Source: Minisyncoccota bacterium (GTDB taxonomy: Bacteria; Patescibacteriota; Minisyncoccia; Minisyncoccales; CG1-02-41-26). Taken from it: a stretch of DNA of 40,213 nucleotides. The notes under the pieces were generated by a model. The model worked only from the letters and a program-made list of their open reading frames with translations, had not been told where the DNA came from and did no database searches. The stretch covers positions 1 to 40,213 of the forward strand of contig JAQULB010000001.1 of assembly GCA_028718785.1 (NCBI GenBank). Reading direction: 5' to 3'. Below are positions 1 to 40,213 of this stretch, piece by piece. The position numbers and the translations under genes are program-made. Position 1 is the stretch's first letter. Each line of letters opens with the position of its first letter.

Positions 1-115
1 CAATTCTTTAAAAATTTTAATTGAGGTCATACTTTGGTTTTTCACCCCTACAATGGGGGTGTTTTCATTTTAGCAAAAAATAGAGGTTTTAGTTATTCAT
101 AGGACATTTCGTAAT

Positions 116-394
116 TCAAAGTATATAAAGACGGATAGCTTCTGCGTTTTGCCGGACTGTCAGATAATACCTAACAGAAGATAGATTATTCGTTCCCTTT
201 TCAGAGGAAATTTTCACGGAATCGCCTTGTATTCTCACAATGGCATCCCCAGATATTCTTTCGCCAACAACATCTTTGTCCCCTTGAAAGTATTCACTAC
301 CATTCAAGGAGGTACTAAGAATGACTTCTTCTGCAACAATGTTAGAAACAAAAATAGCCAGAACGATTACAACCAATAAAACCACTCTTTTCAT
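116..394 (-). CDS. hypothetical secreted protein (N-terminal signal-like segment)
   Basis: ORF; hydrophobic N-terminus MKRVVLLVVIVLAIFVSNIVA. Confidence 0.6.
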   Translation of the reverse strand: MKRVVLLVVIVLAIFVSNIVAEEVILSTSLNGSEYFQGDKDVVGERISGDAIVRIQGDSVKISSEKGTNNLSSVRYYLTVRQNAEAIRLYIL

Positions 395-1290
395 TTTTCT
401 TTCTCCTCTTTCTTTTCTTCTCCATAGGCGATAACCGTGCCCATGAAATAAGATATTTTCTGTCTTTTTTGAACTTTTCCAGCTTCAACTTTAGTTTCAG
501 CGGAATCGATAGTTTCTTTTTTTCCTTGAACAACTTTTTGACATTGTTCCTCGTCAAACTTTTTCCCCAACTCTTCCACTTTTGCCAAAGCAGAAGCGTC
601 TGGCTTTATGTTTTTTACGGTTTCGGTTTTAGTTTCTAAAACCCCTTTCTTCAAAACCTCATCCGCCTGAGCCAAAACCGCTATTGCATTTTCTTCTGCA
701 TTACTCACAGGAACATTTACTTGCAACTGTTCCGGCTGTTGGTGTAGAGTACCAACAACTTTTTCAGCAACAATTGGCGTACCCCAAAGCCGATTTATGC
801 TCGGATTTTGATTCCACTGCGTTTTTGCTAATCCCTGCGAAACTTTTCCAACCCTTGATTCATAAACCGCTGGAGTAATAAAGGAAACCTCTTTTTTTTC
901 TGCCACCACAACCTGTTTTTTATTTTCTTCTTTTGGCTTTGTGGCGATTGTTAGTGGAACTGCGCTAACCATCTGTTTCGTCTCAACCACGATTTTTCTC
1001 TGTGGCAATTGTGAAGCTTTTTGACTCTGCTGATTTTGTGGTAAAACCACAATTTCAGTTACTTGCGATGGTTTTTCTTTGCTAAATTTATCCACCGCAA
1101 AATTTTTAATTCCAGTCAACAAATTCTTTGTCGGGACCAGGCCAAAAACATAAAATGCAGTTACGATAGTACATAACATAAAGACGACCACGATAACTTC
1201 AATTATCCGACCGACCATTTTACCAACTTTTCCGTTAACACGAAAAAAATTATGAAACCCTTTTAACCCCTTTCCAACCCACTTAAACAT
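391..1290 (-). CDS. hypothetical single-pass membrane protein, Lys/Glu/Val-rich C-terminal part
   Basis: ORF track 391-1332; the more likely start is MFKWVGKG at 1290, just after the stop of an upstream 31-aa ORF; one TM segment (IIEVIVVVFMLCTIVTAFYVFGL). Confidence 0.6.
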   Translation of the reverse strand: MFKWVGKGLKGFHNFFRVNGKVGKMVGRIIEVIVVVFMLCTIVTAFYVFGLVPTKNLLTGIKNFAVDKFSKEKPSQVTEIVVLPQNQQSQKASQLPQRKIVVETKQMVSAVPLTIATKPKEENKKQVVVAEKKEVSFITPAVYESRVGKVSQGLAKTQWNQNPSINRLWGTPIVAEKVVGTLHQQPEQLQVNVPVSNAEENAIAVLAQADEVLKKGVLETKTETVKNIKPDASALAKVEELGKKFDEEQCQKVVQGKKETIDSAETKVEAGKVQKRQKISYFMGTVIAYGEEKKEEKEK

Positions 1291-1291
1291 T

Positions 1292-1387
1292 TCAATCCTC
1301 CCATATTTCCTTAAAGAAATCCCAAACACCAATAATTATGTGAACCACTAAAGCCGCTGCGAACAAAACCATAAATAGTTTTATCAT
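1292..1387 (-). CDS. 31-aa small membrane protein MIKLFMVLFAAALVVHIIIGVWDFFKEIWED
   Basis: Hand-translated; preceded by GGGAG; stop lies 1 nt before the ATG at 1290. Confidence 0.5.
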   Translation of the reverse strand: MIKLFMVLFAAALVVHIIIGVWDFFKEIWED

Positions 1388-1518
1388 TTTAGAGCTCCCT
1401 GCCTAAAAATTTTAGGTAAAATTCCTCAACAATTATTTAGTTTATTTAGTTATTATAGAGCAAATTATGCTAATACCATACCATATAGTTTCTCAAATGT
1501 CAATTTTTCAGCCGATAC

Positions 1519-1556
1519 AAAACCCCCACCCTGCTAATGCGGGGTGGGGGTTTTAA
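1519..1556 (-). terminator. Rho-independent terminator after rplL
   Basis: AAAACCCCCACCC-loop-GGGTGGGGGTTTT hairpin with T-run. Confidence 0.85.
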
Positions 1557-1592
1557 AATTCTATGTTCTACGGCCTTCGTTCTACGATTTTC

Positions 1593-2003
1593 TTACTTCA
1601 ATTCCACTTTTGCGCCGGCTGCCTCAAACTTCTTTTTCATTTCCTCTGCCTCTTCTTTCTTTACTCCTTCTTTTACCGCTTGAGGAGCTTTTTCTGCTGC
1701 GTCAACCATATCCTTGGCTTCTTTTAAGCCCAATTGAGTTATATCTCTTACTGCTTTAATAACATCAATTTTTTTCTCGCCAATGCCAGTTAGCATAACA
1801 TTGAAAGATGTTTTCTCCTCAGTTGCTTCACCAGCTGCTACTGGGGCGGTGGCCACGGCCATTGCTGGGGCGGCTGAAACGCCAAATTTTTCTTCTAAAA
1901 TTTTCACAAGCTCGGCTAAATCAATAACCGACATCTGCTCAATTTCTTCAACCAATTTTTTAAATTTGGCTGGAACTTCAATTTTTTCTTTTTCGTCTGC
2001 CAT
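1593..2003 (-). CDS. rplL: 50S ribosomal protein L7/L12
   Basis: Characteristic C-terminal domain ([34 protein letters not shown]-like). Confidence 0.97.
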
Positions 2004-2106
2004 AATATTTATAAAAATTTCTAAATCCTAATGTCTAATAACAAATAAAATTATTAAAATTTAATTTGGCATTTTATTAGGCATTTGTCATTAGATATTT
2101 GGAATT

Positions 2107-2652
2107 CTATTGTTTTATCTTTGATAAAACTGTTACTAGACCTTTAATATTTCCATTTAACACATAAACAAAATTTGAAATGGGCGCTTGCATACTTCCC
2201 AATAATTTTCCCACCAACTCTGGCTTGCTTGGCAACTTGGCTAATTCCATTACTCTATCCTGCTCCAAAAATTCTTTTCCCAAAATTCCAGCCAATAACT
2301 TAAGCTGGTCGTTTTTCTTTGAAGCCAAATAAGAAATTTTAGCTGGAGCAACTTCGTCAGTAAATCCAAATATTACCGCCATTTGCCCTTTCATTTCTTT
2401 AATTTTTTCCAAAATAGCATTTTCTTTAGTTGCTTCTATGGATTTACCCCGAACCTGCTGAAGGGCTTTTTCCAGCAAGCTTTTTTTAACCACTTGCATT
2501 AAACAGCCCGCCTCTTTTAATTCATCTCTAAATTGAAAAACTTTTTTTGCGGTTGATGCGCCAAAGTCCACAAAAACGCTAGCTTTTTGTTTGGTAACCT
2601 TATCTTGTAAATCCTTTATAATTTCTTGTTTTTGTTCTTTTGTTTTTGGCAT
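2107..2652 (-). CDS. rplJ: 50S ribosomal protein L10
   Basis: L10 N-terminal pattern (MPKTKEQKQEIIKDLQDKVTKQKASVFVDFGAST); upstream of rplL. Confidence 0.95.
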   Translation of the reverse strand: MPKTKEQKQEIIKDLQDKVTKQKASVFVDFGASTAKKVFQFRDELKEAGCLMQVVKKSLLEKALQQVRGKSIEATKENAILEKIKEMKGQMAVIFGFTDEVAPAKISYLASKKNDQLKLLAGILGKEFLEQDRVMELAKLPSKPELVGKLLGSMQAPISNFVYVLNGNIKGLVTVLSKIKQ

Positions 2653-2667
2653 ATATTTTATAAATTA

Positions 2668-2785
2668 AAAACGGCAACCCGGTTGCCGCAGAAAACCCTT
2701 CGAAAATCTCAGGGCGAGAAACACTTCGTGTCTCAAGCAGGATTTATGGTTTTGACCACCTGCTTTCTGCGACAAATTTATTTAT
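2668..2785 (-). promoter_or_regulatory. Ribosomal L10 leader (autoregulatory mRNA structure)
   Basis: Minus strand GTCGCAGAAAGCAGGTGGTC...ATCCTGCTTGAG...CTGCGGC fits an L10-leader-like CTGC-containing fold immediately 5' of rplJ. Confidence 0.7.
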
Positions 2786-2838
2786 GACTTAAATATACAC
2801 TACCCCAAACTTTTGTCAACCCAAAAAACAAAAACAAC

Positions 2839-3981
2839 CTATCTCAAATACCTTGCTTTAGCTGCTATGTGCTGGCTAAAGGTTTTGCTAAAAATTGTCT
2901 GCCCATTTTTAGCTGACAAATAATACCAATAATCGCTGTTTTGATAATACACTGCCGCTTTAATGCTTTCAAGGCCTGGATTGCAGATTGGCCCGGGAGG
3001 CAATCCCTTATTTCTGTAAGTATTATAAGCTGACTCAAGCTGTAAATCATCAAGCGAAAGTTTTGCTCCAGAATCTCCCATTGCGTAGTTAATAGTGGAG
3101 TCCACCTGCAAAGGCCAGTCCTCTTTGAGGCGTTTCCATAAAATACCAGCCACAATTTGTTTGTCCTTGTAGCTTCGCACTTCTTTTTCCAATATAGACG
3201 CCATTATCATGGTTTCTTTAAGGTTCCCACCTCGCAAATCAATAGAAACTTTTTTTTGAAAATTCATTAAAGCCATTCTAATAATTTTTTCTGGGGTTAT
3301 TGGATATTCAACCTCGTAAGTGTCGGGAAACAAATATCCTTCTAAATCAAAAGTTGGCAAATTAGTATCTATATTATAATCCAAAGTGGCAGAACTGTTA
3401 GCTGATAAGAAATTAAAATCTTTAATTATTTTTTGAAAAGCCAAAGCCCCCAAAGCCGAAGAAATTGAGCTGCTTGTTGTTCCTGTTGTGGATTGTCCTT
3501 GCCACCAAGGAAAAACCCCTTTGCCCGGATTGCCCGCTGTTTCAAAAAATTCTTCTTGCGTAAAAAATCCTTTTTCCTCGCAGTATTTTGCAATATCCAT
3601 TAAATTCCAGCCCGGCAAAATTGTTATTGTTTCTTTTTTAACCCAACCATGGCTAATTATACCCGCTATTTGAGCAGTTGTTGAGCCATAAGGCAAATCA
3701 TAAATGCCCGCTTTTATGTCCATCCATCTGCCCGAAAGTAAAAAATAACTCTCAAGCCAAAATTTTGAATTAATTAATTGCTTTTCTTTTAAGTCATTAG
3801 CCACTTGAACAAAATTTTGCCCTTTTTCAATTGTGTGCAAAATAGTGGTAAATTTTCGGTTTTCAAAACTAGGCGCTTTTTCAATAAAAACATTTTTGTA
3901 AAACAAAAGAGCGAAAAGTATCACTCCCGCCCCAAATACTGAACACAAAGCAACTAATAATGTTTTTAACCTTACTTTCAT
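2839..3981 (-). CDS. mltG: Endolytic transglycosylase MltG (YceG-like)
   Basis: EGYLFPDTYEVE, ASILEKEV, LQVDSTINYA, YNTYRNKGLPPGPICNPG motifs. Confidence 0.95.
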   Translation of the reverse strand: MKVRLKTLLVALCSVFGAGVILFALLFYKNVFIEKAPSFENRKFTTILHTIEKGQNFVQVANDLKEKQLINSKFWLESYFLLSGRWMDIKAGIYDLPYGSTTAQIAGIISHGWVKKETITILPGWNLMDIAKYCEEKGFFTQEEFFETAGNPGKGVFPWWQGQSTTGTTSSSISSALGALAFQKIIKDFNFLSANSSATLDYNIDTNLPTFDLEGYLFPDTYEVEYPITPEKIIRMALMNFQKKVSIDLRGGNLKETMIMASILEKEVRSYKDKQIVAGILWKRLKEDWPLQVDSTINYAMGDSGAKLSLDDLQLESAYNTYRNKGLPPGPICNPGLESIKAAVYYQNSDYWYYLSAKNGQTIFSKTFSQHIAAKARYLR

Positions 3982-3990
3982 TTGTATGTG

Positions 3991-4299
3991 TTATTTTTTA
4001 TCTGGCAGTTTGGCTTTGTCTAAAATTATTTTGTAAAGCCCCTCCAAAAAATCTCCCCCAGCATACCCAATTATAAAGCTTAAAGCCGCAGTAAATGTTC
4101 CGTTTAATGTTAAACCAACTTCTTTTATTGATATTGAAGCCATTAACCCCACAACCCCAGATATAAAAGACATACCCAAAAAATATTTTAAATCAAACGG
4201 AACGCTTTTATAAGAAAACTGGTGTTTTACAAAACCAACCAATCCCCTAACCACTCCCCCAAAAAATCCAGCTAATAAAAGAAAAAAATATATTGACAT
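3991..4299 (-). CDS. hypothetical membrane protein
   Basis: Hydrophobic 102-aa ORF; start codon abuts repeat element A. Confidence 0.6.
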   Translation of the reverse strand: MSIYFFLLLAGFFGGVVRGLVGFVKHQFSYKSVPFDLKYFLGMSFISGVVGLMASISIKEVGLTLNGTFTAALSFIIGYAGGDFLEGLYKIILDKAKLPDKK

Positions 4300-4705
4300 G
4301 TTAGTAATTCTTATTTGAGCGATGAGCTCTGCGAGTTGCGAAAATTAGAAGTACTTACACCCTGTGAAGTAAGATTTGAGGCGACTTTTTAAAAATCTAT
4401 TACCGTAAGATGTTTTTAAATATTTTTCTCTATGCATAGCATCTTTACGGTCAAGGCATGCTTCAGAATATATAAGCTGGAACGGCCTTCTATTTTTGGT
4501 CGAGGAGACACGCCCTTTTTGATGCTCCTCAAATCTTAATTTTAAATTTTCAGTATAACCAATATAGAGCTTCTTATCTTTTTCAGAAAGCAAAACATAA
4601 ATATAGAAATACATGCTCTTTGCTGAAAATTTAAAATTACTTCACGGGGTAAATCCTCCGTAAGCTTGAACTTCACCTGATAGCTCGTTCTCGCTAACGG
4701 ATTAT
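4300..4705 (-). mobile_element. Three-hairpin intergenic element, copy A, carrying a GIY-YIG ORF
   Basis: Arms ccctgtgaagtaa (4360-4372) and ttacttcacgggg (4637-4649) flank the ORF; P1/P3-type side stems; fills the gap between genes. Confidence 0.7.
4345..4614 (-). CDS. GIY-YIG nuclease family protein (single domain)
   Basis: YIYVLLSEKDKKLYIGYTENLKLRFEEHQKG ... YSEACLDRKDAMHREKYLKTSYG. Confidence 0.92.
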   Translation of the reverse strand: MYFYIYVLLSEKDKKLYIGYTENLKLRFEEHQKGRVSSTKNRRPFQLIYSEACLDRKDAMHREKYLKTSYGNRFLKSRLKSYFTGCKYF

Positions 4706-4807
4706 TTACTTAATTAACCCAAGCGTGCTTGAAAAACCTTTTGTTAAAAACAAAACACCCACAATAAAAAGCGCAAGCACTATTAAAACATCCAAAAATT
4801 TCATCAT
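4706..4807 (-). CDS. 33-aa small membrane protein MMKFLDVLIVLALFIVGVLFLTKGFSSTLGLIK
   Basis: Hand-translated; sits exactly between elements A and B. Confidence 0.5.
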   Translation of the reverse strand: MMKFLDVLIVLALFIVGVLFLTKGFSSTLGLIK

Positions 4808-5209
4808 GATAGAAGTCGTTAATGAGGAGCGAAGCGACAAATTTACGAATTCTTACACCCTGTGAAGTAAGATTTGAGGCGACTTTTTAAAAATCTATTA
4901 CCGTAAGATGTTTTTAAATATTTTTCTCTATGCATAGCATCTTTACGGTCAAGGCATGCTTCAGAATATATAAGCTGGAACGGCCTTCTATTTTTGGTCG
5001 AGGAGACACGCCCTTTTTGATGCTCCTCAAATCTTAATTTTAAATTTTCAGTATAACCAATATAGAGCTTCTTATCTTTTTCAGAAAGCAAAACATAAAT
5101 ATAGAAATACATGCTCTTTGCTGAAAATTTAAAATTACTTCACGGGGTAAATCCTCCGTAAATTTCAAGCTTCGGCTATCGCCTCGCTTTCAATAACGGA
5201 TTATTTATT
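4808..5209 (-). mobile_element. Three-hairpin intergenic element, copy B, carrying an identical GIY-YIG ORF
   Basis: 310 bp identical by eye to copy A (4354-4663 vs 4852-5161), with divergent flanking P1/P3 stems. Confidence 0.7.
4843..5112 (-). CDS. GIY-YIG nuclease family protein (second copy)
   Basis: Identical protein to 4345-4614 except the last two residues (KNS vs KYF). Confidence 0.92.
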   Translation of the reverse strand: MYFYIYVLLSEKDKKLYIGYTENLKLRFEEHQKGRVSSTKNRRPFQLIYSEACLDRKDAMHREKYLKTSYGNRFLKSRLKSYFTGCKNS

Positions 5210-5219
5210 ATAAAAAATA

Positions 5220-5253
5220 TGGCTCACACTTGCAAGGTCGCAAAGTATGAGCC
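5220..5253. terminator. Hairpin terminator
   Basis: TGGCTCA-cacTTGC...GCAAagta-TGAGCCA stem. Confidence 0.65.
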
Positions 5254-5259
5254 AGTTGT

Positions 5260-5472
5260 TTAGAAAAAAGATTGTCCAAATTCTTTTCGCCAGTCCTCGA
5301 GCTCTTTTTTCATATCTATTTCAAAAGAATCAAGCTCGAAAATTTTTTCCTCTTCTTTGTTCCTCTGCCTCCCTTTCTCAACCGACAGAACATCGCCAGG
5401 AAGAATCGCTTGATTCCCAGAAAAAAAATCGACTGCTGTCCCATCAGGCAAAATTTTTACTATAGACATCAT
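5260..5472 (-). CDS. hypothetical small protein
   Basis: ATG at 5472 preceded by GAGAGGTG; overlaps the end of the upstream ORF. Confidence 0.6.
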   Translation of the reverse strand: MMSIVKILPDGTAVDFFSGNQAILPGDVLSVEKGRQRNKEEEKIFELDSFEIDMKKELEDWRKEFGQSFF

Positions 5473-5474
5473 TT

Positions 5475-5648
5475 TCACCTCTCAATTCTTTTAGGTTGAA
5501 CATATCCCCTTATATGCGGGACATATGCTGGCGGAAAGGTTTCGTCTACAACTCTACCTGCCCACCAAGAAATTAAACTCTTTACATCCATAGAAACATC
5601 TACGGATATCACAAAGACAAACAATAAAATTACTAAAATACCCCCCAT
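5475..5648 (-). CDS. 57-aa hypothetical protein with N-terminal hydrophobic segment (MGGILVILLFVFVISVDVSMDVKSLISWWAG...)
   Basis: Hand-translated; preceded by GGGGAGAG. Confidence 0.5.
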   Translation of the reverse strand: MGGILVILLFVFVISVDVSMDVKSLISWWAGRVVDETFPPAYVPHIRGYVQPKRIER

Positions 5649-5668
5649 TTAATTTTCTCTCCCCAGCT

Positions 5669-5749
5669 TTAATACAATCTATCTCGACTAATAAACCCCG
5701 CCAAATAAATAAGAGTAGCGCCAATTAGAGATAGCAACCAATTAAACAT
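5669..5749 (-). CDS. 26-aa small membrane protein MFNWLLSLIGATLIYLAGFISRDRLY
   Basis: Hand-translated; strong SD AGGAGGT upstream. Confidence 0.5.
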   Translation of the reverse strand: MFNWLLSLIGATLIYLAGFISRDRLY

Positions 5750-5758
5750 TTTTACCTC

Positions 5759-6415
5759 CTATTTTTTAAACAACCTTAACCTGCGATAAAGCAGGTATGA
5801 ATAAACCACAGGTAACAAAGCCGATGCTAAAATAATAGTTATAAAAAATCCAAATGCGGTTTCGCTTGGCAAAAATATTGTAAAAAATGCTAAAATGCCA
5901 CCTATCACCATTGTTTTGCCAGCAAATTTATGGGTTTTTATCCACACTTCATCGCTTTGCAAAGTCCACGGCGTTTTAATGCCCACAAACCAATTCTTTT
6001 TTATTTTTGGCATAAAAATACCCACAACAATAAAAAATATGCTCAAAAATGGAACCATAAAATACATAATATTTAATTTATGTCCCATTACCGCCAAAAA
6101 AGTAAAAAAGAACATCCCAGCAAATAATAAAACCAACATAAGCCGAATAATATAATATTGTTTTTCAAAGTATTGATAATTTTCTTTTAACGGGTCGGCT
6201 TTTGGCAAAAAAAGCATCAATAAATACACAGCAATTGTTAAAATTGGAAAAAATAAAGCGCCAAAGACCTTGCCACTATATCCGTCAACCTCGCCTACTG
6301 CGTTCCAGTGGGTTGGTATTTTTGTTATACAAGGGGCCATATAAAGCGACAGAGCAAATATGCACATTATAACAATAACAAAAATTGGCGCGATTTCTTT
6401 TTTTGTAATTTTCAT
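5759..6415 (-). CDS. SdpI/DUF1648-like multi-pass membrane protein
   Basis: IPTHWNAVGEVDGYSGK and WFVGIKTPWTLQSDEVWIKTHKFAG motifs. Confidence 0.85.
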   Translation of the reverse strand: MKITKKEIAPIFVIVIMCIFALSLYMAPCITKIPTHWNAVGEVDGYSGKVFGALFFPILTIAVYLLMLFLPKADPLKENYQYFEKQYYIIRLMLVLLFAGMFFFTFLAVMGHKLNIMYFMVPFLSIFFIVVGIFMPKIKKNWFVGIKTPWTLQSDEVWIKTHKFAGKTMVIGGILAFFTIFLPSETAFGFFITIILASALLPVVYSYLLYRRLRLFKK

Positions 6416-6466
6416 TGATATGTTTTTATTAATTTATTATATCTTTTTTTTTAGATTCTTCAAATT

Positions 6467-6503
6467 AAAATACCTACTTGGACGGGGTAAGCCAAGTAAG
6501 TAT
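6467..6503 (-). terminator. Terminator hairpin
   Basis: AAATACcTACTTGGacggggtaaGCCAAGTAaGTATTT. Confidence 0.6.
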
Positions 6504-6511
6504 TTTTTTAT

Positions 6512-7180
6512 TTATGGTTTTGGGATGAATCCCAGAGCAAAACCGTAAATCTTTTCCTTTTCAGAAAAGCTGGTTCTTAGCTCTGGAATTAAAATTCCAA
6601 AACTGACCGGGAAAGCTTTGGACGCTCGCAGAAAAACTTTTTCTGCTCCATAAGCTCCCTCTGCATTTATGCCAAAAAATTTATAACTTATTCCATAAAA
6701 ATTACTGGCATCTTTTGCAGTTGGAACTGCAAGAAAAACAGAAATATTTTTCACTGAAATGCGGGGTCCAAAGGACATGTTTTTGAATGACAGCGGGGTT
6801 ATCAGCCCCAATCCTGCTTCAATATTTTTAGCTGGTTTATAGCGAATATCAACAGCTAAGTTATGAACAGGCGCGCCACCAGCCAATATTGAATCCAATG
6901 TCACATCCAACCAAGGTGCCATGCTTTTTGCGATATATAGTTCAGAAAAACTATTGTCGCTTTTTTTGTCCTGCCAATTAAAAACACAGACACTGGCAGT
7001 TTTACCTGCTGGCAAATTAAAGCACAAAAATCTTGGACCACCATCGTAGCCAATTTTGAAAAATTCAGATACAAAGGTGCGATGGTTTGATGTTAAATCC
7101 GCTGGGTTAGCGGAAAAAGAGTTAAATGCCAACACAACCAAAAACGCACATATTGAAACCGAGAAAAATACTGATTTCAT
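6512..7180 (-). CDS. hypothetical exported protein
   Basis: ORF with signal-like N-terminus MKSVFFSVSICAFLVVLAFNSFSA. Confidence 0.6.
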   Translation of the reverse strand: MKSVFFSVSICAFLVVLAFNSFSANPADLTSNHRTFVSEFFKIGYDGGPRFLCFNLPAGKTASVCVFNWQDKKSDNSFSELYIAKSMAPWLDVTLDSILAGGAPVHNLAVDIRYKPAKNIEAGLGLITPLSFKNMSFGPRISVKNISVFLAVPTAKDASNFYGISYKFFGINAEGAYGAEKVFLRASKAFPVSFGILIPELRTSFSEKEKIYGFALGFIPKP

Positions 7181-7182
7181 TT

Positions 7183-8382
7183 TTATCTCCTGCTTAGCGG
7201 TGGGGCTAAGCTTGGAGGTAAAAACCATATTCTTTCTGCCGTTAATATCGGCAGAACTTCCGTGCTTATCCCAGCCACTGGTTCAAAATAATCTGGCAGT
7301 TTTACCTTTCTTGACAAAATTACGCAGATAAATAACTGGCTTGGCTCTTTCTGTTCTTTGCCTTTATCTTGGTCTTGTTGTCCATGAATTGCCTGGGTAC
7401 TTATTTGCCCTACTGGCTTTTGTTGAAAACCAACAGCAAACAAAGCCATAAAGGGGATCGGCAACATCACCAAGAGATAACCGCTTGCAATGGCCAATTT
7501 TGACCTTTTTACGATCATCTCTGGATTAATATTTGTTTCTCTGCAAGCTTCCACCCAAAGATTTTTCTTTTCTTCGTCAGTAAGGTACCACCTTCCCTGC
7601 TGTCTCATATAAGTAGCAGACAACTTGGCACATTGCCATTCAGTAACTGATTCAATATCAGCATAGGCAATAATTCCAATTGGCCCCTCTAAAATACTGA
7701 AAAAAAGATTTTTTGGCCGTAAAACAAGCTCCTGCAGAATTGACTGTTTCTTTCGCCAAAGCTGAAAAAGAATTAAAAATAAAGCAAATGACAAAAACTT
7801 TAAATAGCTGATAGCTATCCATCCACAAAGCCCCAAAAGCGCCCAGCCAGAAATATGAATTGGTTCACATCCTGCTGGTATAGGCGCCTCTATCTCTGCT
7901 TCATACCAAATTCTCAAATTTCTTGATTCTTCTTCGCGGGAAATTTTCACAGAATCAGGGTAATAACGAGGGAAGTTATCCTCTGCTTGCTGATGCAAAC
8001 AGGTTAATAAACCTTCCATCATTTCAGATAAAGCTATAACATTTCTGTTGGGATAATCACTTTTGCCCTCAAAACTTATTGCTTTTTGAAATTTGTATTT
8101 CAATGGCACAAGGACATTTCTGTCTTGAAAAAAGTTTTTTGGGCTATACTCTTTACCCATTTTTTCAGCTTTAGTTGAAACCTCGTCATATACCCTCCAT
8201 GCTTCATCAACTTCCTTGGCGGTAAAAAAGGACTCCTTTTGCACTCTTTCCATGTTGTCTTTCCAAATCCCTGGCAGATCGTGCCAATTGACAAGGCAAC
8301 AGATAAAAGCCAATACCACTAACCAGTAGACCGGCTTTTTGAATTTATCGCGCGGATTGTTTTCTATCGCGCTTCTATTCAT
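7183..8382 (-). CDS. hypothetical membrane protein
   Basis: 399-aa ORF with several hydrophobic segments. Confidence 0.6.
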   Translation of the reverse strand: MNRSAIENNPRDKFKKPVYWLVVLAFICCLVNWHDLPGIWKDNMERVQKESFFTAKEVDEAWRVYDEVSTKAEKMGKEYSPKNFFQDRNVLVPLKYKFQKAISFEGKSDYPNRNVIALSEMMEGLLTCLHQQAEDNFPRYYPDSVKISREEESRNLRIWYEAEIEAPIPAGCEPIHISGWALLGLCGWIAISYLKFLSFALFLILFQLWRKKQSILQELVLRPKNLFFSILEGPIGIIAYADIESVTEWQCAKLSATYMRQQGRWYLTDEEKKNLWVEACRETNINPEMIVKRSKLAIASGYLLVMLPIPFMALFAVGFQQKPVGQISTQAIHGQQDQDKGKEQKEPSQLFICVILSRKVKLPDYFEPVAGISTEVLPILTAERIWFLPPSLAPPLSRR

Positions 8383-8527
8383 TGGTCTACCTCTCTAACT
8401 TTAAGTTAATTGTTAATAGTTAAAGAACATACCCCGATTTTGGCTTTTATCCTACAACGTTAAAAGCACTCTGTCAAACAAAAAATGGCTCAAAAGCCAC
8501 CTTACCCGCTATTAAAATTTTCAAAAA

Positions 8528-8990
8528 TTATTTAAGCTTATATAAAATTAAACGAAGTTTTTTACTCTTCGCTACTATTTCTTTTTTTAATCCGCTTTTT
8601 TTTAATTATTTTTCAAGTATATCTTCATCCCCGCCTTCAAAGCCAAAACCTAAATATAAAGCGCCATTTTTCTTGAGGTATTTTTTCCCCTGTAAAATAA
8701 ATCGCGAAATAGCTCTATATTCTGCGTCAAAGTTTCCTTTTTGCTCAAGAGTTATTTTTTGCTCTTTTTCTTCTGGCACTTTTACCCAAGGAGTATTCCA
8801 ATAAATTAAATCAAACTTTTCAGTTGGCTTAATTCTTGAAAAAACATCACTGTAGCGTGTTTCTAAATTTTTTAGTTTGAATTTTCAAACCAAAAACTTC
8901 TTTTGGATTTACAAAATAAGGAAATTTTTCTTTCTGAGATTCCTCAATTTTCCCTTTGGCTAAATTTATAATTTTCCAATCGTAACTTAT
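8528..8990 (-). pseudogene. Decayed class I SAM-methyltransferase fragment
   Basis: Frame-broken reading DLIYWNTPWVKVPEEKEQ...RFILQGKKYLKKNGALYLGFGFEGGDEDIL / SGLKKEIVAKSKKLRLILYK; two frameshifts; N-terminus missing next to tRNA-Trp. Confidence 0.65.
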
Positions 8991-8995
8991 ATAAG

Positions 8996-9066
8996 CGGGT
9001 CTGCCAGGAGTCGGACCCGGAACAGCCGTTTTGGAGACGGCAGTTATACCATTTAACTACAGACCC
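8996..9066 (-). tRNA. tRNA-Trp (CCA)
   Basis: GGGTCTG/CAGACCC acceptor; anticodon loop CTCCAAA; T-loop GGGTCCGACTCC. Confidence 0.93.
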
Positions 9067-9176
9067 AGCCAATTCGCCTTTGGCGAATTGGAATTTTTAA
9101 TTTCTAAAAATTTTGTTTAGAATTTAGGATTTAGATATTATAATTTCCCAATGCTTGGCTTTGCCAGCGTTGGGCT

Positions 9177-9341
9177 TTACTTTTTCCCTTCTTTATGGTC
9201 AGTGTGTTTTCGACAAGTTGAACAATGCTTTTTCATTGCTAATTTGCCCTCAACTTGCTTGGTTTTTCTGGTAAAATAGTTTACTTCTTTGCAAGTTCCA
9301 CACTGCATTTTTGTGAGCGGTTTTTTCTTTTTTGCTGCCAT
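9177..9341 (-). CDS. rpmG: 50S ribosomal protein L33
   Basis: Hand-translated MAAKKKKPLTKMQCGTCKEVNYFTRKTKQVEGKLAMKKHCSTCRKHTDHKEGKK (54 aa; not in the ORF track). Confidence 0.9.
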   Translation of the reverse strand: MAAKKKKPLTKMQCGTCKEVNYFTRKTKQVEGKLAMKKHCSTCRKHTDHKEGKK

Positions 9342-9367
9342 ATATTTTTATTAATTTTAATTCTCAG

Positions 9368-9441
9368 AGCCTGGAGGCGAAATTGCATCGCCGACCTCAT
9401 AATTACCAATTATGTGCTCTAACTAACTGAGCTATCCAGGC
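9368..9441 (-). tRNA. tRNA-Thr (GGT)
   Basis: GCCTGGA/TCCAGGC acceptor; anticodon loop TTGGTAA. Confidence 0.9.
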
Positions 9442-9450
9442 AAAATATTA

Positions 9451-10278
9451 TTACTGTTCATTAATATATTCATTTATCCAATCCATAATTTTCAAAAATA
9501 ATTTTTTATCAGAGTATACGATATGTACTAAGCCATGTTCCATTTTATGCTTTTTATTCTCTGAAAAATTCTCTCTCACATATGGCTTAATAAATTGTGT
9601 TAAAGGAATATTCGTAGTTTCTTGCCAATATTTCTTTAAATAGTCAATGTCTTGATTGGTATAACAATAAAGATGAACCCTCAAACGTTGCTCACTTATT
9701 CCACAAATTTCCCTTAAAAATCTTAAGAAAATCTTAACCATTTCTGGATCGCTATTAGCAAAATTAACCGAAGTTGCTCGTCGTTGACCATCACGATACA
9801 CTTCTTTTCCTCCCTCTGCCCAATACAACATAATACCAGCAACTTTCAATTTTTCTTCTTTTTTGCTTAAGTTTTTCTTAATATTAAAAGATAACTGTTT
9901 TCTCTCAAAAATAAAGTTGTTAGTTTGGGCAATTGGTCTTCTTTCTATACCATATTTCCTCATAAAATCATAGACACTCGAAACAGACCTCCCAAAAAAT
10001 TGCCCAACTTCTTGAGCACTGAATCCCTTTTCTAAATACAAATCTCTCACTTGCTTAAGCTCAAAACTTTTACCATTTAAAAATGGCGGGATTATTTTTC
10101 CGCTATTTCGCAAGCGCCAATATCCGTAATAAGAAGCCTCACTTCTTGAACGCTTTTGAATACTATGTTTCTCTATCCAGTAATCAACTTTATCTTCGCT
10201 ACATCCCAACCTAATGGCAACTTCTTTCATTGATATCCCTGTTTTATATAATTTTTCTAATTGCTCTTTTTCAAGCAT
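9451..10278 (-). CDS. HTH-containing, LAGLIDADG-like putative homing endonuclease/DNA-binding protein
   Basis: Two HTH-like repeats (MKEVAIRLGCSEDKVDYWIEKHSI; SAQEVGQFFGRSVSSVYDFMRKYGI), then AGIMLYWAEGGK and NSDPEMVKIFLRFLREICGI. Confidence 0.55.
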   Translation of the reverse strand: MLEKEQLEKLYKTGISMKEVAIRLGCSEDKVDYWIEKHSIQKRSRSEASYYGYWRLRNSGKIIPPFLNGKSFELKQVRDLYLEKGFSAQEVGQFFGRSVSSVYDFMRKYGIERRPIAQTNNFIFERKQLSFNIKKNLSKKEEKLKVAGIMLYWAEGGKEVYRDGQRRATSVNFANSDPEMVKIFLRFLREICGISEQRLRVHLYCYTNQDIDYLKKYWQETTNIPLTQFIKPYVRENFSENKKHKMEHGLVHIVYSDKKLFLKIMDWINEYINEQ

Positions 10279-10363
10279 GGTGGGTGCGGCAGGACTTGCA
10301 CCTGCGTAGCCCGTAGGCGCTTCTTTTACAGAGAAGTGGAATTGACTGCTCTCCCACGCACCC
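10278..10363 (-). tRNA. tRNA-Tyr (GTA), long variable arm, encoded CCA
   Basis: GGGTGCG/CGCACCC acceptor; anticodon loop CTGTAAA; ends ACCA. Confidence 0.92.
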
Positions 10364-10438
10364 TTAGTTTACTCTATCAAAAAATAGCCGATTATTCAAT
10401 CCTTCGACAAACTCAAGACAAGTTATTAAGCGGGCTCA

Positions 10439-11164
10439 TCATGAGATAATTTTGCTGTATTTTTCCCGCCATTCGTCAATTTTTTTGTGATTTCCCGACA
10501 ATAAAACTTTTGGCACCCGCCAACACTTCTGTTTAGTAGAAGAGTTAGGCGGGCAGGATCTACCTTTTTTATCAACACAAACCACCTCTGGCCTGGTGTA
10601 TTGGGGATATTCCACAAACCCTCCTGTTTTTGTTATCCGCTCCCCTATTAAGCTTTCAGAATTCCCAACTGCCCCGGGTAAAAGCCGCGCCACACTTTCA
10701 ATAGCCACCAAAGCTGGCAATTCACCCCCCATTAAAACATAATCCCCAATGGAAACAATATCTGTGGCCAAATTTTTAGCCACTCGCTCATCAATGGCTT
10801 CGTATCTGCCACAAACAAAAATAAGCTGGTCTTGCTTGGCCCAATTTGTGGCCATTTTTTGCGTAAATTTTTTCCCTCTTGGAGAAAATAAAATCACTTT
10901 TAATTTTTGATTTGTATTTTTAATCTTTAATTTTTGATTTTTGATTTTTTGAATCGCTTTGTAAAGCGGTTCAAACTTTAAAACCATTCCCCTGCCTCCT
11001 CCAAACGGCTTGTCATCAACTGTATTGTGCTTGTCATTGGTAAAATCTCTCAACTGATGAGTTTTTATTTTTAAAACACCCTTTTTCTGGGCTTTAGATA
11101 TTAACGACTGATTAAGATAAAAATCAAAAATCTCGGGAAAAATTGTTATGATGTCAATCAACAT
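10439..11164 (-). CDS. trmD: tRNA (guanine-N1)-methyltransferase TrmD, with in-frame palindromic insertion
   Basis: IDIITIFPEIFDFYLNQSLI, DKPFGGGRGMVLK, CGRYEAIDERV, GDYVLMGGELPAL. Confidence 0.96.
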   Translation of the reverse strand: MLIDIITIFPEIFDFYLNQSLISKAQKKGVLKIKTHQLRDFTNDKHNTVDDKPFGGGRGMVLKFEPLYKAIQKIKNQKLKIKNTNQKLKVILFSPRGKKFTQKMATNWAKQDQLIFVCGRYEAIDERVAKNLATDIVSIGDYVLMGGELPALVAIESVARLLPGAVGNSESLIGERITKTGGFVEYPQYTRPEVVCVDKKGRSCPPNSSTKQKCWRVPKVLLSGNHKKIDEWREKYSKIIS

Positions 11165-11196
11165 AGAACATATAACATAAAACTTATAACGTTATT
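11159..11196. repeat. Heptameric tandem repeat CATAGAA-CATATAA-CATAAAA-CTTATAA-CGTTATT
   Basis: Read directly; 7-nt periodicity. Confidence 0.7.
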
Positions 11197-11551
11197 GCAA
11201 ATTCTTTATAATACCCCACAGCATTGCTCCAACTTTCTCTGCTTTTTCAATTGCTTGTTTATAATCCCGGATAGATAAATATTTCTCTACTAATGAGAAA
11301 TGTAAGAGGCATTTACTTTCTTTTAGTGATCCATAAGAAATCTCTAAAAAATTTTTGTATACTTTTTCTTTTTCTCTATTTCTCGCGTGCCCTTCAATAT
11401 AATTTAGAATAATCGAAAGCGCCGATCTTCTTATTTGTGAAACAACCCCAAATAGATCGTCCCTTGGGAATTTTCTTGTTAATCTGTAAAACAAATGAGC
11501 ATAACTATCCATTTTATTCTTTAAACTTTCGTGAAAAGTTTCAGGTTTCAT
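11192..11551 (-). CDS. Four-helix-bundle protein (23S rRNA IVS / Avd-like family)
   Basis: LTRKFPRDDLFGVVSQIRRSALSIILNYIEGHARN pattern typical of the family. Confidence 0.88.
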   Translation of the reverse strand: MKPETFHESLKNKMDSYAHLFYRLTRKFPRDDLFGVVSQIRRSALSIILNYIEGHARNREKEKVYKNFLEISYGSLKESKCLLHFSLVEKYLSIRDYKQAIEKAEKVGAMLWGIIKNLQ

Positions 11552-11628
11552 GTTTCAAGTTACAAGACATAAATCAAAACAGCGCCACTAAAAATATAGT
11601 AGCACTGTTTCGCTAAAACTCAATGAAT

Positions 11629-11976
11629 TTATAAATTCAAATCCTCTAAGTCCACTTTCTTTTCCTCGGAAAACTCTCGCCTTGGGGCTCTTCCGCCCGC
11701 TGGCTCTTCAATTTTCAAGTTGACTCTGGCGTGATTTTTTAAGCCAACTATTCTCACAAGGTTTCTAATGGCTCTGGCTGTGGAACCGGCCTTTCCAATA
11801 ATTTGGCCCATGTCCTCTGGGTTAACTGTAAGCGTTAACAAAACGCCCATTTCATCAACCCTTCTGTCCACCTTAACATCGTCAGGGTGGTCAACCAGCG
11901 CTTTAATTAAAAAATCAAGAAAATCCTTATCTGGTTCTTTTGTCATATTTTCTTTTTTATCTTTCTTGCTAACCAT
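11629..11976 (-). CDS. khpA: KH-domain RNA-binding protein (KhpA-like)
   Basis: KALVDHPDDVKV...MGQIIGKAGSTARAIRNLVR. Confidence 0.9.
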   Translation of the reverse strand: MVSKKDKKENMTKEPDKDFLDFLIKALVDHPDDVKVDRRVDEMGVLLTLTVNPEDMGQIIGKAGSTARAIRNLVRIVGLKNHARVNLKIEEPAGGRAPRREFSEEKKVDLEDLNL

Positions 11977-12132
11977 TTAATCGCGATAATATTCGCTTTA
12001 CCGACCTTTCCATTTATTCACTTACTTATATTTTAACTATAAAAAATCTCCCGTCAAGGGGAAAACTCATATATCCAGTCATAATTTGACATGTTTGTGT
12101 TTAAGGGTATAATAAAAACAATAAATAAACTC

Positions 12133-12378
12133 ATGAAAAACTACACTTTTAGAGTTATTATAGAGCCCGATGAAAAAAACACATTTCACGGATTTGTGCC
12201 CTCCTTACCTGGCTGCCACACTTGGGGATACTCTATTGAAGAAACTCAAAAAAATCTAAAGGAAGCTATTAAATGTCATATCCAGGGCTTATTAAAAGAC
12301 AAGCAAAGTATTCCAAAAACAGACGAAGGTATGGAGCTCATCCAGACCTTTACTGAAAAAGAACTTGCTTTGGCTTAA
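12133..12378 (+). CDS. hicB: HicB-family antitoxin
   Basis: FHGFVPSLPGCHTWGYSIEETQKNLKEAI; adjacent to hicA. Confidence 0.85.
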   Translation: MKNYTFRVIIEPDEKNTFHGFVPSLPGCHTWGYSIEETQKNLKEAIKCHIQGLLKDKQSIPKTDEGMELIQTFTEKELALA

Positions 12379-12386
12379 CATTTTTT

Positions 12387-12620
12387 ATGCCCAAATTACC
12401 CGTCATTAAATCTAGTCAATTAATAAAAATACTAAATAAAATAGGATTCTTTGAATTTCATTGCGTTGGTAGCCATAAACAATTTAAACATCCCGACGGC
12501 AGACGAACAACCATTGCCGTTCATTCTGGAAAAGATGTCCCAACAGGAACGCTTCGCGCAATTCTTAATGAAATAAATATTTCCATTGAAGAATTTATGA
12601 GGGTAAAAGGTAAAAAATAG
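12387..12620 (+). CDS. hicA: HicA-family mRNA interferase toxin
   Basis: IKSSQLIKILNKIGFFEFHCVGSHKQFKHPDGRRTTIAVHSGKDVPTGTLRAILNE. Confidence 0.88.
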   Translation: MPKLPVIKSSQLIKILNKIGFFEFHCVGSHKQFKHPDGRRTTIAVHSGKDVPTGTLRAILNEINISIEEFMRVKGKK

Positions 12621-12653
12621 TAATTCTCACTAATCCAAAAGTTAAAAAAAGCC

Positions 12654-12678
12654 CCCTGCCGTAAGGCAGGGGGCGTTT
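12654..12678 (+). terminator. Terminator after hicBA
   Basis: GCCCCCTGCCgtaaGGCAGGGGGC followed by GTTTTT. Confidence 0.85.
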
Positions 12679-12821
12679 TTAAATCTCTGTGATGGAGCGA
12701 GGAACCCTGACAAAAGCCAGAGCGAGGAGAGAGATAGCCCTCGCCCCGTCACAAAAATCTAAATTTTGAAATGGGCAATTAAAATTTTAGTAGTATTTTA
12801 ATTGCCCATTCCTTTTGTGCC

Positions 12822-12914
12822 CTACTCAGCCTTTGCCACATCCATAGCGACATCGGCCTTTCGAGCCAGGGCCAGAATGGCCCCAAATAATAAAATCCCA
12901 AAAATCCAATTCAT
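12822..12914 (-). CDS. 30-aa small hydrophobic protein MNWIFGILLFGAILALARKADVAMDVAKAE
   Basis: Hand-translated; strong SD GGAGGTG. Confidence 0.5.
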   Translation of the reverse strand: MNWIFGILLFGAILALARKADVAMDVAKAE

Positions 12915-13089
12915 ATTAACACCTCCTTCCATAGTTTATTTCGCTACCCCAATTCGACTCATTCAATTGAACAAGCTTGTTTAAAAGCTCTTACACCGGT
13001 AAGACCAGTGGAATTTCCAAACAAGCTGGCTCAATTTTTTAACTTATCTAATCAAGGAATTGGGGCAAGGATTTTGTTGTGTAAAATCG

Positions 13090-13125
13090 CTATTTAGTTT
13101 TATCCTTGCCCCGGTTAGTAGCCAT
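13090..13125 (-). CDS. 11-aa putative leader peptide MATNRGKDKTK
   Basis: SD GGAGGTG then ATG; codons overlap one arm of a hairpin. Confidence 0.35.
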   Translation of the reverse strand: MATNRGKDKTK

Positions 13126-13162
13126 TTTTTTCACCTCCTTTCCTCTTGCCCGAATTGAATTT

Positions 13163-13363
13163 TTAAAAACTCCATGTTCGGGTGCCGTCAACAGCGACGG
13201 CAATTGGTTGTGGGAGATAAAATTCCTCCCTCTCCTCATTGTCGGACCTTTTTGGCCTTAAGCCCAAGGCTCCGACGAAGTCTTCTTCTCCGAGGCGCTC
13301 TTCACGCCCCTGTCTCTGCCGCTCAATCGCGGCAATATGAGACCAATAATCTGCTCTCATTAT
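13163..13363 (-). CDS. hypothetical small protein (MRADYWSHIAAIERQRQGREERLGEEDF...)
   Basis: SD AAAGGAGGTG ahead of ATG. Confidence 0.45.
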   Translation of the reverse strand: MMRADYWSHIAAIERQRQGREERLGEEDFVGALGLRPKRSDNEEREEFYLPQPIAVAVDGTRTWSF

Positions 13364-13420
13364 TAACACCTCCTTTCAATAATATTTTAAGTGTTAAATA
13401 AAAAAAACGAGATTGAAATC

Positions 13421-13497
13421 AATCCCTAATCAAGGGGATATGCTAATTCACTTTGCGTTTTATCGCAGGTGAAAGCATATCTCCTCTCAAGGGATTC
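13421..13497. other. Nested stem-loop
   Basis: AATCCCT..AGGGGATATGCT / AGCATATCTCCT..AGGGATT. Confidence 0.55.
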
Positions 13498-13712
13498 CAG
13501 TTTTTGCAAAACTGGATAAATTTCCATATTATCAACGCTTGTCGCTCTCGCAACAGCAATAGTTGGAAAGTCCCCTGTCTTTTTATTTCTCGTTATGGAG
13601 AAACAGACATCAAATTATAAACTCAAAAATCAAAGTTCAAAAATCAAAAATATTTTTAAGAAATTTACAATTTGATAACTGCTTCGCTATTTAATTTTTA
13701 AAATTGAGATAG

Positions 13713-13772
13713 CAAGGAGAATGGGCAAAAGGTTTTCTCTGTATAAGAGTTTTATCCTTCCCATTCTCCTTG
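13713..13772. other. Stem-loop
   Basis: CAAGGAGAATGGG...CCCATTCTCCTTG. Confidence 0.6.
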
Positions 13773-13799
13773 TTGATAGTGTTCCGCTTTTCTTACTGC

Positions 13800-14140
13800 G
13801 TGCACGGGTAAAGAACGCCATTCGTTCTTTTAACCCTCCCGACAATAAGTGTCAGCGGAAACCAGAATCCTATCTCTACTTTAGCTATTGATTATATGCT
13901 ATCTTAAGCGTGTATAAGTTTCTGGTTTCCGCCCGCAACCAGGGCACTACTCCCGTTGCTTAGGCGACGCACCACCTTATGGTGGGAAGTCCCTCGCTAT
14001 CGCTGGGGACAGGCGTCTGCATTTAGAACCGCAAAGCCACGATTGGGCAAAAGAATGTTCTCTCTCCAAAACTGCATTCTTTTAGCCAATGCACTAGCCG
14101 TTGCTAATCCCTCTTGCGCCTCCATCGGAGGCCTGTTTTT
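13800..14140 (+). ncRNA. Candidate structured non-coding RNA, strand tentative
   Basis: At least seven local hairpins: 13806-13836, 13855-13867/13920-13932, 13935-13959, 13972-13985, 13989-14010, 14042-14090, and terminal 14118-14132 followed by GTTTTTA on the plus strand; no convincing ORF. Confidence 0.4.
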
Positions 14141-14463
14141 ATAATGTACTATTTTTTACCCCGTGATGAGCTTTGCTCTACTATTGGGGTCTCTCCTCTA
14201 TCTTTTTATTCATAGAGAGAAAGATGAAGAGAAATATTTTTGAGCTATTTTTGCGGGTGGCGCCTCTATAATGAAAGGCAAATCATTTTGTCCGCTTTGC
14301 TCATTAATAAAGAAAGCTATTTTGAGAACCGAGTTAAGGGATTATCCCCAAAACCAAGCCCTCGCTTTCCCCTCTCTCCTCCTCATCTTTCTCCCTCCAA
14401 ACCAGTGCATTCTGGCTTAGCGGGAATATTATTAATTTATATATTTATTACTTTTTTCCCAAA

Positions 14464-14505
14464 CAAACAGGCGACCTTCCCCTTGTGGAGAGAGTCGCCT
14501 GTTTG
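14464..14505. terminator. Strong hairpin, likely terminator
   Basis: CAAACAGGCGAC...GTCGCCTGTTTG, 12-bp perfect stem. Confidence 0.6.
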
Positions 14506-14730
14506 GCTTATTTTTAAAAGTTTATGTTCAGGCCGTCCTCTCTCCTTGACTGCCTGATTTTTATTAAATTTTATTACTTTTATCTTAACAACCATATTAT
14601 AGCATATAGCTGTTATCTTGTCAAGAGCTTTTAGCATTTTTTATAAAAACCCTTTAAAACCCTTAATTTCACTAACAATTATATCATAGCATACTTGCTT
14701 AAATATGTCAAGCTATATTGGCAACCAAAA

Positions 14731-14752
14731 ACGCGGGTTTCCCCGCGTTAGT
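14731..14752 (-). terminator. Terminator after rpsP
   Basis: AACGCGGGGaaaCCCGCGTTTTT on the minus strand. Confidence 0.85.
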
Positions 14753-14769
14753 ATTTATATATAAATATT

Positions 14770-15339
14770 TTATTCAGATTTTTCAGCTTCACCCGGCTTA
14801 TCTTCAAGCGAAGATGTTGGTTCGGGCTGGGCAACCCCTGGCGCTGGCGTGGCCTCTTTGGGCTCAAATTCTGCTTCTGGTTCAACCGGGGTTTCGCTCG
14901 CCACTTCTTTGGCAACATCTTCTTTGGCTGGCTTTGATTCTTCTGATGCTGGCGCTGGCTGGCTTTGGCTCGCCGTAGCTTCAGCGGAGGTGGCTACCTT
15001 TTCAGCTTCCTTGTCCGCCATAGCTTTAGCGTCGGCGGAGGCCTTGGCTTTAGCTTCTATCGCTTTCTTTTTTGGCTCTTTGTGCATAGCTATCTTTTCG
15101 CCCTCAATAACTTTTTCTTTAACCAACATATTATGCACGGTGTCAGAAGGTTTTGCCCCAACTGAAAGCCAGTGTTTTATTCTGTCTGCTTTAATTTGTT
15201 TTTCTTTGGAAAAAGGGTTTAAAAATCCCACAATTTCCAAAAACCGCCCGCCTCTTGGGGGATTTTTTTTATCAGTTACAACCATTCTATAAAACGGTTG
15301 ATTCTTTTTTCCTGTTCGTAGTAATCTTATACTTAACAT
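14770..15339 (-). CDS. rpsP: 30S ribosomal protein S16 with long Ala/Glu/Pro-rich C-terminal extension
   Basis: MLSIRLLRTGKKNQPFYRMVVTDKKNPPRGGRFLEIVGFLNP; roughly the last 100 aa are low complexity. Confidence 0.95.
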   Translation of the reverse strand: MLSIRLLRTGKKNQPFYRMVVTDKKNPPRGGRFLEIVGFLNPFSKEKQIKADRIKHWLSVGAKPSDTVHNMLVKEKVIEGEKIAMHKEPKKKAIEAKAKASADAKAMADKEAEKVATSAEATASQSQPAPASEESKPAKEDVAKEVASETPVEPEAEFEPKEATPAPGVAQPEPTSSLEDKPGEAEKSE

Positions 15340-15356
15340 AAATTATAATCTTAATT

Positions 15357-16076
15357 TTATTTATTCCAACCCTTAGCTATTAGTCCATTTTTTGCGGCTG
15401 ACTCTTCGGCTTCTTGTTTTGAAGAGCCCTCGCCCTCAGCTATAAGGTCTTTGTTTAAATACACTCCAACCACAAAATTTTTGGCGTGGTCTGGCCCCCA
15501 ATCTTTTATAACTTTATAAGTTGGGGTAATTTTTGTTTTTTCTTGCGCCATTTCTTGAAAATATGATTTGGCGTCTCTGTGAGAACCTTCTTTTAAAATT
15601 TTGGGCAAGACCTTAATTATATTGTCCACAATAAACACTTTACACTTTTCATAGCCCTGGTCAAGGTATAAAGCGCCCAAAAACGCCTCAATGGTGTTGG
15701 CTAAAATATATTGCCTGGCTTTGCCTGTGTCTTTGGTTTCCCCTTTTGATAAAAGCAAATAATCCCCAAAACCCAAATCCTGAGCAATTCCAGACAAGGT
15801 TATGGCATTTACCAAAGCGGCTCGCCAATTTGTCATTTCCCCTTCTGGGTTGTTGTATTCTTTAAATAAATACTCGGTAACCACAAGCTCTAAAACCGCA
15901 TCCCCCAAAAATTCAAGCCGTTCGTTGTGGTCGGAGTGAAAACCTGGATTTTCGTTTAAATAAGAGCGATGGCAGAAGGCCTGCTCTAAAAGCGCTTTAT
16001 TTTTAAATTCTAAATTTAATTTTTTTTCTAATATTGAAAAGTCAATCACATTCGTATAACGTATAACATAGAACAT
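15357..16076 (-). CDS. rnc: Ribonuclease III
   Basis: NERLEFLGDAVLELVVTEYLF; C-terminal dsRBD. Confidence 0.96.
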   Translation of the reverse strand: MFYVIRYTNVIDFSILEKKLNLEFKNKALLEQAFCHRSYLNENPGFHSDHNERLEFLGDAVLELVVTEYLFKEYNNPEGEMTNWRAALVNAITLSGIAQDLGFGDYLLLSKGETKDTGKARQYILANTIEAFLGALYLDQGYEKCKVFIVDNIIKVLPKILKEGSHRDAKSYFQEMAQEKTKITPTYKVIKDWGPDHAKNFVVGVYLNKDLIAEGEGSSKQEAEESAAKNGLIAKGWNK

Positions 16077-16128
16077 AGAACATAATTTATAAAATAATGT
16101 TCTACGTTCTACGGCCTACGTTGTGGGT
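16053..16128. repeat. Heptameric repeats (CGTATAA/CATAGAA, then CTACGTT/CTACGGC) with inverted symmetry between rnc and nusB
   Basis: Direct reading; the second half contains the nusB stop codon. Confidence 0.7.
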
Positions 16129-16559
16129 TTAATCTCTTCTTCATGGGGCATTTCATTGTAAATAGCGCCCAAAACTCCGTTAACAAACTTTCCTGAACTT
16201 GGCCCGCCAAAACTTTTAGCTAATTCAATTGCTTCGTTGATTGCCACTTTTGGTGGCACTTGAGAAGTGTCTTCATACAAAAGCTCAAAAAGTCCAATTC
16301 TAAGAACATTTCTATCAATAATGCTTAATTGATCAATTGGTCGCTCGGGCGCTGAAGTTTCAATAACGCTGTCTAATTTTTCTAAATTATCAATAATGCC
16401 TTTGGTTAAACTTCGAGCAAAGTCCTGCTCGTCAAACCCGCCTCCAAACTCTTGCATATTTCGCTCCAAAACCGAAAAAATTTCGGGTTTTTTTTGGTAA
16501 AAATCCCACTCGTATAATGATTGCAAAACTATTGAGCGAGCAATATGTCTTGAGGCCAT
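16116..16559 (-). CDS. nusB: Transcription antitermination factor NusB
   Basis: [52 protein letters not shown]. Confidence 0.95.
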
Positions 16560-16737
16560 GTTAGAAATTGTTAATTGAATGGCGAATTTATGAGCCGTGA
16601 AATTTACAAGTTCTTACGCCCTGTGAAGTAGAAATTTGATCTGCAAATTTCTGTTTTAAATTTTTAGCAAAAATTTCAAATTACTTCACGGGGTTTAAGG
16701 TTTTGTAAAGCTTGGGCTTCGCCCTCGCTAACAAACC
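16560..16737 (-). repeat. Three-hairpin intergenic element, copy C (no ORF)
   Basis: ccctgtgaagta...tacttcacgggg with two AT-rich inner hairpins; flanking P1/P3 stems. Confidence 0.7.
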
Positions 16738-17037
16738 CTAAAACTTCTTCTTAGAGAGTTCTTCCAGTGTCATTGGTTTTTCCTTTTTCTCGGATTTTTG
16801 GTCTTTTTCGGTTTCTTTAATATCTTTTTCCCTTAATTTCCTATCTTTTTTCTCTAATTTAGCTAAAACATTGATAACCTCTTTGCCTTTATAAAATCCG
16901 CAGTTTGGACAAACACTATGTAGCTTTCTTGGCTTGGCGCATTTTGGGCAAGCACCCAAAGTTGTCTCAGCAATAAACTGATGCATTCTTCTCTTTTTTA
17001 CCCTTGATTTTGTTAGATGTCTTTTTGGAACACTCAT
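16738..17037 (-). CDS. rpmF: 50S ribosomal protein L32 with charged C-terminal extension
   Basis: MSVPKRHLTKSRVKKRRMHQ...CPKCAKPRKLHSVCPNCGFYKGKEV. Confidence 0.95.
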   Translation of the reverse strand: MSVPKRHLTKSRVKKRRMHQFIAETTLGACPKCAKPRKLHSVCPNCGFYKGKEVINVLAKLEKKDRKLREKDIKETEKDQKSEKKEKPMTLEELSKKKF

Positions 17038-17190
17038 GCGATTAGAAATTGTTAATTGAATGGCGAACGATTAGCGAGCCGTGAAATTTACAAGTTCTTC
17101 GTCCAGTTAAATGAAATACTTCAAATTTCATTTAACTGGATACCTTGTTTAACTGGGGTAGGTCCCCTGCTTCACTAACGCATTAGATAG
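17038..17190 (-). repeat. Three-hairpin intergenic element, copy D (variant)
   Basis: P3 end matches copy C (tgaaatttacaagttctt, ttagaaattgttaattgaatggcgaa); central stem ccagttaaatgaaat/atttcatttaactgg. Confidence 0.6.
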
Positions 17191-17208
17191 AATAGCAAAA
17201 CCTCCCTA

Positions 17209-17454
17209 TTATTTCAAGGGCACAGAGATTTTTTCAAGCAGTTTCTTAAAATTTTCCAATGCCACTGGCAAATCAGCATAAACCATTTCTGCTACCTCGT
17301 CTTTATAGGTATATGCCCAAACCAAACAAGAAACAAGTTCGAATCGATGAATTGCCGAATCCCTAACAATATCGGTTTTTTCTAATTTTAAAACTTCGTC
17401 TAGCCGAGCAATAGCTTTTTGTAAGTCCTCAATTTGTAAATCAGGTTTAGTCAT
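17209..17454 (-). pseudogene. Internally deleted nucleotidyltransferase substrate-binding (HI0074/HEPN-like) protein
   Basis: N-terminal DLQKAIARLDEVLKLEKTDIVRDSAIHRFE fused directly to the C-terminal TYKDEVAEMVYADLPVALENFKKLLEKI; middle missing. Confidence 0.6.
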
Positions 17455-17510
17455 ATCTTTTCCAAAATCTCCTTTTTTAATTTTTCCAAATCGTAATACT
17501 CTAATCTCAT
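17451..17510 (-). pseudogene. 19-aa remnant, possibly the MNT nucleotidyltransferase N-terminus (MRLEYYDLEKLKKEILEKI)
   Basis: TGA stop overlaps the ATG of the HI0074-like remnant. Confidence 0.4.
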
Positions 17511-17656
17511 AGTTTTGTTATAATTTTATAATACGAAAATTTCACATAAAATAAAAGCCCAAACCCTTGATTATTTGATATATTTGTTATAGTTTTAATT
17601 TGTTGAGTTTTTATGTTTCTAATATTATTTGTTATTTAAAAAGTGGGGTGTTAATT

Positions 17657-17899
17657 ATGCCAAAAATTGGCGAACTAGATTACTATCCTATTATTCTTTA
17701 CAATGATGAAAAATTTCTCATTTGCCCAACTACAGACAAGCAAAGATTGCAAGAAGAAGGCACGGTTAATGTTTATAATTGTGAAACTGCTGAGATGCAA
17801 AAAATCTTGTCATCTACAGATGTGGAAATTATTCTAACACACGAGGAGATGCACAATATCATCAATAAAGCGATTTCAATCTTTATGAGGAGGAGGTAA
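17657..17899 (+). CDS. hypothetical protein (MPKIGELDYYPIILYNDEKF...)
   Basis: ORF; GGGGTG SD-like upstream. Confidence 0.6.
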   Translation: MPKIGELDYYPIILYNDEKFLICPTTDKQRLQEEGTVNVYNCETAEMQKILSSTDVEIILTHEEMHNIINKAISIFMRRR

Positions 17900-17905
17900 A
17901 TGTAG

Positions 17906-18127
17906 ATGAAACAGGTGAAAGTTGTTTTAAGGGACTTAGGTACATTACAATTCCATGGTTTTTTTCTGCGAATAATGCAGGAAGATATTTTATCACCCGA
18001 TATCTTTAAAAAGTTAAAACCTACAAAAAAGACAGGGGAAGGAACAGTAAGAGCAAGGGATATGGCAACAGGTGATATCCTTAATTTTCCAGAAGGCGAA
18101 AAGGTATTCGGGCTTTTTCGTCAGTAA
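17906..18127 (+). CDS. hypothetical protein
   Basis: ORF; GAGGAGG SD-like upstream. Confidence 0.6.
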   Translation: MKQVKVVLRDLGTLQFHGFFLRIMQEDILSPDIFKKLKPTKKTGEGTVRARDMATGDILNFPEGEKVFGLFRQ

Positions 18128-18129
18128 GT

Positions 18130-18168
18130 TTATTTAGCGGATTCGCTGTTGTGTGGCGAATCGCTTTT
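18130..18168 (+). terminator. Terminator (AGCGGATTCGCTGTTGTGTGGCGAATCGCTTTT)
   Basis: Hairpin plus T-run; related copy near 22866-22893. Confidence 0.7.
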
Positions 18169-18793
18169 ATTTTAAATTAAAACTTTGTCGGTGGATTTTA
18201 CAGGGGCCGTGTTTAGATAGAACGGTTAGGTGTTGAGGCGTGCCATAGCCCTTGTTTTTATTAAAACCATATTGGGGATATTTTTTATGTAATTTTATCA
18301 TTAAATTGTCTCGCTCCACTTTAGCTATAATTGAAGCTAAAGAAATTAAAAAAACCTTTTCATCTCCTTTTATAATTGACTGCTGAGGCCTTGCTATGTT
18401 AATGCCAAAGTTTCCGTCAATTAAAAGCGCATCCGCTTTTTTGCCAATTTTCTTTTCTAAGTTTAAAACCGCTTTTTCCATTGCCAGCTTTGTGGCCTGG
18501 AGAATATTTATTTTATCAATAACTTTTTCTGAAACTTTCCCAATCCCCCACTGAACTTCTGAGCTCTTTTTTAAAAAATTGTAAATTTCCTCTCTCTGTT
18601 TGGGAGTTAATTTCTTAGAATCCTTAATTTTTAACTTTTGATTTGCATTTTTGACTTTCCCTCGACCTGAGCTCGGGACGAAGGTTGACTTTTGATTTTT
18701 GATTTGCATTATCGCGCACGCCATCACAGGTCCCGCCAACGAACCACGACCAACCTCGTCAATCCCAAAAACAATTTTTTCTCCATTTTGCAT
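18167..18793 (-). CDS. rnhB: Ribonuclease HII with in-frame repeat insertion
   Basis: FGIDEVGRGSLAGPV; DSKKLTPKQREEIY; LASIIAKVERD. Confidence 0.95.
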   Translation of the reverse strand: MQNGEKIVFGIDEVGRGSLAGPVMACAIMQIKNQKSTFVPSSGRGKVKNANQKLKIKDSKKLTPKQREEIYNFLKKSSEVQWGIGKVSEKVIDKINILQATKLAMEKAVLNLEKKIGKKADALLIDGNFGINIARPQQSIIKGDEKVFLISLASIIAKVERDNLMIKLHKKYPQYGFNKNKGYGTPQHLTVLSKHGPCKIHRQSFNLK

Positions 18794-18922
18794 ATAAACT
18801 GATAAGATGTATAATGACTTAATCTTTATTATAAACTTTTTTAATTATTTTTAAATTTCTTGCTCTGTCATTTTTAATTTTTAATTTTTAATTTTTATTT
18901 TGACCGAGCAAAGCGAGTAAAC

Positions 18923-19597
18923 ATGCCCTCTCCAAAAGATATTTTAAACCAATCTGATATTGAAGAAGAATTAAGAATGGCCAGCTTGCAAGGCCGAGAA
19001 GCCAATTTTGAAAATAAAATTATATCTTCTTTAATATTAAAAAAAAGAACAGTTGAGTCCGGCATTAATTTAAAAAATGCCATTGTAATGCATATTATCT
19101 CTTTAGAAGAAACCACCATAAAGGGCTCTATAAATTTAACTGGCGCTGTTGTGAAAGAATCTTTTTACGCTGGCTCAGCCATTATTGAGGGGGATTTAAT
19201 TTTGGTTGATTCAAAAATAAGCGGGGTTTTAAATTTAATTTCCACCACCATAAGAGGGTCTTTGGACGGAACAAGCATGATTATTTCTGGATTTTTAAGT
19301 TTAACAAGATCTCAAATACGAGACAATGTTATTTTAAGAAAAACAAAAATAAACGACGCTTATCATGTGGGCTTAATTGTAAAAGGCGATATTTATATGA
19401 GAGATGCCATGATAACTGGTTCATTTAGCGCTGAGGAAGCTGTTATTGAAGGGTCTTTAGATATGGTTAATTCTTACATTGTAAATAATGTTAATTTAAA
19501 ATCAGCTCAAATTGAAGGCAGTTTAATAATGAAAAACGCCAACTTCAAGAGCGGAGTTGATTTAACTGGCGCAAAAAGCAAAGAAATAATCCAATAA
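18923..19597 (+). CDS. Repetitive beta-helix-like (pentapeptide-like) protein
   Basis: Repeated INLTGA/GSLDMVNS/GDIYMRDA units. Confidence 0.6.
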   Translation: MPSPKDILNQSDIEEELRMASLQGREANFENKIISSLILKKRTVESGINLKNAIVMHIISLEETTIKGSINLTGAVVKESFYAGSAIIEGDLILVDSKISGVLNLISTTIRGSLDGTSMIISGFLSLTRSQIRDNVILRKTKINDAYHVGLIVKGDIYMRDAMITGSFSAEEAVIEGSLDMVNSYIVNNVNLKSAQIEGSLIMKNANFKSGVDLTGAKSKEIIQ

Positions 19598-19609
19598 TTT
19601 TTATTTTAT

Positions 19610-22600
19610 ATGGAGGGAGGTTTTACTCATTTGCATGTCCACAGCCATTATTCGCTTTTAGATGGATTGTCAAAAATAGACGATATTTTAAAACGAGTAA
19701 AGGCCCTTAATATGTCTGCTGTGGCAATAACCGACCACGGCGTTTTATATTCTGCTGTGGAATTTTACAAAAAAGCCAAGGCCACAAGCATAAAGCCCAT
19801 TATTGGCTGTGAGTTTTATGTTGCTCCAGAAGGAATGCTAAACAAACGCCCCAACATTGATGACAAACGCCATCATTTAGTTCTTTTGGTAAAAAACGAA
19901 GTTGGTTATAAAAACTTAGTAAAGCTTGTTAGCAAGGCCCACTTAGACGGATTTTATTACAAACCCAGAATTGATAATGAGCTTTTAGAAAAACATACCA
20001 ATGGTTTAATCGCTTTATCAGCTTGCATTCAAGGCCAAATTCCAAAAGCCACCATAAACAACAGAAATGATGAGGCAAAAGAATTGGCTTTAAAATACAA
20101 AAAAATGTTCGGGGACAACAATTTTTATTTAGAAATTCAAGAGCACCCCAACATTAAAGAACAAGCCAAAGCCAACCAAGGGCTTATTGAGCTTTCAAAA
20201 GAACTAAATATTCCTCTTGTTGTAACTAACGACTGCCACTACTTAGAAAAAGACGACGCTAAGGCCCAGGACATTTTAATGCAAATTAACACTGGCGCAA
20301 AATCAAGCGATTCTGAACGACTTTCAATGATGGACGAGGACTTTTCAATGAAGTCCCCCCAAGAAATGGCGGATTTCTGCGAAAAATTAGGCGTTAAAGA
20401 GGCCTTTTCAAACACTCAAAAAATTGCCGATCTATGCAACTTTGAATTTGAATTAGGAAAAACTAAACTCCCCTCTTTTCCAACTCCAAACAACGAAACC
20501 CCAGAGGAATATTTAAAAGAATTAGCTTATGTGGGGCTTGAAAAAAAGAAAGGGCAATTTCCGAATATGGAAGAAGCAAAAGAAAGATTGGAATACGAGC
20601 TTTCAGTTGTTAATCAAACTGGATTTGCGGGGTATTTTTTAATTGTGCAGGACTTTGTTAACTGGGCAAAAAATAATCGCATAGTGGTGGGGCCGGGCAG
20701 GGGCTCGGCTGGGGGTTCTTTAGTGGCTTACTTGCTAAATATTACTGAGGTGAATCCATTACAATACGGACTTTTGTTTGAAAGATTTTTAAACCCCGAA
20801 AGAATATCAATGCCTGATATTGATTTGGACTTTACTGACAGACGAAGAGATGAGGTTATAAACTATGTGGCAGAAAAATACGGCCAAGACCATGTGGCTC
20901 AAATTATTACTTTTGGAACAATGGCTTCAAGGGCGGTTATTCGCGATGTGGGCAGGGCCATGGAATTGCCTTATTCGTATTGCGACCAAATTGCCAAAAT
21001 GGTTCCTCAAGGATTTTCTTTAAACGATTGTTTAGAAAAAGTTTCTGAGTTTCGCCAGCTTTATGACACTGACACAAAAGCCAGAGAACTTATTGATTTT
21101 GCCAAAAAACTAGAGGGTTGCGCCCGCCACGCTTCCACCCATGCTTGCGGGGTGGTTATTTCCAAAGAGCCGTTAGATGAAATCGTGCCTTTACAGCACC
21201 CCTCTCAGGGCGAGCAAACAATTGTTACTCAATACGAAATGCACGCTATTGACGATCTTGGGCTTTTAAAAATGGACTTCTTGGGATTAAAAAATTTAAC
21301 TATTTTAGAAGACGCCTTAGCGAGAATTTATAAAGTTAAAGGCGAGTCATTGGATTTAGCAAGCATTCCTTATGATGACGCTAAAACTTACAAACTTTTT
21401 CAAAAAGCCCAAACAACAAGCGTTTTTCAATTGGAAAGCAGTGGCATGAAGCGTTATTTAAAAGAACTAAAACCAACAACATTAGAAGACATCGTGGCTA
21501 TGGTGGCTTTGTATCGACCCGGCCCCATGCAGTTTATCCAAGATTATATTGACAGAAAAGCGGGTAAAAAACCGATTGAATATATGCACCCCGCCTTAAA
21601 GCCAATTTTGGAAAAAACCTATGGCATTTGCATTTACCAAGAACAGCTTATGCAAATTGCCAGAGATGTGGCTGGCTTTACTTTGCCAGAAGCTGACACG
21701 CTAAGAAAAGCTATTGGCAAAAAAATCCCTGAATTATTAAAAGCTCAAAAAGACAAGTTTGTGGAAGGCGTTGTTAAAAATGGATCTTCTAAAATTATTG
21801 GAGAACGATTATGGGAATGGATTTTGCCATTTGCCCAGTATGGATTTAACAAATCGCATTCTGTGGCCTATGCAATTATCGCCTATCACACCGCTTATTT
21901 AAAAGCGCATTTTCCTGTGGAGTTTATGGCCGCTGTTTTAACTTCCGAAAAATCGGATGTGGAACGAATCGCTTTTTTAATTGATGAATGCAAAGATATG
22001 GGCATTGAAGTTTTACAACCCGATGTTAATGAAAGCTTTCGCAATTTTTCCGTGGTGCCAAAGCAAAAACAAATTAGATTTGGGCTTTTAGCTATTAAAA
22101 ATGTGGGAGAAAATATTGTGGACACTATTTTGCAAGAAAGAAAAAATAACGGGGCTTTTACTGATTTTGCTGATTTTGTTTCTCGCATTGACACCAAGGA
22201 CTTTAACAAAAAATCAATGGAAGCGTTAATAAAAACCGGCGCTTTTGATAAATTTGAAAATCGAAGCAATCTTTTAAATAATTTAGAAGATATTTTATCG
22301 TTCAACCGAGAAATCCGCAAAAACAAGGCCAGCACTCAGGCCAGCTTGTTTGCCACAATCGCAGTATCTGCCCCAACATTCCAGCTAAAAGATGGCCCTC
22401 CAATTCCCGACAAACAAAAATTGGATTGGGAAAAAGAGCTTTTGGGTCTTTACATTTCTTCCCATCCGTTAGAAAATGTAAAAAGCTATCTGAAAAAAAA
22501 GGCCTTGCCCATAAACCAGTTAAAAGACCAGTTCCCAAGACAAAAAATAAGAATTGGGGGAATAATTTCCACTATTAAAAAAATCCTCACCAAAAACGGA

Positions 22601-22792
22601 CAGCCAATGCTGTTTATGAAAATTGAGGATTTAACCGACAAAGCCGAAGTGGTTGTTTTCCCAACTATTTTTGAAAAATTCAACGAAGCGTTTCAAGAAA
22701 ATAAAATTGTTCTTATTACCGGAAAAGTGGACTTTAGAGACAACTCCCCCAAACTGATTTGCGAGGAGATTGAGGAAATACTAGAAGCGTAA
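19610..22792 (+). CDS. dnaE: DNA polymerase III subunit alpha
   Basis: FTHLHVHSHYSLLDGLSKID PHP domain; VGPGRGSAGGSLVAYLL; PDIDLDF. Confidence 0.98.
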   Translation: MEGGFTHLHVHSHYSLLDGLSKIDDILKRVKALNMSAVAITDHGVLYSAVEFYKKAKATSIKPIIGCEFYVAPEGMLNKRPNIDDKRHHLVLLVKNEVGYKNLVKLVSKAHLDGFYYKPRIDNELLEKHTNGLIALSACIQGQIPKATINNRNDEAKELALKYKKMFGDNNFYLEIQEHPNIKEQAKANQGLIELSKELNIPLVVTNDCHYLEKDDAKAQDILMQINTGAKSSDSERLSMMDEDFSMKSPQEMADFCEKLGVKEAFSNTQKIADLCNFEFELGKTKLPSFPTPNNETPEEYLKELAYVGLEKKKGQFPNMEEAKERLEYELSVVNQTGFAGYFLIVQDFVNWAKNNRIVVGPGRGSAGGSLVAYLLNITEVNPLQYGLLFERFLNPERISMPDIDLDFTDRRRDEVINYVAEKYGQDHVAQIITFGTMASRAVIRDVGRAMELPYSYCDQIAKMVPQGFSLNDCLEKVSEFRQLYDTDTKARELIDFAKKLEGCARHASTHACGVVISKEPLDEIVPLQHPSQGEQTIVTQYEMHAIDDLGLLKMDFLGLKNLTILEDALARIYKVKGESLDLASIPYDDAKTYKLFQKAQTTSVFQLESSGMKRYLKELKPTTLEDIVAMVALYRPGPMQFIQDYIDRKAGKKPIEYMHPALKPILEKTYGICIYQEQLMQIARDVAGFTLPEADTLRKAIGKKIPELLKAQKDKFVEGVVKNGSSKIIGERLWEWILPFAQYGFNKSHSVAYAIIAYHTAYLKAHFPVEFMAAVLTSEKSDVERIAFLIDECKDMGIEVLQPDVNESFRNFSVVPKQKQIRFGLLAIKNVGENIVDTILQERKNNGAFTDFADFVSRIDTKDFNKKSMEALIKTGAFDKFENRSNLLNNLEDILSFNREIRKNKASTQASLFATIAVSAPTFQLKDGPPIPDKQKLDWEKELLGLYISSHPLENVKSYLKKKALPINQLKDQFPRQKIRIGGIISTIKKILTKNGQPMLFMKIEDLTDKAEVVVFPTIFEKFNEAFQENKIVLITGKVDFRDNSPKLICEEIEEILEA

Positions 22793-22865
22793 TGGATAAT
22801 TTTTAATTTTGTAATTTTTAATTTTTAAATAATTTTTAATGACAGAATTTTAAAATAAAAGCGGT

Positions 22866-22893
22866 CCGCCATACAACAGCGAATCCGCCAGGA
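22866..22893 (-). terminator. Terminator related to 18130-18168
   Basis: Minus GGCGGATTCGCTGTTGTATGGCGGACCGCTTTTATTTTAAAA. Confidence 0.6.
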
Positions 22894-22896
22894 AAC

Positions 22897-23115
22897 TTAA
22901 TCCTTTATTGTCACCTCTAACCATCTGTTTTCTAGTCCACGAATGACATTCCTTAAGAAATTTTCAAGGTGAGCTTCTATATTTGAGTTTATGGAGGGGT
23001 TATCTGTTGAGATTCCTCCTTGAGTAACAAATACTCCGTTCATATATACCTCTACATTTCCATTTCCTTTTTTAATCGTTACCTCAACTGCTGGCACCTT
23101 TTCTGGTTTTGGCAT
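22897..23115 (-). CDS. hypothetical protein (MPKPEKVPAVEVTIKKGNGNVEVYMNG...)
   Basis: Strong SD GAGGAGGTGATATTG before ATG. Confidence 0.65.
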   Translation of the reverse strand: MPKPEKVPAVEVTIKKGNGNVEVYMNGVFVTQGGISTDNPSINSNIEAHLENFLRNVIRGLENRWLEVTIKD

Positions 23116-23176
23116 CAATATCACCTCCTCTCCAAAGAACAAACAATAAATTTAATAAGCTAAAAATACAACAAAT

Positions 23177-23575
23177 ATGCAAAATAGTCAAGAAGAATAC
23201 AAAAAGATATTCTCCAAATACCCGCAAGTTAAACTGGCTTATCTTTTTGGCTCAAGAGCCAACGGCACAGCTGGGCCTTTGAGCGATTATGATTTTGCAG
23301 TTTATTTAGATGAAAAAAATTCTCAAAAAAGATTTGATATTCGGTTAGAACTTATGGCAAAATTAAGCTTGCTTTTAAAAACCGACGCTGTTGATGTTGT
23401 GGTTATTAATGATACCGAAAACCCAGATTTAAAATATAATATAGTAAAAGAAGGAAACCTTTTAATCGAAAAAGAGCCCTACAAACTTTTAGTTGAGCCA
23501 CAAATTATCAATGAATATTTTGATTTTAATTTTGGGCTTTTTAAAAATAATTTAACAAAAACGCTTTATGTCTAA
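23177..23575 (+). CDS. mntA: MNT-type nucleotidyltransferase (MntA-like antitoxin)
   Basis: AYLFGSRANGTAGPLSDYDFAVYLD. Confidence 0.88.
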   Translation: MQNSQEEYKKIFSKYPQVKLAYLFGSRANGTAGPLSDYDFAVYLDEKNSQKRFDIRLELMAKLSLLLKTDAVDVVVINDTENPDLKYNIVKEGNLLIEKEPYKLLVEPQIINEYFDFNFGLFKNNLTKTLYV

Positions 23576-23981
23576 CTCAAAAATCATAGAAAGTAAAATA
23601 AGCGAGGTAAAAAAATACCTCTTAACTGTTAAAAAGTTTCAAAAATATTTACAGCAAGAAATAGAAAACGACGAAACGATAAAAGGAGCTGTAGAAAGAT
23701 ATTTATATCTTGTTTGTCAGGCGACAATTGATTTGGCAGAAGCATTTATATCTTATAGGGACTTAAGAAAACCGACAAGCCAAAATGACAGATTTTATAT
23801 TTTAACAGAAAATGAAATAATCGTTGCCCCCTTGTCTGAAAATATGGTTAAAATGACTGGTTTTAGAAATGTTTTAGCCCATGATTACCTTAAGATTGAT
23901 TATAAAAAAGTATATGATGTTTTACAAAATGGCTTAGGGGATATTGAAGAATTCATAAAAATTATTGAAAGTAAAATTTAA
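23568..23981 (+). CDS. hepT: HEPN/DUF86 toxin (HepT-like)
   Basis: FRNVLAHDYLKIDYKKVYDVL motif; overlaps mntA. Confidence 0.88.
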   Translation: MSNSKIIESKISEVKKYLLTVKKFQKYLQQEIENDETIKGAVERYLYLVCQATIDLAEAFISYRDLRKPTSQNDRFYILTENEIIVAPLSENMVKMTGFRNVLAHDYLKIDYKKVYDVLQNGLGDIEEFIKIIESKI

Positions 23982-24001
23982 AAATTTAAAAATTTAAAAT
24001 T

Positions 24002-25804
24002 ATGAATAACATTGAAACAATTCGCCACTCATTAAGCCATATTATGGCCATGGCGGTTAAAAACTTATATCCCAATACAAAATTTGGCATTGGCCCGGCC
24101 ATTGATAATGGCTTTTATTATGATTTTGACTTGCCACGCCAAAGCTTTGAAGGAGCGAAGGCGGGTTTGTCCATTGACGACTTGCCAAAAATTGAAAAAG
24201 AAATGCAAGCCATTATTAAAAGCAACATTGATTTTATAAAAAAAGAAATATTTCAAGACGAAGCAGAAAAACTCTTTGCTAACCAGCCCTACAAACTTGA
24301 GCTTGTCAAAGAATTAACTTCCACCGGTAAGACCGGTGTAACTATCTACACAAGCGGAGATTTTACAGACCTGTGTGCTGGACCCCATATTGAAAACACC
24401 AAAGAGATTAATCCCCTATCGTTTAAGTTAACCAAAGTGGCTGGGGCTTATTGGAAGGGAGATGAAAAAAACAAAATGCTCACCCGTATTTACGGATTAG
24501 CTTTTGCCACAGAAACCGAATTAACTGATTATTTAAAAATATTAGAAGAAGCAGAGAAACGTGACCACCGCAAACTAGGTCGTGAGCTTGATTTATTTTT
24601 AATTGACCCAACCGTTGGCATGGGTTTGGCAATGTGGCAACCAAAAGGGGCAATGTTGTGGCGAATTATGGAAGATTTTTGGTATCAAGAACACTTAAAA
24701 AATGGCTACGAGTTAGTAAGAACACCCCATATTGGCAGCCGAAAACTTTGGGAAACATCTGGCCATTGGGGATTTTACAATGAAAGTATGTATCCCCCGT
24801 TAGAAGTAAGTCAAACATTAAAAGAAGCTCAAGAGGGCAAAAAATCAGAAATAAAAGAAGAGTATTTGTTAAAACCAATGAACTGCCCCTTTCATGTAAG
24901 CATTTACAATTCCAAACCGCGAAGCTACCGGGATTTGCCAATTAGGTGGGCGGAATGTGGCACTGTTTATAGATATGAAAAATCCGGTGAATTATCTGGA
25001 TTAACCAGAGTACGGGGCTTTACTCAAGACGATGCCCACATTATTTGCGCTAAAACTCAGGTAAAAGACGAACTAAAAAGAGTGGCTGATTTTATTATTT
25101 TTATTCTCAACACTTTTGGATTTAAAGAGTTTAATGTTTATTTGTCCTTAAGAGACCCAAATAACAAAGAAAAATACGCAGGCAATGACGAGGGCTGGGA
25201 GTTTACCCAAAAAGTGCTTGAAGAAGTGGCAAAAGAACAAGGCCTAAATTACAAAAAAGAAGAGGGTGAAGCGGCTTTTTATGGACCAAAGCTTGACTAT
25301 AAAATAAAAGATTGTCTTGGCCGAGAATGGCAATGTTCCACTTTGCAGTTTGATTTTAACTTGCCCGAAAGATTTGATATGACCTTTATTAACCAAAAAG
25401 GAGAAAAAGAAAGGCCTTTCGTTTTGCACCGAGCTTTGTTTGGCTCTTTTGAAAGGTTTATTGGGGTTTTAATTGAGCATTACGCTGGCTCTTTCCCTGT
25501 GTGGTTATCCCCCACTCAAGCCATTGTTTTGCCAATTGGGGAAAGCCATCAAACATACGGCCAAGAAGTTTTAAAAACCTTAAAACAAAATAACATCAGA
25601 GCCCAAATAAATTTAAACAATGACACCATTGGCAAAAAAATCCGCGAGTCAGAAATGCAAAAAATACCCTATATTTTGGTGGTTGGAGATAAAGAAATTA
25701 AAGCTAATTCTGTAGCTGTTCGATCGCGCAATGAGGACCTTGGCGTAATGACAACTGAAAAATTTATTGATACAATTAAACAAAAAGTCGAAACCAAAAA
25801 ATAA
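24002..25804 (+). CDS. thrS: Threonyl-tRNA synthetase
   Basis: GPAIDNGFYYDFDL; LKPMNCPFHVSIY; RVRGFTQDDAHI; HRALFGSFERF. Confidence 0.97.
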   Translation: MNNIETIRHSLSHIMAMAVKNLYPNTKFGIGPAIDNGFYYDFDLPRQSFEGAKAGLSIDDLPKIEKEMQAIIKSNIDFIKKEIFQDEAEKLFANQPYKLELVKELTSTGKTGVTIYTSGDFTDLCAGPHIENTKEINPLSFKLTKVAGAYWKGDEKNKMLTRIYGLAFATETELTDYLKILEEAEKRDHRKLGRELDLFLIDPTVGMGLAMWQPKGAMLWRIMEDFWYQEHLKNGYELVRTPHIGSRKLWETSGHWGFYNESMYPPLEVSQTLKEAQEGKKSEIKEEYLLKPMNCPFHVSIYNSKPRSYRDLPIRWAECGTVYRYEKSGELSGLTRVRGFTQDDAHIICAKTQVKDELKRVADFIIFILNTFGFKEFNVYLSLRDPNNKEKYAGNDEGWEFTQKVLEEVAKEQGLNYKKEEGEAAFYGPKLDYKIKDCLGREWQCSTLQFDFNLPERFDMTFINQKGEKERPFVLHRALFGSFERFIGVLIEHYAGSFPVWLSPTQAIVLPIGESHQTYGQEVLKTLKQNNIRAQINLNNDTIGKKIRESEMQKIPYILVVGDKEIKANSVAVRSRNEDLGVMTTEKFIDTIKQKVETKK

Positions 25805-25997
25805 GTAATCCGTTATTGAAAGCGAGCCGTAAGGCGAAGCTTGAAATTTACGGAGGACTTACCCCGTGGAGTATAAATTTGCAGAGCAAATTTATATTTT
25901 AATTTTTTTGCAAAAAAATTAAAATTACTCCACAGGGTGTAAGAACTCGTAAATTCACTCGTGGCCAATCGCCACTCATTCATTAACGATTTCTAAC
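25805..25997 (+). repeat. Three-hairpin intergenic element, copy E (no ORF, opposite orientation)
   Basis: Reverse complement closely matches copy B ends; central stem ccccgtggagta/tactccacaggg carries a compensatory change. Confidence 0.75.
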
Positions 25998-27125
25998 ATG
26001 CTCAAAAAAATAATATTTCTCGCAGTCATTTCATTAGTTATCGCAACATTTAGTGTGGCAATGGCTCAAGATGCCACAAATACCACAGAAAACGCCACAG
26101 ATACTCAAGAAGAAATTATTACTGCCCAGGATTTGGGAGTTAATGAGCCAACCCTTCTTCCAGATAGTAAATTTTATTTCTTAAAAGAATGGAAAAATAC
26201 TATCCAATCAATTTTCACTTTTGGGCAAGTTAAAAAAGCCGAGTTAAACTTAAAAATTGCCTCAACAAGGCTTTTAGAAGCCGAAAAGTTAGCAGAAAAA
26301 ACCAACAACCCCCAAATTTTAGAAAAAGCCACCGAGCTTTACAACAAACAAGTGGAAAAAATTAACGCAAATATTGATAAGTTTAAGGGCACAGCAACAT
26401 CAAGCGAGGCAATTAGCAAGTTTCTTGATAAATACACCAAACAGCAAATTTTGCACACTCAAATGTTAGACAAGCTTGAAGGAAAGGTTCCCACCTCCAC
26501 AATGGAAAGAATAAAAGAAAACACTGAGAAACATTTAGAAAAATTTGGGCAAGTAATGCAAAAATTAGAAGATAAAAATCAAATTCAAGAAAGATTGCAA
26601 ACAGCCCTTAATGGCTTAAAAAACACCGACTTAAAAGAAATAAAAAATTTAGAAATATTACAGCAAATAAAAGAAAGATTTCCCAGCTCCACTCAACAGC
26701 AAGTTCAACAAACAATAGAACAGGGACTTATGCAATTAAGGGAAAAACTTCAGTTGATGCCTCTAAAAGACCAAGAAAAAGTAAGCAACTATTTAGAGAA
26801 AGCGCAGGGAACCATTGAAAAGAAAATGGAAATTATAAACAGTGTAAAAAACGCTCTGCCAAGTGGTTCAGCTATTATGCAAAAAATACAAGCTGTAAAA
26901 GAAAAATTGCAAGGCAACACCAGTGATGTTGCCCCTCAAATTGTTGGAGGAGATAAAGACGAACATGGCTGTATTGGCTCAGCTGGATACTCGTGGTGTG
27001 AAATCAAGCAAAAATGTTTACGGACTTGGGAAGAATCCTGCCAGACCGAACAAGAACAAAATCAAGGAACAATTCAAAACCAAGAACAAAATCAAAACAA
27101 AGTTCAATCCCAACAGGGCCAATAA
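25998..27125 (+). CDS. DUF5667-like exported protein
   Basis: Signal peptide; LLPDSKFYFLKEWKNTIQSIFTFGQVKKAELNLKIASTRLLEAEKLAE. Confidence 0.75.
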   Translation: MLKKIIFLAVISLVIATFSVAMAQDATNTTENATDTQEEIITAQDLGVNEPTLLPDSKFYFLKEWKNTIQSIFTFGQVKKAELNLKIASTRLLEAEKLAEKTNNPQILEKATELYNKQVEKINANIDKFKGTATSSEAISKFLDKYTKQQILHTQMLDKLEGKVPTSTMERIKENTEKHLEKFGQVMQKLEDKNQIQERLQTALNGLKNTDLKEIKNLEILQQIKERFPSSTQQQVQQTIEQGLMQLREKLQLMPLKDQEKVSNYLEKAQGTIEKKMEIINSVKNALPSGSAIMQKIQAVKEKLQGNTSDVAPQIVGGDKDEHGCIGSAGYSWCEIKQKCLRTWEESCQTEQEQNQGTIQNQEQNQNKVQSQQGQ

Positions 27126-27135
27126 ACTGCTTTTA

Positions 27136-27166
27136 AAAAGAGGTTGCTTCAAGCAACCTCTTTTTT
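27136..27166 (+). terminator. Terminator
   Basis: AAAAAGAGGTTGCTTcAAGCAACCTCTTTTTT. Confidence 0.9.
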
Positions 27167-27179
27167 GTTGGCTAAAAAT

Positions 27180-28337
27180 ATGCTTAAATCAAAAAATATG
27201 CGATACCATATTATTACACTGGGCTGCCAGATGAATAAGTCAGATAGCGAACGGATTGCCACGGTTTTAGAAAGCGCTGGATATAAAAAATCCCCCACCT
27301 TGAAAGGGGCGAGTTTAGTTGTGATAAATATGTGCTCTGTTAGGCAGGCGGCTGTTGATAAGGTTAAAAATCAAATATTAAATATTAAAAATATAAATAA
27401 AAAATCAAAAATTATAATCACAGGATGTATTTTAAAAACCGACAAAGAAAAATTAGCTCCTTTGGTTGATTACATTTTATCTATAAAAGACTTGGCTAAT
27501 TGGCCAAAAATTTTAAGTTCCAGATATCCGATTTTAAGGGAGCCCAAAAATCGGATATCGGGAACTTCCCAAAATCGGATTTCTCCAACTTCGCTAAATT
27601 ATTTAAAAACCAAACCCAACTACCAAACATTTCCCAAGGCCTTTGTGCCAATTTCTTTTGGCTGTAATAATTTTTGCAGTTATTGTGTGGTGCCTTACAC
27701 AAGAGGCCCTGAAATGCACAGACCAGAAAAAGAAATTTTAAAAGAAATAAAAGAGTTAATTGCCAAAAAGTATAACCATATTACACTTTTGGGTGAAAAT
27801 GTTAACTCATACCAAAATAAAATAAAAGATCAAAAATCAAAAATTTTAAAGACAGACAAAAACGACTTCGTGGAACTGCTAAGAAAAATTACAGCTATAC
27901 GGGGAGATTTTAAAGTAAACTTTATGGCCGCCAACCCCCATAACTTTACTGATGAGCTAATTAACGAGGTGGCCAAAAATCCAAAACTGGAAAAATACTT
28001 GCATTTGCCTTTGCAATCGGGTGACAACGCAATTTTAAAAAAAATGAAACGACCTTACACAAGAGAACAATATTTAAAATTAATTGCTAAAATAAAAAAA
28101 CAAATTCCAAATGTTAAAATTGTAACCGATGTTATTGTGGGCTTTCCCGGTGAAACCGAAAAACAATTTCAAAAAACTGTCGATATAATGAAAAAGACCC
28201 AGTTTTACCAGGCCTATATCGCAAAGTACTCTCCCAGAATCGGAACATCCGCTTTCTATATGAAAGACAATGTAACGACAAAGGAAAAAATACATAGAGA
28301 ACAAGAATTAAGAAAAATTACATTCGCTCTTCATTAA
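27180..28337 (+). CDS. miaB: tRNA-2-methylthio-N6-dimethylallyladenosine synthase MiaB, apparently lacking the C-terminal TRAM domain, with in-frame palindromic insertion
   Basis: HIITLGCQMNKSDSERI; FGCNNFCSYCVVPYTRG; LPLQSGDNAILKKMKRPYTREQY. Confidence 0.93.
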   Translation: MLKSKNMRYHIITLGCQMNKSDSERIATVLESAGYKKSPTLKGASLVVINMCSVRQAAVDKVKNQILNIKNINKKSKIIITGCILKTDKEKLAPLVDYILSIKDLANWPKILSSRYPILREPKNRISGTSQNRISPTSLNYLKTKPNYQTFPKAFVPISFGCNNFCSYCVVPYTRGPEMHRPEKEILKEIKELIAKKYNHITLLGENVNSYQNKIKDQKSKILKTDKNDFVELLRKITAIRGDFKVNFMAANPHNFTDELINEVAKNPKLEKYLHLPLQSGDNAILKKMKRPYTREQYLKLIAKIKKQIPNVKIVTDVIVGFPGETEKQFQKTVDIMKKTQFYQAYIAKYSPRIGTSAFYMKDNVTTKEKIHREQELRKITFALH

Positions 28338-28662
28338 TATTGGCCTCTATAATCCAGTTTCTAATTCCTACTGAAAATTCATCATCGTCAGCATCAAAAT
28401 TATTCAAATCAATAAATAACGAATAGATTCTCTCTCTACTAGAAAAAAGAGAAATCACTATGCAATACGGCGCTTCTCCCGAAGTAAACACCCAGGGATT
28501 TGTAAATTCCGCATTTTGAGACCAAATTAACTCGTGACCCAATAACGATTCCATATGAGCTCTCATACTCTCACATGCTTCGCCAATCAAACTAAGTACC
28601 CTTTTCGCACACACATCATCCTCGCAACGAGGAAAAACATTGAATAACAATCTTCCTTCCAT
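28318..28662 (-). CDS. hypothetical protein
   Basis: ORF with AAGGAGAAG SD; overlaps the miaB 3' end. Confidence 0.55.
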   Translation of the reverse strand: MEGRLLFNVFPRCEDDVCAKRVLSLIGEACESMRAHMESLLGHELIWSQNAEFTNPWVFTSGEAPYCIVISLFSSRERIYSLFIDLNNFDADDDEFSVGIRNWIIEANINEERM

Positions 28663-28697
28663 TTTAATACTTCTCCTTTTTTAATAGAAAACTAAAT

Positions 28698-29717
28698 ATG
28701 TTAAAGAACAAAGATACTCTAACACAATGCAGCAAAAAAGTCAACAGAAAAAGCAAGCTTATTGTGATTCTTGGCCCAACAGCCAGTGGAAAAAGCGATT
28801 TAGCGGTTAAGTTGGCGAAAAGCCCTGCCCTGAGTAAAATCGAAGGGTTCAATGGCGAGATAGTTTGCGCTGACTCACGCCAAGTTTATCGCGGAATGTC
28901 CATCGGCACCGCCTCCCCAAGTTTGCGGAGCCCTGGGCTCCCCGTGGTGATCCATCATTTGTTTAATTTTGTGGAGCCAAATAAACCGCTTAATGTGGCT
29001 ACTTATAAAAAAATGGCGATTAAAACCATAAAAGACATTCAAAAAAGAGGCAAAATGCCATTTTTGGTTGGAGGAACCGGGCTTTACGTAAAAGCCATTG
29101 TTGATAACCTGAAATTTCCGAAGATGGAACCGAATGCAAAACTGCGCAAGGAATTAGAGCAAAAAACCGCACCCCAACTTTTTGGCATATATAAAAAACT
29201 TGATAAAAAAGGCGCTTTGCAAATAGATAAAAACAACAAACGCCGGCTCATAAGGGCCATCGAGGTTTGTAAAATAACTGGTGAACCATTTTGGACTCAA
29301 CGCCAAAAGGCCATTCCCCTTTTTGATATTTTGCAAATTGGCATAAACGCGCCAAAAACAGAACTTGAAAAAAGAATAAAAAAACGAACGGAAAAAATGT
29401 TTAAACAAGGCCTTGAAAAAGAAGTAAAAAAATTAGTAAAAAAATACGGCTGGACTCCTGTTTTACAAAACACTATCGGCTACTCTGAGTGGCGCGCTTC
29501 CTCGAAGCCACTCGGTGGCCTCGACTTTCCTCGAAGCCACTCGGTGGCCTTGACTGCCTCTCATGCAACAAAAAAAGAGCTTCAAGAGTTAATTTCTTTA
29601 CATACAATCCAATACGCCAAACGCCAAATGACTTGGTTTAAAAAAAATGAGCGGATTCTTTGGGTAAAAAATTACCAAGAAGCCGCCCGAAAAGTTTTAA
29701 CATTTTTGAATGATTAA
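28698..29717 (+). CDS. miaA: tRNA dimethylallyltransferase with in-frame repeat insertions
   Basis: VILGPTASGKSDLAVKLAK; EIVCADSRQVYRGMSIGTA; PFLVGGTGLYVKAI. Confidence 0.95.
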   Translation: MLKNKDTLTQCSKKVNRKSKLIVILGPTASGKSDLAVKLAKSPALSKIEGFNGEIVCADSRQVYRGMSIGTASPSLRSPGLPVVIHHLFNFVEPNKPLNVATYKKMAIKTIKDIQKRGKMPFLVGGTGLYVKAIVDNLKFPKMEPNAKLRKELEQKTAPQLFGIYKKLDKKGALQIDKNNKRRLIRAIEVCKITGEPFWTQRQKAIPLFDILQIGINAPKTELEKRIKKRTEKMFKQGLEKEVKKLVKKYGWTPVLQNTIGYSEWRASSKPLGGLDFPRSHSVALTASHATKKELQELISLHTIQYAKRQMTWFKKNERILWVKNYQEAARKVLTFLND

Positions 29718-29840
29718 ACCAAAGATTAATATAAGAACAAACGCTCCAACAACCTTAAATACAATAGATTTAAAAATAACACATTTTTAGACATTTCTAA
29801 ACTTTCCCAAATCTCTCTCAATATATTCATGTTATCTGCC

Positions 29841-29951
29841 TCACTTCTTTTGCATAAATCTCCATAACATACATTCATTCCGCACAAACCAAAAAATCGT
29901 AAAACCAAGAATGCAACCGATTAAAAGACATAGCGCAATCAGATAATGCAT
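29841..29951 (-). CDS. 36-aa small membrane protein MHYLIALCLLIGCILGFTIFWFVRNECMLWRFMQKK
   Basis: Hand-translated; SD AAGGAGGAAGAG. Confidence 0.55.
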   Translation of the reverse strand: MHYLIALCLLIGCILGFTIFWFVRNECMLWRFMQKK

Positions 29952-29977
29952 CTCTTCCTCCTTTTTAAAAAACATTA

Positions 29978-30011
29978 AAACGCAATTCTGCCGATCGAAC
30001 AAATTGCGTTA
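29978..30011. terminator. Bidirectional hairpin centred on CGATCG
   Basis: AACGCAATTctgcCGATCGaacaAATTGCGTT. Confidence 0.6.
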
Positions 30012-31244
30012 TGTATACAATTTCTTGACTAAATCTCTTGTATTATTGGCGCCAAAAACTTTAAAGAAAAACATAAACTTTTCCTCTAATTCCTTGCTAA
30101 TAGCTTTAACATTCTTCTTTGGTATTTGCCAAAGATTTTTTTTAAATACCCCAATGGATTTTTTGCGAAACACTTTTATAAACTGCTCATCGCTTTCAAA
30201 TTGCTTTCTCTGTTCTGTGAAATTTTGCAACACATAAAAATACATCTGCTCTTTTAAATCTTTTAAAAAATAACGGCTGTCCAAAATAATATCCATAAAT
30301 AAAGTTGACAAGTGAACCTCTAAAACCCCGACTTTAAACAAACCTTCAAATTGATTCTCTTGCAAAGTTGAAGCCCCATGCTGAGCAATTCCAGCTGCGC
30401 CATATTGCCTGGCTATTTTTCCTAATTTTTTTATACTTTCAAAATCTACATCAACCTTCTCAATTTTACCAGATGCTAAAACTTTTCCTCCGTGCTTTGT
30501 GCTTGTTTGGCAAGCCACCTTGGACAAGCCCTGAACATTTTTTAAAAACTGCTCCAATTGTTGTATTGTGGTATTTGCTCCCCCAATACTGCTAACCTCT
30601 CCCCCAATAGCCACCTCAACTTCTTGGGGCTTATTTTTTTTAATAAAATCAACAAAATAGTTTGTATATTTTATATTATTTTCACTTGATAAACCCGAGC
30701 AATCAATATCAATATTATAAAATCCAGCTTTCAAGGACTTTATAATTAAATTTTCTAAATTTTTTATTGCCCCCTCACTGGTCTCCTTTAAGTAAAAATG
30801 ATCGCCTTGCAAAAAAATAGGTCCTTTATATTTTTCTTTAATGGCTGCTCCCAAAGCGCACAAAACAAACTCCTCTGGAGTTTGGCTGGTGTATTCCATT
30901 TCTGATTTGGCAATTTCTAAAATAAAAGCGCTGGCTTTTTGTTTTTTGGCGGCTTTAAAAATGGAACAGGCCGTGTCAAAAGTTAAAGTCCTTATATTAA
31001 AAGCGGGAATTGACAGCTCTGTTATGTTGCCCTTAGCGATTTCTTTGTAAAGCAAGGCCGTTGAAGATAAAAAAATTCCTTTTTTTGAGGCCTTATTTTT
31101 AACCTTTGGCAAAACATTCGCTTGCTTGCCTTCAAAAATTGCTCTTTGTATAGTATTTCTCATAGAAATAGAAAGTGAGGAAACAATTTTTAAAGTAGCC
31201 CTCGGAGGCAATTGAGCATGGTTTTTGGGTAATCCCAAAATCAA
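30009..31244 (-). CDS. Class II fructose-bisphosphate aldolase-like protein (start may be nearer 31160)
   Basis: SIPAFNIRTLTFDTACSIFKAAKK; FLQGDHFYLK; ...AAGIAQHGAST. Confidence 0.75.
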   Translation of the reverse strand: MILGLPKNHAQLPPRATLKIVSSLSISMRNTIQRAIFEGKQANVLPKVKNKASKKGIFLSSTALLYKEIAKGNITELSIPAFNIRTLTFDTACSIFKAAKKQKASAFILEIAKSEMEYTSQTPEEFVLCALGAAIKEKYKGPIFLQGDHFYLKETSEGAIKNLENLIIKSLKAGFYNIDIDCSGLSSENNIKYTNYFVDFIKKNKPQEVEVAIGGEVSSIGGANTTIQQLEQFLKNVQGLSKVACQTSTKHGGKVLASGKIEKVDVDFESIKKLGKIARQYGAAGIAQHGASTLQENQFEGLFKVGVLEVHLSTLFMDIILDSRYFLKDLKEQMYFYVLQNFTEQRKQFESDEQFIKVFRKKSIGVFKKNLWQIPKKNVKAISKELEEKFMFFFKVFGANNTRDLVKKLYT

Positions 31245-31304
31245 TTGCCAAGAGAGCAGGCCGCAAAATTCGCTGGAATTTTGACGGCCGGTACTTTAAA
31301 AATT
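31185..31304. other. Three-way-junction palindromic element between gatB and aldolase
   Basis: Outer stem AATTTTTAAAGTA/TACTTTAAAAATT enclosing hairpins 31207-31249 and 31259-31289. Confidence 0.6.
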
Positions 31305-31318
31305 CGTTCCCAAGCTTT

Positions 31319-32806
31319 CTATGACAAAAGCTTAGTTAGAGCCTCCTTGGCAATTTCTGGATTAGCTTTTCCCTTGCTTTTCGCCATCATTTGGCCAATC
31401 AAAAACTGCAAAGACGCTTGCTTGCCATTTTTATAATCTTTTGCTGGGTTTGGATTTTCTTTAATAACCTCTTGGGCAATAACTTCAAGCTCTGTTGTAT
31501 TGGAAATTTGCAACCAACCTTCATCCCTAATAATATGAGAAGGGTCATTGCCTGTTTGAATCATTTTTTCCAAAACCATTTTAGCTATTTTGCTTGACAC
31601 TTCGCCCAAATAAATCTTTTTAATAAATTCCGCAAAATTTTCTGGACTAAACTTTAAACTTTCCCCCTCCTCTTCTTGCCCCAAAACATCATTTATTAGA
31701 TAATTAGACGCAATTTTAGCTAACTTTTTTGTTTCTGTTTCTTTTAAATCTTTCCCTTTTTCACTGCCAACCCATTCCCTTAATTCTGACATTGTGTTTT
31801 CAAAAAACCCCGACAACTCTTTTTTGCCAACAAAAACCTCTATATCGCTATCATTTAAGCCGTATTCTTTTCTAAATCTTTCTCTTTTTTCGTTTGGCAA
31901 TTCAGGCAACTCTTTTTTTATATCTTTTATAAACTCATCGCTTAAATTCAAAGCGGGCAAATCTGGTTCTGGAAAATATCTGTAGTCGTGGGCTTGCTCT
32001 TTTTGACGCTGAGAAAAAGTGGCTTTTTTTGCATCATGCCAGCCCCGGGTTTCTTGAATAACTTTTTCACCCTTTTTTAAAATTTCTGTTTGTCTTTTTA
32101 TTTCATAATCAACCGAGGCCCCTGCCACGGCAATTGAATTTAAGTTTTTAACTTCCACTTTTACACCAAGTTCTTTGGCGTGTTTATCTGCTAAAGAAAT
32201 ATTAACTTCACATCTCATTTCTCCTTTTTCCATATTTGCCCCTGAAACATTTAAATACTTTAAAATTAACTGGAGTTCTTTTACAAACTCTTTTACCTCG
32301 TTGGCTGTTTGAAAGTCCGGCTCAGTTACCAATTCCATTAAAGGCATTCCAGAACGATTAAAATTAACCAAAGAATAATCTGCCCCATCAGAATGAATCA
32401 AGCTACCAGTGTCCTCTTCCATATGAATTCTGGTAATATTAATTCTTTTTGTTTCGGATTTCGGATTTCGGATTTCGGATTTTATGTCAAGATAACCATT
32501 TTCACTTAAGGGCGACTGGTATTGGCTAATTTGGTAACCTTTTGGCAAATCTGGATAAAAGTAATTTTTTCTTTCAAAAAAACTTTGCTTGTTAATTTTA
32601 CAATTCAAAGCCAAGGCGGCTTTAATAAGTTTTTTTATGGCCTCTTTATTAGCCACAGGCAAAACTCCCGGGTGCGCAAGGCAAACTGGACAAACATTTT
32701 TATTTGGCTCGGTTTCGTTTGAATCGTTTTTACAAGAACAAAACATTTTAGACGCTGTGTTTAGTTCAATATGTATTTCCAATCCAATTGTTGGCTTATA
32801 ATCCAT
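31319..32806 (-). CDS. gatB: Asp-tRNA(Asn)/Glu-tRNA(Gln) amidotransferase subunit B
   Basis: YKPTIGLEIHIELNTASKMFCSC; CLAHPGVLPV; DYRYFPEPDLP. Confidence 0.97.
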   Translation of the reverse strand: MDYKPTIGLEIHIELNTASKMFCSCKNDSNETEPNKNVCPVCLAHPGVLPVANKEAIKKLIKAALALNCKINKQSFFERKNYFYPDLPKGYQISQYQSPLSENGYLDIKSEIRNPKSETKRINITRIHMEEDTGSLIHSDGADYSLVNFNRSGMPLMELVTEPDFQTANEVKEFVKELQLILKYLNVSGANMEKGEMRCEVNISLADKHAKELGVKVEVKNLNSIAVAGASVDYEIKRQTEILKKGEKVIQETRGWHDAKKATFSQRQKEQAHDYRYFPEPDLPALNLSDEFIKDIKKELPELPNEKRERFRKEYGLNDSDIEVFVGKKELSGFFENTMSELREWVGSEKGKDLKETETKKLAKIASNYLINDVLGQEEEGESLKFSPENFAEFIKKIYLGEVSSKIAKMVLEKMIQTGNDPSHIIRDEGWLQISNTTELEVIAQEVIKENPNPAKDYKNGKQASLQFLIGQMMAKSKGKANPEIAKEALTKLLS

Positions 32807-32944
32807 AGGTAAAAATTAACCTAATTGACCTAATTATACTAATTAACCTAAAAATAAATCCCAATAACCAAAACCCAATTGGGAATTGGGGATTAGCGCT
32901 TATTCAGGATAATTAAAGCAATTAGAATAATTAGAATAATTCAG

Positions 32945-33631
32945 TTAGTTGGTTTTCCTTTTTTGAACGGCTTTATATTGCTTGGCAATTTCCACGCTAC
33001 TGCTTGTGCCAATAATATTCGCTCCCGCTTGCGCCATCATTAAGGTATCCTTTAGTGTTTTTATTTTTGACGAGGCCTTTATTAAAAGCCCAGGGGCTGA
33101 TTGTTTCATTATTTGCAAATGTCTGGCTTTTTCTTTTAACTCAATATGGTCTAAAGGATCTTTTTCAGTGGCTGTTTTTACGCAAATAGCTCCCGCTTTT
33201 TTAACAATTTCGCTGGATTTTTTAATTTCATCATCTGTTAAATATCCAGAGCCAATAATAACTTTGGTGGGCAATAACTTGCAAATTTCTTTTAAATCAG
33301 CTAAAACCTCGCCATATCTTTCATACTTAATATCAATAACATTAATAACCACATCTAATTCATCAGCTCCGTCTTTTTTGGCCTGACGGCAAATTTCCAT
33401 TCTTTTAAAATGCGGACTCAAACCCATTGGCGGGTCAATTAAAACAACCACCTTTATTTTAGTTCCTTTTAGCTCTCTTTTAACCACACTCACCCATTGG
33501 GGGTTAACATCAACCCCGCGAAAACCATATAATTTGGCTTCTTGGCAGGTTTTCACAATGTCTTTTTCTGTGGCATTGTGTTCAATATTGGTGTGATCTA
33601 TCATTTTTATAATATTTGGTATTTTGGGCAT
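32945..33631 (-). CDS. deoC: Deoxyribose-phosphate aldolase
   Basis: MIDHTNIEHNATEKDI; GADELDVVINV; KVIIGSGYLTDDEI. Confidence 0.92.
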   Translation of the reverse strand: MPKIPNIIKMIDHTNIEHNATEKDIVKTCQEAKLYGFRGVDVNPQWVSVVKRELKGTKIKVVVLIDPPMGLSPHFKRMEICRQAKKDGADELDVVINVIDIKYERYGEVLADLKEICKLLPTKVIIGSGYLTDDEIKKSSEIVKKAGAICVKTATEKDPLDHIELKEKARHLQIMKQSAPGLLIKASSKIKTLKDTLMMAQAGANIIGTSSSVEIAKQYKAVQKRKTN

Positions 33632-33734
33632 AGAAGTAATTTTTGATTTTTAATTTTTAACTAATTTTTAACGACTTAATTATTTATTGTAGCAAATTTT
33701 TTATAATTAAAAAGGGTAAGTTTTATAATCTAAA

Positions 33735-33832
33735 CCTATAACAAAACCAGCCGATCGGCCAGTTTTGTTATATCGCAAATAAAAAGCGTGTCAATCTGTG
33801 CCGATCGGCACAGATTGACACGCTTTTAAAAG
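33735..33832. terminator. Two adjacent palindromic terminators centred on GCCGATCGGC
   Basis: ATAACAAAACcaGCCGATCGGCcaGTTTTGTTAT and loop-free AAAAGCGTGTCAATCTGTGCCGATCGGCACAGATTGACACGCTTTT. Confidence 0.75.
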
Positions 33833-34152
33833 TCCTTGCTCAACCCCTCAAATTCTGGTATTAAAATCCAATATTAGAACTCTCTGAAAATCAGTTTCTA
33901 ATCGCTCCAAAAATCTACTTTCGAGGTACTAATAAAAAAAAACCGAGTCGCTTCGAGGGAGAGCACCCGGTTCCTTTAGATTTATGCTTTACGGCCTATG
34001 TTCTACACGCTACAGCCCGAACCATCAATACCTTCAAAAACAATAAGTTTTCCTTTCATATTATTTTTCTACTTTATCACAAAAATGAATAAAACAAAAA
34101 TCGGTAAAGGGCTTAGTCACGCCACTTTACCAATTTTATATGTTGTCCCACC

Positions 34153-35664
34153 TTACTCCATCTCAGTTGTTGCGGGTGGTTTGTTGGTTTCGTCGAACCA
34201 AACCCGAACAATTTTCGGATGTTTAGTAACGATAGAAGAAATTTCTCGCCTAACTTCTGGTGAAAATTGCACGCCTTCTGCAGTCATAAAATCCGATGTT
34301 TCAACTGCTCTAACTATGATTGAATAACCGTAAATCCTTCCATCGCCTTTTATCCCAACAGTTCGCGTACAATCCAATGCAACTACCAATTGCGAAATTT
34401 TTTCATAGACACCAGTTGTTTTTAATATTCCAGTAATCTTTGCATCCGCCCAACGAACAATCTTTAGTTTATCTATTGTAGGCGGTGCGCCGATTACTCT
34501 AACAAAAAGTGCTGGACCAGGAAACGGCTGACGTTTGTAAACCTTAGCCGGTAGGCCAATTGATGCCCCCAATTCGCGAACTTCTTACTTGAATAATTCG
34601 CGGAAGGGGTGTAACCCGCAAATTCCTGTATTATGGTGTAGTTTAATTTTATCTGCACCACCGACCCTCCCCGATTCTATAAAATCAGAAGCCAAGCTGC
34701 CCTGAATAATAATCGCATTATGCTCCCTGACAACTTCAGCTAAAATCTGGCCGTATAATTTACTGAATATTCTTCGCTTCGTTTCAGCATTTTTTGTTTT
34801 GCCCATTACCTCTTGAAACTCTCCACCCACTCTTATTATTTTTAACCGAACACCAATATTTTTAGCTGTTTGTTTGATTTCTGCAAGTTCTCCATCGCGC
34901 AAAGCACCTGAATCAATGCAAACCGCAAGCAACTTTTTTCCTAAAACTGGAGTTAAAATTGCCGAGAGGGTTGAAGAATCCACGCCCCCACTAAACCCGA
35001 TGACCGCATTCTTATCGCCCAAATCCCCTAAAACCTGCCTCTGGATTTCAAAAACTATATTAGTTGGCTGCCAATCTATTTCACAACCACAAATATCGAA
35101 TACGAAATTTTTCAAGATTTGATTATCATCTTTAGTTTGGACGACCTCGGGGTGAAACTGAACGCCCCAAATCCTTTTTTCCGAATTCGCCATTGCAGCA
35201 AAGTTATTTTTACCGGAAAAAGCAATGCTGTAAAAACCTATTGGCGGATCCTTAACGCTATCACCATGGCTTGACCAAACAATAATCGGATTCAATAATC
35301 CTTGAAAAAGAGGGTCCTGCGCACAAACTATGCTTGTTTCTCCATATTCTTTATTTTCGATATTAGAAATAACTTGCCCTCCTAGATGTTTAGCAATCCA
35401 TTGCATACCATAACATATCCCCAAGATTGGAACGCTATGGATTAACTCCCAAAAATATGGTAATGGCAAACTTGGGGCACTCTTGTCATTAACACTTGAA
35501 GACCCACCGGATAAAATAATTCCTTTTGGTTTTTTATTTTTTTCCAAATAATCAATTGATTTGCTTGGAGAAAAAATAACAGAGCGGACTCCTAATTCTC
35601 TTAATGTACGACCAATTAGTTCAGTATACTGACTACCAAAATCAATAATAAGTATTTGTTGCAT
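34153..35664 (-). CDS. guaA: GMP synthase (glutamine-hydrolysing), interrupted by an in-frame TAA at 34585-34587
   Basis: IIDFGSQYTELIGRTLRELGV; GFSGGVDSSTLSAIL; LFK*EVRELGASIGLP; QPFPGPALFVRVIG; both pieces in the same frame. Confidence 0.93.
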
Positions 35665-35788
35665 CTCTATCTCCTCTCATTTTTTAAGGTAATTAAATAG
35701 TTATTAAGGAACATTTTATCCTTAAAGAAATTCGACAATAATCCTTAAAGTTTTTTCTGAAAATTATTGCCGAGCTTCTTTTTGATAA

Positions 35789-36562
35789 TTAAAGATTAAA
35801 CTTTTTGCGGACTTCTTCGTACATATCTTTGTAAATATGCATTGAAACAGAAAAATGAGTGTAAGTGCCAGTTTCCACGCCAAGTTGGTTAGCCATATAT
35901 TTTTGCAATCCTGTAAAAGCATAAGCATTTTCTGGCCAAGCATTGTAAAGGTCGTTGGTTTTCATTACCACAAACATATGCAGTTTGCCATCAACTAATT
36001 GAGGATAAAACAACAAAACGCAAGGCGAAGAAGTGTCTTCTCTTTTTGGTCCAAACTTCATTAAATCTCTGTATTGAATCCAAGTGTGCATAACAACTGT
36101 TCTTCTGGTGGGATCTTTTTTTAAAATATTTATGGCCTTTTCCACTTGATCGATTCTCGTTACCACGCATTTTCCATCAGGCGATATTTTTTTCACTTCT
36201 TCTTGCAATTCTTCATCGCTTTCGGTAATGCCTGGTAAAAATGCTCGCACAGCGCAATCGGGATAACATCTTAACCGAGAAAAATAAGTATAGTCAAAGG
36301 TATTTTCTTTTTCCTTGCCCGAGCCATTTAAAAACTTATCAGCATAGGTGTCAGCTAATCCTTGATTGGTGTTGGCTTTTTCGCTAATTCGTGGCATTTC
36401 AAACGGATTTGAAACCTTTATTAACAAGGGCAAGTCCTTTGTTTCAATTTGATATTCTGGAGCTCCGACATACCTTGTGTGGCCTTCTTGCATCATTAAA
36501 ATACAGGCCTTTTCCCACGCTTCCCCTAATGTTTTTGCCTCAACAATTCTTGTGTCGTACAT
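35789..36562 (-). CDS. thyA: Thymidylate synthase (ThyA-like, divergent)
   Basis: RCYPDCAVRAFLPG; DPTRRTVVMHTW; SSPCVLLFYPQLVDGKLHMFVVMKTNDLYNAWPENAYAFTGLQKYMANQLGVETGTYTHFSVSMHIY. Confidence 0.88.
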   Translation of the reverse strand: MYDTRIVEAKTLGEAWEKACILMMQEGHTRYVGAPEYQIETKDLPLLIKVSNPFEMPRISEKANTNQGLADTYADKFLNGSGKEKENTFDYTYFSRLRCYPDCAVRAFLPGITESDEELQEEVKKISPDGKCVVTRIDQVEKAINILKKDPTRRTVVMHTWIQYRDLMKFGPKREDTSSPCVLLFYPQLVDGKLHMFVVMKTNDLYNAWPENAYAFTGLQKYMANQLGVETGTYTHFSVSMHIYKDMYEEVRKKFNL

Positions 36563-36751
36563 ATTAGAAATTCTTAATTGAGCAAATGCCTATAATTTTT
36601 TTATGTGCATTTGCGAAATTTAGAAGTTTTTACACCCCGTTAAATAATTTTAAATTTTGCAAAATTTAAAATTAAAATTTGTACTCAAATTTTATTTAAC
36701 GGGGTTAGGTATCTGTAATCACTCGGGCTAATCGCCTTCGTGAACAGCTAC
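36563..36751 (-). repeat. Three-hairpin intergenic element, copy F (no ORF)
   Basis: ccccgttaaataa/ttatttaacgggg central stem; P1 TTAGGTAgCTGT/ACAGaTACCTAA. Confidence 0.7.
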
Positions 36752-38269
36752 CTAATCGTGCCAACCATAAAGATCCTTTTTTGCTTCTATTCTTTCTAAT
36801 ATTGGTTGGGGTTCTTGGATTATTTTTTTAAACAAAGGCGCGCCCGGCACTTTCTCTTTTTCTACTGTTGGTTCTTGTTGAGATAAAGCAACATCGCCGT
36901 CTTGCTCATAACTAATCTGATTTTTTAAACAAAGTTCGGCTTTTTGCAATTCCCTGCCCAAATACATTGCATGCTCCACTGTTTGTTCAAAATCACCCAC
37001 CATTTGCATTTGCCCAATTTTATAACAAATATCCAAGGCCGAGTCCCCAATCACCTTTTGGGTTGTTTTGCCATTTTGCAAATGTTCCACTATAATTTTT
37101 TTTTGAGCGGGTCGTAAGTAAACCACAAAAAAGCCGTTTGGATCCTCTTTCCAATCAAAAGGTCCTTTGGCCTCAACTTCTTCTACTTTGTCAAGATTAA
37201 TTTTTTCTCCTTTGTATGGTTCTTTATTTTTCATCAAACAGTTCTCAACCGCCATCATTACAACAGACGAATCAGTTTCTCCGTTTAAATTTATGGGTTC
37301 AATTTGCGCCCTAAATCTTTCAATAATTTCAAAATCCAAACCTTTTAACTGGGGCATATTGCCAACAGCGCCTATAATATTCTTGTCTTTATCAACCCCA
37401 TTTTGCTTCAATGACATAAACGCCTGCTCCACAAAATGCCCTTTTGAGGGCTTGCCACAAAGAATTAAAAACCGAATATTGGGATTGGCAACCACATTTT
37501 GAATAATTTTTTCAATGCCAATATTTTCTGTAACACACTTGCCACAAATTGCCACCTTTTCCATATCTAATATAATGCCTTCCACTGTGGCATTAGTACA
37601 AACAGCCACAGATGAATTTTTGTTGCCCACATAAAACCTACCCTCAACCTCGGGCCAGTTTTCTAAATTAACCTGTTCGCTTCTTTGGGTTTCTTTAGTT
37701 TTAAACTCCTCGCTTATCTTGCTCGCCACCGCTGTTTCTTGCACAGCATATTTTGCGTCTTTTTTGGCTTGATAGGTTTTTTCACAAGGACTAGAAAGAG
37801 TTTCAAAAGTTAAAGCGCAAATTCTCATTCCAGAGTATAAAACAACTGGCATTACCCCTAAATTGCCAAGCTCCATTACTGGCTTGCCATTCCAGCCCGG
37901 GTCAAACCGAGCGGCTGTTGAGTGAACCACCACTCCCAATCGACCCAAAGAACTTCGGCCATCTAATCGACCCATTAAATCATTGTCAATAAAAACATCC
38001 TCCATTGTTACTGCCAATATAAACTCGCCGGGCTGTAAAATAAACGGACTGTCAGGAGCAATAACAATATCCTCCATAATATCATCAACATTGAACGGCC
38101 TTTTTAAGTCAACATAGGGATAACGGGACTGTTTAAAAACCTTAAACGAATTTCCCAATCGTAAATCTAAAGAACAGGGTCCAAGCTGTTTTTCAAGATC
38201 TGGAGCAGGACTTATTTTTATTTTTCCCCTGTTGATATACTCTTTAATGTCTTTGTCGGATAAAATCAT
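36752..38269 (-). CDS. dcd: dCTP deaminase fused to an MtrA-like / DUF4346-like C-terminal region
   Basis: N-term GPCSLDLRLGN, GRLDGRSSLGRLGVVVHSTAARFDPGWNG; C-term NWPEVEGRFYVGNKNSSVAVCT...ICGKCVTENIGIEKIIQNVVANPNIRFLILCGKPSKGH. Confidence 0.85.
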   Translation of the reverse strand: MILSDKDIKEYINRGKIKISPAPDLEKQLGPCSLDLRLGNSFKVFKQSRYPYVDLKRPFNVDDIMEDIVIAPDSPFILQPGEFILAVTMEDVFIDNDLMGRLDGRSSLGRLGVVVHSTAARFDPGWNGKPVMELGNLGVMPVVLYSGMRICALTFETLSSPCEKTYQAKKDAKYAVQETAVASKISEEFKTKETQRSEQVNLENWPEVEGRFYVGNKNSSVAVCTNATVEGIILDMEKVAICGKCVTENIGIEKIIQNVVANPNIRFLILCGKPSKGHFVEQAFMSLKQNGVDKDKNIIGAVGNMPQLKGLDFEIIERFRAQIEPINLNGETDSSVVMMAVENCLMKNKEPYKGEKINLDKVEEVEAKGPFDWKEDPNGFFVVYLRPAQKKIIVEHLQNGKTTQKVIGDSALDICYKIGQMQMVGDFEQTVEHAMYLGRELQKAELCLKNQISYEQDGDVALSQQEPTVEKEKVPGAPLFKKIIQEPQPILERIEAKKDLYGWHD

Positions 38270-38810
38270 ATTTTTTTATTAATTTATAATTTAAATTTTT
38301 AACAACAAAAAACACTCCAAAAACTAATGGAACCAAAACCAAGTTGCCAAGCAAGTTATTTCTAAAAAACAGCAAAGCATTAACATAACAAGCAAAAAGC
38401 CCCCCCCAGGTATGTGGATACATACCAGATAAAACCCACCAGCCAAAATTTGTGTAAAGAAAGAAAAAACAAGAAGCCACAACCCCAGCCCCTCCGCTCC
38501 ACAAAAGCAAACGAGTCAATTTTGTTGCCTTTTTTCGTAAAGCTATGCCCATTAAACCAATAATCCCAAAAGCGCTCCATGTAAAAAGCAAAATAGCGTT
38601 GTTGCCAATGAATAAATCGCTCAAAAAAATAATTGCCAATGGGACTATAAAAGAAAAAACGCCTCCCAGATAAAATCCAGAAAGCAAAGCAAAAGAAGAA
38701 ACAACTTCAAGATTGGGAATGCCAATATAATTAACAAAAAAAATCCTTCCCCCAACTCCCAATGCTATTAAAACAATAGCGGAAAGAATTTTTTTTGTAA
38801 TGGCTTTCAT
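38244..38810 (-). CDS. DUF6580-like / ECF S-component-like membrane protein
   Basis: Six-TM-like hydrophobic pattern, VSSFALLSGFYLGGVFSFIVPLAIIFLSDLFIG. Confidence 0.65.
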   Translation of the reverse strand: MKAITKKILSAIVLIALGVGGRIFFVNYIGIPNLEVVSSFALLSGFYLGGVFSFIVPLAIIFLSDLFIGNNAILLFTWSAFGIIGLMGIALRKKATKLTRLLLWSGGAGVVASCFFFLYTNFGWWVLSGMYPHTWGGLFACYVNALLFFRNNLLGNLVLVPLVFGVFFVVKNLNYKLIKKYDFIRQRH

Positions 38811-38877
38811 AGTTCAATATTCAGTAAAGCCATTTTACCTTGTTGAAAAAAAATTGCAAGATTGTAAGAACAACTTG

Positions 38878-39336
38878 CTAAAAAACAGGCGCAATTTCAA
38901 ATTTCCACTGGACTTTATCCCCGGCTTTTAAAAATTTTTTATCACAAGCCACATCTCCCAAAACATCGTTAACCCAATACTGCCAATATTTATCTTCAGT
39001 TCCATTAACTAATCCATTGATGCCTTGAACTAAAACCCCCATTTCTGGATAAATTTTATAAGTAACAGTAAACTTTTCTTTTTGGCCTAAACTTTGCAAA
39101 GCAGAAAAAACCGTAGAGGAGGCAACAAAATCAACTTTATAATCTTTAACTTCTTGGCCATTGTTTATTTTATAATCAATGTCTTTGGCTAAAAGATTGC
39201 TAGACACAATTTGTTGGGCTATTTTCTTTCCTGCTAATTGCGAAGATTGCAAGCTTAAAAAATAAATCCCTGAAACTAAAATTCCAATGGAAATAACCAC
39301 CAAAAAGGTTATTGAAATAATCTTTTTTGTCGTCAT
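38878..39336 (-). CDS. DUF4430-like secreted/anchored protein
   Basis: N-terminal TM; WQYWVNDVLGDVACDKKFLKAGDKVQWKFE. Confidence 0.75.
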   Translation of the reverse strand: MTTKKIISITFLVVISIGILVSGIYFLSLQSSQLAGKKIAQQIVSSNLLAKDIDYKINNGQEVKDYKVDFVASSTVFSALQSLGQKEKFTVTYKIYPEMGVLVQGINGLVNGTEDKYWQYWVNDVLGDVACDKKFLKAGDKVQWKFEIAPVF

Positions 39337-39347
39337 AAGAAAATTAT

Positions 39348-39773
39348 TTAATTTTTTATCTCCAACCCAAGCCCCTTGGCTGTGCCTTCTATAATTTTGG
39401 CTGCTTGGTCAAGATCTTTTGTGTTTAGGTCAGGAAGCTTTTGTTTGGCAATTTCTTTTAATTGTTCTCTACTTATTTTCCCAACTTTTCTTTTGTTTGG
39501 CTCCCCTGAACCCTTCTCAATACCAACTGCTTTTTTAATAAGTTCTGAGGTAACAGGGGTTTTTAATATAAAATCAAACGACCTGTCCTCATAAACAGAA
39601 ACCTCAACAGGAATAGTAAAACCAATATTGTCTTTTGTGGCTTCGTTAAACTGCTGACAAAATCCAGCAATATTAACCCCATGCTGAGCCAATGCTGGAC
39701 CAATTGGAGGGGCAGGGGTTGCTTTGCCGGCTTTAATGTGTAATTTTACGATTTTAGTAATCTTCTTTGCCAT
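39348..39773 (-). CDS. rplK: 50S ribosomal protein L11
   Basis: [34 protein letters not shown]. Confidence 0.97.
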
Positions 39774-40009
39774 ATTAGTAATTCTTAATGAATGAAATGA
39801 ATTTAGAATTTCTTATACCCCGTTAAACGCGACCTCAAGGAGCTGTTTAACTGGAGTTTGCTTATATTTCTATCCATACCCCAGTGAAGTAAAATTTGAG
39901 TACAAATTTTAATTTTAAATTTTAATAAATTGTTCAGCAATTTTTAAAATTTAAAATTACTTCACGGGGTTAAGGTTTTCTACGGCTCGCTTTGCCTCGC
40001 CAAGAAACC
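39774..40009 (-). repeat. Three-hairpin intergenic element, copy G (composite)
   Basis: Extra hairpin ccccgttaaac..gtttaactgg plus complete gtgaagtaaaatttg...aaattacttcacgggg unit. Confidence 0.65.
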
Positions 40010-40213
40010 CTAAACTTTTTTCACTTGTAGCGAATCCACTTCCACGGGCGTGTCTCGACCAAAAATATTAACTAACACTTTAAGCTTTCCTCTTTGTTCG
40101 TCAATTTCAGAAACCTTGCCTTCAAAATCCTTAAACGGTCCGTCAGTAATTTTTACCAAAGCCCCAATAACAAAATCAACCGTGTATTGAGGGTCTTCTG
40201 CTCCGCTTCTCTT
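40010..40213 (-). CDS. nusG: Transcription termination/antitermination protein NusG (3' part, truncated by window edge)
   Basis: Minus-strand translation ...DFVIGALVKITDGPFKDFEGKVSEIDEQRGKLKVLVNIFGRDTPVEVDSLQVKKV*. Confidence 0.92.
   Translation of the reverse strand, partial: KRSGAEDPQYTVDFVIGALVKITDGPFKDFEGKVSEIDEQRGKLKVLVNIFGRDTPVEVDSLQVKKV

Follow-up and report, generated by a model that had tools for sequence, protein, structure and literature searches.

The GIY-YIG genes found here belong, in the explanation that we consider probable but for which there is no experiment, to a mobile DNA element of about 290 bases, which is bounded by terminal inverted repeats (TIRs) of about 14 bp, encodes one single-domain GIY-YIG nuclease driving its movement, and is accompanied by MITE-like copies devoid of the gene (solos). 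The stretch of DNA that was analysed (the window, 40,213 nucleotides) comes from an 841-kb Patescibacteria genome, the family of which includes a Gribaldobacteria MAG (L023/G002); the genomes compared are MAGs. An earlier note made on this DNA had placed the ORF in a mobile structured repeat, and had named two observations that would refute this interpretation: an ORF always present at its two sites by vertical inheritance only, or a lack of enrichment of the ORF within the repeat genome-wide. Neither was encountered, and the interpretation as a whole is supported by our data. The copies carried by the window and the parts of element A are the following.

4301..4708 (-): element A, ORF-bearing, without counterpart at the orthologous junction in G022 and G001
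4345..4614 (-): GIY-YIG ORF of A, 89 aa (Pfam PF01541, 1.1e-17; dN/dS against relatives 0.04-0.15)
4359..4370 (-): P2 3' arm (TIR) of A, ACTTCACAGGGT in ORF sense
4639..4650 (-): P2 5' arm (TIR) of A, ACCCCGTGAAGT in ORF sense
4627..4638 (-): P2b 5' arm of A, which is the ORF leader (partner 4538-4549)
4538..4549 (-): P2b 3' arm of A, within the coding sequence, covarying through synonymous changes in relatives
4527..4537 (-): P2a 5' arm of A, within the coding sequence (11/11 pairs, reached by 0/5000 synonymous randomisations)
4371..4381 (-): P2a 3' arm of A, at the ORF end
4651..4708 (-): P3 hairpin of A, starting at a TAA stop codon
4301..4358 (-): P1 hairpin of A, adjoining the ATG at 4299
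4808..5208 (-): element B, ORF-bearing, inner 310 nt the same as in A, missing in G022
4843..5112 (-): GIY-YIG ORF of B, 89 aa (Pfam 9.2e-18)
16560..16740 (-): solo C, between genes 16738-17037 and 16116-16559; G022 empty, G023 solo
25802..25997 (+), opposite strand: solo D; G022 empty, P1/P3 shared and P2 different in G000, G023 and G002
36563..36754 (-): solo E
39774..40014 (-): solo F, with an additional hairpin arm at about 39817-39878
17042..17200 (-): diverged copy G (P1 and a short hairpin)

The position of the GIY-YIG ORFs inside the central hairpin of the repeat, as first proposed, is confirmed by the match to PF01541 (E 1e-17) and by the P2 arms that surround both ORFs (4359-4372/4637-4650 and 4857-4870/5135-5148), which are 14 nt long and 93% complementary. 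The inner unit of A and B, previously put at about 310 bp, is identical over exactly 310 nt (4354-4663 and 4852-5161) while the outer P1 and P3 are unlike, as had been noticed; gene conversion or assembly could be the cause of these identical tandem copies. The arm motif is present in 13 copies in the window against 1.3 expected, an excess of about 10 fold that was matched in 0/100 shuffles, and the existence of ORF-less copies was verified for C to F, G being diverged. In the gene direction, element A is arranged as P3, P2 with the ORF, P1 and the ATG of gene 3991-4299, and the solos of the window genus follow the same order (P3 hairpin, P2, P1 hairpin, ATG). The P1 end adjoins the start codon as TCTAAC(N0-2)ATG in 40 of 51 solos, and in the copies of the window P3 starts with the stop codon lying upstream, except in B where it comes after a promoter-like TATAAT. 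Beside the P2 of copy F, the extra arm at 39817-39878 (CTCCAGTTAAAC..GTTTAACGGGG) gives a four-way branched structure; similar arms are present in other G000 and G023 copies and account for the CCCAGT arms.

The P2 of the ORF-bearing form is more than a pair of repeats around a gene. In type A, the leader is base-paired with the codons of the NLKL region, and the 3' end with those of the LRFEE region; these two pairings form with the TIR stem a three-way junction without unpaired bases, which is retained in the solos. Over 17 sequences, 98.2% of the junction cells are paired and 10 of the 35 pairs show two-sided changes; the double-change cells amount to 27, compared with 7.5 after shuffling (reached in 0/500) and 0-2 in slid controls. 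Several of the compensations are synonymous, namely TTA>TTG (L008, L025, L099), AAA>AAG (L027) and AGA>CGA (L098). The three-way junction is also recovered by ssDNA folding (z -5.8), and when all ORFs are considered an internal pairing of at least 10 occurs in 47/55 TIR elements vs 8/82 others (p 5e-20). Other subfamilies have the same layout with unrelated sequences, e.g., GGAAACGCTTCAG/CTGAAGCGTTTCC or ATGTTCTTCTA/TAGAAGAACAT. Under synonymous randomisation of the single sequence, none of 5000 trials reached the 11/11 pairs of P2a, whereas P2b pairing alone was not significant (585/5000, the codons being AT-rich), so that the support for P2b rests on covariation. Folding of the coding strand with the element ends into a three-way junction is thus a prediction that covariation supports well; the two-sided changes indicate a nucleic-acid structure, without telling whether RNA or ssDNA is the recognised form.

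The mobility of the element, inferred from the comparison of genomes, is likewise well supported. Within one genus, the L015 locus is empty in G022, holds a solo in G000 and is ORF-bearing in G023, and A, B, C and D are all missing from G022, which excludes an ORF fixed at orthologous sites by vertical descent. Four insertions interrupt genes, in L031 (ORF6N), L033 (MazE/AbrB-like) and L040 and L043 (23S_rRNA_IVP), the host frame continuing across the flanks; the latter two occupy the same SN^AEG position of 23S_rRNA_IVP genes, with one codon replaced. In L103 the interrupted gene is that of RNase P RNA; the element occupies the P3 position there, with the 5' strand of P1/P2 on one side and the conserved GAGGAAAGUCC on the other (the Rfam match to RNase P appeared only in E-value mode). 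Most other insertions adjoin an ATG start codon, the right end being at a median of 3 nt from the ATG, with 36 cases where only a co-directional gene is adjacent and 0 where only an opposite one is. Direct repeats of at least 3 bp flank 11 of the 24 type-B TIR elements (e.g., TATG/TATG, ATGA/ATGA, AGAA/AGAA) where permutation gives 5.9 (at most 11 in 1000 permutations); this excess is only about twofold, and the permutation null is inflated by the shared ATG context. For type A, to which the window copies belong, target duplication is unsupported (3/36 vs 1.2). The 23S_rRNA_IVP family is the host gene in L040, L043 and possibly L121, and the window itself contains a 23S_rRNA_IVP/bAvd-like four-helix gene at 11192-11551 (-).

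These insertion sites bear on two other explanations. A freestanding homing endonuclease would cut an uninterrupted site and be copied by homologous repair, the hairpins being passive boundaries or tolerated RNA stem-loops and the solos decayed copies. The entry into the 23S_rRNA_IVP gene at the same site in two lineages and the inserts in RNase P RNA and, in the literature, in rRNA (PMC11270868) would fit such a cycle, as would a weak match of 17/20 members to the group I intron endonuclease model TIGR01453 and the similarity to the I-TevI fold. However, the insertions are scattered over unrelated intergenic sites and not confined to cognate ones (the IVP gene is the one recurrent site), the solos exceed 30 copies, the TIRs and internal arms are conserved through covariation, and PMC11270868 places the GIY-YIG rRNA insertions outside a homing context; we therefore judge homing unlikely. 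Alternatively, the repeat could be a structured RNA element, either a 5' UTR regulator or an intron/IVS-like RNA processed from transcripts, which carries the GIY-YIG gene and spreads with it. The location directly before start codons and co-directional with the gene, the host frames that continue once the insert is removed and the strong RNA folds are in agreement with this hypothesis, but the orientation of P2 with respect to P1 and the gene is not fixed (24 vs 16), splicing is of no benefit to the majority of copies, which are intergenic, and there is no Rfam match, group I/II introns included. An RNA element appears very improbable to us. The Rfam search of the element gave only tRNA/rRNA matches, with neither a group I/II intron nor a HEARO RNA.

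Returning to the mobile DNA element, the solos give further evidence for it. With the two-arm pattern, 34 solos were counted in the window genome, 30 in the congener G023 and 3 in G002 of another genus, and none in 21 other genomes of the family; the reversed-pattern control gave 0. P2, P2a and P2b of the solos are as in the ORF form, with the loops removed, and a partial-deletion derivative was found in another lineage (G470); this derivative came from the comparison within the L138 genus, where the site gave no clean empty form. From this anatomy we conclude that the solos are internal-deletion (MITE-like) derivatives of the ORF-bearing form, sharing its TIRs. The suggestion that the ORF-less loci were solo or empty-site forms is thus right as to the solos, and the empty-site alternative is not retained. 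Within the family, every genome that holds solos also has a TIR-bracketed ORF (solos in 3/5 genomes with the ORF vs 0/19 without, p 0.005), and phylum-wide 15 of the 17 genomes in which solos of the CCCGTTAGA type were found have the ORF family, the overall proportion being 154/381 (p 5e-5). A 230-260-nt two-arm pattern is matched in 4 of 247 genomes, all 4 of which carry the ORF there. The enrichment of the ORF within the repeat genome-wide, on which the earlier interpretation depended, is therefore found.

In the P1 of the solos, positions 10 and 11 covary (paired in 34 and 33 of 35, respectively, vs about 18 after shuffling), and near-invariant mismatches A.A, C.T and A.A stand exactly 5 bp apart (e.g., 25939-25997). 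In the P2 stem, covariation is seen at positions 7, 8 and 10, and position 4 is held mismatched, being Watson-Crick in only 3/51 vs 20.5 expected, so that the two ends remain distinguishable. Since P2 is seen in both orientations and since the same P1/P3 hold three different P2s at the orthologous site D in G000, G023 and G002, P2 behaves as a module. The architecture first described is to be corrected in that P1/P3 are not needed elsewhere (the in-gene copies have only P2) and in that P2 is a three-way junction made partly of coding sequence. P1/P3 nevertheless seem to belong to the unit in the solo-rich genus, an observation that an element made of P2 alone leaves unexplained.

It could also be argued that the hairpin repeats are moved in trans by another enzyme, a RAYT-like Y1 or a DDE transposase, the GIY-YIG gene being a hitchhiker in the loop. 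Y1 transposases are present in all three genomes of the genus, and P1, P2 and P3 with their conserved mismatches resemble REP/attC-type hairpins. Yet G022, with three Y1 matches, has no exact-pattern solo, the Y1 genes have no copy of the element within 1.5 kb, and phylum-wide the enzyme inside the TIRs is a GIY-YIG protein, which the solos track; we regard this possibility as quite unlikely. The analogy with RAYT/REP that had been drawn for this repeat holds functionally, there being many dispersed hairpins per genome, but it does not extend to the enzyme, no Y1 gene being found in the hairpin unit or within 1.5 kb. RAYT/REP(IN) and IS200/IS605 systems share with the element one small enzyme gene and many non-autonomous extragenic hairpins with conserved mismatches, and differ from it by their enzyme, which is HUH/Y1 and not GIY-YIG, and by the TIRs and the internal three-way junction that characterise the element.

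The enzyme itself meets the definition of the GIY-YIG superfamily by its motifs, catalytic Arg and Glu, and fold. In NCBIfam and Pfam, the element protein matched no DDE, HUH, Ser or Tyr transposase family, and the only Pfam matches were GIY-YIG and T5orf172; PADLOC gave weak matches only (E 1e-3). Across 20 homologues the catalytic positions, R27 and E63 among them, do not vary, and the ORF is under purifying selection (dN/dS 0.04-0.18), which indicates that the protein matters. The AlphaFold2 model (pLDDT 90) has UPF0213 BH0048 as best fold match, followed by Slx1, and the sequence search agrees (1zg2, E 1e-8 by sequence and 8e-5 by fold; Slx1, 3e-3 by fold). Slx1 is a branched-DNA nuclease. 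UPF0213/YhbQ and Slx1 are the nearest solved sequences and folds, but they are cellular proteins, not element-encoded. Two properties count against the explanation proposed here: the protein is a single domain with no known DNA-binding module, and the ORF copy number is low (1-3 per genome).

Among the homologues, a TIR-like inverted repeat (score of at least 10, p<=.05) was detected at 63 of 138 ORF places, and for a score of at least 11 the mean shuffle p is 0.0009. TIR-bracketed homologues occur in many Patescibacteria groups, in one Myxococcota MAG and in one Marinimicrobia MAG, and their repeats covary. P2-like TIRs of other genomes include ACCCYGTKAAATAA, ACCCCGTTAGAG.., ATCCCGTTAGAG.., CCCCGTAGAG.., CCCAGTAATAC.. 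and CCCGCC.., among others; the outermost bases of the element's TIRs are CCC..GGG. TIR status is clustered on the tree (22 label changes vs 54 shuffled). The clade of the window ORF (95/89) contains its own family together with Nomura-, Sungi-, Portnoy-, Moran- and Staskawiczbacteria, the tree mixes phyla, and the members of a single host family are scattered over different subclades; this mixed clade and this scatter argue for transfer between lineages. In plasmid and phage collections, no homologue was found at the limits used.

We found no description of a TIR-bounded GIY-YIG element in the literature, preprints and most subscription papers being outside the scope of the search. The closest prior art consists of GIY-YIG ORFs carried by rRNA insertions of CPR bacteria, insertions without a match to any intron (PMC11270868, J Bacteriol 2024). 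That study also describes many short ORF-less rRNA insertions of unknown nature and places most rRNA insertions at stem-loop tops or bases. The host group, the GIY-YIG ORF and the unlikeness to group I/II introns are shared with our element; in contrast, the insertions are rRNA-restricted, and no TIRs, dispersed copies, start-codon targeting or coding-strand structure are described in the passages considered. A GIY-YIG protein is also listed among Patescibacteria-donated genes (PMC12455944).

Freestanding GIY-YIG homing endonucleases (Seg, I-TevI type) have in common with it the superfamily and a small intergenic selfish gene, whereas the element has dispersed sites, TIRs, MITE-like derivatives and no separate DNA-binding domain. 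The solos are short, TIR-bearing, intergenic and of internal-deletion origin, as are bacterial MITEs, but their parental enzyme is a GIY-YIG nuclease and their internal hairpin arms are the parent's coding sequence. IscB/HEARO (OMEGA) also has a nuclease gene within a structured element; here, RuvC/HNH is absent, no separate guide RNA was seen, and the structure consists of the ends and the ORF itself. The element resembles an insertion sequence or DNA transposon in its TIRs at both ends and its presence or absence at orthologous sites, but it has no known transposase family. To our knowledge, no known transposase family is GIY-YIG.

That the nuclease performs the movement is inferred from its recurrent presence inside the unit, the co-occurrence of solos and ORF, and a branched substrate that fits its fold relatives; the chemistry of movement is inferred too. 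We propose that the nuclease, Slx1-related in fold, would recognise the three-way junction or an extruded hairpin and would cut the hairpin or junction base and/or the target close to a start codon (TATG/ATGA, in some subfamilies frequently duplicated), that host repair would complete the insertion, and that solos could be mobilised in trans. Harm may be limited by landing just before the ATG and by the insert being held as a stem-loop. The most specific form of this proposal is possible, and on it we lean slightly towards doubt: the single-domain GIY-YIG protein (about 85 aa) would act as transposase for an autonomous transposon that ranks among the smallest (about 290 bp) and is aimed at start codons, and would define a class of transposases distinct from DDE, HUH, Ser and Tyr; the coding strand would also be the recognition element, the ORF arms and both ends giving a three-way junction of the Slx1-like substrate class. 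If true, this is a new kind of prokaryotic mobile element with a GIY-YIG nuclease as sole enzyme, and a gene whose codons are under constraint to fold the very DNA or RNA on which the encoded protein may act. It would account for many GIY-YIG genes and hairpin repeats of Patescibacteria that so far lack an explanation, and perhaps for the uncharacterised short insertions of their rRNA genes, and would offer a compact element targeting start codons that lends itself to testing.

Related GIY-YIG ORFs without TIRs lie directly beside tRNA genes (L106, L107, L108, L111, L113, L117, L041, L045 and L160), and most of them belong to separate clades in the tree. Some of these loci have partial tRNA duplicates, and L160 has a direct repeat, GTTCCCGACCA; they are probably a separate tRNA-targeting mobile lineage. 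In the window, a gene for an HTH-containing protein (9451-10278, -) adjoins two tRNA genes.

Follow-up and report, generated by a model that had tools for sequence, protein, structure and literature searches.

The repeat copy between thrS and the gene of a 375-aa protein (copy E) is probably a non-autonomous derivative of a mobile inverted-repeat element, whose parent encodes a GIY-YIG nuclease and which would move by a nuclease-based mechanism. The window, i.e. the whole analysed stretch of 40,213 nt, belongs to a patescibacterial genome of 841 kb in 18 contigs (G000). Seven copies (A-G) with one layout were located in the window, copy D being degenerate. The unit is built as H1-P2-H3: a central palindrome lies between two outer hairpins that are inverted relative to each other (Table 1). 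The element bears on the tolerance of streamlined genomes towards mobile DNA and on the start of translation beside a hairpin.

Layout of the unit and maintenance of base pairing

Table 1. Positions of the element copies and their parts in the window
Feature	Positions	Strand	Remarks
Copy A, H3 hairpin	4300-4358	-	ends at ATG of 102-aa ORF
Copy A, GIY-YIG nuclease gene, 89 codons plus stop	4345-4614	-	in P2 loop; PF01541, E = 1.1e-17
Copy A, P2 cassette, 292 nt	4359-4650	-	arms ACCCCGTGAAGTA / TACTTCACAGGGT
Copy A, H1 hairpin	4651-4707	-	
Copy B, H3 hairpin	4808-4856	-	ends at ATG of small hydrophobic-peptide ORF
Copy B, second GIY-YIG P2 cassette	4857-5148	-	about 98% identical to copy A
Copy B, H1 hairpin	5149-5207	-	
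Copy C, ORF-less	16560-16739	-	H1 from TAG stop; P2 16618-16694; H3
Copy D, degenerate	17043-17180	-	missing in G001 orthologue
Copy E, whole unit	25802-25997	+	between thrS and 375-aa gene
Copy E, H1 (earlier P1), outer hairpin	25802-25861	+	starts with thrS stop TAA
Copy E, P2, central palindrome ACCCCGTGGAGTA..TACTCCACAGGGT	about 25861-25938	+	holds two AT-rich inner hairpins
Copy E, H3 (earlier P3), outer hairpin	25939-25997	+	last base precedes ATG of 375-aa gene
Copy F	36563-36754	-	H1; P2 36634-36705 (GTTAAATA type); H3 ending at ATG
Copy G	39774-40012	-	H1; P2 39878-39970; H3 ending at ATG; additional small P2-like palindrome at about 39829-39856

Folded as RNA, copy E formed exactly three abutting stems, H1, P2 and H3, with the MFE of -68.9 kcal/mol (z -8.1, 0/200 shuffles). 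An alternative nested fold, in which both outer arms pair together, was the sense-strand MFE with DNA parameters; it arises because H1 and H3 are inverted relatives. The first-pass annotation had proposed a conserved three-stem fold with two AT-rich inner hairpins in the repeat copies. The copies were present where it had implied, copy E folded as proposed, and the paired positions changed on both sides beyond the level of the shuffles. The order of the two inner P2 hairpins was inverted in some copies. The P2 arms ACCCCGTGAAGTA were common to the GIY-YIG copies A and B and the solo copies, as were the H1 and H3 types.

The covariation was determined from anchored arms for H1 and P2 and from an alignment for H3; RNAalifold of the whole element recovered P2 alone due to the too different H1 types. 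Among the 49 distinct rows of H3, 96.2% of the pairs were standard compared with 85.3% after shuffling. Seven of the 11 pairs had changed on both sides, resulting in 59 double-change cells against 17 (0/500 shuffles), and slid partners paired only to 25-57%. The P3 variants described earlier (TCGT/ACGA, TTGT/ACAA, TTCT/AGAA) correspond to columns 24-25 of H3, for which UA 25/CG 23 and GC 29/CG 15 were counted.

Across phyla, P2 was 97.1% paired (82.9% in shuffles), with 8 of the 14 pairs changed on both sides and the covariation unmatched in 500 shuffles (0/500). The P2 pairing of the first reading stands except for the fifth position of ACCCC, at which copies A, B, C and E carry an unpaired C.A (41/79 arm sets). 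The pairing of H1 amounted to 71% compared with 45% when the arms were dealt anew (0/1000). The earlier P1 pairing agrees with this in general and fails in its details: the H1 stem of copy E is TAAGTaaTCCGTTA/TTACGGAggACTTA and not GGATT, and copies A and B pair better in the register TAAAT/ATTTA plus TCCGT/ACGGA. Covariation, which had been expected in all three stems, was counted in each of them; as the shuffles preserve the column make-up and not the relatedness, the counts refer to pairing and not to numbers of independent events. The maintained pairing recurred in other Patescibacteria on stems of unrelated sequence. Base pairing is maintained in the element family, and the support for this is strong. 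The mobility of the family, the nuclease gene within P2 of copies A and B, and the abutment of the ends on stop and start codons were not part of the first-pass annotation.

Two other repeats were detected in the window. A second inverted repeat family (GCGGATTCGCTGTTGTGTGGCGAATCGC) at 18137-18176 and 22849-22888, 93% complementary over 40 nt, is unrelated to H1-P2-H3. A 29-bp unit (TTCCTCGAAGCCACTCGGTGGCCTCGACT) is tandemly duplicated at 29498-29555 (+) within a 339-aa ORF resembling miaA.

Genomic distribution, insertion sites and strand preference

The copies were counted with a covariance model of the right P2 arm plus H3. G000, G001 (JAUSHZ01, E14_metabat.bin.214) and G002 represent one genus, and G022 (PFAV01, labelled Candidatus Gribaldobacteria) belongs to the same family. 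At least 84 copies were found in G000, 94 in G001, 19 in G022 and 5 in G008; the congener G002 had none, and the other family members had 0-2. The ORF-less P2 pattern had 25 occurrences in G000, and of 379 other genomes two contained it, each a single time. The amplification is therefore lineage-specific, whereas the nuclease cassette itself is widespread: relatives of the GIY-YIG protein at E <= 1e-18 were present in 90 of the 380 sampled genomes of the phylum.

The right end of the element was sharply placed. When H3 hairpins were searched for by pairing alone, with the start codon unused, 65 of the 85 hairpins ended precisely at an ATG and 77 no more than six bases from one, and 75 of these 77 adjoining starts opened an ORF of at least 50 codons. 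At the left end, 28 of the 92 parsed copies started at the upstream stop codon, the upstream ORF continued into the element in 28, and a -10-like box preceded 12. The C-termini of several ribosomal proteins were lengthened by H1-encoded residues, namely rpsQ and rpsE in G000 (L004) and rplE in G001 (L067). Such extensions, for example ..SDGELKAKIED* and ..DASRKQGEAKV*, were missing in relatives without the element.

Orthologous junctions differed in the presence or absence of whole units. Within the ribosomal operon, G000 has an empty rpsS>rplV junction of 5 bases and G001 a filled one of 200 bases, whereas rplP>rpmC and rpsQ>rplN were filled in G000 and empty in G001. The site upstream of rpsS, that of copy D and several more loci were likewise filled in G000 and empty in G001. 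In G002, almost every junction of the operon was just a few bases long. In an essential operon of a reduced genome, the element has thus remodelled the greater part of the gene junctions and left the genes unbroken. These comparisons indicate that whole units were gained or lost and that the element is mobile, although some "empty" junctions could reflect loss, as the compared genes of G000 and G001 share about 82% identity. One P2 was nested in another P2 with a clean junction (AAATT, then ACCCTG..CAGGGT, then ACTTC). A consistent target site duplication was not found at the insertions; a weak excess of short direct repeats was noted (mean 3.5 vs 3.15, 2/300).

The position of the unit is also what would be expected of an RNA element, in which the polycistronic mRNA would retain the three stems for processing, stability or downstream translation start, and which would have spread since it is useful to the cell. 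Nearly all copies separate genes of the same direction, and H3 mostly stops precisely at ATG (65/85), in the 12 copies behind a -10-like box the element makes up the entire 5' UTR, the sense RNA folds very well (z -8.1), and no Shine-Dalgarno motif was seen between H3 and ATG. However, the mismatches point the other way. The sense-strand G.U and A.C counts were 23/37 in H1, 20/61 in P2 and 6/23 in H3; the counts span related copies, and their direction is more trustworthy than any p-value. Selection on sense RNA predicts tolerated G.U, hence the excess of A.C argues against it. H1 was more stable as sense in 84 of 92 copies, but H3 as antisense in 88 of 93, a flip which is expected of the inverted ends of a DNA element. 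In addition, the congener G002 manages with an intact ribosomal operon and no copies, and P2 can hold a 270-nt gene or a nested palindrome. We consider the RNA element unlikely.

The comparison of orthologous copies revealed the source of many of the paired changes. In 14 orthologous element pairs of G000 and G001, the median identity was 0.88 for H1, 0.69 for P2 and 0.88 for H3, compared with 0.82 for the downstream genes. The arms of P2 mostly differed on both sides together while H1 and H3 stayed alike, which indicates that the P2 differences are largely swaps of ready-made palindromes. At thrS, copy E and its G001 orthologue were identical to 0.97 in H1 and 0.98 in H3, and P2 was a different palindrome. 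In the orthologues L011 and L068 the P2 loop was inverted in place. The first-pass annotation had concluded from the compensatory changes that the structure is under selection as RNA or single-stranded DNA. The maintained pairing is strongly supported and single-stranded DNA is possible, but selection as RNA does not follow, given the cassette swaps, the wobble counts and the strand flip, and the support for the RNA reading is only partial. By itself, covariation within a mobile palindrome does not demonstrate a functional RNA, and the strand and wobble test calls for caution.

Both the inversion in place and the swapping of P2 between copies would also be produced if ordinary recombination and quasi-palindrome correction during replication homogenised the palindromes and thereby created an apparent covariation, without any special mobility; hairpins are known to provoke template switching. 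Such homogenisation does not account for whole units gained or lost at junctions which have a few bases in relatives, for the copy numbers of 84, 94 and 0 within one genus, or for the conserved nuclease, and is most improbable as the full explanation.

Known RNA classes were searched for as well. Rfam, with gathering and with permissive thresholds, gave no match reaching a cut-off. A group I/II or rRNA intron was rejected: the parsed GIY-YIG cassettes were 265-300 nt long with a single exception of 384 nt, are nearly all ORF and leave no space for a ribozyme core, and the downstream genes retain their own ATG. A Shine-Dalgarno sequence in H1 (GGAGGA) was not kept across the H1 types.

The GIY-YIG cassette and the proposed mechanism

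The C-terminal codons of the copy A nuclease (..YFTG..) double as the right P2 arm. Inverted repeats were sought between the region before the ORF and the ORF end, the 99th percentile of shuffled controls being 10. At 36 of the 51 distinct GIY-YIG loci, the flanks formed an inverted repeat with a score of 10 or more, with several arm families unrelated in sequence (ACCCTGTTAAATAA, ACCCCGTTAGAGATA, TCCCGTTAGAGCCA, TACTACAACTTCAAT). As palindromic arms bound the same nuclease family in this way across Patescibacteria, P2 is most readily understood as the terminal inverted repeat pair of a nuclease cassette of ~290 bp. The element-borne nuclease genes of G000, G001 and G008 were under purifying selection, with the dN/dS values of 0.035-0.15. 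By sequence, the closest solved relatives were the UPF0213 GIY-YIG proteins 1zg2 and 1ywl (E=1e-5 and 0.0014, respectively). Compared with the nuclease gene, the 177-nt P2 loop of L082 was significantly similar (0/200), whereas of the 118-124-nt loops just that of L068 was (3/200). The remaining 118-124-nt loops had little in common with the gene beyond the last codons and were rejected as decayed copies.

At four loci (L086, L089, L091, L098) a hairpin of unrelated sequence followed P2 and ended just before ATG, which is the layout of H3, and at L101 an H1-like hairpin stood ahead of P2. G004, a member of the family, had the same layout with yet another P2 and no GIY-YIG gene inside. Some P2 cassettes of other genomes (L079, L096, L100) lacked H1 and H3, given which H1/H3 may be a separate module; that of L100 (Staskawiczbacteria) lies within the lepA start region.

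Further relatives were encountered outside the family. In a Deltaproteobacteria MAG (L102, near 550-870) and a Marinimicrobia MAG (L105, near 1490-1780), the cassette lay inside an IVP/S23-like gene at the identical codon site (..SN^[I]AEG..) in two phyla, resembling site-specific homing. The window itself contains a free-standing gene of a four-helix-bundle 23S rRNA intervening-sequence protein between other genes (11192-11551, -; PF05635, E 4.8e-22). The search of IMG/VR found one GIY-YIG relative, on a viral contig (L199), 61% identical and with apparent arms ACCCCGT../..ACGGGGT, which is perhaps a route of horizontal spread; the plasmid search gave one weak match of 38%.

Within the family, the genomes with a GIY-YIG protein at least 80% identical to that of the window (G000, G001, G008, G022) were, among 24, the same four that contained at least 5 copies. 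The chance of this split is about 1 in 10,600 if relatedness is ignored. In G022 the GIY-YIG cassette (L077) is seemingly broken by another repeat, consistent with the lower copy number there. The co-occurrence with copy number suggests the nuclease as the driver of the movement.

Another mover is conceivable: a Y1 (RAYT-type) transposase could have moved H1 and H3 as REP-like repeats, with the GIY-YIG cassette as an independent homing-type parasite at their junction. Three RAYT-like Y1_Tnp genes are present in G000, P2-GIY cassettes exist elsewhere without H1/H3, the H1/H3-like hairpins of G004 surround a different, gene-free P2, and a RAYT-like palindrome occupies one ribosomal junction (rplX/rplE) of G001. 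On the other hand, the element-free G002 also has three Y1 genes, the copy number tracks GIY-YIG and not Y1, and G008, with 5 copies and no Y1 match, weakens the Y1 reading further. The palindromes beside RAYT genes, where the flanks were readable, differed in sequence from those of the element. We find this explanation quite unlikely, and Y1 was rejected as the mover since the genes are present but with unrelated palindromes at the flanks examined. RAYT-like genes were present as L160, L164 and L168 in G000, L162 in G001, L161 in G002 and L167 in G022; those with readable flanks lay between short palindromes of separate types (e.g. TTACACCGGTCTTACCGGTGTAA, GGTTGGTATCCGATACCAACC), of which some stood shortly before ATG.

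According to the favoured explanation, the GIY-YIG-driven element, copies of the A/B type would make the nuclease, and the palindromic ends would be recognised as cruciform, single-stranded or paired duplex ends. The nuclease would cut the element ends and a target, after which repair may copy the unit into new sites and convert P2 between copies. Insertions would persist at sites where they do no harm, in the space from a stop codon to the following start codon, with the left end carrying or adjoining the stop and the right end adjoining ATG. Base pairing would then be kept as the recognition structure of mobile DNA, and any function within the transcript may be a secondary one. Several points speak against this model, among them the lack of a consistent target duplication, the P2 cassettes without H1/H3 and the three Y1 genes of G000. 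The mobility is read from sequence comparison and not from observed movement, and selection for harmlessness does not by itself account for the near-absolute flushness with ATG. To our knowledge, no GIY-YIG protein is a proven transposase, nor do we know of transposition driven by this enzyme class.

It is a real possibility, which we put forward tentatively, that the element represents a new minimal transposon class widespread in Patescibacteria. In such a class, a GIY-YIG protein of ~89 aa would be the sole mobility protein, the palindromic ends would overlap its coding sequence, insertion would take place between stop and start codons, and ORF-less derivatives would occupy most ribosomal-protein operon junctions in one lineage. 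No earlier description of the element was found in the literature covered, most subscription papers and preprints lying outside it.

Comparison with known systems

Rickettsia palindromic elements are mobile palindromes able to add codons to host genes. In a similar manner, H1 extends the C-termini of rpsQ, rpsE and rplE; however, the element described here occupies operon junctions instead of gene interiors, and a parent encoding a nuclease can be seen.

Free-standing GIY-YIG homing endonucleases include the Seg proteins of T4 and mobile endonuclease ORFs at fungal mitochondrial gene ends. A small gene spreading between intergenic sites and the homing-like exchange of cassettes are common features, as is the GIY-YIG domain under purifying selection. 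In contrast to these systems, the palindromic arms overlap the C-terminal codons of the nuclease, ORF-less derivatives occur, and dozens of unrelated junctions are occupied instead of the single site of allelic homing. We know of no UPF0213 GIY-YIG proteins lying in palindromic elements.

An ORF in the loop of an inserted stem-loop is also characteristic of 23S rRNA intervening sequences, and endonuclease-driven spread in the same phylum of the LAGLIDADG-bearing rRNA insertions of CPR bacteria (PMC11270868). The present element differs from both in lying outside rRNA, in not being an intron and in the nuclease family.

REP/BIME repeats with RAYT (TnpA_REP) transposases (PMC2817692, PMC3733652) share inverted hairpins around a linker, the intergenic location and the large number of copies. 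The element is much larger, with the P2 cassette, and its copy number follows GIY-YIG instead of the Y1 genes. Where this could be checked, the hairpins of the element did not flank Y1 genes, the flanks of which carry unrelated palindromes.

MITEs (review PMC10969869) are short, palindromic, high-copy and intergenic, with a gene-bearing element having the same ends as source or mobiliser. Correspondingly, the palindromic ends are common to a gene-bearing parent in the same genome, and a high copy number is combined with presence/absence among close relatives. In contrast to MITEs, the parent gene encodes a GIY-YIG protein instead of a transposase of the DDE, tyrosine or HUH kind, target duplications are not consistently seen, each end has its own hairpin, and the ends adjoin a stop codon and a start codon. 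In its behaviour the element resembles a MITE family, and there is a substantial chance of a GIY-YIG-driven element constituting a new class. Small palindromic repeats of bacteria are often orphan, whereas a plausible parent is visible here.
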